Positions 1 to 64,000 of a stretch of DNA of 64,000 nucleotides are shown here, in pieces (position 1 is the stretch's first letter; each line of letters starts with the position of its first letter). The stretch is from an uncultured Tolumonas sp. (lineage in GTDB: Bacteria > Pseudomonadota > Gammaproteobacteria > Enterobacterales > Aeromonadaceae), in the NCBI RefSeq assembly GCF_963678185.1, contig NZ_OY782757.1, positions 2,259,501 to 2,323,500 of the forward strand, given 5' to 3'. A model generated the notes under the pieces. The model was not told where the DNA came from. It ran no database searches and saw only the letters and a list, made by a program, of their open reading frames with translations. The position numbers and the translations under genes were made by a program.

Positions 1-57
1 AATGAAAAGAAAGAGCTGAAACCGGAAGATGAAAGTTCGAATTCAGCTGAGCTTTAA
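1..57 (+). CDS. C-terminal tail of an unidentified upstream gene (partial)
   Basis: The first 57 bases read as 18 open codons and a TAA stop, giving the charged tail NEKKELKPEDESSNSAEL. The stop overlaps the stop of the convergent murI gene by a few bases, a compact tail-to-tail arrangement that fits a real gene entering from the left. Too little is present to name the protein. It could also be a chance open stretch. Confidence 0.4.
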   Translation, partial: NEKKELKPEDESSNSAEL

Positions 58-857
58 TTCATAAGTTCGAATAGCTGTAATGAATGAAAGCCGTATTCAA
101 TAAGAATGTGGCTTTTTTTATGTGCATCCTGATCCAGTAACGTGCAATAGGCCTGACCATTGATAGTGTCAGTACTAGTACTTGCCATATACGGTAACAA
201 TGTAGCAACCCGCTTGGCGATCGCGGCACCAGAATCCACCAGCTGAATTCCCGGCATGATACGGTAGAGCTCTTCTTTCAACAGCGGGAAATGAGTACAA
301 CCCAACACCAGTGTATCCGGTGGTAATGAATGGTCGGTTAATGGTTGTAGGGCATGACGGATAGCTTGCTCATCAACTTCATACCCCGCCATCTTACGTT
401 CTGCCTGGATCACCAGTTCGGTGACTCCCAGTTTTAATACCTGACAATGTGCGGCAAATTGGGCAATTAATTGTGAGGTATAAGGACGTTGCACTGTGGC
501 AGGGGTTGCCAGTAAACCGATACAGCGGTTTTGTGTCAGCATGGCAGCGGGTTTGATGGCAGGAACCACTCCCACCACGGGGATAGATAACGCCGCTCTT
601 AGGGCCGGCAAGGTAATAGTACTGGCGGTATTACAGGCAATGACGACCAGATCGATCTGGCGTTCATGCACCAGTTGCGTGATCAACGAACAACAACGCT
701 CAACAATGATATGTTCCGGTTGTTCACCATACGGAAAGAAGGCGTTATCAAACAGATAATCATAGCGATGTTCGGGCAGACAACGGCGGACTTCCTGATA
801 AATAGATAGCCCACCCATACCGGAATCAAAAAGCAGGATGTTCACGTTGATTCTCAC
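54..857 (-). CDS. murI: Glutamate racemase
   Basis: Cytoplasmic cofactor-independent racemase that makes D-glutamate for peptidoglycan precursors. The N-terminal FDSGMGGLS motif holds the first catalytic aspartate and the serine loop, ACNTAS carries the first catalytic cysteine, and LGCTHFPLL carries the second cysteine and histidine. The length of about 267 aa is normal for the family. The first codon is GTG; an in-frame GTG four codons later (position 845), directly before NILLFDSG, is an equally good start and agrees better with the short N termini of relatives. It converges with the partial gene at the left edge. Confidence 0.95.
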   Translation of the reverse strand: MRINVNILLFDSGMGGLSIYQEVRRCLPEHRYDYLFDNAFFPYGEQPEHIIVERCCSLITQLVHERQIDLVVIACNTASTITLPALRAALSIPVVGVVPAIKPAAMLTQNRCIGLLATPATVQRPYTSQLIAQFAAHCQVLKLGVTELVIQAERKMAGYEVDEQAIRHALQPLTDHSLPPDTLVLGCTHFPLLKEELYRIMPGIQLVDSGAAIAKRVATLLPYMASTSTDTINGQAYCTLLDQDAHKKSHILIEYGFHSLQLFELMN

Positions 858-919
858 TTCTTCTAACGACGCGCGGAATGATACTCCCTTCCAACACGAT
901 CGTCATCGCTCAACACGGA

Positions 920-1903
920 CTAACAGTTGTAACTATTCATAACCGGCGGGGTCTGCTTTAACAATTGCGACTGCTCACTCAATAGTTGGAATTGTCGATG
1001 CCAGTAGTCATCGGCATTAAACCAGGGAAAAGCCAGAGGAAACGCGGGATCTTGCCAACGCTGATGCAGCCAGACCAGATAATTAAGCATCCGCAGTGTG
1101 CGCAAGGGTTCAATATAACTCAGCTGACGTTCATCAAACTCACAAAACGCTTCATAACCATCCAAAATGGTATAGATCTGTTGGCGTTGTTCGGCGGCAT
1201 CGCCGGACAGTAACATCCAGATATCTTGAATAGCTGGCCCCATGACGCAATCATCCAGATCCAATAATGCAGGCGCATCACGCCACAGGATATTACCTGC
1301 GTGACAATCGCCGTGTATTGCTAACTGCGGTGCGCTAAACAGCGCATGTTCCTGTAATTGCTGCTGCAACTGTGCCAGTAATGCGGGCCATGGTTTTTGC
1401 GTTTTACCCCATGGCTGATGTTGCAGTAAATAATCCACCGGACGCGCCAGACGATTAGTCACATTAAAAGCCGGACGATGCGCGAGCGTATAGTCGGCGA
1501 CACAACTGTGCCAGCGCCCTAACGCCTGCCCAACGGCTTCCAACTGCATCATATTATCGAGTTCGATGGCACGGCCAGCGCGGTATGGCCAGATCGCATA
1601 GTTGAAACCTTCTGTATATAGCAGCGATTCGCCTTGCCAGATCAAAGGCGCAAGTACAGGGACATCATGCTCAACCAGATAGTGTGTAAGCTGATGCTCT
1701 TCTTTTAACTGCGCTTGGCTCCAACGCTCTGGGCGATAGAATTTGATAACATAACGCTGGCGATCTTCCGCCTGAAACAGATAGACACGGTTTTCATAGC
1801 TGTTGAGCGGAGTTAAACCAGATTCAGGATATAACCCTTGTGCCGCCAGAGCCGACAGGACCAGCTCTGGGGTAAGCGATTGGAACTGAAATGAAGATTG
1901 CAT
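920..1903 (-). CDS. srkA: Stress response kinase A (YihE/SrkA family)
   Basis: Cytoplasmic Ser/Thr kinase with an aminoglycoside-phosphotransferase-like fold, known in E. coli to protect cells under stress. Signatures are GLTPLNSYENRVY near the N terminus, the nucleotide-binding VIKFYRPERW, the catalytic loop HGDCHAGNILWRD and the metal-binding LDLDD. The ATG at 1903 is preferred to an earlier in-frame codon because it gives the usual N terminus (MQSSFQFQSLTPE) and has an AAGG ribosome site just upstream. It follows yihD by 7 nt, so the two are probably one transcript. The product is 327 aa, as usual for the family. Confidence 0.93.
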   Translation of the reverse strand: MQSSFQFQSLTPELVLSALAAQGLYPESGLTPLNSYENRVYLFQAEDRQRYVIKFYRPERWSQAQLKEEHQLTHYLVEHDVPVLAPLIWQGESLLYTEGFNYAIWPYRAGRAIELDNMMQLEAVGQALGRWHSCVADYTLAHRPAFNVTNRLARPVDYLLQHQPWGKTQKPWPALLAQLQQQLQEHALFSAPQLAIHGDCHAGNILWRDAPALLDLDDCVMGPAIQDIWMLLSGDAAEQRQQIYTILDGYEAFCEFDERQLSYIEPLRTLRMLNYLVWLHQRWQDPAFPLAFPWFNADDYWHRQFQLLSEQSQLLKQTPPVMNSYNC

Positions 1904-1910
1904 GTAAACC

Positions 1911-2177
1911 TTATTTAATGATGCCTCGGGCACGCAGGATCGCTTCTTTAAAATCAGGCACGGCGTCTTTGGCGAGACCTGGGATCATTTCCGTTTCGCC
2001 ACGACTACGCATTTTCAACTGATAAATCAGGGTGTCGTCGCTGATCGTATCCAGTGCATCAGGAAAGCCGGCTTCATTGGCCACTTTTTGCAAAAATTGC
2101 AGCAAAGTCAGATCTTGATCTTGCAGCCATTCTGCTTGTAATAGTTCCAACAGCTCTTCGATACGGTGACATTGCAT
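1911..2177 (-). CDS. yihD: YihD family protein (DUF1040)
   Basis: Small soluble protein of 88 aa with no established biochemical role. It matches the YihD family along its whole length: LLQFLQKVANEAGF, DDTLIYQLKMR, IPGLAKD and the C-terminal ILRARGIIK are family signatures. It lies immediately upstream of srkA, the same pairing seen in enterobacteria, so cotranscription is likely. An AGGAGAAC sequence in front of the start codon is a good ribosome binding site. Confidence 0.9.
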   Translation of the reverse strand: MQCHRIEELLELLQAEWLQDQDLTLLQFLQKVANEAGFPDALDTISDDTLIYQLKMRSRGETEMIPGLAKDAVPDFKEAILRARGIIK

Positions 2178-2225
2178 GGTGTTCTCCTGATGCAGAAAAT
2201 AGTATTTGTAAGTTATGTTTGTAGC

Positions 2226-3260
2226 TTACCAACAACTCACGGTCTGGTATAGCTGCCGGCTACAGCGACGCTGACACGCCAAACCACGTGACCACCAGGC
2301 AAATAGCCAGCGTAAGCCACGATCATAACGACCGGTTAAACGACAGCCCAGAATGACATTGCGTACTGCGCGACGGGTGATTTTGACATTATGGCCGGTA
2401 AGATAGGCATCAGAATGCTGGATCTTCTGCAGGGTTAACACAGCCATACCAATGGCCCATAAACAAAACTGCCGCAGCCCCTGCTCTTCTGCCGGTATCG
2501 CTAACGTGTATTCCAGCGCATCGCGTAGATGACCATGGGCAATGGCAACTAACTCCTGACGACTAGTGATCAAGGTTGGGTTACCACTCGGCGGCCAGAC
2601 GATACCTTGTTGACTGACCAATGTTTGCGGCCACCAGCACACGCCACGTTTCGCATCGTCCCAGACGTCTTTCAGGATATTCGTCAGCTGCAAACCTAAG
2701 CCAAATGAGACAGAGAGCGCCGCCAGTTCTTCACGCTGTGCATTTAATGACGGGCGATAAGCAATAAACAAGGCCGTCAGCATTTCACCTACCACACCGG
2801 CTACCGCATAACAGTAGTGATCTAAGGCAGTTTGATCATTTAACCCATGCGGCGACGCCAGTGTCTGATAACGCGTCATGCCGTGACTCATGATCGCCAC
2901 ACCACGCAACAGGATCTGTTGCACTTCCGCGGGAAATTGTTGGTAATGCGCGATGACGCTGACGGTTTGTGCAATCAGCTCTTGTTCTGCAACGGATGTA
3001 CCCGACGATAAATGCGGCGAAAGTTGCTGATGCAAGCATTCCGCCGGTTGTTTACCTGACAGGACATCCAGAAATAGCTGAATAAAATTGGTTTTATCTT
3101 CACAAGAGAGCGTTGGCTCATCTTCGATGGTATCGGCGATCCGGCATAACAGATAGGCATTCCCCACCCAATCGGCCAATGGCGCCGGTAACTGAGGGAT
3201 CGTCAGCGCGAAGGTGCGGGATACTTTAGCCAATAATTCGGCTTGTAGCGGTTCAGTCAT
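2226..3260 (-). CDS. Squalene/phytoene synthase family protein
   Basis: Head-to-head prenyl transferase that would condense two prenyl diphosphates (farnesyl or geranylgeranyl) in a Mg-dependent reaction. Two aspartate-rich motifs are visible: DTIED at residues 43-47 and DVWDD at 198-202, with a squalene-synthase-like YCYAVAGVVGEM near 149-160. The length, 344 aa, is normal. It stands alone: no hopanoid (hpn), carotenoid (crt) or cyclase gene is nearby, so the product cannot be assigned. No transmembrane anchor is evident, which resembles bacterial rather than eukaryotic squalene synthases. It is divergent from ubiD. Confidence 0.85.
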   Translation of the reverse strand: MTEPLQAELLAKVSRTFALTIPQLPAPLADWVGNAYLLCRIADTIEDEPTLSCEDKTNFIQLFLDVLSGKQPAECLHQQLSPHLSSGTSVAEQELIAQTVSVIAHYQQFPAEVQQILLRGVAIMSHGMTRYQTLASPHGLNDQTALDHYCYAVAGVVGEMLTALFIAYRPSLNAQREELAALSVSFGLGLQLTNILKDVWDDAKRGVCWWPQTLVSQQGIVWPPSGNPTLITSRQELVAIAHGHLRDALEYTLAIPAEEQGLRQFCLWAIGMAVLTLQKIQHSDAYLTGHNVKITRRAVRNVILGCRLTGRYDRGLRWLFAWWSRGLACQRRCSRQLYQTVSCW

Positions 3261-3381
3261 GGGATCGTTTCAGGAATTTGGCCAGCAGATCAAAGTTTAT
3301 CATCGATCCGTGTTGTCCGCAGCAAGCCAAATCCGTGAACTGTTCGTATAATCAACTCAGTTTTATTGACCGGTAACCTTT

Positions 3382-4851
3382 ATGAAATACCGTGACTTAC
3401 GTGATTTTATACGTCTGCTGGAAGAACGCGGCCAACTTAAACGCATCTCGCAGGAAATCGACCCCTATCTGGAAATGACCGAAATAGCCGATCGCACCTT
3501 ACGTGCGCAAGGCCCGGCATTGCTGTTTGAAAACCCGAAAGGTTCGCACCACCCGGTGTTAGCCAACCTGTTCGGCACCCCACAACGTGTGGCGTGGGGC
3601 ATGGGGCAAGACGATGTCAGCGCACTGCGTGATGTCGGCGAATGGATGGCAATGCTGAAAGAACCGGAGCCACCAAAAGGCTTACGCGACCTGTTTGATA
3701 AGCTGCCATTGTTTAAACAAATTCTGAACATGCCGGTCAAACGTTTGAGCAAAGCACCTTGTCAGGAGATTGTACTGACCGGTGATGCAGTCGATTTATA
3801 CCAACTTCCGGTGCAACATTGCTGGCCAGGCGATGTCGCCCCGTTAGTGACCTGGGGGTTAACCATTACCCGTGGCCCTTACAAGAAACGCCAGAACCTC
3901 GGCATTTATCGCCAACAACTGCTGGCGAAAAACAAACTGGTGATGCGTTGGTTAGATCACCGTGGTGGCGCGATTGATTTTCGGGAATGGCAGGAAGCGC
4001 ATCCGGGCGAACCTTACCCCGTTGCGGTTGCCATTGGTGCTGATCCAGCCACTATTTTAGGTGCAGTAACGCCGGTGCCAGATACGTTATCGGAATATGC
4101 CTTTGCCGGTCTGCTGCGTCAAAGCCGCACCGAAGTCGTTAAAGCATTAAGCTGTGATCTGGATGTGCCGGCCAGTGCCGAAATTGTACTGGAAGGTTAT
4201 CTGATGCCCGGTGAAATGGCACCGGAAGGGCCATATGGTGATCACACCGGTTACTACAATGAAGTCGATGAGTTTCCAGTCTTCACCATTACTCACATGA
4301 CCATGCGCAAAGACGCCATTTATCACAGCACCTATACCGGACGCCCGCCGGATGAACCCGCGATGCTGGGTGTGGCATTAAATGAAGTGTTTGTGCCGCT
4401 GTTGCGTAAGCAATTCCCAGAAATTATTGATTTTTATCTACCGCCGGAAGGCTGTTCCTACCGCATGGCCGTAGTCACTATTAAGAAGCGTTACCCCGGC
4501 CACGCCAAACGCGTGATGATGGGGGTATGGAGTTTCCTGCGTCAGTTTATGTATACCAAGTTTGTGATCGTTTGTGACGATGATGTTAACGCACGTGACT
4601 GGAATGACGTAATATGGGCTATTACTACACGCATGGATCCGGCCAGAGATACTACGCTTATAGAAAATACACCAATTGATTATCTGGACTTTGCCTCACC
4701 AGTGGCCGGTTTAGGTTCTAAAATGGGTCTGGATGCCACCAATAAATGGCCGGGCGAAACACAGCGTGAATGGGGAACCCCTATTCATATGGACGAAGCG
4801 GTGAAACACCGTGTTGATGAACTCTGGGATTCACTGGGTATTTTAGATTAG
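3382..4851 (+). CDS. ubiD: 4-hydroxy-3-polyprenylbenzoate decarboxylase
   Basis: Prenylated-FMN-dependent decarboxylase of ubiquinone biosynthesis that removes the carboxyl group of 3-polyprenyl-4-hydroxybenzoate. It is full length at 489 aa, beginning [19 protein letters not shown]. Conserved blocks include [14 protein letters not shown] and [19 protein letters not shown]. The cofactor-making partner ubiX is not in this window. fre follows 46 bp downstream on the same strand, the order found in related gammaproteobacteria, so the two are likely cotranscribed. Confidence 0.96.
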
Positions 4852-4897
4852 CACCATAACCCAGCGACTCTGAACGAACATTATTACGAGGAATGCT

Positions 4898-5596
4898 ATG
4901 GCACGCACTGTCTGTCATCTGGAAACTCTGCATGAGTGTGCGGAACACATCTGGCATGTTCGCTTGATCCCTGAGCAACAGATTGCTTATAAACCGGGGC
5001 AATATCTGCAAGTGATCATGGGTGAAAAAGATCACCGCTCGTTTTCGATTGCCAGTTCACCCAGTCGGGGCAATGTGCTGGAACTGCAGATCGGCGCCAC
5101 CCCCGGTAACAAATATCCGGGACAGGTGCTGGAGGCATTACGTGCTGATGGCAAAATCGAAGTAGAAATGCCCTTAGGTAATGCCTATCTGCACGAACAC
5201 AGTGAACGCCCGATCCTGTTGATTGCGGGTGGCACTGGTTACAGCTATGCCCGCTCCATTTTGCAATATCTGGTCGATAACAAAATGCCACGCCGCACCT
5301 ATTTATACTGGGGTGTGCGTAATGCCGATCAGCTGTATGAAGGCGAAGAGGTGTTGAACTGGGCCAGTGAATTTAAAGATCTGACCTTCGTACCAGTAGT
5401 GCAATTCCCGGACGATGACTGGATGGGGCGTTCAGGTTTAGTGCATGAAGTCGTGCTGAGCGATTTCCATTCATTTGACCAATTTGATATTTATGTCGCC
5501 GGACGTTTTGAAATGGCGGCGGTTGTGCGGGATGCCCTGCGCCATCGCGGCATCAAAGAAGAACATCTGTTCGGTGATGCTTTCAATCTGATCTAA
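4898..5596 (+). CDS. fre: NAD(P)H-flavin reductase
   Basis: Reduces free riboflavin, FMN or FAD with NAD(P)H. The 232 aa protein has the ferredoxin-reductase fold: the flavin-binding HRSFSIASSPS block near residue 50, then the nucleotide-binding LLIAGGTGYSYARSI near residue 107, and the C-terminal DIYVAGRFEMA. A GAGG ribosome site precedes the ATG. It follows ubiD and probably shares its transcript. A GC-rich hairpin (5604-5629) follows the stop but lacks a good T-tract, so termination there is uncertain. Confidence 0.94.
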   Translation: MARTVCHLETLHECAEHIWHVRLIPEQQIAYKPGQYLQVIMGEKDHRSFSIASSPSRGNVLELQIGATPGNKYPGQVLEALRADGKIEVEMPLGNAYLHEHSERPILLIAGGTGYSYARSILQYLVDNKMPRRTYLYWGVRNADQLYEGEEVLNWASEFKDLTFVPVVQFPDDDWMGRSGLVHEVVLSDFHSFDQFDIYVAGRFEMAAVVRDALRHRGIKEEHLFGDAFNLI

Positions 5597-5647
5597 TGAG
5601 CGAATGCGGGTTTCAACACTGAGACCCGCTTATCGCAGCACAATTAC

Positions 5648-5902
5648 TTAATCGCGCTCTGCCAACTGTTTTTCCAGCTGTTGCAGTTTTTCTTCCAGTG
5701 CCTGTAATTTTTCGCGTGTGCGCAACAACACTTTAGTCTGCACATCAAACTCTTCGCGACTCACCAGATCCAGTTTCATCAACTGCGCCTGCAGCACCTG
5801 TTTTACTTTTTTATCCACTTCTTCGCCTACGCTTTTCAGCCCCGGCGGTAACGCGGCCTGAATCGAGCGCGCCATCTCTTCAATTTTGTTCGGATTGATC
5901 AT
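5648..5902 (-). CDS. ubiK: Ubiquinone biosynthesis accessory factor UbiK (BMFP domain)
   Basis: Small 84 aa coiled-coil protein of the BMFP/YqiC family, known to assist the ubiquinone-making complex with UbiJ. It begins [21 protein letters not shown] and ends in a heptad-rich helix ([16 protein letters not shown]). The ATG at 5902 is chosen because an AGGAG lies 7 nt upstream; an earlier in-frame start would add 15 residues with no family match. The gene sits just downstream of recQ on the same strand, transcribed away from it after a gap of about 50 bp on the fre side. Confidence 0.9.
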
Positions 5903-5955
5903 GCTGTTCTCCTCTGCATGCGGCGATTCTGCCGCAGGATGTGCCAACTTGCCAG

Positions 5956-7806
5956 CTACAGATCGGCATGTTCACGGATACATTCCAAAAATGCTTCGCC
6001 AAAACGCTCTAATTTGCGATAACCCACGCCGTTGATGGTGAGCAAATCGGCTTCGGTGAGCGGTTTAAATTGCGCCAGTTCCAGCAAAGTGGCATCGTTA
6101 AAGACCACATACGGCGGAATACCCTCTTCTTCCGCCAACTGCTTCCGCAATTTACGCAACTCCCGGAACAGCGCCGCATCTTCGCCTTGCGCCAATTCCA
6201 GTTCACGCCGGCGGAGTTTTTTCGCCGATAACAACTCAGTGCGTGGTACTGCCAATTCCAGCGGTTGATCGCCACGTAACACTGGGCGCGCCGCTTCCGT
6301 CAGTTGTAACACCAGATGACGGGTGATGTTTTGCACTAGCAAGCCTTTGTGAATTAACTGACGCAACACCGATAACCAGTATTCGTGCGACTGATCTTTG
6401 CCAATACCGTAAGTCGTGAGTTTGTCATGACCCAATTCACGAATACGCTGGCTTTGCGCGCCGCGTAACACTTCAATCACATGACCCATGCCATAACGCT
6501 GCCCGACCCGATAGACACAAGACAATGCTTTGCGCGCATCGTCGGTACCATCATAGGTTTTCGCTGGATCAAGACAAATATCGCAGTTTCCACACGGCTC
6601 GGCGTGATATTCCCCGAAGTAATTGAGTAACACCTGACGGCGGCAAGTTTGTGCCTCGGCAAATGCCGACATCAGATTCAGTTTGAAGATCTCGACCTGG
6701 CGCTGTTCGGCATTTTCGTTGTTTTCCAGCAACCCTCTGACCCGTTCAATATCCGCCGGGTCAAACAACAATAACGCTTCTGCCGGTAAGCCATCACGAC
6801 CAGCGCGACCGGTTTCCTGATAATAAGCTTCGATATTTTTCGGAATATCGTAATGCACGACAAAGCGTACGTTGGGTTTATCAATGCCCATACCAAACGC
6901 CACAGTGGCGACCACAATATCGAGATCATCACGAATAAAGGCATCTTGCACTGCCGCCCGTTGGTCACTGGGTAAACCGGCGTGATAACAAGCAGCACGG
7001 TAATTACGCACTTTCAGCAGATCGGCGACCTCTTCCGTACGTTTACGGCTGGTGCAATAAACAATACCGCACTGACCGGCCTGTTTTTGCACATAATGCA
7101 GCAGCTGCTCGGAAGGTTTGAATTTTTCCACCAATGTGTAACGAATATTCGGACGGTCAAAACTGGCCAAATGCACGAGCGGATCGTTCAGCGCCAAGCG
7201 ACTGAGAATATCTTGTCGCGTGGCATCGTCAGCCGTGGCGGTCAGCGCCACCAATGGAATGTGCGGGAACAAATGGCGTAACCGGCCCAATTCGGCATAT
7301 TCCGGGCGGAAATCATGCCCCCACTGCGAAATACAGTGCGCTTCGTCAATGGCAATTAGCGCCAGCGGCATCTCTTGCAACCGAGCGAGAAAGTCCGGCA
7401 GTAAAATCCGTTCCGGTGCCACATACAACAGCTTTAAATCACCACGCCACAGCTGGCTATAGACATCCATCAGTTCGTCACGCGCGAGCCCTGAGTGTAA
7501 TCCGGCGGCGGCGACGCCATTGGCGCGCAACGCATCGACTTGATCTTTGATCAGCGCAATCAGTGGCGAGACCACAATCGCTAGCCCCGGGCGTACCAAC
7601 GCCGGAATTTGGTAACACAGCGATTTACCACCACCGGTTGGCATAATGGCCAAGACATCTTTGCCCGCCACCAATTGTTCGATAACGGTATCTTGCCCGG
7701 GACGGAATGCCTGAAAGCCAAAAACCTCCCGCAGCACGTCTAACGGCTGAGGATATGAGAGCGACTGCACGAAGGGTGTGTCCTGCATGGCGGAATTTAA
7801 AATCAT
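5956..7806 (-). CDS. recQ: ATP-dependent DNA helicase RecQ
   Basis: 3'-5' DNA helicase for recombination and repair. Domains in order: helicase with Walker [12 protein letters not shown], motif [19 protein letters not shown] and the C-terminal motor with [10 protein letters not shown]; the zinc-binding RQC region with [12 protein letters not shown] and CGNCDIC; and an HRDC domain at the C terminus. The length, 616 aa, is typical. The start is ambiguous between the ATG at 7806 and the ATG at 7788; neither has a clear ribosome site. The gene is divergent from the AbiTii-like gene and upstream of ubiK. Confidence 0.96.
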
Positions 7807-8040
7807 GACTACATTCTAATTAAGTGTGCTGTGCAGTGATACAGGCAGGAGAAAGTATCGCCGATCTGTATATTCATATAGTTGCATCGCATATATCTTT
7901 TTGAACAAAAAACACACAGTTCTTATACTTATTTGTAACTATACGTAACTTTTTTATTTCATATATACTTGATACGCGTCAAAGTTTCCCCCGCCGTTGA
8001 TTGCAATTGCGTTCCATACTATGAGCAGGGAGGAGTACCT
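7807..8040. other. AT-rich divergent intergenic region between recQ and the AbiTii-like gene
   Basis: This 234 bp gap is much richer in A and T than its flanks, especially 7860-7970 with runs of TTTTTTATTTCATATATAC. It must hold promoters in both directions, but no single -35/-10 pair stands out. No RNA gene was recognised. Confidence 0.4.
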
Positions 8041-8574
8041 ATGGGCCAGACTACACCGCTCCGCAGTGATGAGCTGCTGCGGCAGTTAGAACATTTGCGC
8101 CATACTGCGCAAGACCCGAGCCTGTTGCTATGGCTGCAACGGGAGCTGGACGGTTATGATGCCAGTGACGAACTACCTTGGTATCGCATCATGGAATGTC
8201 GCCAACGTGGTTTGTTTATGCATCATGGCACCGCTCATCAGCAAACCAGCCAAATCAATGAAAAATGTTTATGCCAGCGCGATATGGAACGTGTGCGGTA
8301 TTTACTGATCAGAGGACCACTGTCCTGTTATCTCGATAGCCATACGCCGACACTGGAACGGTGGCCAGATAGTTTGTTACGGGAATACAGTCGGCATTTG
8401 ATCCCTGAACATGTCTGTTTATACGCATGGAAAGAACCGATTGCCTCCGTCAGAGAACACCTGTTGTTAGGTATTAGCAGTGTACTGCAACAATACGTAC
8501 CCTCCATGTGTCGTGAAATGGAAAATGCCAATCGCTCCCTGCGTACCTTACAACACCGCCAATGGTGGGTTTGA
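8041..8574 (+). CDS. AbiTii-like domain protein, function unknown
   Basis: A 177 aa soluble protein. Residues 12-50 carry LLRQLEHLRH, WLQRELDGYD and DELPWYRI, a pattern that resembles the AbiTii domain (a short helix, then ELxGY..DELPxYR) found in proteins linked to phage abortive infection. The ATG at 8041 is chosen because GGAGGAG lies just upstream; an earlier open stretch from 7969 has no ribosome site. No partner gene is adjacent; neighbours are recQ and rarD. The domain match is from memory of the family pattern and the defence role is inference. The preceding intergenic DNA is AT-rich, compatible with acquisition. Confidence 0.6.
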   Translation: MGQTTPLRSDELLRQLEHLRHTAQDPSLLLWLQRELDGYDASDELPWYRIMECRQRGLFMHHGTAHQQTSQINEKCLCQRDMERVRYLLIRGPLSCYLDSHTPTLERWPDSLLREYSRHLIPEHVCLYAWKEPIASVREHLLLGISSVLQQYVPSMCREMENANRSLRTLQHRQWWV

Positions 8575-8703
8575 CCTGTTACATCTGAAAAATAACGACA
8601 AATAAGACGTTAATGACATAATTGCAGTGGTTCATTTCCTGATATACCCGCTACCTCCGTCTGGTATATGCTCAGCGTCCCTCTTCGCTTTCTGTTAATT
8701 GTT

Positions 8704-9582
8704 ATGAAATCATCAACCCAAGGTATGTTGTATGCCCTGACTGCATTTTTGATCTGGGGTATTGCGCCGCTTTATTTCAAACACATCGGTTTTGTTCCTG
8801 CCGAAGAAATCGTCACTCATCGTATAATCTGGTCGTGTCTGTTTTTGATCTTGCTAGTGTGGTGGACCAAAACCGGCCGCCAAGTGCTGACGGTTTTTCA
8901 GCATCCTCGTTATCTGGCGTTATTGACGCTCACTGCCTTATTGATTGCCGCAAATTGGCTGTTATTTATCTGGGCCATTAACCATGATCATATGCTGGAA
9001 TCCAGCCTCGGTTATTTCATCAATCCGTTACTGAACATTTTGTTAGGCATGCTGTTTTTAGGTGAAACCCTGCGCCGCTGGCAATGGCTGGCGGTGGCGC
9101 TCGCCGTTTCGGGCGTGATCATGCAAATTATCACACTCGGTGTATTTCCTTGGATAGCACTGTCATTGGCCAGCAGCTTTGCGGTGTATGGTCTGATCCG
9201 AAAGAAAATTGCTGTCGATTCACTGACTGGATTATTGGTGGAAACGGTGGTGTTAACGCCGCTGGCGGCTTGGTATTTGTTCTTTCATGCAGACACCGCC
9301 ACCAGCCACCTGAGTCAAAACCCCCTGGCGTTGAACCTCTGGTTACTGGCCGCCGGGATCATCACCACTGTGCCACTACTTTGCTTTACTGCCGGGGCTA
9401 AACGTCTACGCCTGTCCACCATTGGGTTTTTCCAGTATATCGGCCCCAGCCTGATGTTTATCTTTGCGGTTACGCTTTATCACGAACCGATTGTCTGGCA
9501 AAAATGGCTGACTTTTTTACTGATTTGGTCAGCGCTGGTGCTCTTCAGTTGGGATGCCTGGCGGCAGAATAAACAAAGGTAA
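8704..9582 (+). CDS. rarD: RarD-type EamA family permease
   Basis: Integral membrane protein with about ten transmembrane helices arranged as two EamA repeats, of the RarD family (drug/metabolite transporter superfamily). Family signatures include LIWGIAPLYFK, NWLLFIWAINHDHMLESSLGYFINPL and RLRLSTIGFFQYIGP. The substrate is not settled even in E. coli, where the gene was first linked to chloramphenicol sensitivity. The start at 8704 matches the family N terminus; an upstream in-frame ATG at 8668 would add a hydrophobic extension. No strong ribosome site precedes either. Confidence 0.88.
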   Translation: MKSSTQGMLYALTAFLIWGIAPLYFKHIGFVPAEEIVTHRIIWSCLFLILLVWWTKTGRQVLTVFQHPRYLALLTLTALLIAANWLLFIWAINHDHMLESSLGYFINPLLNILLGMLFLGETLRRWQWLAVALAVSGVIMQIITLGVFPWIALSLASSFAVYGLIRKKIAVDSLTGLLVETVVLTPLAAWYLFFHADTATSHLSQNPLALNLWLLAAGIITTVPLLCFTAGAKRLRLSTIGFFQYIGPSLMFIFAVTLYHEPIVWQKWLTFLLIWSALVLFSWDAWRQNKQR

Positions 9583-9641
9583 AGCTTGATCACGATCCTG
9601 ATCAGGAAATGACCTGATTCTGAGAGGCGCATCATAAAACG

Positions 9642-9668
9642 TGGAACCGGTTACTGAAACCGGTTACA
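9642..9668 (+). promoter_or_regulatory. Tandem LacI/GalR-type operators (AACCGGTT)
   Basis: Two near-identical 14 bp dyads lie head to tail: TGGAACCGGTTACT at 9642-9655 and TGAAACCGGTTACA at 9655-9668. The AACCGGTT core is typical of LacI/GalR-family operators and close to the site reported for E. coli AscG. They sit 55-80 bp before the IIB gene and overlap the predicted -35 box, so repression by the LacI-family protein encoded at 13619-14626 is the natural reading. Confidence 0.7.
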
Positions 9669-9682
9669 AGTGTTCGTATAGT
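9654..9682 (+). promoter_or_regulatory. Candidate sigma70 promoter of the PTS operon
   Basis: A -35 like CTGAAA (9654-9659), a 17 bp spacer and a -10 like TATAGT (9677-9682) lie about 40 bp before the IIB start. The -35 is inside the second operator dyad, which would let a bound LacI-family repressor block polymerase directly. Confidence 0.5.
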
Positions 9683-9723
9683 TAGCCCGCACACACCCCT
9701 AAGGGCCCATGGAGGGTTTAACT

Positions 9724-10029
9724 ATGAAAAAAATATTTCTTTGCTGCGCCGCTGGTATGTCCACCAGCATGGTCGTTAACAAAATGAAACAAGCTGCCGC
9801 ACAAAAAGGCTTAGAAACCGAAATCATTGCCGTGGCGATGGAAGAGTTTGAAAGCACCCTGCCAAAATATGACTGTTGCCTGCTCGGGCCACAGATCAAA
9901 TACAAATTCGATGAATTCAAGAAAAAAGCCGAAGCAGTCGGTAAACCGATCGCGGTGATCAACAGCATGGATTACGGCATGATGCGCGGCGATAAGATCC
10001 TCGCTGATGCACTGGCCATGATGGCTTAA
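9724..10029 (+). CDS. celA: PTS lactose/cellobiose-type sugar transporter subunit IIB
   Basis: Cytoplasmic phosphocarrier of the Lac family PTS (cellobiose/chitobiose type), which passes phosphate from IIA to the incoming sugar. The N terminus MKKIFLCCAAGMSTSMVV contains the phosphorylated cysteine just before AAGMST. At 101 aa it is the usual length. The ATG at 9724 is preferred because GGAGG lies just upstream. It opens an operon with IIC, IIA and a GH1 enzyme. The protein is about 80% identical by eye to a second orphan IIB at 21327. The symbol celA (also chbB) reflects the E. coli system, but the substrate is inferred. Confidence 0.9.
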   Translation: MKKIFLCCAAGMSTSMVVNKMKQAAAQKGLETEIIAVAMEEFESTLPKYDCCLLGPQIKYKFDEFKKKAEAVGKPIAVINSMDYGMMRGDKILADALAMMA

Positions 10030-10094
10030 AAAATAAGACGGCGTAATAAGTTGTAGCCACTCTCTAACAACTCACTGTCTCTGGGAGACACGTT

Positions 10095-11405
10095 ATGTCT
10101 AATGCATTTTTTGATTTTATCGAAAACAAGATCAGCCCAATTGCCGCACGGGCCGGTACACAACGCCACATCATGGCGGTTCGTGATGGTTTTATCGGTG
10201 CGATGCCGTTCATGATTGTAGGTTCCTTCCTACTCGTGTTCGCTTTCCCGCCGTTTTCACCTGATACCACCTTTTTCCTCGGTCAATGGTGGAATGCCAT
10301 GTCCAAGGCCTATTTCAACGAGATCATGACACCATTCAATATGTCGATGGGGATCATGGCTTGTTACATCAGTGCGGGCATCGCCTTCAACTTAGCACAA
10401 AGCTATAAATTGGACGCCTTCCCTTGCGCCATGCTGTCGCTGATGACCTTCCTGTTGATTGCAGCACCGATGAAAGATGGCTCTCTGCCAGCCAACTTCT
10501 TGGGCGGTACCGGTATTTTCACCACCATCATTGTTGGTATCTACGTAACCGAGCTGATGCGTTTCCTGAAAGTACGCAATATCGGCATCAAACTACCAGA
10601 ACAGGTGCCGGAAAAAATTCGTCAGTCATTCAACCTGCTGATCCCGGCATTGATTGTGATCCTGACCATTTACCCACTGAACCTGTTCATTCAGCATCAG
10701 TTTGGCATGATCCTGCCAGATGCCATCATGGCAATTTTCAAACCGCTGATCTCTGCAGCTGACTCTCTGCCAGCTATTCTGTTCGCGACTTTCCTGTGTC
10801 ATATCCTGTGGTTTGCCGGTATTCATGGTGCGGCGATTGTTGGTGGTATTCTGGCACCGTTCTATCTGGTGAACCTGGGTCTGAACCAAGCCGCACTGGC
10901 AGCTGGTCAACCACTGCCACACATCTTTATCGAAGCGTTCTGGTCATTCTTCATTACCTTGGGCGGCTCTGGTGCCACGATGGGACTGGTCATACTGTAT
11001 ATGCGCAGTAAATCAGCTCACCTGCGTTCCATCGGTAAATTGGGTATTGTACCTGCCATGTTTAACATCAACGAACCGGTTATTTTTGGTAGCCCAATCG
11101 TGATGAACCCAATCCTGTTCTTCCCATTCATTGTTGCGCCAATGGTGAATGCCACTATCGCTTATGTTGCTGCCAGCTCAGGCATGATCGGTCGCATCAT
11201 TTCGTTGGTACCGTGGACTGCGCCTGCTCCTATCGGTGCGGCATGGAGTGCGGGCTGGCAGTTCAGTAACGCATTCATGGTGATCGGTTTGATTGCGCTG
11301 GACTTAGTCATCTACCTGCCATTCTTCAAAATTTATGAAAAACAACTGCTGGCCCAAGAAGCCGAAAATGAAGCAGAAATGAATGCGCAGACTAATGCCG
11401 CTTAA
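10095..11405 (+). CDS. celB: PTS lactose/cellobiose-type sugar transporter subunit IIC
   Basis: Polytopic membrane permease (436 aa, about ten helices) that translocates the beta-diglucoside while it is phosphorylated by IIB. Family signatures include an N-terminal block with AVRDGFIGAMPFMIVGS, the central FAGIHGAAIVGGI and the loop FNINEPVIFGSPIVMNP, which in relatives contributes to sugar binding. It follows IIB by 65 bp with a GGGAG ribosome site. The chain length fits the free-standing IIC form rather than an IICB fusion, consistent with separate IIB and IIA genes beside it. Confidence 0.93.
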   Translation: MSNAFFDFIENKISPIAARAGTQRHIMAVRDGFIGAMPFMIVGSFLLVFAFPPFSPDTTFFLGQWWNAMSKAYFNEIMTPFNMSMGIMACYISAGIAFNLAQSYKLDAFPCAMLSLMTFLLIAAPMKDGSLPANFLGGTGIFTTIIVGIYVTELMRFLKVRNIGIKLPEQVPEKIRQSFNLLIPALIVILTIYPLNLFIQHQFGMILPDAIMAIFKPLISAADSLPAILFATFLCHILWFAGIHGAAIVGGILAPFYLVNLGLNQAALAAGQPLPHIFIEAFWSFFITLGGSGATMGLVILYMRSKSAHLRSIGKLGIVPAMFNINEPVIFGSPIVMNPILFFPFIVAPMVNATIAYVAASSGMIGRIISLVPWTAPAPIGAAWSAGWQFSNAFMVIGLIALDLVIYLPFFKIYEKQLLAQEAENEAEMNAQTNAA

Positions 11406-11436
11406 TTAACAACACATAAGAATAGGAAATTTGGCA

Positions 11437-11775
11437 ATGAGTGAAGAAGCTGAATTCAATCTGGAATCCACCGTCATGGAACTCATCATCAATGCAGGCG
11501 AAGCGCGCAGCTTCGCCATGCAGGCCCTGCGAGCTGCCAAACAGCACAACTGGGCACAGGTTGATGTGTTACTGACGCAAGCGTCTCAAGCATCAAAACG
11601 GGCCCATGATGTACAAACCATGCTGATTGGGCTCGATGAAGGCTGCGGTAAAATTCCGGTTAACTTGATCATGGTACACGCACAAGACCACATCATGACG
11701 TCGATGCTGGCGCGTGAGATGATCGAAGAGTTAATCGAAATGCACAAATTACTAGCGAATGGAGCCAAAGCATGA
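11437..11775 (+). CDS. celC: PTS lactose/cellobiose-type sugar transporter subunit IIA
   Basis: Trimeric helical phosphocarrier of 112 aa that receives phosphate from HPr. HAQDHIMTS near residues 80-88 contains the conserved phosphorylated histidine region of the Lac-family IIA (compare ChbA and LacF). The ATG at 11437 has an AGGA ribosome site; an upstream in-frame TTG two codons earlier is less likely. Its stop overlaps the start of the GH1 gene by four bases (ATGA), so translation of the two is coupled. Confidence 0.92.
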   Translation: MSEEAEFNLESTVMELIINAGEARSFAMQALRAAKQHNWAQVDVLLTQASQASKRAHDVQTMLIGLDEGCGKIPVNLIMVHAQDHIMTSMLAREMIEELIEMHKLLANGAKA

Positions 11776-13175
11776 GCGTATTTCCAAAAGACTTCCTGTG
11801 GGGCGCGGCCACCGCATCTTATCAGGTAGAAGGCGCTCATGATGCCGATGGTAAAGGGCTGTCAAACTGGGATGTGTATTCACACTTACCGGGCACCACT
11901 TACATGGGCACCAATGGTGATGTCGCCGCCGACCATTACCACCACTTTAAAGAAGACGTCGCGCTGATGGCCGAACTGGGCATGAAGAGCTACCGTTTCT
12001 CGGTGTCATGGCCGCGCCTGTTCCCGAAAGGCCGTGGTGAAGTGAATGAAGCCGGTGTCAAATTCTACAGCGATTTGATCGACGAATTATTGAAATATGG
12101 CATCGAACCGATGCTGACTATGTATCACTGGGATCTGCCACAAGCGCTGCAAGATGAGATCGGCGGTTGGGAATCCCGCGAAATTATTGATGCCTTCGAA
12201 GGTTATGCCCGTCTGCTGTACGAACGTTACGGCGACCGTGTGAAATTATGGGCGACCTTTAACGAAACCATCGTCTTCACGGGGCTAGGCTACCTGACGG
12301 GTATGCATCCACCGGGAGTGAAAGATCCGAAACGCGCCATTCAGGCGTGTCACCATGTGTTTATTGCCCACGCCCGTGCGGTCGAAACCTTCCGTAAAAT
12401 GGGTGTACAAGGCCAGATTGGTTTTGTAAACGTGTTACAACCGAACGACCCGATCACCAACAGCGCGGAAGATGTGAAAGCTTGTGAGCTGGCCGAAGCC
12501 TGTTTCACGCACTGGTTCTATGATCCGGTATTAAAAGGTGAATACCCAGCCGAGTTGTTGGCAATAGCACAAAATGGTTTAGGTGTGCCGGTATTTGCCC
12601 CTGGCGACGCCGAGTTGCTGAAAAACAACATCTGCGATTTCATCGGCGTGAATTACTACAAACGCGAAATGGTCGCCGCCAATTATGACGTCGATGGTTT
12701 CGAGATGAACACCTCGGGCCAGAAAGGTTCCGGTAAAGAGCTGGGTTGGAAAGGCTTGTTCAAACTGGTGCGTAACCCGAACGGCCGTTACACCGACTGG
12801 GATTGGGAAATCTATCCGGAAGGTTTAACCGATGCCATTATGCGCATCAACAAACGTTACGGTAATGTGCCTATCTATATCACCGAAAACGGTCTGGGTG
12901 CAAAAGACCCAATCGTGAATGGTGAAGTGCTGGATCAACCACGTATTGATTATTTACGTGAGCACATTCAAGCAACTGGCGAAGCAATCAAGCTAGGCGC
13001 CGATGTTCGCGGTTATTATCCGTGGTCGTTCATCGACCTGCTGTCATGGCTCAACGGTTATCAGAAACAATACGGTTTTGTTTACATCGACCAAGCGAAT
13101 GGTCTGGCACGTAAGAAAAAACTGAGTTTCGGCTGGTATCAGGATGTGATCCGCAGTAACGGTGAAAAACTTTAA
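11772..13175 (+). CDS. GH1 6-phospho-beta-glucosidase
   Basis: Glycoside hydrolase family 1 enzyme (467 aa) that would hydrolyse the phosphorylated diglucoside delivered by the PTS into glucose and glucose 6-phosphate. The acid/base glutamate is E165 in TFNE and the nucleophile is E372 in ITENG. The segment SWLNGYQKQY near 424-433 keeps the Ser...Lys-x-Tyr pattern that binds the 6-phosphate, and distinguishes this from plain beta-glucosidases, which carry Glu there. It is translationally coupled to IIA. E. coli chb uses a GH4 enzyme instead, so this operon resembles beta-glucoside systems more than the E. coli chitobiose operon. Confidence 0.9.
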   Translation: MSVFPKDFLWGAATASYQVEGAHDADGKGLSNWDVYSHLPGTTYMGTNGDVAADHYHHFKEDVALMAELGMKSYRFSVSWPRLFPKGRGEVNEAGVKFYSDLIDELLKYGIEPMLTMYHWDLPQALQDEIGGWESREIIDAFEGYARLLYERYGDRVKLWATFNETIVFTGLGYLTGMHPPGVKDPKRAIQACHHVFIAHARAVETFRKMGVQGQIGFVNVLQPNDPITNSAEDVKACELAEACFTHWFYDPVLKGEYPAELLAIAQNGLGVPVFAPGDAELLKNNICDFIGVNYYKREMVAANYDVDGFEMNTSGQKGSGKELGWKGLFKLVRNPNGRYTDWDWEIYPEGLTDAIMRINKRYGNVPIYITENGLGAKDPIVNGEVLDQPRIDYLREHIQATGEAIKLGADVRGYYPWSFIDLLSWLNGYQKQYGFVYIDQANGLARKKKLSFGWYQDVIRSNGEKL

Positions 13176-13184
13176 TTTTTAAAC

Positions 13185-13214
13185 ATCCCCTCTTGATGAG
13201 GGGATTCATTTTTG
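13185..13214 (+). terminator. Intrinsic terminator after the PTS-GH1 operon
   Basis: An 8 bp stem (ATCCCCTC / GAGGGGAT) with a 5 nt loop is followed by CATTTTTG. It lies 10 bp after the GH1 stop and 20 bp before the SemiSWEET start, so it should terminate or attenuate read-through into the SemiSWEET gene. Confidence 0.75.
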
Positions 13215-13234
13215 TTGTCAGGAACGTTGTACTC

Positions 13235-13495
13235 ATGGATGCTTCATCAACTGAATTATTGGGTCTGGTTGCCGGCTGTCTGACTACCGGCTCCTTTATC
13301 CCACAAGTCATCAAGATCTTAAAAACCCGCGATGTTTCCAGTATTTCGCTGGTGATGTATGTGGCATTCACCGTCGGTGTGTTGTTGTGGTGTGTTTATG
13401 GCCTGATCAATGGGCAAGCCGCTATTGTCGCCTCCAACGGTATTACACTGACGTTGGCATCTATCATTCTGGGCATGAAAATTCGCTATCGTTAA
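13235..13495 (+). CDS. SemiSWEET family sugar transporter
   Basis: An 86 aa membrane protein with three helices and one PQ-loop (GSFIPQVIKILKTRDVSSIS near residues 18-37), the bacterial half-unit of SWEET transporters, which dimerise to form a sugar facilitator. WCVYGLINGQ in the third segment is typical. The ATG at 13235 is chosen because it gives the usual length and has an AGGA sequence upstream; an earlier in-frame ATG overlaps the terminator. It lies between the PTS operon and its likely regulator, suggesting movement of a sugar related to PTS catabolism. The substrate is not shown by the sequence. Confidence 0.87.
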   Translation: MDASSTELLGLVAGCLTTGSFIPQVIKILKTRDVSSISLVMYVAFTVGVLLWCVYGLINGQAAIVASNGITLTLASIILGMKIRYR

Positions 13496-13618
13496 CCGCT
13501 TCTGTGACGATAATAGCGACAGAGAACAACATCCCTTGCGATAGCCAGCATCAACACTGATAATTCGAGGTTTGAGCAACAATCTGCTCGCCCGATGTAG
13601 TTTTAAGGGATGAAACAT

Positions 13619-14626
13619 ATGGCAACAATAACCGATGTATGCCGTTTAGCTGGCGTATCGAAAGCCACGGTATCACGGGTGCTGAACCACACCGGACAGG
13701 TGAAAGAAAGCACACGTGAGCAAGTATATAAAGCCATACAAGAATTAAACTATCGCCCCAACGGACTGGCACAGGCGCTGGCGACGCAACGCTCGAATAC
13801 CATTGGTCTGATCCTGTCTGATTTTAACGGTAACTTCTTCGGCGATTTACTAAAACAAGCTGCACAGAGTGTGGAAGAAGCAGGCAAACACCTGATCGTG
13901 ACCGACGGCCACGATAATCCGGAACGCGAAATTGCTGCCTTCAACATGCTGGTCGATCGTTGCTGTGACGCCATTGTGTTATATAGCCGTTTTCTGCCAG
14001 AGGAAACATTGATGCAGTTGATCGATGAATCCCCGGTGCCGTTAATTGTCATGAATCGCCAACTGCCGAAAGCACCCGAGCGTTGTATTGTCTTCGCCCA
14101 GCAGGAAGCAGCTCATGCCGCAGTCACCCACTTGTTGGAATTAGGACATCGCGATATTGCCTGTATTACCGCCCGAATGCGGACACCGACGGCAAAAGCC
14201 CGTTTGCAGGGTTACCGCGACGCACTGGCCGATTATGGTATTGAATATAACCCTAATTTGGTCGCTCACGGTGAGAACCTCATTCCGAGTGGTTATACTG
14301 CTTGTCAGGAGTTACTGCGCGGCGGTAACCAATTCAGCGCGTTGTTCAGCTGTACCGATAATATGGCGGAAGGGGCTTATCGCGCACTGAGCGAAGCGGG
14401 TTTAAAAATTCCTGATGATGTGTCGGTTTTTGGTTTCGATAACGAACAGATGACCGCCTTCATGACACCATCGTTATCAACCGTTAATATTCCGGTTATC
14501 GAAATGACGAAAATGGCTATCGAGCAGTCCATCAAGCTGATTAATGGTGAAAATACGTTCGCTATTCCCCTATTTCATGGCGAGTTGGTGTTAAGAGAAT
14601 CAGCCATTCCATATCATGCCAACTAA
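13619..14626 (+). CDS. LacI-family transcriptional regulator (AscG/GalR-like)
   Basis: DNA-binding repressor of 335 aa with an N-terminal helix-turn-helix (ITDVCRLAGVSKATVSRVLN, residues 4-23) and a periplasmic-binding-protein-like effector domain containing ERLxGYxDAL-like and VSVFGFDNEQMT blocks. It resembles E. coli AscG, a regulator of beta-glucoside genes. The ATG at 13619 has AAGGG nine bases upstream, better placed than for the ATG three codons earlier. It closes the PTS locus on the same strand, and is the best candidate to bind the two AACCGGTT operators before IIB. Confidence 0.88.
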   Translation: MATITDVCRLAGVSKATVSRVLNHTGQVKESTREQVYKAIQELNYRPNGLAQALATQRSNTIGLILSDFNGNFFGDLLKQAAQSVEEAGKHLIVTDGHDNPEREIAAFNMLVDRCCDAIVLYSRFLPEETLMQLIDESPVPLIVMNRQLPKAPERCIVFAQQEAAHAAVTHLLELGHRDIACITARMRTPTAKARLQGYRDALADYGIEYNPNLVAHGENLIPSGYTACQELLRGGNQFSALFSCTDNMAEGAYRALSEAGLKIPDDVSVFGFDNEQMTAFMTPSLSTVNIPVIEMTKMAIEQSIKLINGENTFAIPLFHGELVLRESAIPYHAN

Positions 14627-14640
14627 GTCAGCAATAAACT

Positions 14641-14669
14641 AAGAGCCTCCGCAGAGGCTCTTTCTTTTA
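14641..14669. terminator. Bidirectional terminator between the LacI-type gene and cusA
   Basis: A 9 bp perfect stem (AAGAGCCTC / GAGGCTCTT) with a CGCA loop is followed by TCTTTT on the plus strand. It lies between two convergent genes and can serve both. Confidence 0.8.
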
Positions 14670-14674
14670 GTGTA

Positions 14675-17600
14675 TTAATGCAGTTTATGTTGCCACTGTT
14701 TCACCAGTGCATAAATTGCCGGGATCACCAGCAGCGTCAGCACTGTTGATGACACCATGCCGCCAACCATCGGTGCCGCGATGCGCCGCATCACCTCCGA
14801 CCCCGTGCCAGTACCCCACATGATCGGTAGCAAACCACACATAATGGTCACTACCGTCATCATCTTCGGCCGCACGCGTTCTGCCGCCCCGACCACAATC
14901 GCGGTATAGAGATCAGCGATAGTGGGCGTCTGATTGCCGGTCAGCTGCGACTGCTTTTCTTGCCAGGCATGTTCCAGATAAATCAGCATGATGACGCCGG
15001 TTTCTGCCGCCACCCCCGCCAGTGCGATAAAACCAACCACGACGGCCACCGACCAGGCGTAATTCAGCCACCACATCAGCCAGATCCCGCCCACCAGTGC
15101 AAATGGCACCGACAGCAACACAATCAAACTGTCGGTCAGATTGCGGAAGTTGAGATACAGCAGCAGGAAGATGATCAGTAAGGTAAACGGCACCACGATC
15201 GCCAGTCGTGCTTTGGCGCGTTCCATATATTCAAACTGACCACTCCAGCTTAAGTGATAACCCGGTTCCAGCTTGACCTGTTTATCGACGGCGGCTTTGG
15301 CATCGGCGACATACGAGCCAATATCGCGATCACCTAAATCAACATACACGTAGGCCGACAACTCAGCATTTTCGGTACGAATACTTGGCGGCCCTTGTTC
15401 CAACCGCAAGCTCGCCAATTGGCCTAACGGGATCAAGCCGTTGTTGGTCGGCACTAACACCTCACTGGCAATCGACTGCGGCGTATCACGCAATTCGCGC
15501 GGATAACGTAAAATCACGCTGTAACGCTCGCGCCCTTCCACCGTGTTGGTAATGGTTTCGCCACCTAGCGCCGTGGCAATCACCTGTTGCAGTGTATTGA
15601 TACTGACACCATAGCGCGCCAGTGCATCACGATCAGGGTTTAGCGTCAGATAATAACCACCGGTAATACGTTCCGCGTAGGCACTGCGCGTGCCCGGCAC
15701 CTTTTTCACCGCCTGCTCCACCTGCCGGGCTATACGCTCAATGCCGGCCAGATCGGGGCCAAATACTTTGATACCAATCGGTGTGCGAATACCGGTCGAT
15801 AACATGTCGATACGGGCACGGATCGGCATAGTCCAAGAGTTGGCAACCCCCGGCATTTTCACCGCTTTATCCATTTCATCGACCAGCTTTTCGGCAGTCA
15901 TCCCCAGGCGCCATTCTGATTCTGGTTTCAGATTTACCACCGTCTCAAACATCTCCAGCGGTGCCGGATCAGTCGCAGTATTCGCCCGCCCTGCTTTGCC
16001 AAACACCGACGCGACCTCTGGGAAGGATTTGATGATGCGATCTTGCTGCTGCATCAATTCTGCCGCCTTGGTGACACTCATGCCCGGTAATGCCGCTGGC
16101 ATAAACAGCAGAGTGCCTTCATGCAACGTCGGCATAAATTCACTGCCGATCTGTTTGAGCGGTATCCAGGTCACCCCCAGCATGACCAGTGACAGCAGAA
16201 TGGTAGTTTTCTTGAAACGCAATACCATCGAGATAAATGGTTTATAACCTGCGATCAGCACCCGGTTGATCGGATTTTTCTGCTCGGCAATGATGTGACC
16301 GCGAATAAACAGCAGCATCAGCACCGGCACCAACGTCACCGACAGCAACGCCGCAGCGGCCATTGAGAAGGTTTTGGTGAACGCCAGCGGGCTGAACATG
16401 CGGCCTTCTTGCGATTCCAGCGTAAACACCGGCAGGAAGGAGACCGTGATGATCAGCAACGAGAAAAACAGTGCCGGCCCTACCTCTTTGCAGGCTTCGT
16501 AGATAATATCGCGCCGAAGTGTACCGGGCGCCGCCCGCTCCAGATGCTTATGCGCGTTCTCCACCATCACGATCGCGGCATCGATCATCGCACCAATGGC
16601 GATGGCGATACCGCCGAGACTCATGATGTTGGAATTTAAGCCCAGCAGATGCATGCCAATAAACGCCGCCAGTATGCCGACCGGCAACATTAAAATTGCC
16701 ACCAGCGCACTGCGCACATGCAGTAAAAACAGCACACACACCAATGCCACAATGGCACTCTCTTCCAGCAAAGTGTGTTTCAGCGTATCAATCGCCCGGT
16801 AAATCAATTCCGAACGGTCATATACCGGCACCACATCCGTGCCTGCAGGCAAACTGGCTTTCAGACTTTGTAACTTCGTTTTCACCTGTTCGATGACATT
16901 CAGTGCATTTTCGCCACTACGCGCCACCACAATGCCGGAAGCCACTTCGCCTTCACCATTCAGCTCGGCCAACCCGCGCCGCTCATTCGGCGTTAGCTCA
17001 ACCTGCGCCAGATCGCCGACCCGTACCGGCGTGCCATTCACCGATTTCACCACCAGCTGGCGAATATCATCCAGCCCGCGCAAATAACCCTTGGCGCGCA
17101 CCATAAACTCGGTTTCCGCCATCTCGATGACTCGACCACCGACATCCTGGTTGTTGTTGCGCACCACATCCATCACCTCAACTGGCGAGATGTTGTAAGC
17201 CTGCAATTTACGCGGATCGAGCACCACCTGATATTGCTTCACAAACCCGCCGACACTGGCGACTTCGGCGACCCCGGGGGTAGCGGAGAGCGGATAACGT
17301 AGTGTCCAATCTTGCAATGATCGCAGTGCGGCCAGCGACTGATTCTTGGCCACCAGCGCATATTGATACACCCAGCCGACACCAGTGGCGTCCGGCCCCA
17401 GCGTCGGCGTGATGCCGCTCGGTAATTTGCCCGATACACCGTTTAAGTATTCCAGCACCCGCGAGCGCGCCCAATACAGATCAGTGTGGTCGTCAAAAAT
17501 GACATACACAAAGGAGGAACCAAAAAACGAGTAACCGCGCACTACCTTGGCCTTCGGCACCGACAGCAAGGCCGAGGTCAGTGGATAAGTGACCTGATCC

Positions 17601-17785
17601 TCCACTACCTGCGGGGCTTGGCCGGGGTAATCGGTGTAAACAATCACCTGCACATCCGAGAGATCCGGAATGGCATCCAGCGGCGTTTTCATGACCGCAT
17701 AAATACCGCCAGCGACAGTCAGCAACGTCAGCAGCAGCACCAGAAACAGGTTATGCAGCGACCAGTGGATCAGCCTCTGTAACAT
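14675..17785 (-). CDS. cusA: CusA-type heavy-metal efflux RND transporter
   Basis: Inner-membrane proton-driven pump of the HME-RND family (1036 aa, twelve helices with two large periplasmic loops) that exports Cu(I)/Ag(I). The TM4 segment GAMIDAAIVMVENAHKHLE carries the proton-relay acidic residues of this family. The periplasmic SWTMPIRARIDMLSTG includes methionines equivalent to those of the CusA metal site. It follows cusB by 2 bp and is the last gene of a four-gene leftward cluster. An outer-membrane CusC-type channel is not present, so one must be supplied from elsewhere. Copper/silver specificity is by family resemblance. Confidence 0.93.
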   Translation of the reverse strand: MLQRLIHWSLHNLFLVLLLTLLTVAGGIYAVMKTPLDAIPDLSDVQVIVYTDYPGQAPQVVEDQVTYPLTSALLSVPKAKVVRGYSFFGSSFVYVIFDDHTDLYWARSRVLEYLNGVSGKLPSGITPTLGPDATGVGWVYQYALVAKNQSLAALRSLQDWTLRYPLSATPGVAEVASVGGFVKQYQVVLDPRKLQAYNISPVEVMDVVRNNNQDVGGRVIEMAETEFMVRAKGYLRGLDDIRQLVVKSVNGTPVRVGDLAQVELTPNERRGLAELNGEGEVASGIVVARSGENALNVIEQVKTKLQSLKASLPAGTDVVPVYDRSELIYRAIDTLKHTLLEESAIVALVCVLFLLHVRSALVAILMLPVGILAAFIGMHLLGLNSNIMSLGGIAIAIGAMIDAAIVMVENAHKHLERAAPGTLRRDIIYEACKEVGPALFFSLLIITVSFLPVFTLESQEGRMFSPLAFTKTFSMAAAALLSVTLVPVLMLLFIRGHIIAEQKNPINRVLIAGYKPFISMVLRFKKTTILLSLVMLGVTWIPLKQIGSEFMPTLHEGTLLFMPAALPGMSVTKAAELMQQQDRIIKSFPEVASVFGKAGRANTATDPAPLEMFETVVNLKPESEWRLGMTAEKLVDEMDKAVKMPGVANSWTMPIRARIDMLSTGIRTPIGIKVFGPDLAGIERIARQVEQAVKKVPGTRSAYAERITGGYYLTLNPDRDALARYGVSINTLQQVIATALGGETITNTVEGRERYSVILRYPRELRDTPQSIASEVLVPTNNGLIPLGQLASLRLEQGPPSIRTENAELSAYVYVDLGDRDIGSYVADAKAAVDKQVKLEPGYHLSWSGQFEYMERAKARLAIVVPFTLLIIFLLLYLNFRNLTDSLIVLLSVPFALVGGIWLMWWLNYAWSVAVVVGFIALAGVAAETGVIMLIYLEHAWQEKQSQLTGNQTPTIADLYTAIVVGAAERVRPKMMTVVTIMCGLLPIMWGTGTGSEVMRRIAAPMVGGMVSSTVLTLLVIPAIYALVKQWQHKLH

Positions 17786-17787
17786 GG

Positions 17788-19161
17788 TTACTGCCCTCCC
17801 ATGCTGGAGAAGGCGGCTTGCAGGTTACTTTCGGAGTCGATCAGGAAGTTGGCTTGTGTCACTACCTTTTCACCCGCCTGTACACCGGAAACTGCAACCT
17901 GCCGTTCGCCATTTTGCACTTCCCCGCGCGCCAGCACCTGCACTTTGCGTGGCACATATTTACCGCTGCCTTGATCAATCAACACCACCTGCCGATGACC
18001 ACTGTCGATCAACGCCGATTCTGGTATGACTGGCTGCCCCTGTGCACTGATGGGCACTTGCAAACGTGCTTCGGCATACATACCCGGTTTGAGTTTGCCT
18101 TGCTGGTTATCTAACTCAATGCGTACCTGCACAGTGCGGGTTTCTGCATTCATGGTCGGGTAGATAAAGGCCAATTTGCCGGTAAAGGATTCTGCCGGAT
18201 AAGCATTCACTTTTACCTGTACCGTTTGCCCGACCTGCACGGCGGCTAAATCTTGCTCAAACACTTCCACCAATAACCAAAGCTGTGACAGATCGGCAAT
18301 TTGGTACAACGCCTCGCCAGCACTGAATTTCATGCCTTGGGTAATATTCTTGGTCATCACAATGCCATTGGTCGGGGCTTGCAGTGCCAAAGTGCGTTTC
18401 ACTTCGCCACCGTCTGCCAGCCGACGAATCGCACCGTCCGGAATATCCCAATAGCGTAAACGGGTCAGCGCAGCGCCACCTAACCCGGCGGGTGACAACT
18501 TATCGGCGTCGACATTGGGTTGGGTTTGCCGGGCAATACGATATTCCTGCTGCGCCACGATCAGTTCCGGGCTGTAGAGTTCAAACAGCGGTTGCCCGGC
18601 TTTCACCATCTGCCCCGTGGCATTGACGTAAAGTTTATCAACCCAGCCATCCAGTTTGCTGGTAATGGTGTATTGCCGACGCTCATCCACCGCAAACATC
18701 CCCACGGCTTTGATTTGACGATCCAACTGTGCCGTTTTGACCACTACCGACGTGACGCCCAGATTTTGCCGGCGGGTCGCATCAATACTGACCGCACCTT
18801 GCTCGACTGGTGCTGCATCGGCATACACCGGAATGTAGTCCATACCCATGCTGTCTTTTTTCGGCACAGGGGATCTGTCCGGTTGCCCCATCGGGTTGCG
18901 GTAATACAGCACTTTGCGCTCGGCGGGCTGTGCTTGTGCTTCGTCGGCATACACGGGAATGTAATCCATGCCCATGCTGTCTTTTTTCGGCACCGACGAT
19001 CGGTCCGCCAACCCCATCGGGTTGCGGTAATAAAGAATTTTACGTGCTGCCGATTGCTCATTATAAGCCACTGCGCTCGCTTGATGCGCAAACCAGCCAT
19101 AACTGGCTGCACCACCCGCCACGACACCGACCAACAGCAGTAAAACAGAGGATATTTTCAT
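17788..19161 (-). CDS. cusB: CusB-type periplasmic adaptor with duplicated heavy-metal-binding domain
   Basis: Membrane-fusion protein (457 aa) linking the RND pump to an outer-membrane channel. After an N-terminal anchor (residues 3-21) there are two nearly identical heavy-metal-binding modules of about 34 residues, each with YYRNPMG and PKKDSMGMDYIPVY, at roughly residues 42-75 and 87-120. A usual barrel-sandwich and hairpin core follows. One copy of this module is the common state; the tandem copy is unusual. The ATG at 19161 has GGAG six bases upstream and is preferred to the GTG at 19173. Confidence 0.92.
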   Translation of the reverse strand: MKISSVLLLLVGVVAGGAASYGWFAHQASAVAYNEQSAARKILYYRNPMGLADRSSVPKKDSMGMDYIPVYADEAQAQPAERKVLYYRNPMGQPDRSPVPKKDSMGMDYIPVYADAAPVEQGAVSIDATRRQNLGVTSVVVKTAQLDRQIKAVGMFAVDERRQYTITSKLDGWVDKLYVNATGQMVKAGQPLFELYSPELIVAQQEYRIARQTQPNVDADKLSPAGLGGAALTRLRYWDIPDGAIRRLADGGEVKRTLALQAPTNGIVMTKNITQGMKFSAGEALYQIADLSQLWLLVEVFEQDLAAVQVGQTVQVKVNAYPAESFTGKLAFIYPTMNAETRTVQVRIELDNQQGKLKPGMYAEARLQVPISAQGQPVIPESALIDSGHRQVVLIDQGSGKYVPRKVQVLARGEVQNGERQVAVSGVQAGEKVVTQANFLIDSESNLQAAFSSMGGQ

Positions 19162-19239
19162 GCCCGACTCCACACCCGGCTTCGCACCGGGCGTTATTCA
19201 AACCATCATCAGCAGCCATACGACTGCCGAAATTTCGTA

Positions 19240-19608
19240 TTACATGGTGTGCAGCGAGACGATGGTGGGTGCAGCACCTTCGTTTGCCGTAAACATCGCC
19301 ATGATGGTTTGACCCGGTTGTAAGCCTTGCAGCAATTTGGCATCCGCGACTTTGAACGGCATGGTCATCGCCGGCCAGTTCAGCTCGGTTACCGCATCGT
19401 GTTCCAGCGTCACTTGCTGGTTTGCCACATCAACCGCTACCACGCGACCATTCAGTGGATAGGTTTTCTGCGACTGATCCACGCTCATGCCCGGCATCTG
19501 GCTCATATCATGAGCAGACATGGTTTCTTGGGCTTGTGAGCCGACGGCAAACAACGTCGTTAACGTAAACAAGGCAATACGGGCAAACTGAGTCGTAGTG
19601 GAAGTCAT
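19240..19608 (-). CDS. cusF: CusF-like periplasmic copper-binding protein
   Basis: A 122 aa secreted protein: signal peptide to about residue 27 (LFAVGSQAQ), a Met/His-rich linker (SAHDMSQMPGMS) and a CusF domain. The Cu(I)/Ag(I) site of CusF (His, Trp, two Met) is present as H70, W78, M81 and M83 in EHDAVTELNWPAMTMPF. In relatives the protein hands metal to CusB. The ATG at 19608 is preferred for the signal peptide it creates; an upstream in-frame codon adds 12 residues. It lies about 80 bp before cusB on the same strand. Confidence 0.9.
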   Translation of the reverse strand: MTSTTTQFARIALFTLTTLFAVGSQAQETMSAHDMSQMPGMSVDQSQKTYPLNGRVVAVDVANQQVTLEHDAVTELNWPAMTMPFKVADAKLLQGLQPGQTIMAMFTANEGAAPTIVSLHTM

Positions 19609-19716
19609 TCTCTTATCTCCGAAAATCAATGCATAACCAGCCAAAATGCTGGAATAAAGTCATAAGCAAACGCTGACAGAAACGTCAGTGCACAGAGCCA
19701 ATCAGCCCTGAAAGAT

Positions 19717-20118
19717 TCAGATGATAAGAGCGAGCGGCGGCGGGGAAAGCACGCCGGGAATGAAGTCACGATAGAGGGAGTCTACCGCGGGAAAATGCAG
19801 TTGGGTTTGTGCCGCTAATTCGCGCACAGGCGCAATCGCGGGCGGTACACCAGTGCACAATGGCAAACAACTGGCACATTGCGAACCATGTTGCTGCATA
19901 TCATGCGAAGCGTGGGTATCGGACTTAGTGACGACAGGCGAAGCCATCGTCTCATGCATGCTGGCATGACACGATTCCACCATTTGCATCGGCGCTTCAA
20001 CCGCCAATGTGGTTTGTGGAAATTCCGCACGGGTCATTGATTGCCACGCCGCAACCGACTGGAATGGGATCCAGCCTGTTAACAACAGCATCAATATTAA
20101 CCCGCAGCGTCGCAGCAC
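19717..20118 (-). CDS. Small exported Cys/His/Met-rich protein of the copper cluster
   Basis: A 133 aa protein with an N-terminal signal or anchor (LILMLLLTGWIPFQSVAA) followed by potential metal ligands: MQMVESCHASMHETM, HASHDMQQHGSQCASCLPLC. Similar small proteins of uncertain function accompany copper-resistance operons. The start is GTG at 20118 with AGGG upstream. It is the first gene of the leftward cus cluster, about 110 bp before cusF. A metal-sensing or metal-holding role is inference from composition and place only. Confidence 0.65.
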   Translation of the reverse strand: MLRRCGLILMLLLTGWIPFQSVAAWQSMTRAEFPQTTLAVEAPMQMVESCHASMHETMASPVVTKSDTHASHDMQQHGSQCASCLPLCTGVPPAIAPVRELAAQTQLHFPAVDSLYRDFIPGVLSPPPLALII

Positions 20119-20150
20119 AATTTTGCCCTGATAAAAACTAAGGTCGTAGT

Positions 20151-20184
20151 CTTGAGCATAAACTGACTGCCAGGAATGCTCAAG
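20151..20184 (-). promoter_or_regulatory. Candidate promoter and inverted-repeat operator of the copper cluster
   Basis: On the minus strand TTGAGC (-35), a 17 bp spacer and TATGCT (-10) lie about 35-60 bp before the GTG start at 20118. Both boxes are inside a perfect 9 bp inverted repeat, CTTGAGCAT (20151-20159) and ATGCTCAAG (20176-20184), separated by 16 bp. This layout suits a regulator that acts on the promoter itself. The regulator is not identified. Confidence 0.5.
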
Positions 20185-20214
20185 CCTGACACTATAGGAA
20201 GGTTGTAACTATTT

Positions 20215-21054
20215 TTACGCCAATTGCCGCAACCAACGGATCTCATCCGGCCAGATATCCGGATTCACCGTTTCCAGAATTAACGGAATACGGTCAAAAC
20301 GGCTGTCTTGCATGATGAATTCAAACACGGCAGTACCGAGATTGCCTTCCTGCAAGCTGTGATGACGATCGACGCGGCTGCCAAACGTACATTTCGCGCC
20401 GTTGATATGCATGCCTTTCAGATAGTTAAAACCAACAATCCGTTCAAATTCAGCAAACGTCGCGGCACAGGTTCCCGGTGTGCGCATATCGTAACCCGCG
20501 GCAAACGCATGGCAGGTGTCGAAACAAACCCCAACCCGCGATTTATCGTCCACCTGCGCAATAATGGCCGCCAGATGTTCAAACTGCCAACCGAGGTTGG
20601 TGCCCTGCCCGGCGGTATTTTCAATAACTGCGGTCACACCCTGCGTTTTATCCAGCGCGATGTTGATCGATTCCGCCACCTTGCGCAGGCTTTCCTCTTC
20701 GGAAATGGCTTTCAAATGACTGCCGGGGTGGAAATTCAGATAACAAAGCCCGAGCTGTTCACAGCGTTGCATCTCATCGATAAAGGCCAGCCGTGATTTT
20801 TCCAGCGCCTCTGCCTCTGGGTGGCCAAGATTAATCAGATAAGAGTCATGCGGTAAGATTTGCTCCGGCAGAAAACCGGCTTTTTCACAGGCATGCCGAA
20901 AGGCACTGATGGTTTTACTGGTCAGATCCGGCGCATGCCACTGGCGCTGGTTTTTGGTAAACAACGCAAACGCATTAGCGCCAATCTCGGTGGCACGTTC
21001 GACCGCTAATTCAATCCCACCTGCTGCGCTGACATGCGCACCGATATATTTCAT
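20215..21054 (-). CDS. nfo: Endonuclease IV
   Basis: Zinc-dependent apurinic/apyrimidinic endonuclease of base-excision repair, 279 aa, TIM-barrel fold. Family motifs are all present: [13 protein letters not shown] at the start, [30 protein letters not shown] and the C-terminal [10 protein letters not shown]. These supply the His, Glu and Asp ligands of the three zinc ions. It is divergent from the orphan IIB gene and lies upstream of the copper cluster on the same strand, separated from it by that cluster's own promoter region. Confidence 0.96.
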
Positions 21055-21326
21055 TCGTTCTTTCTACCTTGTTTGTTCGATGGTGAAACCACTGGTAATT
21101 GCCACCCGCATTACGTATTCCGTTACTCTCCGGATCAACCATCCGGATCAGTCATTTAGTCAAATCCAGCCAGCACTTGCGTTAGCAACCACAACCTTAC
21201 ATTTCGCTGTCAATACCATATCTTATTTTGCGAAACAGTTCACAGACCCTGACTCGACCCCATGCCAGAGTGTTAACAAGATATTGCTAATTTCGTTTGA
21301 GACCAAAAAACAGGAGCCTTCTTTCC

Positions 21327-21632
21327 ATGAAAAAGATTTTTCTCTGCTGCGCTGCCGGCATGTCTACCAGCATGGTCGTCAATAAGATGCGTCAGGCCGC
21401 CACCCAAAAAGGGATCGAGGTCGAAATCAATGCCGTGGGTATGGAAGAGTTTGATGCTACCCTACCAAACTACGATTGCTGCCTGTTAGGTCCACAAATT
21501 CGCTATAAATTTGATGAGTTCAATAAAAAAGCCACTGCGCTGAATAAACCGATCGCCATCATCAACAGCATGGATTACGGCATGATGCGGGGCGATAAAA
21601 TTTTGGCGGATGCACTGGCTTTAATGAGCTAA
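21327..21632 (+). CDS. Orphan PTS lactose/cellobiose-type subunit IIB
   Basis: A second 101 aa IIB protein beginning MKKIFLCCAAGMSTSMVV, with the phosphorylated cysteine intact. It is about 80% identical to the IIB of the operon at 9.7 kb, differing mainly at residues 22-45 and 66-76. It has its own AGGAG ribosome site at 21311 and its own terminator, and no IIA or IIC beside it. It could serve an unlinked IIC, back up the main operon, or have a regulatory role. No AACCGGTT operator is visible upstream. The protein looks intact, not decaying. Confidence 0.87.
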   Translation: MKKIFLCCAAGMSTSMVVNKMRQAATQKGIEVEINAVGMEEFDATLPNYDCCLLGPQIRYKFDEFNKKATALNKPIAIINSMDYGMMRGDKILADALALMS

Positions 21633-21670
21633 ATCCCCTGATTCCCTGACTTGATCGTTCATAGATATTT

Positions 21671-21692
21671 GAGGGCTTATGCCCTCTTTTTT
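21671..21692 (+). terminator. Intrinsic terminator after the orphan IIB
   Basis: GAGGGC, a TTAT loop and GCCCTC are followed by six T. It lies about 40 bp after the stop codon. Confidence 0.9.
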
Positions 21693-21705
21693 ATTTCATG
21701 ACGTT

Positions 21706-21753
21706 TATACCCAACGAATTGGCATCGCAGCAACTTCTAGCCCGAAAGGTATA
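21706..21753. repeat. Internally deleted copy of a palindromic intergenic repeat
   Basis: This 48 bp segment begins TATACCCAACG and ends CGAAAGGTATA. Its left half matches one end of the 128 bp element at 39061-39188 and its right half the other end, fused at a shared GCAGCA-like sequence, as expected from an internal deletion. Confidence 0.65.
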
Positions 21754-21840
21754 GTCACAAAAATGTCATAAATTGATCCGCATAACTGTCACATTAAATT
21801 CATATAGTGCCGGCAATTGGTCTGACCTGATGATGTGACT

Positions 21841-23763
21841 ATGAAAATTGCCCTGTTTTCCCGTTTATCCTCGTTCCTGCTGTTAATACTGGCCAGTTTG
21901 CTCTGCGGCACCTTGTATTGGCAGGCCAAACAGCAAATTCGCTGGGAACAGCAACAAAACGATTATCAGCACATTCAGGATCAAATCAGCATCACCACCC
22001 AACGATTGGTCGCTGAATACCTGCGCAGTGGCAATAGCACACATCTGACGAATGCCGCCCAACAGCTCAAACAACTGGAATCTGCGTTACAACAGTTTCC
22101 AACCCAATTGACGACAGCACCTTTGAAAGCGATGCAAACCTTGCGGGAAAAGATGCAGGGCGATTATTTATCGGCAGGTAAATTATCCGGTAACACCTCA
22201 CAACTGCTGATGCATGCTGAAGATGAAATGAATGACGCACTGCGGCAGATCCAAAAACAGGCACTGAAAAGTACACAAACCGAACATAACCAATATCTGC
22301 AATTAAGCAGTGAAATGCTCTCCAGCATGCTGAAAATCGCCCAACTGCGTGAACAGTTGCTGGCAAACCCAACCTCAGCATTACAACAATCACTGCAATT
22401 CGAGCTGAATTATCTGAATGAACAACTGAGTAAAATTAACGCCTTACCTAAACTCAGTGATTTACAAACCAGTGCCGCACAAGATGAATTAACACTGACA
22501 CCAAGCGCGCCAGAATATCCGCTGGATGAACCATTGAGCACACTCAATAGCGTATTGGTGCGTTACCCGAAAGAGATCAGCAACACCAATCATCTGTTAC
22601 AACAACAACAGCAAATGAAAACGCAATTGCAAACCGACTTTGCCCAACTGGAACAGCAAATTCATCAGATTGGCCAACAGTTGGCTGAAGAACAGCAAAA
22701 AAGCCGACACACCGCCACCATTACGCTCGCAACATTGGCCGCAATTTTAGTGCTGTATGCCATTGGTGCCTGGTTATTCCAGCAACGGATGGTGGTGAAA
22801 CGTTTGCAACGACTGCAACGCGCGTTTCATGAGCTGGCCTCAAGTGGTCAGATGGAGCAGATCCCCGTTGTGAATGCCCACAGCGAATTGGGCGCTATTG
22901 CGCATAGTTTCAATCTGTTACTCGCGCAGTTGCATGCAGATCAGCAACGGAAAGCGCAACAACTGGAACATATCACCGACCAATTGCACAGCATGGTGAG
23001 TGAAGTCGAACAGATGGAAAGAAATGCCACCCAGGCACAATCGACCATCGAACAAGGGCATACCACGCTACAGCAGTTGCAAGATCTGGCCAATCAGGTT
23101 GAGTTAGCCGCATCAACCATTTCAGATCTAGGTGCTGCGAACGATCAAGTCATGCAACAAAGCCAACAGGTAGTCGGTGCCTTACATGCCGCGACGAGCA
23201 CTACCCGTAGCCAGTCTGACGATTGTCAGCAAGCACTGCATAGCTGGCAAAAAGCAATGGATGATGCCACCCGGATCGTCGACGCCATCAGCCATATCGC
23301 GGAACAAACTAATTTACTGGCCTTGAATGCGGCGATTGAAGCAGCCCGCGCCGGTGAACATGGTCGTGGTTTTGCAGTGGTAGCCGATGAAGTGCGCAGT
23401 CTTTCCGGTCATACACAAAAATCGCTGACGCAAATCATGAGCATCTTCCAGCAATTAAAACTGGCATCGAATCAGCTCGGCGACAGTATCAGCGATATCG
23501 CGAATGCCACGATCCATCAAAGTGAACAGGTGAATGCGCTGGCGGAGAATGCCCAGCAGGTGCGGACGACGCTGGAACACAGTGCGCAGATGGCGGAACA
23601 AGGGAATCAGCATGCGCAGGAGCAGGTGCAGCAGCTCTCGTCTTTCGGGGCGTTAATGGCCGAGATGCAGCAGCAATCCAGCCATGTCGCAGAATTATCC
23701 TTGCAGGTCGCCCAGCGCATCGCGGCACAGGCCAGTTCGATTACCAATACGTTGAAAGCTTAA
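21841..23763 (+). CDS. Methyl-accepting chemotaxis protein
   Basis: Membrane chemoreceptor of 640 aa. Order: TM helix about residues 8-27, a long glutamine-rich helical periplasmic region to about 290, a second TM helix about 293-315 ([18 protein letters not shown]), a HAMP-like segment, and a cytoplasmic signalling hairpin with [19 protein letters not shown] and [15 protein letters not shown], where CheA and CheW would dock. The periplasmic ligand domain is not a recognisable Cache or Tar type and may be a helical bundle. The start at 21841 gives a standard N terminus. No chemotaxis genes are adjacent. Confidence 0.9.
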
Positions 23764-23897
23764 ATCAGTGAATGATGCAGCACACACATCGGTCATGACT
23801 TTTAGCTATGGCGACGGATAACAGATAAGTGACCGTCGGCGACAGGGAAGCCGCCGTCGAGCCTACATGGATGTATTCATGGCGTGTCAACGTTCTG
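23764..23897. repeat. Possible dispersed intergenic repeat
   Basis: The 134 bp between two convergent genes holds GTGACCGTCGGCGACAGGG and GCCGTCGAGCC...TGGCGTGTC, with internal complementarity around GACGG/CCGTC. The style resembles dispersed intergenic repeats of gammaproteobacteria, but there is no second copy in this window, so the call is tentative. Confidence 0.3.
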
Positions 23898-24659
23898 TTA
23901 TTCGTTGCCATAAGACTTCAGCACATAGACATCAAACCGGTTACTCTTAGTTTCAATGCTCATGCTCGGCGGCATGTCATTGAGAAAACCGGCGTAATCC
24001 GGCCGTTTAACCACCACTCGCTTACCGGCGACTGCCAGAGCAGCCGGCAACAGCGCATCGGCATCCAAATCCGCGCCCACCAAAGATTGAAACACCCGCA
24101 TCTCTTTTTTAACTAATGCCGATTTCTGGCGGTGCGGAAACATCGGGTCGAGATACACCACATCCGGTGTAAAACCCAATTGCTGCAAATTTTCTAATGC
24201 CGAACCGGCACGTAACGACATCCGTGCCCGCATCCAGTCGCCAATTTCACTGTCTTGCTGTGCACGTTGTAAACCATCGGCCAGCAGCGCTGCGACCACC
24301 GGATGACGTTCCAGCATCGTGACCTGACATCCTAGTGACGCCAGTACAAAGGCATCACGGCCTAATCCGGCCGTCGCATCAACAATCGTGGGGTTGGCGC
24401 CGGATTTCAGCCCAACCGCTTTGGCAATCGATTGCCCACGACCACCACCGAATTTACGCCGATGCGCAACCGCGCCTTCGACAAAATCGACCAGTACCGG
24501 CCCCAGTTTTGGTTCATCCAGTTTTCGCAGTTCCAGATGTTGTTCCCCCCAAACCAAAGCAAACGGCGCTTCAGCCTGCTGTTGCTGCAAACTGGCGGCC
24601 AGTTCACTGACCTGCGCCGCGCGGTTAGGGTCTTCGGCTATAACCTGAATGGGATACAT
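23898..24659 (-). CDS. rsmJ: 16S rRNA (guanine-1516-N2)-methyltransferase
   Basis: SAM-dependent enzyme that methylates G1516 of 16S rRNA (YhiQ family, 253 aa). The SAM-binding motif is [19 protein letters not shown] near residues 100-118 and the catalytic DPMF-type motif is [19 protein letters not shown]. The upstream [15 protein letters not shown] is also characteristic of the family. In E. coli this gene is next to prlC; here the GGDEF-EAL gene is inserted between them, with both neighbours on the same strand. Confidence 0.94.
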
Positions 24660-24737
24660 GCCCGCTCCTGTGGCTGTTATTCAACATCAAAATTCAGCGC
24701 GCATTGTATAACAAAAGTTGCAAGGATCGCGGAAGGG

Positions 24738-26477
24738 TTACAGACGAGATGGCATGACGCGCTGCAGATAACTGAGTAATTCATCAAACGGCAACGGTTT
24801 ACTGAATAAAAAGCCTTGAATATAACTGCACTGACGTTGTTTCAGATATTCCAGCTGATCGTCGGTTTCAACACCTTCAATGATCAGCGTCATGCCCAGA
24901 TTGTTGACCAGATTAATGATGCCATCGAGCAACAGACACTCCTGCTTTTCGACCGGAATACTGCGCACGAAAGTGCGGTCAATCTTCACCACATCAATCG
25001 GGAAACTGCGTAAATAACTCAGCGCCGAATAACCGGTGCCAAAATCATCGATCGCGATACCGCAACCGGCCGCACGCAAGGCATGCATACGTTGCCGATT
25101 CGATTCCTGATTACTCATCAGCAGCGATTCAGTGATTTCAAAAATGATCGATTTTGGGTCTAAGCCCATATCTGCGATGGTGGTTAACCACTCACGGGCA
25201 TCAAGATCGATGGTCTGAAACTCCGGCGTAGAACGGTTCACCGACATCTGGATCTGGGTAAACCCTTTACGGTGTAACTTCACCAGATCGGCGCAGGCAT
25301 GCAATAAAATCCACTGTCCTAACCCTTGAATCAAACCACTCTCTTCCGCCAAAGGAATAAATTCGACTGGCGAAATGGCACCGCGTTCCGGGTGTTGCCA
25401 ACGCACCAAAGCTTCCAGTTTCACCACCCGATTGGTGTCGATATCCCAGATCGGTTGGTAAACTAAAGACAACTGATGGTATTTAATGGCATTCGCCAGA
25501 TCTTGCTGCAACTTGTTTCGGCTGCGCAGATTGCGGCGTAATTCACTGCTATACAGTTTGAGCGGTAAACGCTGTTTTTTCGCTTCAAATAATGCCTGCT
25601 CAGCATTACTCAGTAATACATCCGGCTCTTTGGAATCCATTGGCCACAGCGCGATCCCCATAGCGGCTGCCATATATAACTGCTGATTTTCCAGCTGAAA
25701 CGGCCAATCAAAGCTGCCCATGATCTGTTTGGCGAAAATTTCTGCCTGACGACGGTTAACAATACCTGGCACCAACAAAGCAAATTCATCACCACCAGTG
25801 CGAGCTAACAGATCACTTGAGCGAATGCGCCCTGACAAACGATGCGCTACGGCACACAGAATATCATCGCCGGTTTGGTGGTCCATGCTGGTATTGACGG
25901 TTTTCATGTCGTTCAGATCCAGCACTAACAGCGCAAAGGGATCTTCATAGGAACACAAACGGGCGAGGCTTTGTGCAAACAACTGGCGGTTGGGCAGTTC
26001 GGTCAGCAGATCATAGTGGGTATGGTTATGCACATGGCTTTCAGCTTCTTTTTGGGCACTCAGATCGCGGAAGATGGCCACATAACCGGTCGTTTCGGCA
26101 GACTCAATCTGTTTACAGACGGTTAAAAATGCAGGGAATGGCGTACCGTCTTTCCGACGATTCCAGATCTCGCCTTGCCACAATGTCTGTTGTTCTAACG
26201 TTTGTGCTAAATGGCGATAAAAACGTTTATGCATCAGACCCGAACGCCATAATTCGACATTTTGCCCAATTACGTCGGCACTGGTGAAACCAGTGATGCG
26301 CTCAAAAGCCGGGTTGACTGTCAGCACATGCATGCGGTCATCACAGATCAAAACGGCATCATTGAGGTATTGCCAAATGATACTTTGATGTTGCTGAAGG
26401 TGATTCAGCTCGCAGTCTTGGAAAACACGCGCAGGCGTTATACTTGTCTGCAGTTCATGCTGCTGCTCTGCAGTCAT
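24738..26477 (-). CDS. PAS-GGDEF-EAL protein (cyclic-di-GMP turnover)
   Basis: A 579 aa cytoplasmic protein. Domains: PAS about residues 25-145 (VLTVNPAFERITGFTSADVIGQ), GGDEF about 155-310 with intact TGGDEFALLV, and EAL about 325-575 with LEALVRWQHP, an intact metal region DDFGTGYSALSYL and KIDRTFV. Both cyclase and phosphodiesterase signatures are kept, so the net activity cannot be called. No TM helices are seen; the PAS domain probably senses a small molecule or redox state. It is flanked by rsmJ and prlC on the same strand. Confidence 0.92.
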   Translation of the reverse strand: MTAEQQHELQTSITPARVFQDCELNHLQQHQSIIWQYLNDAVLICDDRMHVLTVNPAFERITGFTSADVIGQNVELWRSGLMHKRFYRHLAQTLEQQTLWQGEIWNRRKDGTPFPAFLTVCKQIESAETTGYVAIFRDLSAQKEAESHVHNHTHYDLLTELPNRQLFAQSLARLCSYEDPFALLVLDLNDMKTVNTSMDHQTGDDILCAVAHRLSGRIRSSDLLARTGGDEFALLVPGIVNRRQAEIFAKQIMGSFDWPFQLENQQLYMAAAMGIALWPMDSKEPDVLLSNAEQALFEAKKQRLPLKLYSSELRRNLRSRNKLQQDLANAIKYHQLSLVYQPIWDIDTNRVVKLEALVRWQHPERGAISPVEFIPLAEESGLIQGLGQWILLHACADLVKLHRKGFTQIQMSVNRSTPEFQTIDLDAREWLTTIADMGLDPKSIIFEITESLLMSNQESNRQRMHALRAAGCGIAIDDFGTGYSALSYLRSFPIDVVKIDRTFVRSIPVEKQECLLLDGIINLVNNLGMTLIIEGVETDDQLEYLKQRQCSYIQGFLFSKPLPFDELLSYLQRVMPSRL

Positions 26478-26649
26478 TTAACAATCCCCATAACCTTCAG
26501 CGCAAAATCCCGCTTACACCAGCATCCATACTAAGGTCATTTATGCTTCAAATGATTTTCGAGGATAATCGTAAGTAAAACGAAGCGCAAACGAAAGCCA
26601 AGGCATTCTCTGGTTTGATCACAAATTAGTGTCAAGCGTCATGCTTTTG

Positions 26650-26674
26650 AAAAAAAACGGCACCGAAGTGCCGT
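26650..26674 (-). terminator. Intrinsic terminator after prlC
   Basis: On the minus strand ACGGCAC, a stable TTCG tetraloop and GTGCCGT are followed by seven or more T. It lies about 25 bp beyond the prlC stop. Confidence 0.9.
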
Positions 26675-26696
26675 CATTTTAGTCAGGAAAAAGATT

Positions 26697-28736
26697 TTAT
26701 TGAATCCCGGAATGGCGTAACAGTGCATCAATTCGGGGTTCACGGCCCCGAAATGCCTTGAACAACGTCATTGGCTCGTCTGAGCCTCCTTTTTCCAGAA
26801 TATATTGCAGAAAATCACGGCCGGTTTGTTGATTAAAAATTCCTTCCTCTTCAAAACGCGAGAACGCATCGGCTGATAACACTTCGGCCCATTTATAACT
26901 GTAATAACCCGCCGCATACCCACCGCCAAAAATATGCGAGAAACTATGTTGGAAGCGGTTAAATGCCGGTGGTATAAGCACCGCAGTTTGGCTGCGTACA
27001 TCATCCAGGATCTGTTGCACCCGACCACCTTGTTGTGGGTCATATTCGCGGTGCAGACGGAAATCAAACAACGCAAATTCCAGCTGTCGCAGCATTTGCA
27101 TCGCTGACTGGAAATTCTTCGCCGCCAGCAATTTATCCAATTCACTTTGCGGCAAAGCATCTCCCGTTTCATAATGACCCGAGATCACCGCCAGTGCTTC
27201 AGGTTCCCAGCACCAGTTTTCCAAAAACTGACTTGGTAATTCCACTGCATCCCACGGTACACCATTAATACCGGCGACCCCGGCGACATCGATCTGCGTC
27301 AGCATATGATGCAAACCATGGCCAAATTCATGGAATAAGGTCACCACTTCATCATGCGTGAACAGTGCTGGTTTGCCATCAACCGGACCATTAAAGTTAC
27401 AGGTCAGATAGGCTACCGGGTGCTGCAATTGGCCATCACGGCGATAACGGCGCCCCATGCAATCGTCCATCCAGGCACCACCACGCTTGTGCGCTCGGGC
27501 ATACAGATCCAGATAGAAGCTGCCGCGTAATTCACCATCAGCATCAATAATGTCGTAGAAACGCACATCCGGATGCCAGGTTTCTACTGCCAGATGAGGT
27601 TTGATACGCATGCCGAAAATACGTTTCACCACATCGAACAAACCTTGCACGACTTTCTGTTCCGGAAAGTATGGGCGCAGCGCTTCATTTGAAATAGCGT
27701 AACGGTGCTGCTTTAATTTTTCGCTGTAATAGGCAATATCCCATGCCGCCAGTTCGCTGACGCCGTGTTCCGCTTGGGCATACGCCTGCAACTCAGCCAG
27801 ATCAGCTAGTGCTTGCGGACGTGAACGCGCCGCCAGATCACCTAAGAATGCCAGCACCTGTTCGGTCGAATGAGCCATTTTGGTGGCCAGCGAACGTTCG
27901 GCAAAGTTCGCAAAGCCCAGCAACTGCGCCAGTTCATGGCGCAGTGCCAGAATTTCTTCGATCAGCGGTGAGTTATCCCATTTGCCGGCATTCGGCCCTT
28001 GATCAGAGGCGCGTGTGGTAAACGCGGTATACGCTTCTTCACGTAATGTTCTGCTATCGGCATACATCATCACCGGCAGGTAAGAAGGAATATCCAGCGT
28101 GAACAACCAGCCTTCCAGCTCGCGGCTTTGTGCTTGTTGTGCCGCTGCCGCTTTCGCGGAATCCGGTAAACCCGCCAGTGCGGTTTCATCAGTAATGTGT
28201 TTTACCCAGCCTTGTGTGGCATCCATCACCTGATTATTAAATTGCGAAGCCAGCTCGGATAAGCGGCTCACGATCTGGCCATAACGCTGTTGTTGTGCTT
28301 CTTCCAGTGCAATACCGGATAAGCGGAAATCACGCAGCGTATTACTCACTTGCTGCTGTTGCGCTTGGCTCAGACGACGGAATTCATTGCTGTCCGCCAA
28401 TTGCTGATAAGCCTGATACAAACCAGCATGTTGCCCGACAAAGGTTTGGTATTCCGATAACAACGGCAGGCAGGCTTCATACGCTGCACGCAATTCATCG
28501 TTGTTAACGACCGAATTCATGTGACTCACGGGCGACCAGATCCGACCCAGACGGTCATCGGTTTCCTCCAGTGGTGCGACCAAATTGTCCCAGGTAAAAC
28601 TGTCAGATGAACTTAATACATCCGCAATACGTTGTTTGGCCTCCGCAATCGCCTGTTGCACAGCAGGCTGTACGTGCTCTGGTTTGATCTTGCTGAACGG
28701 CGGCAAGCCATCCATGGATAACAGTGGGTTGCTCAT
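26697..28736 (-). CDS. prlC: Oligopeptidase A
   Basis: Cytoplasmic zinc metallopeptidase of the M3 family that degrades signal peptides and other oligopeptides. The zinc site is FHEFGHGLHHML (HEXXH) with a downstream glutamate in the helical core. The protein is 679 aa, as in E. coli. The ATG at 28736 is preferred because GAGG lies nine bases before it; a GTG two codons earlier is too close to that site. In E. coli prlC is followed directly by rsmJ; here a GGDEF-EAL gene lies between. Confidence 0.95.
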   Translation of the reverse strand: MSNPLLSMDGLPPFSKIKPEHVQPAVQQAIAEAKQRIADVLSSSDSFTWDNLVAPLEETDDRLGRIWSPVSHMNSVVNNDELRAAYEACLPLLSEYQTFVGQHAGLYQAYQQLADSNEFRRLSQAQQQQVSNTLRDFRLSGIALEEAQQQRYGQIVSRLSELASQFNNQVMDATQGWVKHITDETALAGLPDSAKAAAAQQAQSRELEGWLFTLDIPSYLPVMMYADSRTLREEAYTAFTTRASDQGPNAGKWDNSPLIEEILALRHELAQLLGFANFAERSLATKMAHSTEQVLAFLGDLAARSRPQALADLAELQAYAQAEHGVSELAAWDIAYYSEKLKQHRYAISNEALRPYFPEQKVVQGLFDVVKRIFGMRIKPHLAVETWHPDVRFYDIIDADGELRGSFYLDLYARAHKRGGAWMDDCMGRRYRRDGQLQHPVAYLTCNFNGPVDGKPALFTHDEVVTLFHEFGHGLHHMLTQIDVAGVAGINGVPWDAVELPSQFLENWCWEPEALAVISGHYETGDALPQSELDKLLAAKNFQSAMQMLRQLEFALFDFRLHREYDPQQGGRVQQILDDVRSQTAVLIPPAFNRFQHSFSHIFGGGYAAGYYSYKWAEVLSADAFSRFEEEGIFNQQTGRDFLQYILEKGGSDEPMTLFKAFRGREPRIDALLRHSGIQ

Positions 28737-28998
28737 CGACACTTACCTCAGAATACGGCGCAAAAACGGAATATTGATTCTTATTAACATGCGGGCAGAA
28801 AATCAATTTATCAACCCTTGTTATGGTTTAACATGGCTTTACGCACGAGAAGATAATGCCTTGATGTAGCGGACTTTGTTCTTTCCCTATCCGCATGCTA
28901 TATCTTGAAGATTAAAAATAGGGATCAGAAGTCCCCGGGATGAACAGTCTGGGTATTCGGTGATATGCGAACCGATAACACCAGCAAATGGAATGATC

Positions 28999-30612
28999 AT
29001 GCTGACCTACTGGAAACACCTATTGCAGAGTTTCTCTGCCTCGCATCAACTATCCAGACGACTGCTGACCTACATTCTGGCCTGTAGCACCGTGCTGGCG
29101 TTGATCTCAACCCTCTTCCAGTTGAGTTGGGACTACAGCCAAGGCATGAATGAAACGAAATCCCGCCTCAATGAAATTGAATCCACGCATCTAACCGCCA
29201 TTGCGGCCAGCGTCTGGAACATGGATAACGAGCAACTGAGCCTGCAACTCAAAGGGCTGCAACAACTACCGGATATGCAGGCAGCCACAGTGTATGAACG
29301 CATTGATAGCCATTTACTGGAACGCATGCAGGTAGGACAAACATCCGGGTTGCACGTATTAAAGCAGCGCTTCCCGCTCTCGTATGAGGGTTATGTCGTT
29401 GGTGAACTGGAAGTTAGTTTGACGCTGGAACCCATCTACCAACGTTTATGGCAAAAAAGTCTGATTATTCTGATCACGCAAACCTTAAAAACGTTACTGG
29501 TTTCCTGTTTTATCCTGCTAATTTTTTACCATCAGCTGATCCGCCATCTGCATAAGATCAGCGGTTTTTTACAACATTTAGATGTGAGTGCGCCACCACA
29601 ACCGATCACCTTGGAACGCCACCCGCCAGCTTCCGGCGATGAACTGGATGCCATCGTTTACAGTATCAATGAGATGCAGCGACGACATGCCGATGACTGG
29701 CAGGCACAACAATCGTTTGCCGATAATCTGCAACAAGAACACGCAATTAATAAAGAGTTGAATGAAAAGCTGGAACAAAAAGTCGTGGCTCGCACCCAAT
29801 CGCTGGAAAATAGCCACCATGAATTACAAGCAGCTTACGACAATTTAAAAAACACTCAAAAAGCGTTAATTGAATCGGAGAAAATGGCTTCCTTGGGCGC
29901 CTTAGTGGCCGGCATGGCACATGAGCTGAATACACCGCTCGGGATCAGCATGACTGCCAACCGCTTTCTAACCTCCCGACTAAAAGATTTAGTCGCTGCC
30001 CCATTGTCAGAATCGGGAAAACACAACGGCTGGCAGGGGCAATTAGCCGCCATCCACGAGTCGACCGAACTGATGCAGCAACAAACCCGTAAGGCGCTGG
30101 ACTTGCTGAATAATTTCCAGCAGATCGCTATCTCGCACAGTGGCCAACAACCCAGTCGTTTTAATGTGGCTGAAACCCTGCACCAAATTATCATTTCGCA
30201 AGGCCATCGCCTGAACCAGCAACATTGTCATGTCTCCATTCAATGTGAACCTACACTGGAGGTACAAAGTTACCTTTCGGCTTTTACTCGGGTCTGCAAT
30301 CACCTGATCCAAAACTCGCTGGATCACGGTTTTGAACATTGCAACCGGCCGCGCAGCATTACGATTCAGGTCAGCCATGAACAAGGCCAAGTGCGGCTTG
30401 ATTATCACGATAACGGGCAAGGTATTGACCCTGAGATATTACCCCATATCTTTGAACCGTTTGTCACCAATCGACGGGAGCAGGGTTTCTCTGGTCTCGG
30501 AGGGTACATCATCTATAATCAGGTGGTGCAATTGCTCAATGGACAAATCAAATGCCAGAGTAATTCTGGAAATGGCGTCCATTTCTGCATTGAAATACCA
30601 CAATTCATCTAA
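28999..30612 (+). CDS. Membrane-bound sensor histidine kinase (orphan)
   Basis: A 537 aa kinase. TM1 is near residues 22-45 ([17 protein letters not shown]), then a periplasmic sensor of about 110 residues, TM2 ([21 protein letters not shown]), a HAMP-like linker, a coiled coil, then the phosphorylated histidine in [11 protein letters not shown] and an ATPase domain with N box [23 protein letters not shown] and FSGLGG. No response regulator is adjacent. The start at 28999 follows a weak GGA; two in-frame upstream codons are possible. Phosphorylation partner and signal are unknown. Confidence 0.88.
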
Positions 30613-30735
30613 TATTCAGATGAAAACTCTATTAGCCCGGACATCGCCGTTGAAATGAGCAGGATGTAAACATCCCTCGTTTCACATGGATTTATGATAT
30701 TCTTGTCCCATTTTTAGCTTCCCGCGGATGCGCGC

Positions 30736-32529
30736 ATGTCGACTCAACTCACTATTGCGGAACGTTTGGCAAAAGTTCGCCGTTCAATGCAACACCTTGA
30801 TGTACAGGCATTTATCATACCTCACGACGATGAACATCTGGGCGAATACACCGCACCAGCCGATGAACGTCTGGCTTGGATCACCGGTTTTACCGGTTCA
30901 GCGGGTGTTGCAGTTGTCCTGACCGAACAAGCGGCGTTATTCGTGGACGGACGCTACACCGTGCAAGCACGTCAGCAAGTTTCTGATGAGCACTTTGCCC
31001 ACCTACATTTGATCCGCGATCCGTTTTTGGATTGGTTAACTCAGCAATTACCGGCCGGTAGCCGGGTGGGTATTGATGCGCGTCTGCATAGTCTGGAATG
31101 GTACCGTAAAGCACAGCAGCAATTGAGCGCGGCAAAAATCAGCCTGCATCCGCTGGCAGAAAACCCGATTGATTTACATTGGTCCGATCGCCCAGCAGCC
31201 TCCACAGCACCCGCGCGACTGTTCGCCGAAACAGTAGCGGGCGAAAGCAGCCAGTCGAAACGCCAGTGCATGGCGACACAATTACGTGCGCAATCAGCCG
31301 ATGCCTTGCTGTTAACCCAAAATGAATCGATCAACTGGTTATTGAATATTCGTGGTAGTGATATTCCGGCCCTGCCGGTGGTGAGTGCGTTTGCCATTTT
31401 ATACAGCAATGCCACACTCGATCTATTTATTGATCCAACTCGGCTGGACAGCCAATTTAGTGCCCATGTCGGTAATGATGTGTCGGTCTATCCGGCTGGA
31501 AAACTCCATGATGTGTTACAACGACTGGGCGAAGATGCACTTAAAGTCTGGTTAGACAATACCAGTTGTAATGCCGCCTGTGGTTTACAGTTATTGCAAC
31601 ATGGCGCGCATTTGCTGGAACAAGCCGACCCGTGCCTGCTGGCCAAAGCCTGCAAAAACGACACTGAGTTGGCCGGTATGCAGGAAGCGCATCGTAAAGA
31701 TGCCATCGCCATGTGTCGTTTTTTAGCTTGGTTAGATAACGCCATCGCCGAAGGCTTACAAAGTGACGAAGCGCAGCTGGCTGACAAGCTAGAAAGCTTC
31801 CGTTTGCAACAGCCCGGTTATCTGGAAGCCAGTTTTGCAACCATCTCTGCGCTCGGCCCAAATGCCGCCCTGCCGCATTACAACTTCCGCAATGGCCAGC
31901 CACGGACATTTGGTCAGGATGCCGTCTATCTGGTCGATTCCGGCGGTCATTATGACGAAGGCACCACCGATATCACCCGCACCATTCAGGTTGGGAACGC
32001 TAATGACGATGTGCGGACCTTGTTTACGCTGGTTATGAAAGGTCATATCGCACTGAGTCGGGCACAATTCCCGAAAGGAACCTGCGGTATGCAACTGGAT
32101 GTGCTGGCGCGATTGCCATTATGGCAAGCCGGTTTTAACTACGACCATGGCACCGGCCATGGCGTCGGCCATGTCTTAAGTGTGCATGAAGGCCCGCAGC
32201 GCATCTCACCAAAAGGCAGCACCACGCCACTCGAGCCTGGTATGGTAATTTCCAACGAGCCCGGTTATTACCGTGAAGGCGCCTTTGGCATGCGCTGTGA
32301 AAATCTGGTGGCGGTTGAAGCGCTGACCTCTGTCAGCGAAATCGAACGTTATGCATTCCGCAATCTGACTCTGGTACCATTCGATAAACGTTTATTATTA
32401 ATCGAATTGCTGAATAGTGATGAAAAACAGTGGTGGAATGACTATCACCGCGAGGTTTTCACCGCTATTGCACCTTCGTTGCAAGGAAGTGATTTATTGT
32501 GGCTGGAACAAGCCACTACGGCCATTTGA
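30736..32529 (+). CDS. Aminopeptidase P family protein (large M24B type)
   Basis: Metallopeptidase expected to cleave the N-terminal residue before proline. It has 597 aa, much longer than E. coli PepP (about 440 aa), and matches the three-domain form known from eukaryotic cytosolic aminopeptidase P: two creatinase-like N-terminal domains and a pita-bread catalytic domain. Metal ligands are visible in order: VDSGGHYDEGTTDITRT (two Asp), DHGTGHGVGH (His), SNEPGYY (Glu) and ENLV (Glu). It precedes pssA by about 125 bp on the same strand. Confidence 0.92.
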   Translation: MSTQLTIAERLAKVRRSMQHLDVQAFIIPHDDEHLGEYTAPADERLAWITGFTGSAGVAVVLTEQAALFVDGRYTVQARQQVSDEHFAHLHLIRDPFLDWLTQQLPAGSRVGIDARLHSLEWYRKAQQQLSAAKISLHPLAENPIDLHWSDRPAASTAPARLFAETVAGESSQSKRQCMATQLRAQSADALLLTQNESINWLLNIRGSDIPALPVVSAFAILYSNATLDLFIDPTRLDSQFSAHVGNDVSVYPAGKLHDVLQRLGEDALKVWLDNTSCNAACGLQLLQHGAHLLEQADPCLLAKACKNDTELAGMQEAHRKDAIAMCRFLAWLDNAIAEGLQSDEAQLADKLESFRLQQPGYLEASFATISALGPNAALPHYNFRNGQPRTFGQDAVYLVDSGGHYDEGTTDITRTIQVGNANDDVRTLFTLVMKGHIALSRAQFPKGTCGMQLDVLARLPLWQAGFNYDHGTGHGVGHVLSVHEGPQRISPKGSTTPLEPGMVISNEPGYYREGAFGMRCENLVAVEALTSVSEIERYAFRNLTLVPFDKRLLLIELLNSDEKQWWNDYHREVFTAIAPSLQGSDLLWLEQATTAI

Positions 32530-32654
32530 TTATCAACATCATGGCCTCGTCAAATGTAGTGCTGACTGACCAGCAAACTGGCAGTCAGCAGCTACGATTG
32601 TTACAATCTGATTTATTTGCTGCGCTATTTAGCACGCTAGCCACAAGGAACGCC

Positions 32655-34007
32655 ATGCTGTATTCAGCCTATTTTCGCCGCCAACTGGAAAAATTGCCGC
32701 TGCTACCAGTGGACAGTGACGCCATGCAGGTCCTGCATCAGGCCAGTCAGTTCAAACAGCGTATTCTTGAGCTAATTGCTCAGGCCGAACGCCGGATCTA
32801 TCTGGTGGCGCTCTATCTGCAAGATGATGAAGCCGGTCGTGAAATCATGCAGGCGCTGTATGCCGCCAAACAAGCCCGCCCGCAGCTGGACATTAAAGTC
32901 TTTGTTGATTTCCACCGTGCGCAACGCGGCTTGATTGGTAAAGGTGCACAATCTGGTAATCATCTGATGTATCAGGAATTTGCCAGCAAATACCCGACTT
33001 GTGATATTCCTTTTTACGGAGTGCCGGTCAAACGCCGCGAATGGTTGGGTGTGTTGCATCTGAAAGGTTTCTTGTTTGATAACACCCTGCTCTATTCCGG
33101 TGCCAGCCTGAATAATGTCTACCTGCACCAGTTAGATCGTTATCGTTTCGACCGTTATCACCAAATCCAGAATGCCGATCTAGCCGACAGCTTCGCGCGG
33201 TTGATCTTACGGCATTTTGTTAACGATGCCGCTGTACCGCGGCTAGATAAAATCCAGATCCCGGGTATCAAACAGATCAAAGCCGAACAGCGTCGTTTCC
33301 GTCGTCGTTTACAAGCCGGTCGTTATGAGTTTGAAGAGAGTGTCATTGGCCCACGGCAATTTGGAGTGACACCGTTAATTGGGTTAGGCAAACGCGGTAA
33401 TCGCCTGAATCGCGTGATCCGCGATCTGGTGCGCAGTGCGTCGCAGGAAATCTTTATCTGCACCCCCTATTTCAATCCACCCAGCTCGCTGGCACGTGAT
33501 ATCAGTGGCCTGCTGCAACGGAAAGTGAAAGTCACCATTGTGGTTGGTGATAAAACCGCCAATGATTTTTACATTCCACCCAGTGAGCCGTTTAAAACCG
33601 TCGGTGGTTTACCTTATCTGTATGAAATTAATCTGCGCCGTTTTGCCAACCGTTATCAAAACTACATTGATAACGGACAACTCAACATCATGCTGTGGCA
33701 GCATGAGCAGCACTCATATCATCTGAAAGGCATTTTTGTGGATGACCAGTTAAGCCTCATTACTGGCAGCAATCTGAATCCACGAGCCTGGGCACTCGAT
33801 CTGGAAAACGGCATGTTATTACGTGATCCACATCGTTTGCTGTGTGAACGTTTTGCCGCAGAACGGGAAAATATTTTGCAGCATACCCGTCGTCTGACCC
33901 ATTTCAGCGAACTGGAACAGTTACAGGATTATCCCGATGCAGTGAAACGCTTACTCACCCGGATCCAGCGTTTTAAAGCTCATATCCTGCTCAAACAAAT
34001 CTTATAA
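32655..34007 (+). CDS. pssA: CDP-diacylglycerol-serine O-phosphatidyltransferase
   Basis: Phospholipase D-superfamily enzyme that makes phosphatidylserine, the precursor of phosphatidylethanolamine, at the inner membrane surface. Two HKD motifs are present: LHLKGFLFDN...GASLN and YHLKGIFVDD...GSNLNPRAW. The ATG at 32655 gives 450 aa, the E. coli size, and has AAGGA six bases upstream; longer in-frame starts overlap the preceding gene and add residues without family match. A strong terminator follows. Confidence 0.95.
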   Translation: MLYSAYFRRQLEKLPLLPVDSDAMQVLHQASQFKQRILELIAQAERRIYLVALYLQDDEAGREIMQALYAAKQARPQLDIKVFVDFHRAQRGLIGKGAQSGNHLMYQEFASKYPTCDIPFYGVPVKRREWLGVLHLKGFLFDNTLLYSGASLNNVYLHQLDRYRFDRYHQIQNADLADSFARLILRHFVNDAAVPRLDKIQIPGIKQIKAEQRRFRRRLQAGRYEFEESVIGPRQFGVTPLIGLGKRGNRLNRVIRDLVRSASQEIFICTPYFNPPSSLARDISGLLQRKVKVTIVVGDKTANDFYIPPSEPFKTVGGLPYLYEINLRRFANRYQNYIDNGQLNIMLWQHEQHSYHLKGIFVDDQLSLITGSNLNPRAWALDLENGMLLRDPHRLLCERFAAERENILQHTRRLTHFSELEQLQDYPDAVKRLLTRIQRFKAHILLKQIL

Positions 34008-34032
34008 TCCCGCTGCATTGCCTTCGTTCCGA

Positions 34033-34068
34033 ACGCTCTGTCGACCATGTCGATGGGGCGTTTTTTTT
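34033..34068 (+). terminator. Intrinsic terminator after pssA
   Basis: A 13 bp stem with three G-T pairs, beginning ACGCTCTGTCGAC and closed by a CAT loop, is followed by eight T. It lies 25 bp after the pssA stop. Confidence 0.9.
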
Positions 34069-34258
34069 ATCTGGGTTTTGAAAGCCTTCGCTTAATGTGA
34101 TGCCACCGCGTAAAAACAGGTCAATTCTGTCTAAAATTACGGCAATAAGTACCCAATCTGAATGATTTGCTATAGATTTAGACGCTCATTTCTCGCCGTT
34201 TAGCCAATAACAGCGACTGAAAATAAAAACGACATAACTATAAAAGGCGGGGTTCAAC

Positions 34259-34789
34259 ATGGTAAGCAGCGTGCTTATGCTGGCCGAAGATCACATTACG
34301 CAATTAGCAGAATTAGATTTATCGCTGTATAGCGACCTGCTGGTTGCTGTCTCTGCGCCTAAAGGTGTTCTGTCTGTGTTGACGACAACCCAGTTACTCG
34401 CCATGCAACGGCAACACCAGCGCCCTATTCAGCTGCTAGTGAATACCGCATCGACACCCCAGCCGCTACTTTTCTGGGCTTGGGTATTAGGGCAATTGGC
34501 CGGTAAAGAGGCAGCGACACAATGTACGATACTCACCGCTAGTGACGAGTTACAACCGCTGCTCGACTTGTGTGCGGATCATCCATTGTTACAGCTACGC
34601 CTGCTCAATACGCAAACAGATAAAAACCATTCCGAACAAGAAGCGCGCAAACAACGCAATGACAAAATCATTCATGCGCTGATGAAGAAGGTGTCGCAAT
34701 TACCTTACGATGTCATAGCCAGCAAACCTGTATCGTCTTTTATGGCCGAACAGGTCGTTGCACCAGAGCAACAAATTTTAGTGAGCTGA
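34259..34789 (+). CDS. Hypothetical protein, 176 aa
   Basis: I do not recognise this protein. It starts with a good GGCGGGG ribosome site and begins MVSSVLMLAEDHITQL. The predicted pattern is mixed alpha/beta, with LLVAVSAPKGVLSVLTTTQLLAMQ and LLVNTASTPQPLLFWAWVLGQL, no signal peptide and no clear membrane helix, then a charged segment (NHSEQEARKQRNDK) and a short tail. It is a single-gene unit: a terminator lies before it (pssA) and another behind it. Codon use is like the neighbours. Confidence 0.65.
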   Translation: MVSSVLMLAEDHITQLAELDLSLYSDLLVAVSAPKGVLSVLTTTQLLAMQRQHQRPIQLLVNTASTPQPLLFWAWVLGQLAGKEAATQCTILTASDELQPLLDLCADHPLLQLRLLNTQTDKNHSEQEARKQRNDKIIHALMKKVSQLPYDVIASKPVSSFMAEQVVAPEQQILVS

Positions 34790-34820
34790 TGCTATTTTTA
34801 GCTACGCAGTTGCATAAAAA

Positions 34821-34848
34821 AAAACCGGCCTCAGCCGGTTCTTTATTT
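34821..34848. terminator. Bidirectional terminator between the hypothetical gene and putP
   Basis: AACCGGC, a CTCA loop and GCCGGTT are flanked by an A-run on the left and CTTTATTT on the right, so it can end transcripts from both convergent genes. Confidence 0.85.
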
Positions 34849-34873
34849 AGATTGCGTTATAAATTACCGGCAA

Positions 34874-36388
34874 TCAGTCGGCCATCGGAGCTGTCAGCGA
34901 TACACCAGGGTTCGCCATTTCTGCTTCCATTTGGGCAAAATCTTGCTGCATCCGCATGGATGGTTTTTTATCCAGTAAACTAAACAGGATAATCGCCGCA
35001 CCGGACAGTAAGAAACCAGGCACCATTTCATACAGACCGAACCACGCGGCGTTACGCCAAACAATCACAGTCAGCGCACCCACCAACATACCGGCCAACG
35101 CGCCGTTACGTGTCATGCGCGGCCACAGCAGTGATAAAATCACCACCGGACCAAATGCAGCACCAAAACCAGCCCAGGCATAACCCACCAGACCCAACAC
35201 TTTACTCGCCGGATCACGGGCAATCACAATCGCAATCACCGCCACCAGCAACACCATCAGGCGACCAATCCATACCAGTTCTTTTTGTGACGCGTTCGGG
35301 CGGAAGAATACTTTGTAAAAATCTTCAGTCAGTGCCGAGGATGAAACCAACAACTGGCAAGATAAGGTACTCATCACCGCGGCCAAAATTGCCGACAACA
35401 ACACACCGGCGATCCATGGGTTAAACAGCAATTGCGACAACGTAATAAAGACGGTTTCATGGTTCGCCTGTACAGCACCGCTTTGAGCCGGATTCGCCGC
35501 AAAATAGGCAATACCGAAGTAACCAACCGCAACCGCACCACCCAGACACAAGATCATCCAGGTCATGCCGATCCGGCGGGCATTTGGCATGGCGTCGACC
35601 GAGCTGATCGCCATAAAACGCGCCAGAATATGCGGCTGCCCCATATAACCTAAACCCCATGCCATCAGCGAAATGATGCCGATCGAGGTGGTGCCATGGA
35701 ACATGTCACTGTATTTCACGTCCAGCGAATTGATCGCCTGCACGGCACCAGCAAAACCACCGGCATGCATGATCACCATGACTGGCGTGAGTAACAGTGC
35801 AAAAATCATCAACGATGCCTGTACGGTGTCGGTCCAGCTAACCGCTAAAAAACCACCCACAAAGACGTACAAGATCGTCGCAGCAGCACCGGCCCACAAC
35901 GCCGTGTCGTAACTCAGCCCGAAAGTTTGCTCAAACAAACGAGCGCCCGCCACCATGCCGGAGGCACAGTAAATGGTAAAGAACACCAAGATCACCAGTG
36001 CCGCGATCACACGCAGGATTTTGGTTTGGTCTTCAAAACGATGGGTAAAATAATCTGGCAGTGTTAGCGCATTACGGGTGATTTCGGTATATACACGTAA
36101 CCGACCCGCCACGAACTGCCAATTAAACCAGGCGCCGATAATCAAACCAATGGCGATCCAGCTTTCAGAAACGCCTGACGCATAAACGGCACCCGGTAGG
36201 CCCAGCAACAACCAGCCACTCATGTCTGAAGCACCGGCACTCATGGCGGTCACAAAACTACCCAGACTACGGCCACCGAGAATGTAATCGGACAGATCGC
36301 GGGTATAACGCCATGCGGCAAAACCGATACCGATCATCGCCAGAATGTAGATGACGAACGTAATCGTCGTCGGATTAGTAAAGTTCAC
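34874..36388 (-). CDS. putP: Sodium/proline symporter
   Basis: Inner-membrane Na+/proline cotransporter of the SSS family, 504 aa with about thirteen helices. Family blocks include LGGRSLGSFVTAMSAGASDMSGWLLLGLPG near residues 40-68, AVSWTDTVQASLM and the LSCQLLVSSSALTEDFYK region. The protein is full length. No putA is adjacent. It is divergent from aspA, and the 284 bp gap between them holds the promoters of both. Confidence 0.94.
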   Translation of the reverse strand: MNFTNPTTITFVIYILAMIGIGFAAWRYTRDLSDYILGGRSLGSFVTAMSAGASDMSGWLLLGLPGAVYASGVSESWIAIGLIIGAWFNWQFVAGRLRVYTEITRNALTLPDYFTHRFEDQTKILRVIAALVILVFFTIYCASGMVAGARLFEQTFGLSYDTALWAGAAATILYVFVGGFLAVSWTDTVQASLMIFALLLTPVMVIMHAGGFAGAVQAINSLDVKYSDMFHGTTSIGIISLMAWGLGYMGQPHILARFMAISSVDAMPNARRIGMTWMILCLGGAVAVGYFGIAYFAANPAQSGAVQANHETVFITLSQLLFNPWIAGVLLSAILAAVMSTLSCQLLVSSSALTEDFYKVFFRPNASQKELVWIGRLMVLLVAVIAIVIARDPASKVLGLVGYAWAGFGAAFGPVVILSLLWPRMTRNGALAGMLVGALTVIVWRNAAWFGLYEMVPGFLLSGAAIILFSLLDKKPSMRMQQDFAQMEAEMANPGVSLTAPMAD

Positions 36389-36480
36389 AGGCTTCCTCTC
36401 CTATGGATTAAACAGAATACGGAACGCACAGCAGCCGTATATTGGAAAAGAGGCGAATAATAACGTATTCCCCTACCAAG

Positions 36481-36504
36481 TGCGATGATATCTGCACAAT
36501 CGCA
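36481..36504. promoter_or_regulatory. Inverted repeat in the putP-aspA divergent region
   Basis: TGCGAT (36481-36486) and ATCGCA (36499-36504) form a 6 bp inverted repeat with a 12 bp spacer in the putP-proximal half of the gap. It may be a regulator site, but no known consensus is matched. Confidence 0.3.
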
Positions 36505-36672
36505 CCATGATCACGACATGAAACCGTTATTTTCCCCTTTGTTATAGAAATAGAAAACAATGCGACCATTTGTTTTACCACTACCAACGTAAACATCCAT
36601 GCGTGCTGATTATTCAACTAAAATGGCTGTGCCATACTTGGTTTATCAGCCCAAATCAGTGCAGAGATCATC

Positions 36673-38091
36673 ATGACCAATCAGTTCCGACCAGAAGAAG
36701 ACCTGCTAGGCAGCATGCAGGTAGATAACCGACATTACTACGGCATCCATACTTTGCGGGCGGTAGATAACTTCCAAATCAGCCAGCAGCGGATCAGCGA
36801 TGTACCGGCTTTTATCCGTGGTTTACTGCACACCAAAAAAGCCGCCGCCTTAGCTAACCGGGCGCTCGGCACGCTGGATGCTAATAAAGCCGAGATGATC
36901 ATTAATACCTGCGATTTGATGCTGAGCACAGAACGTTGTTTTGATCAGTTTCCGATTGATTTGTTTCAGGGCGGCGCCGGCACCTCCGTCAACATGAACG
37001 TCAATGAAGTGATCGCTAATCTGGCGCTCGAGTTACAAGGTCAGCCGAAAGGTGCGTATGAGATCTTAAACCCCAACGACGATGTGAACCGCTGCCAATC
37101 AACCAATGATGTCTACCCGACCGCCTTTCGCGTGGCGTTATATGAAAGTACCTTCGGGTTGTTAAAACAGCTGAAAAAACTGATCAAAGCTTTTGATGAT
37201 AAAGCCATCAGTTTTAATGACGTGCTGAAAATGGGGCGCACGCAGTTACAAGATGCCGTGCCAATGACGCTCGGGCAGGAATTTCATGCCTTTGCGGTGA
37301 CATTACGCGAAGAAATCAAAAGCATTGGTCGTTGTCAGGAATTGTTGCTGGAGGTGAACTTAGGTGCTACGGCGATTGGCACCGGTATGAACACCCCGCC
37401 AGATTACTCTGCACTGGCGATCCGTTATCTGGCGGAAATCACTGGCTATAACTATGTGCCGGCGGAAGATCTGATCGAAGCAACTTCCGACTGTGGTGCG
37501 TATCTGATCCTGCACAGTGCCTATAAACGACTGGCGATGAAATTATCGAAGATCTGTAACGACTTACGCCTGCTCAGTTCCGGCCCGCGCGCAGGCCTGC
37601 ACGAAATTAACCTACCTCAGCGACAGGCGGGTTCTTCTATCATGCCGGCCAAAGTTAATCCGGTGATCCCGGAAGTAGTGAATCAGGTTTGTTTTAAGGT
37701 GATTGGTAACGATGTCACCGTTACCATGGCCGCCGAAGCGGGTCAGTTACAGCTCAACGTAATGGAACCGGTGATTGCCCAGTGTATGTTTGAATCGCTC
37801 AGCTTGCTGAGTAATGCCTGTATTTGTCTACGCGAAAAATGTGTGGAAGGCATTACCGCCAATAAAGAGCGTTGCGAAGCGTATGTGTTCAGCTCAATTG
37901 GACTCATCACCTTCCTGACACCGTATATTGGCCATCATGCGTGTGATGAGATCGGCAAGGAGTGTGTCGCGACGGGCAAATCGGTCCGTGAAGCAGTCTT
38001 AGAACGCGGGTTGCTTACTGAAGCCCAACTGAACGATATCTTTTCGGTCGAAAACCTGAAAAAACCACGTTATCCGGGTAAAGCGCGTTAA
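36673..38091 (+). CDS. aspA: Aspartate ammonia-lyase
   Basis: Cytoplasmic tetrameric lyase that converts L-aspartate to fumarate and ammonia, important for aspartate use and anaerobic fumarate supply. The 472 aa chain contains the superfamily signature [15 protein letters not shown], which forms the flexible catalytic loop, and [14 protein letters not shown] upstream of it. The [10 protein letters not shown] block completes the active site. It is monocistronic: divergent from putP, convergent with speE, with a terminator after it. Confidence 0.96.
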
Positions 38092-38123
38092 TTATTTCAG
38101 GGCCCTATTATACGTTAAGCAAT

Positions 38124-38149
38124 GAGCCTGTTTTTAACAGGCTCTATTC
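38124..38149. terminator. Terminator between aspA and speE
   Basis: GAGCCTGTT, a TTT loop and AACAGGCTC form a 9 bp perfect stem followed by TATTCCGTTTG. It is about 30 bp after aspA and touches the 3' end of the convergent speE. The weak T-tract makes efficiency uncertain. Confidence 0.6.
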
Positions 38150-39025
38150 CGTTTGTTGTAATAATTGCCGCACAAAATTTGGTAACGCCAATGCAGCTTG
38201 ATGTGTGTCGCCATTGTAATAGTGCAGACCGGTGATACCACGCTGCTGCAAACGTTGTTCAACGGTGTTGGCATCCAGCCGTTTCGGATCGCGCAATTGA
38301 CTGGCACAAGCCATGCCCCAGAAACCACCGTACAAGGTGATCGGCACGAGCATCGGACGCACCACCCGAAATACCACTTTTAATTCCTCAAACAGATTTC
38401 GAAAGCGGGTCGCGTGAAACTGCGGCGAACCAATATGCAGTGATAACAAACCATGCTCGCCAATCAGGCGCGCGCAGTCGGCAAAAAAGGTACGGGTATA
38501 CAGGGGTTCGGCGTAACCTTGCGGATCGGTCAAATCGAGCACAATTAAATCGAATTGTTGCTGTGATTCCGCCACATATTTTAAGCCATCACCGATAACG
38601 AGCTGCAAACGTGGGTCATGAAAGGCACCTTGATGAACTTTGCCAAAATATTCATCGGCAATAGCCACCACACCGGCATCCAACTCACACACAACGATCT
38701 GTTCAATACTGGGATATTTCAGCAATTGCCGCGCCGAACCGCCATCACCCCCACCTATAATTAATGCGGTGCGTGGGTCCGGATGCGTAATAGCCGGGAT
38801 ATGGTTCAAATTTTCATGATAAAACCATTCATCGGCTTCCGAGGTCATCAGGTAACCATCCAGACGAAATACCCGGCCAAAAGCCGCTGTTTCCATCACC
38901 TCAATGTGTTGGTACGGGCTGATAAAATCATCCAACACCTCACCGGAGCGAAAGACAAAACCCACATCCGGTGTCAGCCATTCAGTAATAAATTGTTCCG
39001 TCAGAAGGCTTTTGTTTTTCTTCAT
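38144..39025 (-). CDS. speE: Polyamine aminopropyltransferase (spermidine synthase)
   Basis: Transfers the aminopropyl group of decarboxylated SAM to putrescine. The 293 aa protein has the family core: EWFYHENLNHIPAITHP, the SAM-binding IIGGGDGGSARQLLKYP, then VVCELDAGVV and LIVLDLTDPQGYAEPLYT, which carries the catalytic aspartate. speD is not adjacent. The gene is convergent with aspA. A palindromic repeat element begins about 35 bp upstream of its start. Confidence 0.94.
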   Translation of the reverse strand: MKKNKSLLTEQFITEWLTPDVGFVFRSGEVLDDFISPYQHIEVMETAAFGRVFRLDGYLMTSEADEWFYHENLNHIPAITHPDPRTALIIGGGDGGSARQLLKYPSIEQIVVCELDAGVVAIADEYFGKVHQGAFHDPRLQLVIGDGLKYVAESQQQFDLIVLDLTDPQGYAEPLYTRTFFADCARLIGEHGLLSLHIGSPQFHATRFRNLFEELKVVFRVVRPMLVPITLYGGFWGMACASQLRDPKRLDANTVEQRLQQRGITGLHYYNGDTHQAALALPNFVRQLLQQTE

Positions 39026-39060
39026 GCTCCCTCAATATCCCTGTCTGCCCGACTACATGC

Positions 39061-39188
39061 TATACCCTTCGTACTTGAAGTTGCAGCGTCGTTAACAGCG
39101 TTCTCTCACCCCAATCACATAGTCTATCTATGCTCATGGGGATTCGCTCACTGGTCGCCTTGCTGCAACGCCAATTACTTTGGGTATA
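39061..39188. repeat. 128 bp palindromic intergenic repeat (MITE-like)
   Basis: The element is bounded by TATACCC and GGGTATA. Inner parts are also complementary: CTTGAAGTTGCAG at one end with CTGCAACGCCAATT at the other, and a central hairpin around CATAGTCTATCTATG. It closely resembles short palindromic repeats dispersed between genes of many gammaproteobacteria. A shortened copy is at 21706-21753. It carries no open reading frame of note. Confidence 0.75.
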
Positions 39189-39276
39189 TGTTAACAATCA
39201 TCACGTTATAATAGATTCTTTATCGGCGAAGTCCGTGTGCTGAATTATATTTATCGTATTGCATTAACAAGGAAAA

Positions 39277-39417
39277 ATGATGAAAACGATCACTGGGCTC
39301 TTAATTACCCTATTCTTGCTGAGCGCTTGCAACACCATCCACGGTATGGGGCAGGATATTCAGCGCGGTGGTGAAAAAGTCAAAGATGCCGCCACCAGCG
39401 TACAACAGAAACTGTAA
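39277..39417 (+). CDS. Entericidin A/B-family small lipoprotein
   Basis: A 46 aa protein beginning MMKTITGLLITLFLLSACN, with a lipobox LSAC at residues 15-18, so the mature lipoprotein has about 29 residues. The rest, with GMGQDIQRGGEKVKDAA, matches the entericidin pattern (G.GxDIxxGGxxIxxAA). AAGGA lies just upstream. In E. coli the two entericidins act as a toxin-antidote pair involved in stationary-phase lysis; here there is only one copy, so that role cannot be assumed. It precedes a small membrane protein by 9 bp. Confidence 0.85.
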   Translation: MMKTITGLLITLFLLSACNTIHGMGQDIQRGGEKVKDAATSVQQKL

Positions 39418-39426
39418 CCCCATTAC

Positions 39427-39648
39427 ATGCTGACGGAACTCGATCCGCTACTGCTATTCGCCAATATTGTGATTGGTTCTATCGGCACCGGTTACTTTAT
39501 CTATGGCAAACGCCAGTCCCACCTTTTGGCCTTACTGGCCGGCATAGGTCTGATAACACTGACATTTATTGTCACTGATTTAGGCTGGCTTTGTCTGTGG
39601 GCACTGGTGTTGATGGCTGCCCCAAAACTTCTGGGGCAGTATTTCTGA
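39427..39648 (+). CDS. Small inner-membrane protein, 73 aa
   Basis: A 73 aa hydrophobic protein with two or three predicted helices: LLLFANIVIGSIGTGYFIYG, then LLALLAGIGLITLTFIV and LCLWALVLMAAPKLL. I do not recognise a named family with certainty. It starts 9 bp after the entericidin-like gene, so the two are probably cotranscribed, and ends 2 bp from the stop of the convergent can gene. The regular membrane pattern and tight packing support a real gene. Confidence 0.65.
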   Translation: MLTELDPLLLFANIVIGSIGTGYFIYGKRQSHLLALLAGIGLITLTFIVTDLGWLCLWALVLMAAPKLLGQYF

Positions 39649-39650
39649 AC

Positions 39651-40313
39651 TTATTTGTGTTGATGCAGCGCCGATACTTTTTGGCAGGAAGAACGATACA
39701 CTTCCGGGATCTGCTCTAACGCGTTAACCGTGATATCCAGGTCACGCAACAAGCCATCTTTGACGTCATAGATCCAGCCATGTACCGCCAGATCCTGCCC
39801 ACGGCGCCATGCATTCTGCACAATCGAGGTGTAACAAACATTGGCCACCTGCTCGAGCACATTCAGCTCGCACATATAGTCTTGGCGTTCATGTTCATCT
39901 TCAATCTCGTCGATATGGTCGCGATATTTATAATTGATATCTTTGATGTTGCGTAACCAGTTATCAATCAACCCATATTCATTATTGCCCATCGCGGCAA
40001 TGACACCACCACAGTGATAATGGCCACACACGATGACATGTTTTACTTTCAACACTTCCACCGCATATTGAATGACCGACAGACAGTTAAAATCGGTGTG
40101 CACCACCAGATTCGCCACGTTGCGATGCACAAACACATCACCGGGTAATAAACCGAGCAATTCATTCGCTGGCACTCGACTGTCAGAGCAACCGATCCAC
40201 AAATATTCCGGTGCTTGTTGTGAGGCCAGTTTTTCAAAAAACTGCGGGTCTTCCGCTTTGATCTGCTCAGCCCATTCGCGATTTTGTTCAAATAATTGCT
40301 TCAGCAGTTTCAT
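39651..40313 (-). CDS. can: Beta-class carbonic anhydrase
   Basis: Zinc enzyme that interconverts CO2 and bicarbonate in the cytoplasm, 220 aa as in E. coli Can. Zinc ligands are C42 and D44 (GCSDSRVP), H98 and C101 (GHYHCGG). The R46 partner of the Asp-Arg dyad is present. It is convergent with the small membrane gene and lies downstream of rpoH, from which it is separated by a strong terminator, so it has its own promoter in the short gap of about 70 bp. Confidence 0.95.
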   Translation of the reverse strand: MKLLKQLFEQNREWAEQIKAEDPQFFEKLASQQAPEYLWIGCSDSRVPANELLGLLPGDVFVHRNVANLVVHTDFNCLSVIQYAVEVLKVKHVIVCGHYHCGGVIAAMGNNEYGLIDNWLRNIKDINYKYRDHIDEIEDEHERQDYMCELNVLEQVANVCYTSIVQNAWRRGQDLAVHGWIYDVKDGLLRDLDITVNALEQIPEVYRSSCQKVSALHQHK

Positions 40314-40334
40314 GCATTTCTCCCTTTTACCGCC

Positions 40335-40360
40335 AAAAAAAAGGCCTCGCTAAAGAGACC
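40335..40360 (-). terminator. Intrinsic terminator after rpoH
   Basis: On the minus strand GGTCTC, a 6 nt loop and GAGGCC are followed by eight T. It lies 20 bp beyond the rpoH stop and just before can. Confidence 0.85.
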
Positions 40361-40380
40361 TTTCGTGGTTTAGTCAGGCC

Positions 40381-41235
40381 TTACGCCTCCAGCACATCCT
40401 TGAGCTTCTTCAACGCGTTCTTTTCCAGCTGTCGCACGCGCTCCGCCGAGACGCCGTAACGATCGGCCAACTCTTGCAGCGTCAGCTTGTTATCTTCATC
40501 CAACCAACGGGCACGGATGATCTGCTGGCTACGCTCATCCAGACCTTGCAGGGCATAGCTCAGACGGTGTTCCGCGTGGTTGTCCCAGTTACTATTTTCA
40601 TACACGGCAGCCAGGTCAGATGATTTATCTTCCAGATATTGTGCCGGTGCAAAATTACTTTCGCTGTCGTCATCGTCGTAACCATCGAAGGAGTGATCCT
40701 GACCACTCATGCGCGCTTCCATCTCGGTCACATCTTCTGGTGACACGCCTAATTCATTGGCGACGGTGCGCACTTCGTCTTGGTTAAACCAGCCGAGGCG
40801 TTTTTTGTTTTTTCGCAGGTTGAAGAACAACTTCCGTTGCGCTTTGGTGGTGGCGACTTTGACCATACGCCAGTTACGCAGCACATATTCATGAATTTCG
40901 GCTTTGATCCAATGCACCGCAAACGAGACCAGACGCACACCGACGGTTGGATCAAAGCGTTTTACCGCTTTCATCAAGCCGATGTTACCTTCCTGAACCA
41001 GATCCGCTTGCGGCAATCCATAGCCAGAATAGTTGCGTGCGATGTGCACCACAAAACGCAGATGTGACATAACCAACTGACGGGCAGCTTCCAAATCACC
41101 ATGGTTTTGTAATTGTTCAGCCAGTTCCCGTTCTTTTTCAGCCGTCAGCATCGGTATGCTGTTTACCGCCTGAATATAGCCCTCAAGACTACCCTGAGGA
41201 ACCAGAACTAAATTGCGCTGAAGTGCAGTACTCAT
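40381..41235 (-). CDS. rpoH: RNA polymerase sigma-32 (heat shock sigma factor)
   Basis: Sigma-70 family factor that directs RNA polymerase to heat-shock promoters, 284 aa. Region 2 is [33 protein letters not shown]. The RpoH box, specific to sigma-32, reads [13 protein letters not shown]. Region 4 ends with [26 protein letters not shown], which binds the -35 box. It follows ftsYEX in the usual order but is separated from it by a terminator and 360 bp, so it is independently transcribed. Levels are probably controlled by translation and proteolysis, as in E. coli. Confidence 0.97.
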
Positions 41236-41375
41236 CGAATACCTCTTTTACCTTACGTCGAATGCTTCATTCAAAGGTTGTGTAATAACATATCCCGCAA
41301 GCAATCGGGATATTTAAACTTGTTCAATATCAAGTTTTGCATATCTTGTCACGCTTGTTAACAAATTTCAGACAT
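41236..41375 (-). promoter_or_regulatory. rpoH leader region with a hairpin
   Basis: The rpoH upstream region contains an 8 bp perfect stem, ATATCCCG (41290-41297) and CGGGATAT (41306-41313), about 55 bp before the ATG, and a smaller GAATG/CATTC hairpin closer to it. TTGATA and TTGAAC around 41320-41333 (minus strand) are promoter-like. GAGG lies 8 bases before the start. A structured leader fits a gene controlled at translation, but the function of this hairpin is not shown. Confidence 0.35.
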
Positions 41376-41402
41376 AAAAAAGGGGAGACCTAAAGACTCC
41401 CC
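41376..41402 (-). terminator. Intrinsic terminator of the ftsYEX operon
   Basis: On the minus strand GGGGAG, a 9 nt loop and CTCCCC are followed by six T and ATGTC. It lies about 200 bp beyond ftsX and before rpoH. The stretch between it and ftsX (41403-41597) holds nothing I can recognise. Confidence 0.8.
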
Positions 41403-41597
41403 GAAATCTGAGCATGTTTCCGATATACCAAGTATCAAAAATACATCATCACCAAGCCAAAGGAGAAAGATAACTTTCCCAACAGAATTAACCCTCAAAT
41501 AATCAGACAGCGCGTTTGCACAAAAGTTCACTTTTTCTTCAAAAATTTTCAAATTAATTTTGTGAGCACTTCATTTTGGGGCCGATAGCTGCAATCT

Positions 41598-42566
41598 TTA
41601 TTTTGGTTCAATCTCGCTTAAGTGTTTATGTACGGAAAACCACGCCGCGCCCATACTGAGCGAAACGCCGAGCAGGATCAGCAAACCACCATCGGCAGAG
41701 CCCAACCCCACCAGACGGAAACTGCTGTCATATAATTCGGCCAGATAAGTTACCGCTTTTTCACTGAGTAACAGCAGCACTTCTGACAACCACCAGGCCA
41801 CTAAACCACCCACGGCACCATACCAGAAGCCTAAGTAAAGAAACGGGCGTTGGATAAAGCCATCTGTGGCCCCCACCAGTTTCATCACCTCAATTTCCGC
41901 GCGACGGTTAAAGATATATAAGCGCAGGGTGTTGGCCACGGTCAGCAAGAGCCCGATAACCAAGAAACCTGCAAACACATGCACCAACTGACGCGCCAGA
42001 CCGATGATGCCGTTCAACCGGGTCACCCACTGAATATCCAGTTTACCCTGCTGGACCGCGCTTTCCTGCCGCAGGCTTTGCAGTAACTGCTCACTTTGCT
42101 GCGGTGTGCGGAAGGCTTGCCGTGGTGTCACTTCCAGCACCGGCGGTAGCGGGTTATCCGACAGATAGGCTTGCGCTTCAGAAAAACCGGACAGCGCCTT
42201 GAACTCGCTCATACCTTGTTCCGGCGAGATGTAACGCACCGATTCCACCTGATTATTTTGCCGAATGCGATCCTGCAACGCCTGCAATTCCGGTTCCGTG
42301 GTACCTTTTTGCAGATACAGGGTAATTTGCGTGCCGTTTTCCCACTGCGCGGTGACGTTTTCGGCATTTTTCAAAATCACCAGCAAGGTCGCTGGTAACG
42401 CCAGACTGACCCCGATCACGCCAATCGTCATCAACGATGTCAGTGGTGTATGCCAGATCTCACGCATGGTTTGTCGCAGTTGCTGGATATGGATAAACAG
42501 CCACAGCGAAAAACGACTGCCTTGCCCCGGTGTTGGCTGCACATGTGAAGTTGGTTTACGCGCCAT
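41598..42566 (-). CDS. ftsX: Cell division protein FtsX
   Basis: Permease-like membrane partner of FtsE, 322 aa. A cytoplasmic N-terminal tail is followed by TM1 ([21 protein letters not shown]), a large periplasmic domain of about 110 residues that in other species governs amidase activation by EnvC, and three further helices ([55 protein letters not shown]). [14 protein letters not shown] lies on the cytoplasmic side. The start overlaps ftsE by 11 bp, indicating translational coupling. Confidence 0.95.
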
Positions 42567-43236
42567 GTTCGGCCCCCAAGCTATCTTCCACTAACCGTCC
42601 GTGCTGCAACACCAATTTACGTTGCCCGCTTTCGGCAATCAGCGCTTGGTCATGGCTGGCAATCAACACCGCCACGCCTTGTGCGTTCAATTCACGGAAC
42701 AGTTGCATGATGTCATGCGCCAGCGCGGCATCGAGGTTACCGGTCGGTTCGTCGGCCAGCAGTAACGGCGGCATATTCACAATCGCGCGGGCAATACCGA
42801 CGCGTTGCTGTTCACCACCGGAGAGCATCATCGGGACATGCTGCGCTTTGTTATGCAGATGGACTTTATCCAGTGCGGCCATGACGCGTTTTTGAATTTC
42901 CAGCGGTGAAGCACCGGCGATCTGCAGTGGCAGCGCCACGTTGTCGAACACGGAACGGTCGAGCAGCAGACGGTGATCTTGGAAAATCATGCCGATCTGA
43001 CGACGGATAAACGGCACGTCCGCTTTGGTGATCTGCGAGAGATCGCGGCGGTTGAACAGAATACGGCCATCGGATGGCCGCTCCTGCACGCTGATCAGTT
43101 TCAGTAAGGTACTTTTACCCGCCCCGGAATGACCGGTCAGAAACGCCATTTCGCCGGAACGCAGCTGGAAGCTGACCTTTTGCAGTGCCATGTGTCCACC
43201 GCTGTACACCTTACTGACATGGTCGAACTGGATCAT
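42556..43236 (-). CDS. ftsE: Cell division ATP-binding protein FtsE
   Basis: ABC-type ATPase of the FtsEX complex at the division septum, 226 aa. Walker A is [12 protein letters not shown] (residues 36-47), the signature [16 protein letters not shown] and Walker [16 protein letters not shown]. It overlaps ftsX by 11 bp and starts 3 bp after ftsY, so the three genes form a compact operon in the order ftsY-ftsE-ftsX, as in E. coli. Confidence 0.96.
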
Positions 43237-43239
43237 GGT

Positions 43240-44490
43240 TTAGTGTTGTTCTCCGCCAAACAGCGCTTCGATAAAATCATTGGCTTCGAATGGACGCAGA
43301 TCTTCAATCGCTTCACCAACACCGATATAACGAATCGGGATACCAAACTGATTAGCAATCGCGAAAATCACGCCGCCTTTCGCCGTGCCGTCGAGCTTAG
43401 TCAGGGTAATACCATTGACCCCCACGGCTTCACCGAACAATTTCGCCTGGCTGATCGCGTTTTGACCGGTGCTGGCATCGAGCGTCAGCATCACTTCGTG
43501 TGGTGCGCTGTCATCCAGCTTTTTCATCACCCGCACGATTTTTTTCAGCTCTTCCATCAGGTGGCCTTTGTTCTGCAAACGGCCTGCCGTATCGGCAATC
43601 AAAATGTCGATGTTGCGTGATTTCGCCGCCTGAATGGCATCAAAGATCACGGATGCGGAATCAGCACCGGTATGCTGAGCAATGACCGGAATGTGGTTGC
43701 GTTGCCCCCACACTTGCAACTGCTCGACGGCCGCAGCACGGAAGGTATCCCCTGCCGCTAACATGACCGATTTACCTTGTGCCTGAAAGTGTTTGGCTAA
43801 CTTACCAATGGTCGTGGTTTTACCCACACCATTCACGCCGATCATCAAAATAACATACGGCGTTTTGCTGCTGTCGATCTGCAACGGCTGGCTGACTGGC
43901 TGCAAAATAGCGGCCATTTCCTGCTTCAACAGGTCATATAACGCTTCGGCGTCTTTTAACTGGTGGAACTTAGCCTGTTTGATCAGGTTTTGCATGATGC
44001 GCTGGGTAGTTTCCACGCCCAGATCGGCGGTCAGTAACTGGGTTTCCAGCTCATCAAACAGGTCGTCATCGAGTTTTTTACCGCGAAACAGCGCCATGAA
44101 ACCGGCACCGATCGATTCGCGGGTACGCATCAGCCCTTTGACTAAACGGCTGAACAGTCCGGCACGTTTTGGTCGCTCTTGCGTCTCTTCGTGAAATTCA
44201 GCCGCCTCGGCAGAATCAGTGGCGATAAAGTCGCTGACCGAGTCATCTATCGGCGTTTCTGGTTCGAAAACAACCTCCGGCTCTGTTGTTTCCGTCATTA
44301 CCACTTCGGCTTCCACCACGGAAGGTTCCGCTTCTGTGGCGTGGGGAGTTATTTCAGCTTCGATCGACGGCGCAACCACAACCGCTTCTGGGGTTGGTTG
44401 TTCGACTACCGGTGTGGTTTTTACGGTTTCTTCCGGTGCTGTTTTATCTTTCGATCCCCGGCCGAACCAGGAGAAAAGTCCTTTTGCCAT
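43240..44490 (-). CDS. ftsY: Signal recognition particle receptor FtsY
   Basis: GTPase that docks ribosome-SRP complexes at the inner membrane, 416 aa. An acidic N-terminal A domain of about 110 residues, rich in Glu and Val, starts after a short amphipathic MAKGLFSWFGRG. The N and G domains follow, with GVNGVGKTTTIGKLA (G1), DTFRAAAVEQLQ, DTAGRLQNKG and TKLDGTAKGG. It is the first gene of the ftsYEX operon and divergent from rsmD, with about 115 bp between them for both promoters. Confidence 0.96.
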   Translation of the reverse strand: MAKGLFSWFGRGSKDKTAPEETVKTTPVVEQPTPEAVVVAPSIEAEITPHATEAEPSVVEAEVVMTETTEPEVVFEPETPIDDSVSDFIATDSAEAAEFHEETQERPKRAGLFSRLVKGLMRTRESIGAGFMALFRGKKLDDDLFDELETQLLTADLGVETTQRIMQNLIKQAKFHQLKDAEALYDLLKQEMAAILQPVSQPLQIDSSKTPYVILMIGVNGVGKTTTIGKLAKHFQAQGKSVMLAAGDTFRAAAVEQLQVWGQRNHIPVIAQHTGADSASVIFDAIQAAKSRNIDILIADTAGRLQNKGHLMEELKKIVRVMKKLDDSAPHEVMLTLDASTGQNAISQAKLFGEAVGVNGITLTKLDGTAKGGVIFAIANQFGIPIRYIGVGEAIEDLRPFEANDFIEALFGGEQH

Positions 44491-44604
44491 TAACGATTAC
44501 TCACTTGCTGCATTGACTGCTAGAATGCCGCCTTCGCTGGCGATGACGGAACATAAACTGGGCGTCATACTACCACCTTTTCCTGCTTTTAATGAAGAAA
44601 CCCC

Positions 44605-45219
44605 ATGGCGCGTAGCAAAACTTCCTCTCCTCGTTCCACCCCATCGACTGGCCGTGCCGGTAACATTCGCTTGATCAGCGGCCAATGGCGTGGACGCAAA
44701 TTACCGGTGCATGACGTTGAAGGGCTACGCCCCACCACCGATCGGGTAAAAGAGACGTTATTCAACTGGTTAGCCACCGATGTGCGCGATAGCCGCTGCC
44801 TGGATGTGTTTGCCGGAAGTGGCAGTTTGGGATTTGAAGCACTCTCCCGCTATGCCAGTTATGTCATGATGATCGAACAAGAGCCGAAAGCTGCCCGTCA
44901 GTTACAGGTTAATTTGCAGACCCTGCAGTGTACGCAGGCACAGGTCGTCTGCCGTGATGCCTTACAGGTGCTGCAGGCCGGCTGTAACGAGCCGTTCGAG
45001 CTAGTATTTTTAGACCCACCGTTTCGTAAAGAGCTGCTGACTGCGGTGATCCCATTACTGGAACAGCAAGGTTGGCTGGCCGATCGGGCGTTGATTTATC
45101 TGGAACGGGAAAACGAAGGTACCGCGCCGTTGATCCCGGCGAACTGGCAATTATTAAAAGACAAACAGGCTGGTCAGGTGTGTTACCAGCTGTATTTGCG
45201 GGAGTGTCCAACATCATGA
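44605..45219 (+). CDS. rsmD: 16S rRNA (guanine-966-N2)-methyltransferase
   Basis: SAM-dependent enzyme that methylates G966 of 16S rRNA, 204 aa. SAM-binding motif CLDVFAGSGSLGFEALSR and catalytic DPPF in ELVFLDPPFRKELL are visible; the N-terminal IRLISGQWRGRKLPV and LRPTTDRVKETLFNWL are family signatures. It is divergent from ftsY, the usual arrangement. Its stop overlaps the start of the next gene (yhhL) by ATGA, so translation is coupled. Confidence 0.96.
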   Translation: MARSKTSSPRSTPSTGRAGNIRLISGQWRGRKLPVHDVEGLRPTTDRVKETLFNWLATDVRDSRCLDVFAGSGSLGFEALSRYASYVMMIEQEPKAARQLQVNLQTLQCTQAQVVCRDALQVLQAGCNEPFELVFLDPPFRKELLTAVIPLLEQQGWLADRALIYLERENEGTAPLIPANWQLLKDKQAGQVCYQLYLRECPTS

Positions 45220-45536
45220 AATGGTTATTTTTGTTGTTAGCCAAGTTGATCGTTATGGGGTTTTGGCTGGGTAGTGTGTATTTCACCTTTATTCATCCAC
45301 TCGAAGGCAAAATTCACACACTGATCCCGGTATTTGCGGTATTAGTGTTGATGGTGCATGCCATTCAGGCCGCCATTATGACCTTGGTGGCGAAAGATAT
45401 GATCAAGCTGACCAAACGCGATTACATTGAGCTGTTGCTGTTTGGTTTCTTCCGCATGATTGAGTTACGGGGCGCCATTTATGAGGCAGCGCAGAAGAAA
45501 AAAGCCGAAATTGAGGCAAAAAGAAAGGCAGTCTGA
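45216..45536 (+). CDS. yhhL: YhhL-type DUF1145 family membrane protein
   Basis: A 106 aa inner-membrane protein with two to three helices (MKWLFLLLAKLIVMGFWLGS, then LIPVFAVLVLMVHAIQAAIM) and a basic C-terminal tail (AAQKKKAEIEAKRKAV). It corresponds to YhhL, a DUF1145 protein of unknown function located next to rsmD in enterobacteria. The ATG at 45216 is set by overlap with the rsmD stop (ATGA). The terminator stem begins in its last codons and its stop codon lies in the loop. Confidence 0.8.
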   Translation: MKWLFLLLAKLIVMGFWLGSVYFTFIHPLEGKIHTLIPVFAVLVLMVHAIQAAIMTLVAKDMIKLTKRDYIELLLFGFFRMIELRGAIYEAAQKKKAEIEAKRKAV

Positions 45537-45548
45537 GGACTGCCTTTT
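45527..45548 (+). terminator. Intrinsic terminator overlapping the yhhL stop
   Basis: GGCAGTC, a TGAG loop that contains the yhhL stop codon, and GACTGCC are followed by TTTTC. It ends the rsmD-yhhL transcript. Confidence 0.8.
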
Positions 45549-45567
45549 CATTTCATCCGTTGGGATT

Positions 45568-46155
45568 TTAACGATGCAGATATTGCACCGCGCCATCAAG
45601 TAACATCTGCACCGAGATCATCACCAGCAACATCCCCATCAAGCGTTCCATTGCCGTAAGCACACGTTCGCCAAGCAGTTTATGCACTTGCTCGTAGAAC
45701 ATCAGAATGATTGCCGAAGCACCCCACGATAATAACAGGGCCAGCACCCAATCCATCATCTGAGCTGGATATTGATGCGACAACAGCACCAATGCGGCCA
45801 AAATAGAAGGGCCGGCAATCATTGGGATCGCCATCGGTACAATCAACGGCTCTTCACCTTCCGGTAAACCGGTGACACCACCTTCACCAGGGAAAATCAT
45901 CCGCAGGGCAATCAAAAACAGTACGATGCCACCCGCGATACTGACTGCTTCCTGTTTCAGATTCAGCAGATTTAATAACTCCTGACCCGTGAACAGAAAG
46001 ACCAGCATCACCACCAAAGAAATCAGCAATTCTCGGATCATCACCTTACGGCGACGCCCTTCTGGTAACGGACGTAAAATTGACAGAAAAATCGGTAAAT
46101 TTCCGACCGGATCCATAATCAAAAATAACATTACTGCCGCTGTAATCACGCTCAT
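45568..46155 (-). CDS. yhgN: MarC/YhgN family membrane protein
   Basis: Six-helix inner-membrane protein of the MarC (UPF0056) family, closest by eye to YhgN, 195 aa. Markers are LFLIMDPVGNLPIFLSIL, GGIVLFLIALRMIFPG and VPMAIPMIAGPSILAALVLL. Members are often called NAAT transporters, but the substrate is not firmly known. The ATG at 46155 gives the family length; an earlier in-frame start would add 33 residues with no match. It is convergent with yhhL and divergent from pagL. Confidence 0.85.
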   Translation of the reverse strand: MSVITAAVMLFLIMDPVGNLPIFLSILRPLPEGRRRKVMIRELLISLVVMLVFLFTGQELLNLLNLKQEAVSIAGGIVLFLIALRMIFPGEGGVTGLPEGEEPLIVPMAIPMIAGPSILAALVLLSHQYPAQMMDWVLALLLSWGASAIILMFYEQVHKLLGERVLTAMERLMGMLLVMISVQMLLDGAVQYLHR

Positions 46156-46337
46156 ATGCTGTAATCCGAAAGAAAGGCAAAATAAAAGAGGGTAAACATG
46201 CGCTAGTCTAGCAAAACTGAGAACAACAGGCGATGTCCGTCGATTTGCCTGCATTTATTGAGAAAAAAACTATACTCAAATCAGTCACCTCTATACGCAG
46301 ATCTGCGTGAAACTGCTTTGCTCCACCGGAGGCACCT

Positions 46338-46880
46338 ATGTCGACTGCTTTGACTCTTCACTCCCGTTCATTGGCCGCCGCATTAAGCGGATTAACCTTA
46401 TTGCTAAGCGCAACCACCAGCGCGGCGGATGTTTCAGTCGCGTTAGGCCATTCCGCTGACAACACCATGACTTATCGCGTCGGGCTGCAATTCCCATGGC
46501 AAGACCGTTGGTTTGATTCAGATTTTGGCCGGCTCAGTGGTTATTGCACGCTTGGTTATACCTACTGGGAAAGTGATAATGCAGTGAATACCCACAGCTT
46601 ATCCGCTTCACCGGTGCTGACTTATGAATTTGGCTCGGCCAATGCCGCCGTACAGCCATTTGTCGAAGCCGGGATCGGCTTAGCCGCATTTAGTCGGAAT
46701 AAAATCGAAGATAGGGAGTTAGGTTCCAGCGTCAATTTTGAAGATCGACTGGGCATTGGTGTGCGGTTTTATCAACGGCATACCATTGGTATACAGGCAT
46801 TACATTATTCCAATGCCGGTCTCAGTTCACACAATGCCGGCATCGAGTCGTATAACGCCTATTACCGATTTAATTTCTGA
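46338..46880 (+). CDS. pagL: Lipid A 3-O-deacylase PagL
   Basis: Outer-membrane beta-barrel esterase that removes the 3-position acyl chain of lipid A. The 180 aa protein has a signal peptide to about residue 30 (SATTSAADVS) and the catalytic triad in the C-terminal block: H156 and S158 in LHYSNAG and E170 in GIESYN, with the 14-residue His-Glu spacing of PagL. It ends in an aromatic residue (YRFNF), as outer-membrane barrels do. GGAGG precedes the ATG. It lies about 770 bp before the arn operon, so two lipid A modification systems are neighbours. Sequence similarity outside the C-terminal block is low, as in all PagL proteins. Confidence 0.88.
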   Translation: MSTALTLHSRSLAAALSGLTLLLSATTSAADVSVALGHSADNTMTYRVGLQFPWQDRWFDSDFGRLSGYCTLGYTYWESDNAVNTHSLSASPVLTYEFGSANAAVQPFVEAGIGLAAFSRNKIEDRELGSSVNFEDRLGIGVRFYQRHTIGIQALHYSNAGLSSHNAGIESYNAYYRFNF

Positions 46881-46900
46881 AAGATATAACTCAAGAAACG

Positions 46901-46930
46901 AAAATGGTGCAACATATGTGCACCATTTTT
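46901..46930. terminator. Bidirectional terminator between pagL and yecH
   Basis: AAAATGGTGCA and TGCACCATTTT form an 11 bp perfect stem with a 7 nt loop, with A and T tracts on each side. It serves both convergent genes. Confidence 0.85.
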
Positions 46931-46951
46931 GTTGTATTCCGCGTAACAAGA

Positions 46952-47194
46952 TCAATGCTGACAGATATGTTCTTCGCGGGTATTGAAACCATCGTCTGCT
47001 GCCACGAATTTGCCTTTGGCTTCCAGAAAATCAATCAGCTGCAAAGCGGTCATGTCTTCTGCACTGCAGGTATGAAAGCGGGTATCCGCCCCAAAGCGGG
47101 TTTCGATAGCAGATTTCAAGCTGTCGCGGGTAAATTGACCGCCCAACTCCAGCATCATGTGCATAACATCGTGACCGTGTACAGATTGGCTCAT
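46952..47194 (-). CDS. yecH: YecH-family metal-binding protein (DUF2492)
   Basis: An 80 aa cytoplasmic protein matching YecH: VHGHDVMHMMLELGGQFTRDSL, RFGADTRFHTCSAEDMTA and FLEAKGKFV, ending in EEHICQH. Conserved His and Cys residues (HGHD, FHTCSAE, ICQH) could form a metal site, the reason for the family name; no function is known. A GGAG-like AAGGAGC precedes the start. It is convergent with pagL. A leftward terminator lies about 80 bp upstream, so it has its own promoter in the short gap. Confidence 0.85.
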   Translation of the reverse strand: MSQSVHGHDVMHMMLELGGQFTRDSLKSAIETRFGADTRFHTCSAEDMTALQLIDFLEAKGKFVAADDGFNTREEHICQH

Positions 47195-47274
47195 GGCAAG
47201 CTCCTTTTAATTAATGATGCATCATTTAAGCATCATTAATCTTCAACAGCGCCGGTGCAGATCAATAAAGCGGC

Positions 47275-47305
47275 AAAAAATAACCCCGGCATCCTGCCAG
47301 GGTTA
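47275..47305 (-). terminator. Leftward intrinsic terminator with no known gene behind it
   Basis: On the minus strand TAACCCTGGCA, a short GGA loop and TGCCGGGGTTA (11 bp stem, one mismatch) are followed by six T. No annotated minus-strand gene lies to its right before the window's arn operon, so it implies a short leftward transcript, perhaps a small RNA, from within 47306-47650. It could instead insulate yecH from antisense transcription of arn. Confidence 0.5.
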
Positions 47306-47472
47306 TCGGGGGCACACTCCGGTTTACTTCTCATCTACTCAATAGTTTAACTAACCACTCATTAACTACTGTAATCGAACTCTCATATTTAGAGTCAGAC
47401 GATACATCTCTTTTACATTTTAAATTCGCCAACACTCGCGTTGTACATCTGGTTACAGAATGACAAACCCTT

Positions 47473-47489
47473 TTTAAGCTTTGCTAAAG
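47473..47489 (+). promoter_or_regulatory. PmrA-box-like site upstream of arnB
   Basis: TTTAAG, five bases, CTAAAG matches the PmrA consensus of two (C/T)TTAAG half-sites separated by 5 bp with one mismatch. It lies 167 bp before the arnB start. PmrA is the known activator of arn operons in enterobacteria; regulation here is inference. Confidence 0.5.
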
Positions 47490-47655
47490 GTTCGCTCGTC
47501 ATGCTGCATCTCATCAGCGAGAACAAAACCTTTTCCCAATGGTGCCGTCGATCTCGCTGTGGTGATCCTAAAACGTTCATACAACACGAATAACCTATGC
47601 TTGAAATAGAGCGCAGTAATGCTCTTCCAAGGATGACTTACGAGGCTTAACTATC

Positions 47656-48801
47656 ATGAGTTTTTTGCCTTTTTCACGCCCTGCGATTGGGGATGAAGAA
47701 ATAGCAGCAGTAACCCAGGTACTGAAATCCGGCTGGATCACCACTGGCCCGAAAAATCAGGAATTGGAACAGCTATTTTGCCAGACATTTGGCTGTAAAC
47801 ATGCCATTGCCGTCAGTTCCGCCACGGCGGGAATGCATGTCACCTTGATGGCCTTAAATATTGGCCCGGGTGATGAAGTGATCACACCGTCGCAAACCTG
47901 GGTATCAACGATCAATCTCATCACACTGCTGGGAGCAACGCCGGTGTTTGTGGATGTCGACCGTGACACATTGATGACCGATGCCCGACGCATCGCGGAT
48001 GCCATTACACCACGCACCAAAGCCATTATTCCGGTGCATTATGCCGGCGCCCCCGCCGATCTCGACCCGATTTATGCGCTGGCAGAAAAACATCAGATTA
48101 TGGTGGTGGAAGATGCCGCGCATGCCGTCGGCACGCGTTACCGCGAACGCTGGATTGGTCAGCAAGGCACCGCCATTTTCTCGTTTCATGCCATCAAAAA
48201 CATGACTTGCGCCGAAGGCGGGCTAGTCACCACCGATGATGACGAACTGGCCGCGAAAGTGCGCATGCTGAAATTTCACGGCTTGGGTGTCGATGCATTT
48301 GATCGCCAGATGCAAGGCCGTAAACCACAAGCAGAAGTGATCACCCCCGGTTACAAATACAATCTGGCCGACATCAATGCTGCAATAGCCGTGGTGCAGC
48401 TGCATCATCTGCCAGAACTCAATGCCCGCCGCGCGGTATTGGTCGCCCGTTATCGTGAATTACTTGCCAATACGCCGTTGCAGCCATTAGCGGTGCCGGA
48501 TTACCCGCATTTGCATAGTAATCATCTGTTTATGGTACGCGTGGATGCCAAGCGTTGTGGCATTGATCGTGATGCCTTTATGCAAGCCTTACAACAGCAA
48601 GAAATTGGTACTGGTTTGCATTTCCGTGCCGCACACACTCAGAAATATTATCGCGAAAAATATCCGGAAATTTCCCTGCCCGATACTGAGTGGAATTCTG
48701 CCTGCCTTTGCACGCTGCCACTCTTCCCCGATATGACCGATGACGATTTAGAACGTGTCGTTCGTGTGATCCATCAAGTATTGGAGTCTAGTCGTGTCTG
48801 A
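47656..48801 (+). CDS. arnB: UDP-4-amino-4-deoxy-L-arabinose aminotransferase
   Basis: PLP-dependent enzyme that makes UDP-Ara4N from the 4-keto sugar, with glutamate as donor. The 381 aa chain has the DegT/ArnB fold; the PLP lysine is K181 in [24 protein letters not shown] and [10 protein letters not shown] are also typical. It opens the seven-gene arn operon and overlaps arnC by 8 bp. The arn pathway adds positively charged Ara4N to lipid A and so reduces binding of polymyxin and cationic peptides. Confidence 0.97.
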
Positions 48802-49777
48802 AGTTAACACCTTTCAGCTAGTGTCGGTTGTAATCCCGGTTTATAACGAAGAAGCCAGTTTGCCTGAGCTGTTACGTCGCACACTCGCTGCGTGTGAACA
48901 AATTGGTTCAGCTTATGAAGTAGTGCTGGTCGATGATGGTAGCCGTGATCATTCGGCCGAAATGCTGACCAAAGCAGCAAATGCCCCCGATAGCCGCGTT
49001 GTCGCGGTGATCTTGAACCGCAATTATGGTCAGCATTCTGCCGTGATGGCCGGTTTTGAAAGCGCCCGTGGTGATCTGATCATTACACTGGATGCCGATT
49101 TACAAAATCCGCCAGAAGAGATCCCACGACTGGTGAAAACTGCCGCTGAAGGCAGTTATGACGTGGTTGGCACCATCCGCATGAACCGGCAGGATAGTTT
49201 TTTCCGTAAAAGTGCATCCAAAGTGATCAATCGGATGGTGAAACGGGCGACCGGTCAGGAGATGAGTGACTACGGCTGCATGTTGCGCGCTTATCGCCGC
49301 CCGATCATCGATGCCATGTTGCAATGTCAGGAACGCAGCACCTTTATTCCCATCTTAGCCAACAGTTTTGCCCGCAACACCATCGAACTGCCGGTGCTAC
49401 ATGCCGAACGTGAGCATGGGGAATCGAAATACGACTTGTTGAAACTCATCAATCTGATGTTCGACCTGATCACCAGCATGACGACCGCGCCGTTACGTTT
49501 ACTGAGTTTTGTCGGTGGTGCCATTGCCAGTTTAGGCTTTGCGTTGGCATTGCTGTTGTTGATCTTACGTTTTGCACTCGGTGCCACCTGGGCCGCCGAC
49601 GGCGTGTTCACCTTGTTTGCACTGCTGTTCATTTTTATCGGTGCGCAATTTGTCGGTATGGGTTTGCTCGGTGAATACATCGGCCGGATCTACACCGATG
49701 TCCGCGCCCGCCCGCGCTATTTTATCCAAACCATTGTTCGTCAGAATGCTGAATCCTCTTCTGTGGAGAAGAAATAA
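48794..49777 (+). CDS. arnC: Undecaprenyl-phosphate 4-deoxy-4-formamido-L-arabinose transferase
   Basis: Family 2 glycosyltransferase that links formylated Ara4N to undecaprenyl phosphate on the inner membrane. The 327 aa chain has [16 protein letters not shown] at the N terminus, [23 protein letters not shown] for nucleotide-sugar binding, and two C-terminal helices ([40 protein letters not shown]). Its stop overlaps the arnA start by one base. It is the usual length for ArnC. Confidence 0.97.
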
Positions 49778-51759
49778 TGAAAGCTGTAGTTTTTGCCTAT
49801 CACGATATTGGCTGCACTGGTATTAAAGCATTGCTGAATGCCGGTTATGATATTCAGGCCGTGTTTACCCATGTGGATGACCAGCAGGAAAATACGTTCT
49901 TTGCCTCTGTCGCTCAGCTTTGTGCCGAACATGATTTACCGGTGTTTGCGCCGGAAGATGCCAATCATCCGCTGTGGATTGAACGTATTCAGCGCTTAGC
50001 ACCAGATGTCATTTTCTCATTTTATTACCGCAATCTGCTCAGCCAGGCGATTTTAGATCTTGCCCCGCAAGGCGCATTCAATCTGCACGGCTCACTGTTA
50101 CCACGCTACCGTGGCCGCGCGCCCGCCAATTGGGTATTGGTAAACGGTGAAACAGAAACCGGGGTGACGCTGCATAAAATGACGGCAAAACCCGATGCTG
50201 GTGCCATCGTGGCGCAACAAGTCATCGCCATTGCCAACAGTGATACTGCTTTAACCCTGCATGGTAAGTTACGTTCTGCCGCAGAAAGCCTGCTGGCAGA
50301 TACGCTGCCCGCGATGAAAGCCGGTAATATTACCTTACAGCCACAAGATGAATCGAAAGCCAGTTATTTTGGTCGTCGCACCCCTGCCGATGGCGAAATT
50401 CAGTGGTTCAAGCCAGCGCAGGAAATTTATAACCTCGTGCGAGCCGTTGCCCAGCCCTACCCCGGCGCATTCACCTTTGCCGGTGATCGTAAGCTCCTGG
50501 TATGGAAAGCCTCGGTAGTGCCAGCACGCGGTGGCAACCATACCCCGGGCACCATCATCTCCATCGACCCACTGCAGGTGGCTTGTGGTAAAGACATTCT
50601 GGAAATTACCTCAGGGCAATCTGAACAAGGGCTATTTGTACGCGGCAGCCAGTTAGCCCGCGAACTGGGGTTAACCGAAGGGTCGGCGTTTGGCCCGAAA
50701 GTATCCAGCAGCCTGCAAGCGCTGCGTCGCACCCGCGTTCTGATCCTCGGTGTGAACGGCTTTATCGGTAACCACCTGACCGAACGTCTGCTCGATGACG
50801 ATAAATACGAAGTGTATGGTCTGGATATCGGCTCTGACGCCATTTCCCGCTTCATCGGCAACCCGCATTTCCATTTTGTCGAAGGGGATATCAGCATCCA
50901 TTCCGAATGGCTGGAATATCACATCAAGAAATGCGATGTCATTCTGCCGCTGGTGGCTATCGCTACGCCAATCGAATACACCCGGAATCCACTGCGTGTC
51001 TTTGAGCTCGATTTCGAAGAAAATCTGAAAATCGTGCGCTATTGCGTGAAATACAATAAACGCATCATCTTCCCATCCACCTCTGAAGTGTATGGTATGT
51101 GTGATGACCAGAGCTTTGATGAAGATAACTCACGTCTGATTGTTGGCCCGATCAACAAACAGCGTTGGATCTACTCGGTCTCCAAACAATTATTGGATCG
51201 CGTGATTTGGGCTTATGGTCAGAAAGAAGGCTTAAAATTCACCCTGTTCCGTCCGTTTAACTGGATGGGCCCACGTTTGGACAATCTGAATGCGGCCCGG
51301 ATTGGTAGTTCGCGCGCCATCACGCAGTTGATCTTAAATCTAGTGGAAGGCACACCAATCAAACTGGTCGATGGTGGCGCGCAAAAACGCTGCTTTACTG
51401 ATATTCGTGAAGGGGTGGAAGCGTTGTTCCGTATCATCGAAAACAAAGGTGGTCGTTGCGACGGACAAATCATCAATATCGGTAATCCGGAGAATGAAGC
51501 CAGTATTCGTGAAATGGCGGAAATTTTGCTGGCGAAATTTGAAGCGCACCCGCTGCGCGCTCATTTCCCTGCATTTGCCGGTTTCAATGAGGTGGAAAGC
51601 CAGTCGTATTACGGCACCGGTTATCAGGATGTGTCGCATCGCCGCCCGAGCATTAAGAATGCACAACGCTTGATCAACTGGACTCCGACCATTCCAACCG
51701 AAGAGACGATTGAAACAACGCTCGACTTCTTCCTGCGTGGTTGTGTAACAGCGGAGTAA
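49777..51759 (+). CDS. arnA: Bifunctional UDP-GlcA C4-decarboxylase / UDP-L-Ara4N formyltransferase
   Basis: Two-domain enzyme of 660 aa. The N-terminal formyltransferase (about 1-304) uses N10-formyltetrahydrofolate and has catalytic N102 and H104 (FNLHGSLLP) and D140 (KPD). The C-terminal dehydrogenase-decarboxylase (about 315-660) has the NAD motif [10 protein letters not shown], then PSTSEVYG and YSVSKQ, the SDR tyrosine and lysine. It oxidises and decarboxylates UDP-glucuronate and formylates UDP-Ara4N. Numbering of the catalytic residues is the same as in E. coli. arnD follows by 3 bp. No ugd gene, which would supply UDP-glucuronate, is in the window. Confidence 0.98.
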
Positions 51760-51762
51760 AAC

Positions 51763-52644
51763 ATGCTTGATGTCGGTTTACGCATCGATGTAGACACGTT
51801 TCGGGGTACGCGTGACGGCGTGCCCCGTTTACTCGATTTGCTGGATAAATACGGTGTTAAAGGCAGTTTTTTCTTCAGTGTCGGCCCGGATAACATGGGC
51901 CGCCATCTCTGGCGACTGCTCAAACCCCAATTCCTGTTGAAAATGCTGCGCTCCAACGCCTCGTCGTTATATGGTTGGGACATCCTGCTAGCTGGCACCG
52001 CTTGGCCTGGCAGAAAAATTGGACAACATCTCGGTCAGCTGATGCGTGATGCTGATCAGATGCAGCACGAAATTGGCCTGCATGCCTGGGATCATCATGG
52101 CTGGCAAGCACACGCCGGTGATTGGCCAGACAGCACGTTGGCCCGACAGCTGGCGCTGGGTGTCGAAAACCTGCAGCAAATTTTGGGGCGTCCGATCGAT
52201 TGCTCTGCCGTAGCCGGCTGGCGCGCCGATGAACGAGTAGTGCGGTGTAAACAACCGTACGCATTTCGTTATAACAGCGATTGCCGCGGCACTTCCATGT
52301 TCCGCCCACTATTGGCTGATGGTTCATTGGGTACACCGCAAATTCCGGTCACTTTGCCGACCTTTGATGAGGTCATTGGCAGTGAGATCACCACCGACAA
52401 TTTTAACCAGCATATTTTGTCATTACTGCGCCCGAGTGCGTTGAATGTGTATACCATTCACGCCGAAGTGGAAGGGATCGTGATGGCATCGTTATTTGAA
52501 GATTTATTACAGCGCGCACAACAAACGGGCGTACGCTTTTGTCCATTAGGCGAATTATTACCGGCGACGGAAACATTACCCACCGGGCGCATAGAACGCG
52601 CGGTGATTCCCGGACGTGAAGGATGGCTTGGATGTCAGAGATAA
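51763..52644 (+). CDS. arnD: 4-deoxy-4-formamido-L-arabinose-phosphoundecaprenol deformylase
   Basis: Polysaccharide-deacetylase-like enzyme that removes the formyl group after transfer to undecaprenyl phosphate, 293 aa. The N-terminal [20 protein letters not shown] contains the metal and catalytic aspartates, and [12 protein letters not shown] is the HxxxH zinc-binding region. It begins 3 bp after arnA and its 3' end overlaps the start of arnT slightly, so the operon is tightly coupled. Confidence 0.96.
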
Positions 52645-54344
52645 AAAATATCGCGCAAAAATATACGCCTTGGCTGCTGATGCTATTTTTTGCTGTGGCA
52701 TATCTGTTACCGCTGAACAACCGGATGCTGTGGATACCGGATGAATCGCGGTATGCCGAAATCAGCCGCGAAATGATCCAACGGGGTGACTGGATTGTGC
52801 CGCACCTCTTGGGGCTGCACTATTTCGAAAAACCGATCGCCGGATATTGGTTAAATAGTATCAGCCAGTTGTTATTTGGTGAGTCACATTTTGCTGTCCG
52901 TTTTGCCTCCACTCTTTCCGCTGGTCTCACCGCCTGGTTGATCTACTGGTTTAGCCAACGCTTATTCCACAGTCAGAAAAAAGCGATTGCCGCCGCTGTT
53001 TGTTATCTGTCTTTTATTCTGGTGTATGCCATCGGCACTTATAGCGTGCTCGATAGCATGGTGACACTGTGGCTCGATCTGACGCTGGTCTGTTTTTACG
53101 TCAGCATGCAAGCCAGCTCAACGCGCCAGAAATTAGCCGGTTATGCCCTGATGGGCGTCGCTGCAGGGTTGGGTTTTCTGACCAAAGGATTCATTTCTCT
53201 GGCGGTTCCGGTCATTGTCGCGTTGCCTTATCTGTTTTATCGCCGTCAACTCAATGAACTGCGCTACTTATGGATCGCCTTGCTCACCCTATTACTGGTT
53301 AGTTTACCGTGGGCGATTGCCATTCATTTACGCGCCCCCGATTACTGGCACTATTTTTTCTGGGTAGAACATATTCAGCGTTTTTCCAGTGCCGATGCGC
53401 AACATAAAGCACCATTTTGGTATTACCTGCCGATCCTGATTGCCGGTTGTTTACCGTGGCTCGGTTTAGCACCGGCGGCGTTAAAACAAAGCTGGCGCGC
53501 AACATCAATACGCCCGGTGGTAATATTTTTACTGTTCTGGCTGCTGATCCCGTTTCTATTTTTCAGCATCGCGAAAGGCAAACTGCCCACCTATATCCTG
53601 CCTTGTTTTGCCCCGTTGGCGATCTTACTGGGTTACGGCATTACCGAATTACTGGCGGAAAAACGCTGGCGGGTGATACGGCAGAATGCCTGGGTCAATA
53701 TGGCATTTGGTGGTGTGTTACTCGTAGCGGTCTTATTGCTGGGCAGCGGTGTGATCGGCAAACAAGCGTTGTATCTGACCGATGACCATGTGGCACTGAC
53801 TTTCGCCGTGATCTGTTTTGCTGGCTGGTCGGTCGCAGGCTGGTTCAGTTACCGCAATCCGGCACAATCTTTCTACCTGACCGCACTGTGCCCCTTGGCG
53901 TTAGGGCTGTTGCTCGGCTGGTCGCTGCCAACCGCGCTGATTAACTCTAAATTGCCAGAAGCCTTTATTGCACAACATCAGCAGGAATTAGACAGCAGCC
54001 GTTTTGTGTTCAGTAATGATGTCGGTCTGGCGGTCAGTCTTGGCTGGCAATTACAACGCGATGATATTCAATTGTATGGTGCCGATGGAGAGCTGGCTTA
54101 CGGGCTGGCCGATTCCCCGCAAACCGATAAACGCGTTAAGACAGAAGACTTTGTACAGTGGCTAAACACTGCACGCCAGCAAGGGAATGTGTCGGTGGTA
54201 ACCCGCAATAAACCGGACGAATTACCCAAAGCGTTACCAGCCGCCGATCAGGTTATTGCCCAACAAAACTTCACCCTGTTTTATTACCGGCAAGCTACAA
54301 CGGCTAATCAGGCTGGAAACAGCACCGGCAATACACATGAGTAG
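52632..54344 (+). CDS. arnT: Undecaprenyl phosphate-alpha-L-Ara4N transferase
   Basis: Integral membrane glycosyltransferase (GT-C type, about 12-13 helices, 570 aa) that moves Ara4N from undecaprenyl phosphate to lipid A in the periplasmic leaflet. The first loop [17 protein letters not shown] carries the essential acidic residues, followed by [13 protein letters not shown]. The ATG at 52632 has AAGGA eight bases upstream and is preferred to the one at 52623. The C-terminal tail (after about residue 440) is the soluble periplasmic part. Confidence 0.95.
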
Positions 54345-54681
54345 TCTTGCCATTATTGTGGTTAGTTTGCTCACCTGTGTCGGGCAGTTATGCCAAAAAC
54401 AGGCGGTGGAAAATTGGCGGCATCGCGCATTAGGCTGGCAGGAAAAGCTGTTTGACCGCTGGTTACTCGGCGGTCTGACTGCGTTAGGGCTAGGCATGTT
54501 ACTGTGGCTGGTAATTTTGCAGTATGTACCACTGAATATTGCCTACCCCATGCTGAGCCTGAATTTTGTGCTAGTCACGCTGGCTTCGCACTTCTGGTTT
54601 AAAGAAAAAACCGGTTGGCGCGGCTGGTGTGGGATCGCCTGCATTATGCTCGGCGTCATATTAGTAGGCGCGCATTTATGA
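54337..54681 (+). CDS. arnE: 4-amino-4-deoxy-L-arabinose-phosphoundecaprenol flippase subunit ArnE
   Basis: Small multidrug-resistance-like membrane protein (114 aa, about four helices) that with ArnF moves undecaprenyl phosphate-Ara4N across the inner membrane. Signatures: TCVGQLCQKQAVENW and YVPLNIAYPMLSLNFVLVTL. The ATG at 54337 overlaps the arnT 3' end by 8 bp; a longer in-frame frame further upstream reads within arnT and is not used. It overlaps arnF by ATGA. Confidence 0.93.
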   Translation: MSSLAIIVVSLLTCVGQLCQKQAVENWRHRALGWQEKLFDRWLLGGLTALGLGMLLWLVILQYVPLNIAYPMLSLNFVLVTLASHFWFKEKTGWRGWCGIACIMLGVILVGAHL

Positions 54682-55073
54682 AATATGCATTGCGTGGTTA
54701 TCTGCTGGCTGGTGGCAGTGTTTTACTAACCACACTGGCTCAACTGGCGATGAAATGGGGCATGATCCATTTACCGCATTTTGGTCTGAGCTGGTTTACA
54801 TCGCTGATATTGCTGGATAATAAAGCGGCATTATATCTGGTTGGTAGCGGTATTGTCGCTTATTTGCTGTCGATGTTTTGCTGGCTAAAAGCGTTGCACC
54901 ATTTACCGCTCAATCGGGCTTATCCATTGTTGAGTGTCAGTTATGCACTGGTGTATTTAGCCACTGCGTTATTACCGTGGTATCAGGAATCGTTGTCTTA
55001 TAGCCAGACGCTCGGCGTCATGTTCATCACCTTTGGCGTCTGGCTCATCATTTCGCGCACACCGGAAAATTAG
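54678..55073 (+). CDS. arnF: 4-amino-4-deoxy-L-arabinose-phosphoundecaprenol flippase subunit ArnF
   Basis: Second subunit of the ArnEF flippase, 131 aa with about four helices. Signatures: LTTLAQLAMKWGMIHLP, LNRAYPLLSVSYALVYL and TLGVMFITFGVWLI. It starts within the arnE stop (ATGA) and is the last gene of arnBCADTEF. It ends 6 bp before the stop of the convergent PspA-like gene, leaving no room for a separate terminator. Confidence 0.93.
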   Translation: MKYALRGYLLAGGSVLLTTLAQLAMKWGMIHLPHFGLSWFTSLILLDNKAALYLVGSGIVAYLLSMFCWLKALHHLPLNRAYPLLSVSYALVYLATALLPWYQESLSYSQTLGVMFITFGVWLIISRTPEN

Positions 55074-55079
55074 CCGCGA

Positions 55080-55751
55080 TCAGCGGCCCATTTCCTGTTT
55101 CAGCTTCGCCAAAGCATCATCGACATCGCTGTGCTGCAGTGCTTTCACGCGTTGTTCTAAATCATTGCCATTATGTTGTGTGGCCAGTGAACTTGCGGCA
55201 CTGGCGCGCGCTTCCTGCTTTTCCACCTGTGCTTCGAGCTTATCAAAATCAGCCACCAGCGATTGACCACCGATCCCACTGATCGCAGTAGCTGTTTTTT
55301 CCTGTGCCGCGGCCAAGTGGCTACGTGCTTCCAGCAATTCGATGCGGTTTTGCATCTCGGTATGCTGAGTTTTCAGCTCATTGATGCGGCTTTCCAGCTC
55401 CCGCACCGCAGGTTCATATTGTGCGATCTGGTCTGACTGCTGCTGGAATGTGGTTGTAAGTTGCTGTTTACGGGTCAGACATTCGCGCGCCAGCCCCTCA
55501 TCACCACCACTGATGGCTTGGCGAGCTAAACCATCCCAGCGAGCCACCTCCTGCTCGGTTTTATCCTTACCGGAACGCATCAACTCATATTCAGCTCGTA
55601 CATCCAGTAATGCCGATTCCGCACGCTGGATCTGCTCTTCCAGCTCACGCACGATCTGGCGGGCATCACGCCCCAGATCCGCTGCCGCATCCAGTGCATC
55701 ATTTGCCAGCCCTTTGATGGTTCGGGATAATTTTTCAAAAATACCTGACAT
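55080..55751 (-). CDS. PspA/IM30 family protein (paralogue of pspA)
   Basis: A 223 aa mostly helical coiled-coil protein of the PspA/IM30/Vipp1 family. It begins MSGIFEKLSRTIKGLANDALDAAADLG and is rich in Glu, Gln and Lys with heptads. It differs from the PspA of the psp operon at 58.8 kb in the N-terminal amphipathic segment and in lacking the PspA-type tail. It lies 70 bp downstream of a TPR membrane gene on the same strand, a pairing that suggests one unit for membrane maintenance. The role is inferred from family. Confidence 0.87.
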   Translation of the reverse strand: MSGIFEKLSRTIKGLANDALDAAADLGRDARQIVRELEEQIQRAESALLDVRAEYELMRSGKDKTEQEVARWDGLARQAISGGDEGLARECLTRKQQLTTTFQQQSDQIAQYEPAVRELESRINELKTQHTEMQNRIELLEARSHLAAAQEKTATAISGIGGQSLVADFDKLEAQVEKQEARASAASSLATQHNGNDLEQRVKALQHSDVDDALAKLKQEMGR

Positions 55752-55821
55752 AACACGCTCCGCTTATTGTGTTTTTTATTACAAGACCGTTCATTACAAA
55801 CTATTCATGACACTGTGATCA

Positions 55822-56970
55822 TCATGACCAGGAATCATCATTACCACCGTCAAACGACGATGAATCATCGTCCCAGCCAGCACTGTTATCATCATTACTA
55901 CCATCAAAATCCGGTAAAGCATTCCGCTCATTAGCTGACTCTTCACGGACAACCTCATCACGATAAACTACCGTTTCATGCTGACGATTCCCGGCCAGCA
56001 TTTCACCTAACACGACGCCAGCAACAACACCGCCCACACCGCCCACACCGCCCAGCATGCCGCTGCCTGATGAGGTATTGTTATTGATGATCACGGGCTG
56101 CTGCGTTTGTGGTTGCGGATCATGCCAACCCCCTTGTTGTGGTGGCTGCATCACCGGCTCAAATGCTGGCGCACTCACCGGTGCCGGAAATTCACCACTG
56201 CGGGCAGCCTGCTGTAAACGTGTCGTTTCCTCCTGCAAATGGCGCAGTTGCTCGTCGGATAACGGCATGCCGTCTTTACAATGAGCAATGGCTTGCATCA
56301 GCGCCTCTCGGTGAGTAGCTAAAGCGTTATTAATGGGTTGTTTCTGCACAGCAGAATAACTGGCCGCCCGACACTCCAGCTCGCTATCACGCACCGTTTC
56401 GGCTTGTTGTAATAACAACGCCAGCTGTTCTTGCGCTTGCTCTGCCAACCGGCGTTGCTGTTCTTTGGCCCGTTGGGCATCAGCCCGGTTCATCCACCAG
56501 TAAATCACCAGCAACACACCGCCTAACAGCAATAACACCACCGCAAAATAGGAAATCATCGATTTGCCACCACTTTGTTGGTGCTCACTTTTAGTGGGAT
56601 GGATCGCTGAGGAGGAAGTTGTACGCGTATTCGATTGCAGAAAAGCCTGCCGTTGTAAGGCCGCTTTTTCCGCATTATAGATCTCTTGGAATAGCTGCGG
56701 TTTTTTCGCGAAATGCAGTGCAGGATCAAGCTGTTGTGCTTTCGTCAATTCAGCCAATGCTTCCTGATGACGCTTTTCTTTGGCTAATACCTGCCCTAAC
56801 TCATAGTGCGCCATCGCACTGTTGGGTTTGTCTTGCAGGGTTTGTTGCAGCAATTGCTCAGCAAGAACAAAATTTCCGGCATGAACAGCATCTGAAACTT
56901 CTTTTGGTGATGGCACAGCCCATGCGGGTGCAGTCAGAACCAACAGCAACCACAGAATCAATCGTTTCAT
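55822..56970 (-). CDS. TPR-containing membrane protein of unknown function
   Basis: A 382 aa protein. It has a signal peptide (LILWLLLVLTAPAWA), two TPR-like repeats about residues 30-100 (AHYELGQVLAKEKRHQEALAEL), a TM helix near 143-163 (ISYFAVVLLLLGGVLLVIYWW), a helical Glu/Gln-rich region, a Gly-rich stretch (GGVGGVGGVVAGVVLGEML) and an acidic low-complexity tail of Asp/Ser/Gly. No enzyme domain is seen. The ATG at 56970 fits the GAGG upstream; the one at 56979 is too close. It is followed by a PspA paralogue, probably cotranscribed. Confidence 0.75.
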   Translation of the reverse strand: MKRLILWLLLVLTAPAWAVPSPKEVSDAVHAGNFVLAEQLLQQTLQDKPNSAMAHYELGQVLAKEKRHQEALAELTKAQQLDPALHFAKKPQLFQEIYNAEKAALQRQAFLQSNTRTTSSSAIHPTKSEHQQSGGKSMISYFAVVLLLLGGVLLVIYWWMNRADAQRAKEQQRRLAEQAQEQLALLLQQAETVRDSELECRAASYSAVQKQPINNALATHREALMQAIAHCKDGMPLSDEQLRHLQEETTRLQQAARSGEFPAPVSAPAFEPVMQPPQQGGWHDPQPQTQQPVIINNNTSSGSGMLGGVGGVGGVVAGVVLGEMLAGNRQHETVVYRDEVVREESANERNALPDFDGSNDDNSAGWDDDSSSFDGGNDDSWS

Positions 56971-57147
56971 GATATTCATTCCTCTTTGTTATCTGCCACG
57001 GATGATCCGTTGTCTGATAACAAAAGAGCAACATATTTTATGTTACCGAATATTCCATCGATTTTACGGGTAAAAAATCACGATGCCCTTCAGACAAAAA
57101 TGAGCGGGCCATGCTGCCTATACGGCAGATAAAAGAGGGGTAAATCG

Positions 57148-57433
57148 TAGAAAAACGAAGGGGCGACATCATGTCACCCCTCTACAGGCATCGGTGCCTA
57201 AACCGAAGAATTACGTGGAGCACAAATTTTCCGTTGTACACTGCGCAGGCATCCTTGCAGGCATCATCGCCTTCCATGGGGTCACATTTCACGACCGGCT
57301 TCCTGCATAACCGCTGTTCCATCACCGGTTATCACCCATTCCCTGTGGTGTCCTTTTAACCGCATCCGGCGGTTCTTCCCGTGTCTCATCCCTAAGTGAT
57401 GATTCATCCTGAGCCATCACATACATCCTGTAT
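57148..57433 (-). ncRNA. CsrB/CsrC-type regulatory RNA (CsrA sponge)
   Basis: The minus strand from about 57433 to 57148 (286 nt) has twelve GGA motifs, several in hairpin loops: ATAC-AGGAT-GTAT at the 5' end; GTGATG/CATCAC (57420/57396) around CAGGATG; AACCGC-CGGAT-GCGGTT (57374-57358); CACC/GGTG around AGGGA; ATAACCG/CGGTTAT (57332/57307) around TGGA; GCA-AGGA-TGC. It ends in a 10 bp terminator stem (57180-57158) followed by TTCGTTTTT. This is the hallmark of CsrB/CsrC/RsmZ-type RNAs, which sequester the translation regulator CsrA. The 5' end is estimated from a -10-like TAGTAT at 57444-57439. No sizeable open frame explains the conserved structure. Not experimentally shown. Confidence 0.85.
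57150..57180 (-). terminator. Intrinsic terminator of the CsrB-type RNA
   Basis: On the minus strand AGGGGTGACA, a TGA loop and TGTCGCCCCT make a 10 bp stem with one G-T pair, followed by TCGTTTTTC. Confidence 0.85.
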
Positions 57434-57632
57434 GGTTAATACTAGTGTGCAATTCGAAATAATGTGGTTACGTTTTAAACAATAAATGGATGAGAACTGA
57501 TTTTAATAACGATAGATCTATGGAATATCAATGTGATATGTGAATTTTTAACGATTGAAATCACCACAGAAACCGTCTTGGCGTACAGCAACTATGGCAT
57601 ATATCCTACACGCCGCTTAGCTTAAAATGACA
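57434..57632. other. AT-rich region upstream of the CsrB-type RNA, downstream of pspF
   Basis: Low-GC stretch between the predicted RNA start and the pspF stop. It should carry the RNA promoter (a -10-like TAGTAT at 57444-57439, weak -35). I did not find a convincing UvrY/GacA upstream box (TGTAAG-N6-CTTACA) by eye. The other side (56971-57147) likewise holds no gene that I can see. Confidence 0.4.
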
Positions 57633-58679
57633 TCATGGATTGCTGTTATTTTGTTCAACCCGTAAGTGGGGATATTTCCGCAACGCGGCTCGCAGCTGGT
57701 CGTAAGTTAACCCCAGTATTTGTGCAGTGCGTCGCTGATTAAAATGCTGTTGCTGCAGCGCTCGTTGGATCAAACTTTGTTCAAACTGCGCCAGCTGCGC
57801 TTTTAAATCACAAGGCTCTAGCGGTGGCACAGACATCACAACAGCCGGTGCTGCAGCAGGAACCGTTGAGTTATTCAGTGAGGTTGTGCGCCACGGGCTG
57901 ATGAAAGGATCTAACACCATTGCCCCGACGGGTTTGCTCGGATCAGCATGGCGGTAGATGCTGCGCTCCACGACATTTTTCAGTTCACGTACATTACCCG
58001 GCCAATCATGTGCCAGCAGTTGCTGCATTGCTGGCGGCGCAAACCCCGAAAAAAAGTCATACCCCAATTCCAGACACATGCGCAGCGCAAAATGCTCGGC
58101 CAGTTCAGCAATATCCTCTTTACGATAACGCAACGGTGGCAGGTTCAACACATCAAACGCCAGTCGATCTAACAAGTCACCGCGAAAACGCCCTTGCGTA
58201 ACCAGAGCTGGCAGATCTTCATTGCACGCGGCAACCACCCGCACATCAACCTGCAGTGTTTTACTGCCACCGACGCGCTCAAAGCGGCCATATTCAATCA
58301 CGCGTAACAATTTTTCCTGCACCGGTAAACTGGCGGTAGCCAGCTCATCTAAAAACAAGGTGCCACCATCCGCGCGCTCAAAAAGCCCAGCCCGACTGCG
58401 CGTAGCGCCGGTAAAAGCGCCCATTTCATGGCCAAACAGTTCCGATTCCAGCAGATTTTCGCTCATGGCCGCGCAGTTCACCTGCAGATAGGGCTGTTGC
58501 CAGCGCAGTGACAAATAATGCAACCGTTCCGCGATCAGCTCTTTGCCAGTGCCGCGCTCGCCGACCAACAACACTGGCCGATTCAGCAGTGCCACCTGTG
58601 ACGCTTGTTGCAACAGCTGATGCCACAGTTCAGAACTGCCGATCACACGTTGTTTTGGTGTGGTCATTTTATCCATCAT
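57633..58679 (-). CDS. pspF: Psp operon transcriptional activator PspF
   Basis: Sigma54-dependent activator (AAA+ enhancer-binding protein) without an N-terminal receiver domain, 348 aa. Walker A is GERGTGKELIAERL; the GAFTGA loop that contacts sigma54 is in GAFTGATRSRAG; Walker B is GGTLFLDELA. The C-terminal HTH of the Fis type includes RRTAQILGLTYDQLRAALRKYP. It is divergent from pspABC; in E. coli it is held inactive by PspA. Its start region has no strong ribosome site. Confidence 0.94.
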   Translation of the reverse strand: MMDKMTTPKQRVIGSSELWHQLLQQASQVALLNRPVLLVGERGTGKELIAERLHYLSLRWQQPYLQVNCAAMSENLLESELFGHEMGAFTGATRSRAGLFERADGGTLFLDELATASLPVQEKLLRVIEYGRFERVGGSKTLQVDVRVVAACNEDLPALVTQGRFRGDLLDRLAFDVLNLPPLRYRKEDIAELAEHFALRMCLELGYDFFSGFAPPAMQQLLAHDWPGNVRELKNVVERSIYRHADPSKPVGAMVLDPFISPWRTTSLNNSTVPAAAPAVVMSVPPLEPCDLKAQLAQFEQSLIQRALQQQHFNQRRTAQILGLTYDQLRAALRKYPHLRVEQNNSNP

Positions 58680-58680
58680 A

Positions 58681-58722
58681 ATTTGGCTTTATTAACCATA
58701 CTTATGGTCTATATAGCCAAAT
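58681..58722. promoter_or_regulatory. Candidate PspF upstream activating sequences
   Basis: An ACCATA-CT-TATGGT dyad (58695-58708) is nested inside an ATTTGGCT (58681-58688)/AGCCAAAT (58715-58722) inverted repeat, about 85-115 bp before the -24 box of pspA. The placement agrees with PspF enhancer sites in E. coli, which also lie in the pspF promoter and autorepress it. Confidence 0.5.
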
Positions 58723-58792
58723 ATTCAAGCAATAGACGGTGATTTTTTAAGCCAACATAATTAATTACTGGAAAAACAAGACATTATAAATC

Positions 58793-58808
58793 TGGCACAA
58801 CTTTCGCT
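58793..58808 (+). promoter_or_regulatory. Sigma54 promoter of pspABC
   Basis: TGGCAC-N5-TCGCT matches the sigma54 consensus TGGCAC-N5-TTGCW with one change, and GG and GC are separated by the required 10 bp. It lies 35 bp before the pspA start. Confidence 0.8.
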
Positions 58809-58843
58809 GTGTTAGGGAGGTCAACTAACAGCAGGAGTTCATC

Positions 58844-59518
58844 ATGGGTATCTTTTCTCGTTTCAGCGACATCATTAATTCCAACCTGACCGCGTTACTC
58901 GATCGCGCCGAAGACCCGGCCAAAATGGTACGGATGATGATCCAGGAAATGGAAGAAACACTGGTTGAGGTGCGAACCAGCTCTGCGCGTGTCCTTGCTG
59001 ATCGCAAAGAGCAAGAGCGCCGTTTACAACGTCTGCAACACGATGCGCTCGACTGGGAAAACAAAGCCCGTCTGGCATTGAGCAAAGGCCGTGAAGATCT
59101 GGCGCGCGCGGCACTGGCCGAAAAACAGGCGGTGGAAGAAACATTGCAATTGGCAGAACGTGAGCTAAAAGTGATAGAAGAACAACTGACCGTGTTACAT
59201 GAAGAGATCAGTCAGTTGCAGCAAAAGTTGGATGACGCGAAAGCCAAACAACAATCGTTATTAGCGCGGGAAAAAACCAGCCGCGCGCGGATGGATATTC
59301 GCCGCAGCAGCAATCGCGACAAACTGGAAGAAGCATTCCGAAAATTTGATGCTTACGAGCGCAAAATGGATAACTTAGAGGCACAGGTGGAAGCGCAAGA
59401 TCTGGGCCGTAGCCGTACCTTACATGACGAATTTAACGAACTGGCGCGGGACGACAAAGTCGAGTCGGAACTGGAAGCACTGAAAGCCAGCATGACCAAT
59501 CAGAGGAGTGAGTCTTAA
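58844..59518 (+). CDS. pspA: Phage shock protein A
   Basis: Peripheral inner-membrane protein that both represses PspF and stabilises the membrane under proton-motive-force stress, 224 aa. It begins with an N-terminal amphipathic helix (MGIFSRFSDIINSNLTALL) and the PspA motif EDPAKMVRMMIQEMEE, then long coiled coils with DLARAALAEKQ. AGGAG precedes the ATG and a sigma54 promoter lies 35 bp upstream. The stop and the pspB start overlap (TAATG). Confidence 0.96.
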   Translation: MGIFSRFSDIINSNLTALLDRAEDPAKMVRMMIQEMEETLVEVRTSSARVLADRKEQERRLQRLQHDALDWENKARLALSKGREDLARAALAEKQAVEETLQLAERELKVIEEQLTVLHEEISQLQQKLDDAKAKQQSLLAREKTSRARMDIRRSSNRDKLEEAFRKFDAYERKMDNLEAQVEAQDLGRSRTLHDEFNELARDDKVESELEALKASMTNQRSES

Positions 59519-59772
59519 TGTCATTGATGATGTTCTTTTTTGTGCCAGCGGTGGTGTTTCTGGCACTGGTGGCACCGATCTGGCTGATATTGCATTACTG
59601 GACGCAATCCCGACTCAACCGAGGTTTATCAGCAGAAGAACATGATCATCTGGAAGATGCGCTGGCGCTGGCGAAACGGTTGGAACAGCGCATTGTGACA
59701 TTAGAAACGATCCTCGACGTGCAGCAGCCCGACTGGCGCCGCCACGATGAGGATCGCAATCACCGTTATTGA
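59518..59772 (+). CDS. pspB: Phage shock protein B
   Basis: An 84 aa inner-membrane protein with one N-terminal helix (FFFVPAVVFLALVAPIWLILHYW), a leucine-rich cytoplasmic helix (EEHDHLEDALALAKRLEQRIVTLETIL) and the tail DVQQPDWRRHDEDR typical of PspB. With PspC it passes stress signals to PspA to free PspF. It is coupled to pspA by an overlapping stop-start and is followed by pspC after 14 bp. Confidence 0.93.
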   Translation: MSLMMFFFVPAVVFLALVAPIWLILHYWTQSRLNRGLSAEEHDHLEDALALAKRLEQRIVTLETILDVQQPDWRRHDEDRNHRY

Positions 59773-59786
59773 CTCGGAGATTTGTG

Positions 59787-60158
59787 ATGAAAAACGTCGA
59801 CCGCAAACTATATCGCAGCAGCAATCAGGCTTGGTTAGGCGGTGTTTGTGCCGGTGTCGCGGAATGTTATGGGCAGCCGGTTTGGCTAATGCGAATGTTG
59901 ATGATCACGCTGTTTGTTTTTAGCGGCAGTCTTGCTGCATTGGTCTATCTGGCGGGCATATTCCTGCTGGACAAACAGCCGACTCAATTACCGCCACAAA
60001 CCCATTTTCGCCCGCAATTTGGCTACGGCGAAGATACGACACAGCGGGCTCGTCAACTGAGTGAACGCATGCAACAACTGGATCAACGGTTGCAGGCAAT
60101 GGAGCGTTATGTGACCTCCAGCCGTTACCGTTTTGATAAAGAATTTAATAAATTATAG
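59787..60158 (+). CDS. pspC: Phage shock protein C
   Basis: A 123 aa inner-membrane protein with a PspC domain: KLYRSSNQAWLGGVCAGVAECYGQ, a helix (LMRMLMITLFVFSGSLAALVYLAGIFLL) and a C-terminal coiled-coil tail. It acts with PspB as a membrane sensor. The ATG at 59787 has CGGAG upstream and gives the normal start; an earlier in-frame ATG overlaps pspB. The following hydrolase gene starts only a few bases after it. Confidence 0.92.
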   Translation: MKNVDRKLYRSSNQAWLGGVCAGVAECYGQPVWLMRMLMITLFVFSGSLAALVYLAGIFLLDKQPTQLPPQTHFRPQFGYGEDTTQRARQLSERMQQLDQRLQAMERYVTSSRYRFDKEFNKL

Positions 60159-60166
60159 GAATGGAT

Positions 60167-61186
60167 ATGTATCTACAGCTGAGGCAACGCCTGCGAATAG
60201 TCTCTCTTGGGCTCTTATCCTGTTTATTTTTAATGTCACCCGCGCAAGCAGGTTTACTGCGGGAACGCTTACAAGAGCGATTAGCAGAACGGCACGCGGC
60301 AACCGCAGAAAATACAACGGAAAATGATGAATTTGCTGACACCAGCGTGACATCAAATTCGTTACCCACGGGCGTTCGGGTGATCCGTAATCTGGCTTAT
60401 GGCACGGATGCCAAACAACGGCTCGATGTTTATTTGCCGACACATCCACTCACCAACGCTCCCGTCATTTTTATGGTGCATGGCGGCGCCTGGCGTACTG
60501 GCGATAAAGCGATGAGTAACGTGGTGGATAATAAAATCGCCCGTTGGGTGCCGAATGGTATTGTTTTTATCTCCATCAATTATCGTTTATTGCCTCAAGC
60601 TGATCCGTTATTACAGGCACAGGATGTCGCCACCGCCCTCGCTTATGCGCAAAAAAATGCTGCGCAATGGGGAGCTGATGCACACCAATTTGTCTTAATG
60701 GGCCATTCTGCCGGCGCCCATCTGGTCAGCTTGCTGGCCGCCGATCCGACACTCGCTACTCGGCAAGGTGCGCAGCCTTGGTTAGGCACTGTTTCACTCG
60801 ACAGCGCGGCGTATGATGTTCCTCGGATCATGGCAGCCAAACATTATCGTTTTTACGATAAGGCCTTTGGCTCTGACCCGGCGTATTGGCAAGCCACATC
60901 CCCGTTGCAGCAACTCAAAGCGCAACCAACCGCCTTTTTGGCGATCTGTTCAACCCAACGTCCTGACAAACCGTGTGATCAAGCCGGTGATTTTGTCACG
61001 CAGGCCAAAAGCCTACAGATAAGCGCGTCATTACAACCGGAACCGCTCACCCATAAAGAAATCAATCAACAACTCGGGCTGAATAATGCGTATACCCAAC
61101 AGGTAGAAACGTTTCTCGCCGGATTAAGTCAGCCGTTGTGTCAGCGTATTGTTCCAGATAAAGCAACCCACTGTTTTCGAAATTGA
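60167..61186 (+). CDS. Secreted alpha/beta hydrolase (esterase-like)
   Basis: A 339 aa protein with a signal peptide (LLSCLFLMSPAQA). The serine-hydrolase fold is shown by MVHGGAWRTGDK (oxyanion hole HGG) and the nucleophile elbow GHSAGAHL, with DQAGDF- and KATHCF-type segments near the C terminus for Asp and His. It resembles carboxylesterases and feruloyl-esterase-like hydrolases; the substrate is unknown. It lies 8 bp after pspC; the ATG at 60167 is spaced well from AGGA. Linkage to psp suggests cotranscription, but a psp-related role is not established. Confidence 0.8.
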   Translation: MYLQLRQRLRIVSLGLLSCLFLMSPAQAGLLRERLQERLAERHAATAENTTENDEFADTSVTSNSLPTGVRVIRNLAYGTDAKQRLDVYLPTHPLTNAPVIFMVHGGAWRTGDKAMSNVVDNKIARWVPNGIVFISINYRLLPQADPLLQAQDVATALAYAQKNAAQWGADAHQFVLMGHSAGAHLVSLLAADPTLATRQGAQPWLGTVSLDSAAYDVPRIMAAKHYRFYDKAFGSDPAYWQATSPLQQLKAQPTAFLAICSTQRPDKPCDQAGDFVTQAKSLQISASLQPEPLTHKEINQQLGLNNAYTQQVETFLAGLSQPLCQRIVPDKATHCFRN

Positions 61187-61301
61187 ACTGTCGGAATAAC
61201 GCTCGGAAGTCTATGGTTTGACTATGCTTAATGCTGAGTTATTACCGGCGTACCTGTCGTGAATGATACGCCTATCATTCATCGTAAAAAGGGAACAAAC
61301 C

Positions 61302-61898
61302 ATGACCAAGTTGCTTGTACTGTATTATTCCATGTATGGCCATATTGAAACGATGGCCAACAGTGTGGTCGAAGGCGCACGCGAAGTAGATGGCGTCGAA
61401 GTCACGCTCAAACGGGTGCCTGAAACGATGGACCCGGCTATATTTGCCTCGGCCGGCGGTAAAGCCAGTCAAATTCCGATCGCCTCGCCCGCGGAGCTAG
61501 CCGACTATGATGCCATTATCTTTGGCGTGCCAACTCGCTTTGGCAATATGGCCGGACAAATGCGCACCTTTCTCGATCAAACCGGTGGCTTATGGGCCAA
61601 AGGGGCACTGTTTGGCAAAGTCGCCAGTGTGTTTAGTTCGACCGGGGTTGGTGGCGGACAAGAGATGACCATTACCTCAACCTGGACGACACTGGCCCAT
61701 CACGGCATGGTGATTGTACCGATTGGTTATGGCGCCAGTGAACTGTTTGATATCAGCCATGTCAGCGGCGGTACACCGTATGGCGCTACGACTTATGCCG
61801 GTGGTGATGGTTCCCGGCAACCGGATGCCCGTGAACTGGCGATTGCCCGTTTTCAGGGAAAACATGTCGCCACCGTCGCGGCAAAACTAAAAGGCTAA
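61302..61898 (+). CDS. wrbA: NAD(P)H:quinone oxidoreductase WrbA
   Basis: FMN-dependent type IV quinone reductase of the flavodoxin fold, 198 aa. FMN-binding parts are [13 protein letters not shown] near the N terminus, [22 protein letters not shown] and [18 protein letters not shown]. It reduces quinones by two electrons and limits redox cycling. The ATG at 61302 has AGGGAA upstream and yields the usual length; an earlier in-frame ATG is less likely. A shared terminator follows. Confidence 0.94.
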
Positions 61899-61916
61899 TG
61901 CGTTTCATTGGCCCAT

Positions 61917-61951
61917 AAAAAAAGCGGAGACCGGATGGCCTCCGCTTTTTT
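61917..61951. terminator. Bidirectional terminator between wrbA and the MCP gene
   Basis: GCGGAG, a 10 nt loop and CTCCGC have seven A on the left and six T on the right. It serves both convergent genes. Confidence 0.85.
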
Positions 61952-61959
61952 ATTCCCGC

Positions 61960-64000
61960 TTAACGTGAGCGTTTGACTTTGAATTTGCTGATCAGTTGGT
62001 TTAGTTGTGACGCTTGTGCGGTTAACTCGCTTGCCGCCGCTGAACATTGTTCCGAGCTGGCACTGTTCTGATGTGTGATCTCATCAATCTGGCCGATCCC
62101 TAAACTGATTTGCTCAATACCGGATGCTTGTTCGCTAGCAGCAGAGGCTATGTCGGCCACCAACGCGGATGCTTCCGCTGCACCGGTGACGATATCGGCC
62201 AACGCCGTTGCAGTTTTATCCGCCAACTCCATACCTTTGACGGTACGTTGACTCGACTCGGCAATCAAAGAGGCAGTCCGTTTGGCCGCTTCAGCACTGC
62301 GCGCCGCCAGATTACGCACTTCGTCTGCCACCACCGCAAAACCACGGCCATGCTGACCTGCACGCGCGGCTTCAATCGCCGCATTCAACGCCAACAGGTT
62401 GGTTTGCGTGGCAATTTCATCAATGGCTTTAATGATGTTGGTGATATCCCGACCGGAACGATCAATTTCCTGCATCGCCACCATCAAATCATCCATTAGC
62501 TTGTTACCATCCTGCGCCGATTGTTCCGCTTCCACCGACAGATGATTGGCTCGGTTGGCATTGTCCGCACTTTGCCGTGTCTGTGCTGCAATTTGCGTGA
62601 TCGTCGCGCTGATTTCCGTGATTGCAGAGGCTGACTCGGTCGCGCCACTGGCTAAATCCTGACTTAAACCTGAAACCTGATCGGCATTACTACTGATAAG
62701 CCCGGCACCACTTTGCAGATCAGAAATCAATCCGTTCAGTGTTTTAACCATGCGCTGTAATGCCAAACCTAACTGGTCACGATCCGAGGCCAGACGCACA
62801 TCAACATCCAAATCACCTTGCGAGATGCGTTCCGCCAGATGCACTTGTTCCTGCAAACTATCCGCCATCCGATCTAAGGCGCTGGATAACTGCCCCACCT
62901 CATCGACTGATGCATGCGATAACCGTTTGGATAAATCCCCTTCCTGGATGGCTTTGGCTAAATCAGCCGCTTTTCGGATCGGATTAGCAAGCGAACGGGC
63001 CGACAGCCATAATGCCATCATTGCCAAAATGGAAATCACCACACCAACACCGATCTGCCACAGCATGTTATGGGTCGCCAAGACACCGATCTCAGTATTG
63101 AGTTGTTCATTTTCGGCCAGCACTACATCGCGGCTGATTTTGATCATTACGGCCCAAGGTTTTCCAGTCCGGCCTAATTCAATCGGTGAAAACACTTCGA
63201 TCATACCGGTATCCGGGTCGATGCGGGCCAGGCTTTTACCTTCCTGAATGGCTTTAAAGCCCACTTCCCAATCTTTATCCATCACTTTCTTAAAGTGCTG
63301 CCCTATCAAATCCGGGTGTTCACTGTCAGCGACCAGTAAGCCATTATCCGCCACGATGCCGACTTCGCCTTTACCGCCAAACAGCTCTTTATCCACTTTC
63401 TGACTGATTTTTTGTACAAAGTCGAGATCGTAGTCAGCCCCAGCAACCCCGTAAAATTTACCGTCCGCCAAAATCGGCACTGACAACGTTGCCAGCCAGA
63501 CCTGCTTGCCTTGCACTATGTAGGGTAACGGCCCCAGCACACTCTCTTTATGGGTATCGCGTGGCACGATATACCAGCCGCCTTTTAAGACGCCATTCGG
63601 GTGTGTGTCGTTGGTGTCATATTCCACCAACGGTTGCACGGCAATTTTGCCATCCGCGCTGCGGGTCCAATACGGGGTAAACCGGCCAGTCATGGCATTG
63701 TTGCCATTCTGTCCGGTGGTAAAATCCTGATCTTTACCGTCAATGGCGTTGGGTTCCCAGCAAGAGTAGGTACCATTAAAATCCGGATTTTGTTTTAAGA
63801 CATTGAGTAAAACTGCATTTACCTGGTCACGTCCCAGCGCCAGATTGCCACTCTGCTCCGCCGCCATTTTGGAGACAGCAAAAGAGTCTGCCATCGTTCT
63901 GGCCGAATCTAATGCCACATCAAATTGCGCGCGGATCTCACCGGCATAACGACCACCTAGGTTATTCACGGCATCAAGTGCATTTTTCTGGACTAATTCA
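61960..64000 (-). CDS. Methyl-accepting chemotaxis protein with dCache-type sensor (partial, 5' end outside)
   Basis: Chemoreceptor whose first part lies beyond the right edge: the frame is open to position 64000, so a GTG at 63969 is not the true start. Present are most of a periplasmic sensor like dCache ([35 protein letters not shown]), a TM helix ([17 protein letters not shown]), HAMP and the signalling domain with [20 protein letters not shown] and [16 protein letters not shown]. It ends FKVKRSR without a CheR-docking pentapeptide. The ligand is unknown; dCache domains commonly bind amino acids or organic acids. It is convergent with wrbA. Confidence 0.9.

Follow-up and report, generated by a model that had tools for sequence, protein, structure and literature searches.

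Between pspF and a TPR-like protein gene, Tolumonas DNA contains an interval for which the question arises whether it encodes a CsrB-type RNA, i.e. a sponge for the protein CsrA, and, if so, how this RNA relates to other members of its family. A preliminary description of the window, which here means the whole 64-kb stretch of DNA that was analysed, assigned to this interval a minus-strand RNA of the CsrB/CsrC type at 57148..57433, with 12 GGA motifs, three named stems, an AGGAT loop at the presumed 5' end and a terminator of 10 bp with a T-tract. The features considered in the present analysis are collected in Table 1.

Table 1. Position of the RNA locus, its promoter elements, hairpins and neighbouring genes within the window.
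Feature	Position	Strand	Remarks
Compact CsrB-type sRNA	57151..57433	minus	~283 nt, both ends predicted; 12 GGA
18-base box TGTAGGATATATGCCATA, candidate UvrY site	57593..57610	minus	centre ~168 nt upstream of the predicted start
-10 element TAGTAT	57439..57444	minus	TA(G/C/T)TAT(T/G)A downstream of the box at other copies
5' hairpin CATAC-AGGAT-GTATG	57420..57434	minus	all five pairs in 2/9 genomes (source genome G000 and G005); four pairs in G009 and G010
Hairpin GTGATG/CATCAC, CAGGATG in loop	57396..57420	minus	six pairs changed on both sides; GGA in 7/9 genomes
Hairpin AACCGC-CGGAT-GCGGTT	57358..57374	minus	loop GGA in 9/9 genomes; two pairs changed on both sides
Hairpin CACC/GGTG, GGGA in loop	57333..57350	minus	two pairs changed on both sides; in-register GGA in 8/9 genomes
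Hairpin ATAACCG/CGGTTAT, GTGATGGAACAG between arms	57307..57332	minus	GGA in 9/9 genomes; arms almost invariant
Penultimate hairpin TCGGT/ACCGA	57191..57206	minus	identical in 9/9 genomes
Intrinsic terminator, 11-pair stem then CGTTTTT	57158..57182	minus	similar terminator on the longer paralogue
pspF, upstream neighbour	57633..58679	minus	TIGR02974, 507 bits, above cut-off
TPR-like protein gene, downstream	55822..56979	minus	named TPR by reading and not by a family match above cut-off

Direct reading and counting of the minus strand from 57444 to 57151 recovers the 12 GGA motifs, of which five are AGGA, and the stems GTGATG/CATCAC, AACCGC/GCGGTT and ATAACCG/CGGTTAT are all present on this strand, as is the 5' AGGAT loop. 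The terminator with its T-tract is found as well, with a stem of 11 pairs and not 10, and the proposed extent was nearly right: the 5' end, placed from the -10 element, would fall at ~57434-57432 and the 3' end, placed from the terminator, at ~57151, a slight shift. An intrinsic terminator, as belongs to a CsrB-type RNA, is present according to a scan of three genomes. If 284-nt spans are compared in 10-base steps, the densest GGA span of the minus strand in the window coincides with the RNA locus (12 GGA versus a strand mean of 3.1), and the best plus-strand span within the window holds 10 GGA. Dinucleotide shuffles of the RNA yield 8.5 +/- 2.0 GGA and reach 12 or more in 333 of 5000 cases, so that GGA enrichment was dropped as proof of a sponge RNA; the five AGGA are matched in 52 of 5000 shuffles. 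The number of GGA motifs speaks only weakly for such an RNA, as it is only mildly above composition, which accounts for much of the GGA density. Convincing support for the RNA locus comes from the comparison with relatives and not from the GGA count.

No match in the window is returned by Rfam at its curated cut-offs. Under a relaxed threshold, RF00018 (CsrB) matches the minus strand over the whole model with 28 bits and an E-value of 7.7e-6 for the 741 bases searched, and with an E-value of 9.5e-6 in the whole genome. The gathering score of 71 bits is not reached, and for this reason the window RNA is classed as CsrB-type on the grounds of homology and not as an RF00018 hit. The accession of the CsrC family is presumably RF00084. 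Over the whole source genome, RF00018 finds two places, the window RNA and a longer CsrB with 69.3 bits, and among 14 control genomes it has a match in E. coli only. It detects the window-type copy in three of nine carrier genomes (22-28 bits, with stricter filters), never above the cut-off. The reciprocal search employs R1, a covariance model built from the nine window-type orthologues only, which gives 52 matches in 61 genomes, namely the nine orthologues and 43 others. Forty-two of the latter overlap same-strand RF00018 hits, although the overlap in G002 is only 24 bases, and the single match without such an overlap (G020:C70) scores 23.7 bits. The similarity of sequence and structure to the CsrB family is significant by these measures (E 7.7e-6; 42/43 in the reciprocal search), and the assignment of the window RNA to the CsrB type by homology is supported. 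The covariance-model match foreseen in the preliminary description thus exists on the expected strand and at the right place, at a score below the curated one. Six other relaxed Rfam matches (CRISPR-DR4, mir-994, DapZ, Bacillaceae-1, SpR20, fluoride) are far below their cut-offs (E of at least 0.35) and were rejected; that of DapZ overlaps the terminator.

Full-length window-type RNAs are found by R1 in 9 of 11 Tolumonas genomes, the remaining two assemblies being 87% (G006) and 70% (G008) complete. A DNA similarity search of 41 genomes places the RNA in 10, all Tolumonas, of which G006 has only 65 bases of the RNA, where a contig ends. For the alignment of the nine orthologues, RNAalifold proposes 66 pairs, 12 of which covary in the sense that both sides are changed and the pair is kept in at least one sequence, and 10 of these 12 lie in three hairpins with GGA in the loop (57420-57396, 57374-57358 and 57350-57333). 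For the hairpin at 57307..57332, the near-invariance of the arms means that covariation gives no test of pairing. Nine of the 12 GGA recur within 3 columns in at least eight of the nine genomes, and the window RNA folds moderately better than its shuffles (z -2.2; 3/200 as good). Conserved GGA motifs in hairpin loops, a mark of CsrB-type RNAs, are therefore present, with 12 GGA and covarying loops, the count alone being weak against shuffles. In comparison to four distant species, the 5' part is 54% identical and the 3' 184 nt are 82% identical. Within the 5' part, identity is 75% in GGA columns versus 48% in the rest (86/10000 random placements as good); the 3' part shows no excess conservation of GGA against the same four species (83% versus 82%; 5100/10000), and the excess over the whole RNA is not significant (2055/10000) because the entire 3' part is conserved. 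The anticipated conservation of GGA loops in relatives accordingly holds above background in the 5' part, where hairpins covary, and not as an excess in the 3' part or the RNA as a whole.

A simple promoter scan recognises no minus-strand consensus promoter at the RNA, so that no good -35 is present. Upstream of both CsrB copies of the source genome, at a distance of 165-166 bases from the same -10, stands the sequence TGTAGGATATTTGCCATA, from which the window copy deviates at one position. When at most one mismatch is allowed, this box has 21 sites in 12 of 53 genomes searched, the 12 comprising 10 of the 11 Tolumonas genomes and two of another Aeromonadaceae genus (g5), and the reversed pattern has none. 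Nineteen of the 21 sites precede an RNA that is matched by RF00018 or R1; the other two both belong to G003, where one is followed by nine GGA before the contig ends and the other contig ends at the -10. A -10-like element stands 157-167 nt after the box in 20 of the 21 sites, and 165-167 nt after it in 19. Among the window-type loci, eight of nine have the box at its place, and the contigs of G003 break there. In this genome, a transposase-like frame, named by reading only, is located directly upstream of the RNA's -10 on contig C89 (L008 1-735), and the box is found at the low end of a separate contig, C77; either an insertion has separated the box from the promoter, or the assembly is broken at this point.

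The UvrY target at E. coli csrB is an 18-base inverted repeat with its centre at -183/-182, and TGTGAGACATTGCCGATA is given as the UvrY site of csrC (PMC4682653). Of the 18 positions of this csrC site, 12 are the same in the Tolumonas box. A graded series of boxes is seen upstream of CsrB in other genomes, from TGTAAGAGATCTCTTACT (G015) via TGTAAGAGATCGGCCATT (G012) and TGTGAGACATTTGCCATA (G017, G036) to that of Tolumonas, and the related boxes of some other genera grade towards the classical palindrome. For ten loci of genus g4 (L015-L024), no 18-mer between -230 and -110 of the Rfam start beats the reversed control; at another locus of this genus (L027, in G042), the box matches at 14 of 18 positions versus 10 for the reversed control. 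The source genome encodes one CsrA (89.6 bits), BarA (1260.6 bits) and UvrY (400.1 bits), all above curated cut-offs. A stop counted within the UvrY match was dismissed, since the frame is open across 226 codons. With the upstream box present and both BarA and UvrY encoded, the locus is a candidate for BarA/UvrY activation, in which UvrY binding is predicted from sequence.

The Rfam-matched part of the longer CsrB is located at G000:C1:2323923-2324278, 423 bases past the window end and ~7 kb from the window RNA. Its score lies just below the cut-off of 71 bits, and its counterparts reach 71.3-81.2 bits in nine of the ten other Tolumonas genomes, G004 missing the cut-off at 70.1. The whole unit spans ~452 nt from the -10 and is probably the main CsrB of the organism; the window RNA is not its sole CsrB. 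Both copies have in common the box, the box-to-promoter spacing (165 versus 166), the -10, a similar terminator and the clade of their 3' ends; the longer one differs in its greater length, its repeated CAGGATG hairpins, its 18 AGGAT and its 24 GGA versus 12. They are 32% identical over 478 aligned columns. A FastTree phylogeny of the last ~200 nt (41 tips, midpoint root) splits the Tolumonas sequences (17, both kinds together) from the 24 sequences of other genera with a support of 1.0. A long branch leads to the single clade of the nine window-type copies (support 1.0), and the eight longer copies have no clade of their own under the midpoint root. Since Tolumonas copies of both kinds group apart from other genera, the duplication looks Tolumonas-specific in this sample. 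Elsewhere, two tandem CsrB-type RNAs ~500 nt apart, each with a box, occur in another genus of the family (G020:C38:11604-12564), and overlapping RF00018 hits at G025:C1:595028-595758 as well as five serial hits at G033:C1:4533806-4536939 suggest that csrB was duplicated repeatedly in further families of this order.

Between the source genome and G004/G007, the identity of the window copy is 55% for the 5' part and 80-81% for the last 185 nt, and that of the longer copy is 67-68% and 87-90% for the corresponding parts; judged by these identities, the window copy evolves faster than the longer copy in both halves. Such a rate, the long branch, the halved number of GGA, the score under the Rfam cut-off and a folding z of -2.2 versus -8.2 for a 341-nt part of the longer copy are what a decaying CsrB duplicate might look like, that is, a homologue which has lost useful CsrA sponging and is being eliminated. 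This is improbable, as full length is kept in 9 of 11 genomes, the -10, the terminator and the 3' part are conserved, the box is in place apart from the contig break in G003, and GGA columns and hairpin pairing are constrained even in the fast-changing 5' part. Decay is thus conceivable, yet it conflicts with the constraint seen on hairpins, GGA, box and terminator.

The conservation of the 3' half, which also holds invariant blocks without GGA such as CTTCGGTTTAGGC, bears on a different alternative, namely a CsrB-derived RNA with a second or different role exerted through this half (mRNA pairing, or a decay or processing signal) and with CsrA binding as a secondary property. This alternative overlaps with the reading as a CsrA sponge. 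It is unlikely, given that the 3' part of the longer partner is also more conserved than its 5' part; being common to both copies, the 3' conservation may reflect a shared stability or termination module. The 3' segment of E. coli CsrB carries RNase E/CsrD decay features (PMC5027483). In the source genome, CsrD is not found above its cut-off, the best NF008281 match covering positions 219-631 of 633 with 174.9 bits (cut-off 663), although a divergent homologue is conceivable. For this reason, decay by the enteric route should not be taken for granted, and CsrD-dependent decay is not supported as the cause of the conserved 3' half.

Within the same half, a 51-base block (57337-57287, minus) shows codon-like substitutions in one frame per strand, as detected among 18 block-frames tested. 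The frame on the sRNA strand has the core VMQEA and is open throughout the nine genomes, and its synonymous differences amount to 0.36 versus 0.19 in column shuffles (19/400 as good); the opposite-strand frame gives 0.51 versus 0.23 (0/400), and since column shuffling loses the hairpin constraint, this control is imperfect for both. Five of nine genomes have, in addition, a second open frame, 47 codons long. Taken together, these features would fit a short protein gene, either alone or within a dual-function RNA. Against this stands the lack of any frame with a common start and end across the nine genomes: among the five close genomes, four end the block frame after REM, and elsewhere it ends at different stops, indels shift frames outside the block, and the 47-codon frame is absent or shortened in G002, G003, G004 and G007. 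The block also belongs to a hairpin region, in which two GGA are invariant. The codon-like pattern raises the probability of a short protein from minute to very small, and it lowers that of a CsrA sponge by a trifle from an already high level.

Directly upstream of the RNA and on the same strand, pspF is kept in eight of nine genomes, the ninth (G003) having contig breaks. A broken pspF in G002, suspected from a stop count, was dismissed, the frame being open across 339 codons. A scan of three genomes recognises no terminator in the pspF-RNA interval, which makes read-through from pspF conceivable. The place beside the psp genes, which had been singled out as worth noting, is a feature within Tolumonas: of the 25 other family genomes with a strong pspF match, none has a CsrB hit within 39 kb of that match on the same contig (10 with pspF and CsrB on one contig, 15 without a CsrB hit on the pspF contig). 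Among the titles and abstract openings searched in the open-access literature, no paper on csrB near pspF was found, and the open-access literature searched contains none on csrB together with Tolumonas. Two further genes of this kind are seen nearby, pspA at 58844-59518 (289.6 bits) and, beside the TPR-like gene, a second PspA-like protein at 55080-55751 minus (TIGR02977, 77.8 bits, cut-off 242.95). As the TPR-like gene lies on the same strand and starts ~170 nt past the terminator in the source genome, a cis-acting leader or attenuator of the downstream gene can be envisaged. It is extremely unlikely, since the terminator is strong and the downstream gene differs between species, being TPR-like in five of nine genomes and YecH-like (by reading) in four, while the RNA is kept throughout.

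The CsrB/CsrC-type identity put forward at the outset is thus borne out by the RF00018 match, the reciprocal R1 search, the tree, the common box and spacing, the covarying GGA hairpins and the encoded CsrA, BarA and UvrY; these are direct observations, as are the sequence itself and its conservation. They make it very probable that the window RNA is a CsrA sponge activated by BarA/UvrY and a compact, faster-changing, Tolumonas-specific paralogue of CsrB. The locus would be transcribed leftward and independently into a non-coding sRNA of the CsrB/RsmB type with a length of ~283 nt. BarA would phosphorylate UvrY, which would then bind the 18-base box and activate the promoter. The RNA is predicted to fold into short hairpins with GGA in their loops and to bind several CsrA dimers, and the mRNAs held by CsrA would thereby be freed. 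In this scheme, the window RNA would be the compact and faster-changing member of a Tolumonas CsrB pair, with its longer partner ~7 kb away. Several points count against the sponge reading: the 28 bits versus 71, the detection by RF00018 in three of nine carrier genomes, a GGA number little above composition, half the paralogue's GGA, a 3' conservation that GGA does not explain, the 51-base codon-like block, the lack of a CsrD above cut-off, and a box unseen in the stretch inspected at 10 of 11 g4 loci. A more elaborate version, which we regard as doubtful, is a subfunctionalised Tolumonas CsrB supplied by pspF read-through in addition to UvrY, whereby membrane stress might be linked to CsrA activity and the 3' module might have a decay, target or short-peptide function of its own.

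The window RNA adds a probable global regulator acting after transcription, at a place where gene finders would report nothing, and the locus illustrates how far a CsrB may shrink and diverge with its promoter box retained. The two copies, with 12 and 24 GGA and the same box, constitute a natural pair for asking how many sites a CsrA sponge needs. In addition, the 18-base box of Tolumonas is a nearly invariant, candidate UvrY-type site that can be used in genome scans.

With CsrB and CsrC of E. coli, the window RNA shares GGA hairpins, an intrinsic terminator and a far-upstream UvrY box, which is centred at -183/-182 in csrB (PMC4682653) and, as a candidate, at about -168 here. It differs from them in being shorter, in having fewer GGA, in scoring below the RF00018 gathering threshold, and in residing in a genome without CsrD above the cut-off. 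It is already known that CsrB can occur in multiple copies, lie in nearby pairs and undergo duplication, and what is particular to Tolumonas is a compact, diverged copy that the curated Rfam cut-off misses. Multiple copies and duplication are also described for Pseudoalteromonas (PMC9927453, PMC11882849). Shewanella oneidensis, like Tolumonas, has two nearby copies with a gene between them, CsrB1 and CsrB2, which are UvrY-dependent in Shewanella; the copies are predicted at 420 and 421 bp, whereas those of Tolumonas measure ~283 and ~450 nt and are strongly diverged (PMC3171408 for Shewanella). The csrB copies of vibrios resemble the Tolumonas pair in arising by duplication and relocation; they are described as mostly older paralogues (PMC6262261), whereas the Tolumonas pair is genus-specific in our sample.
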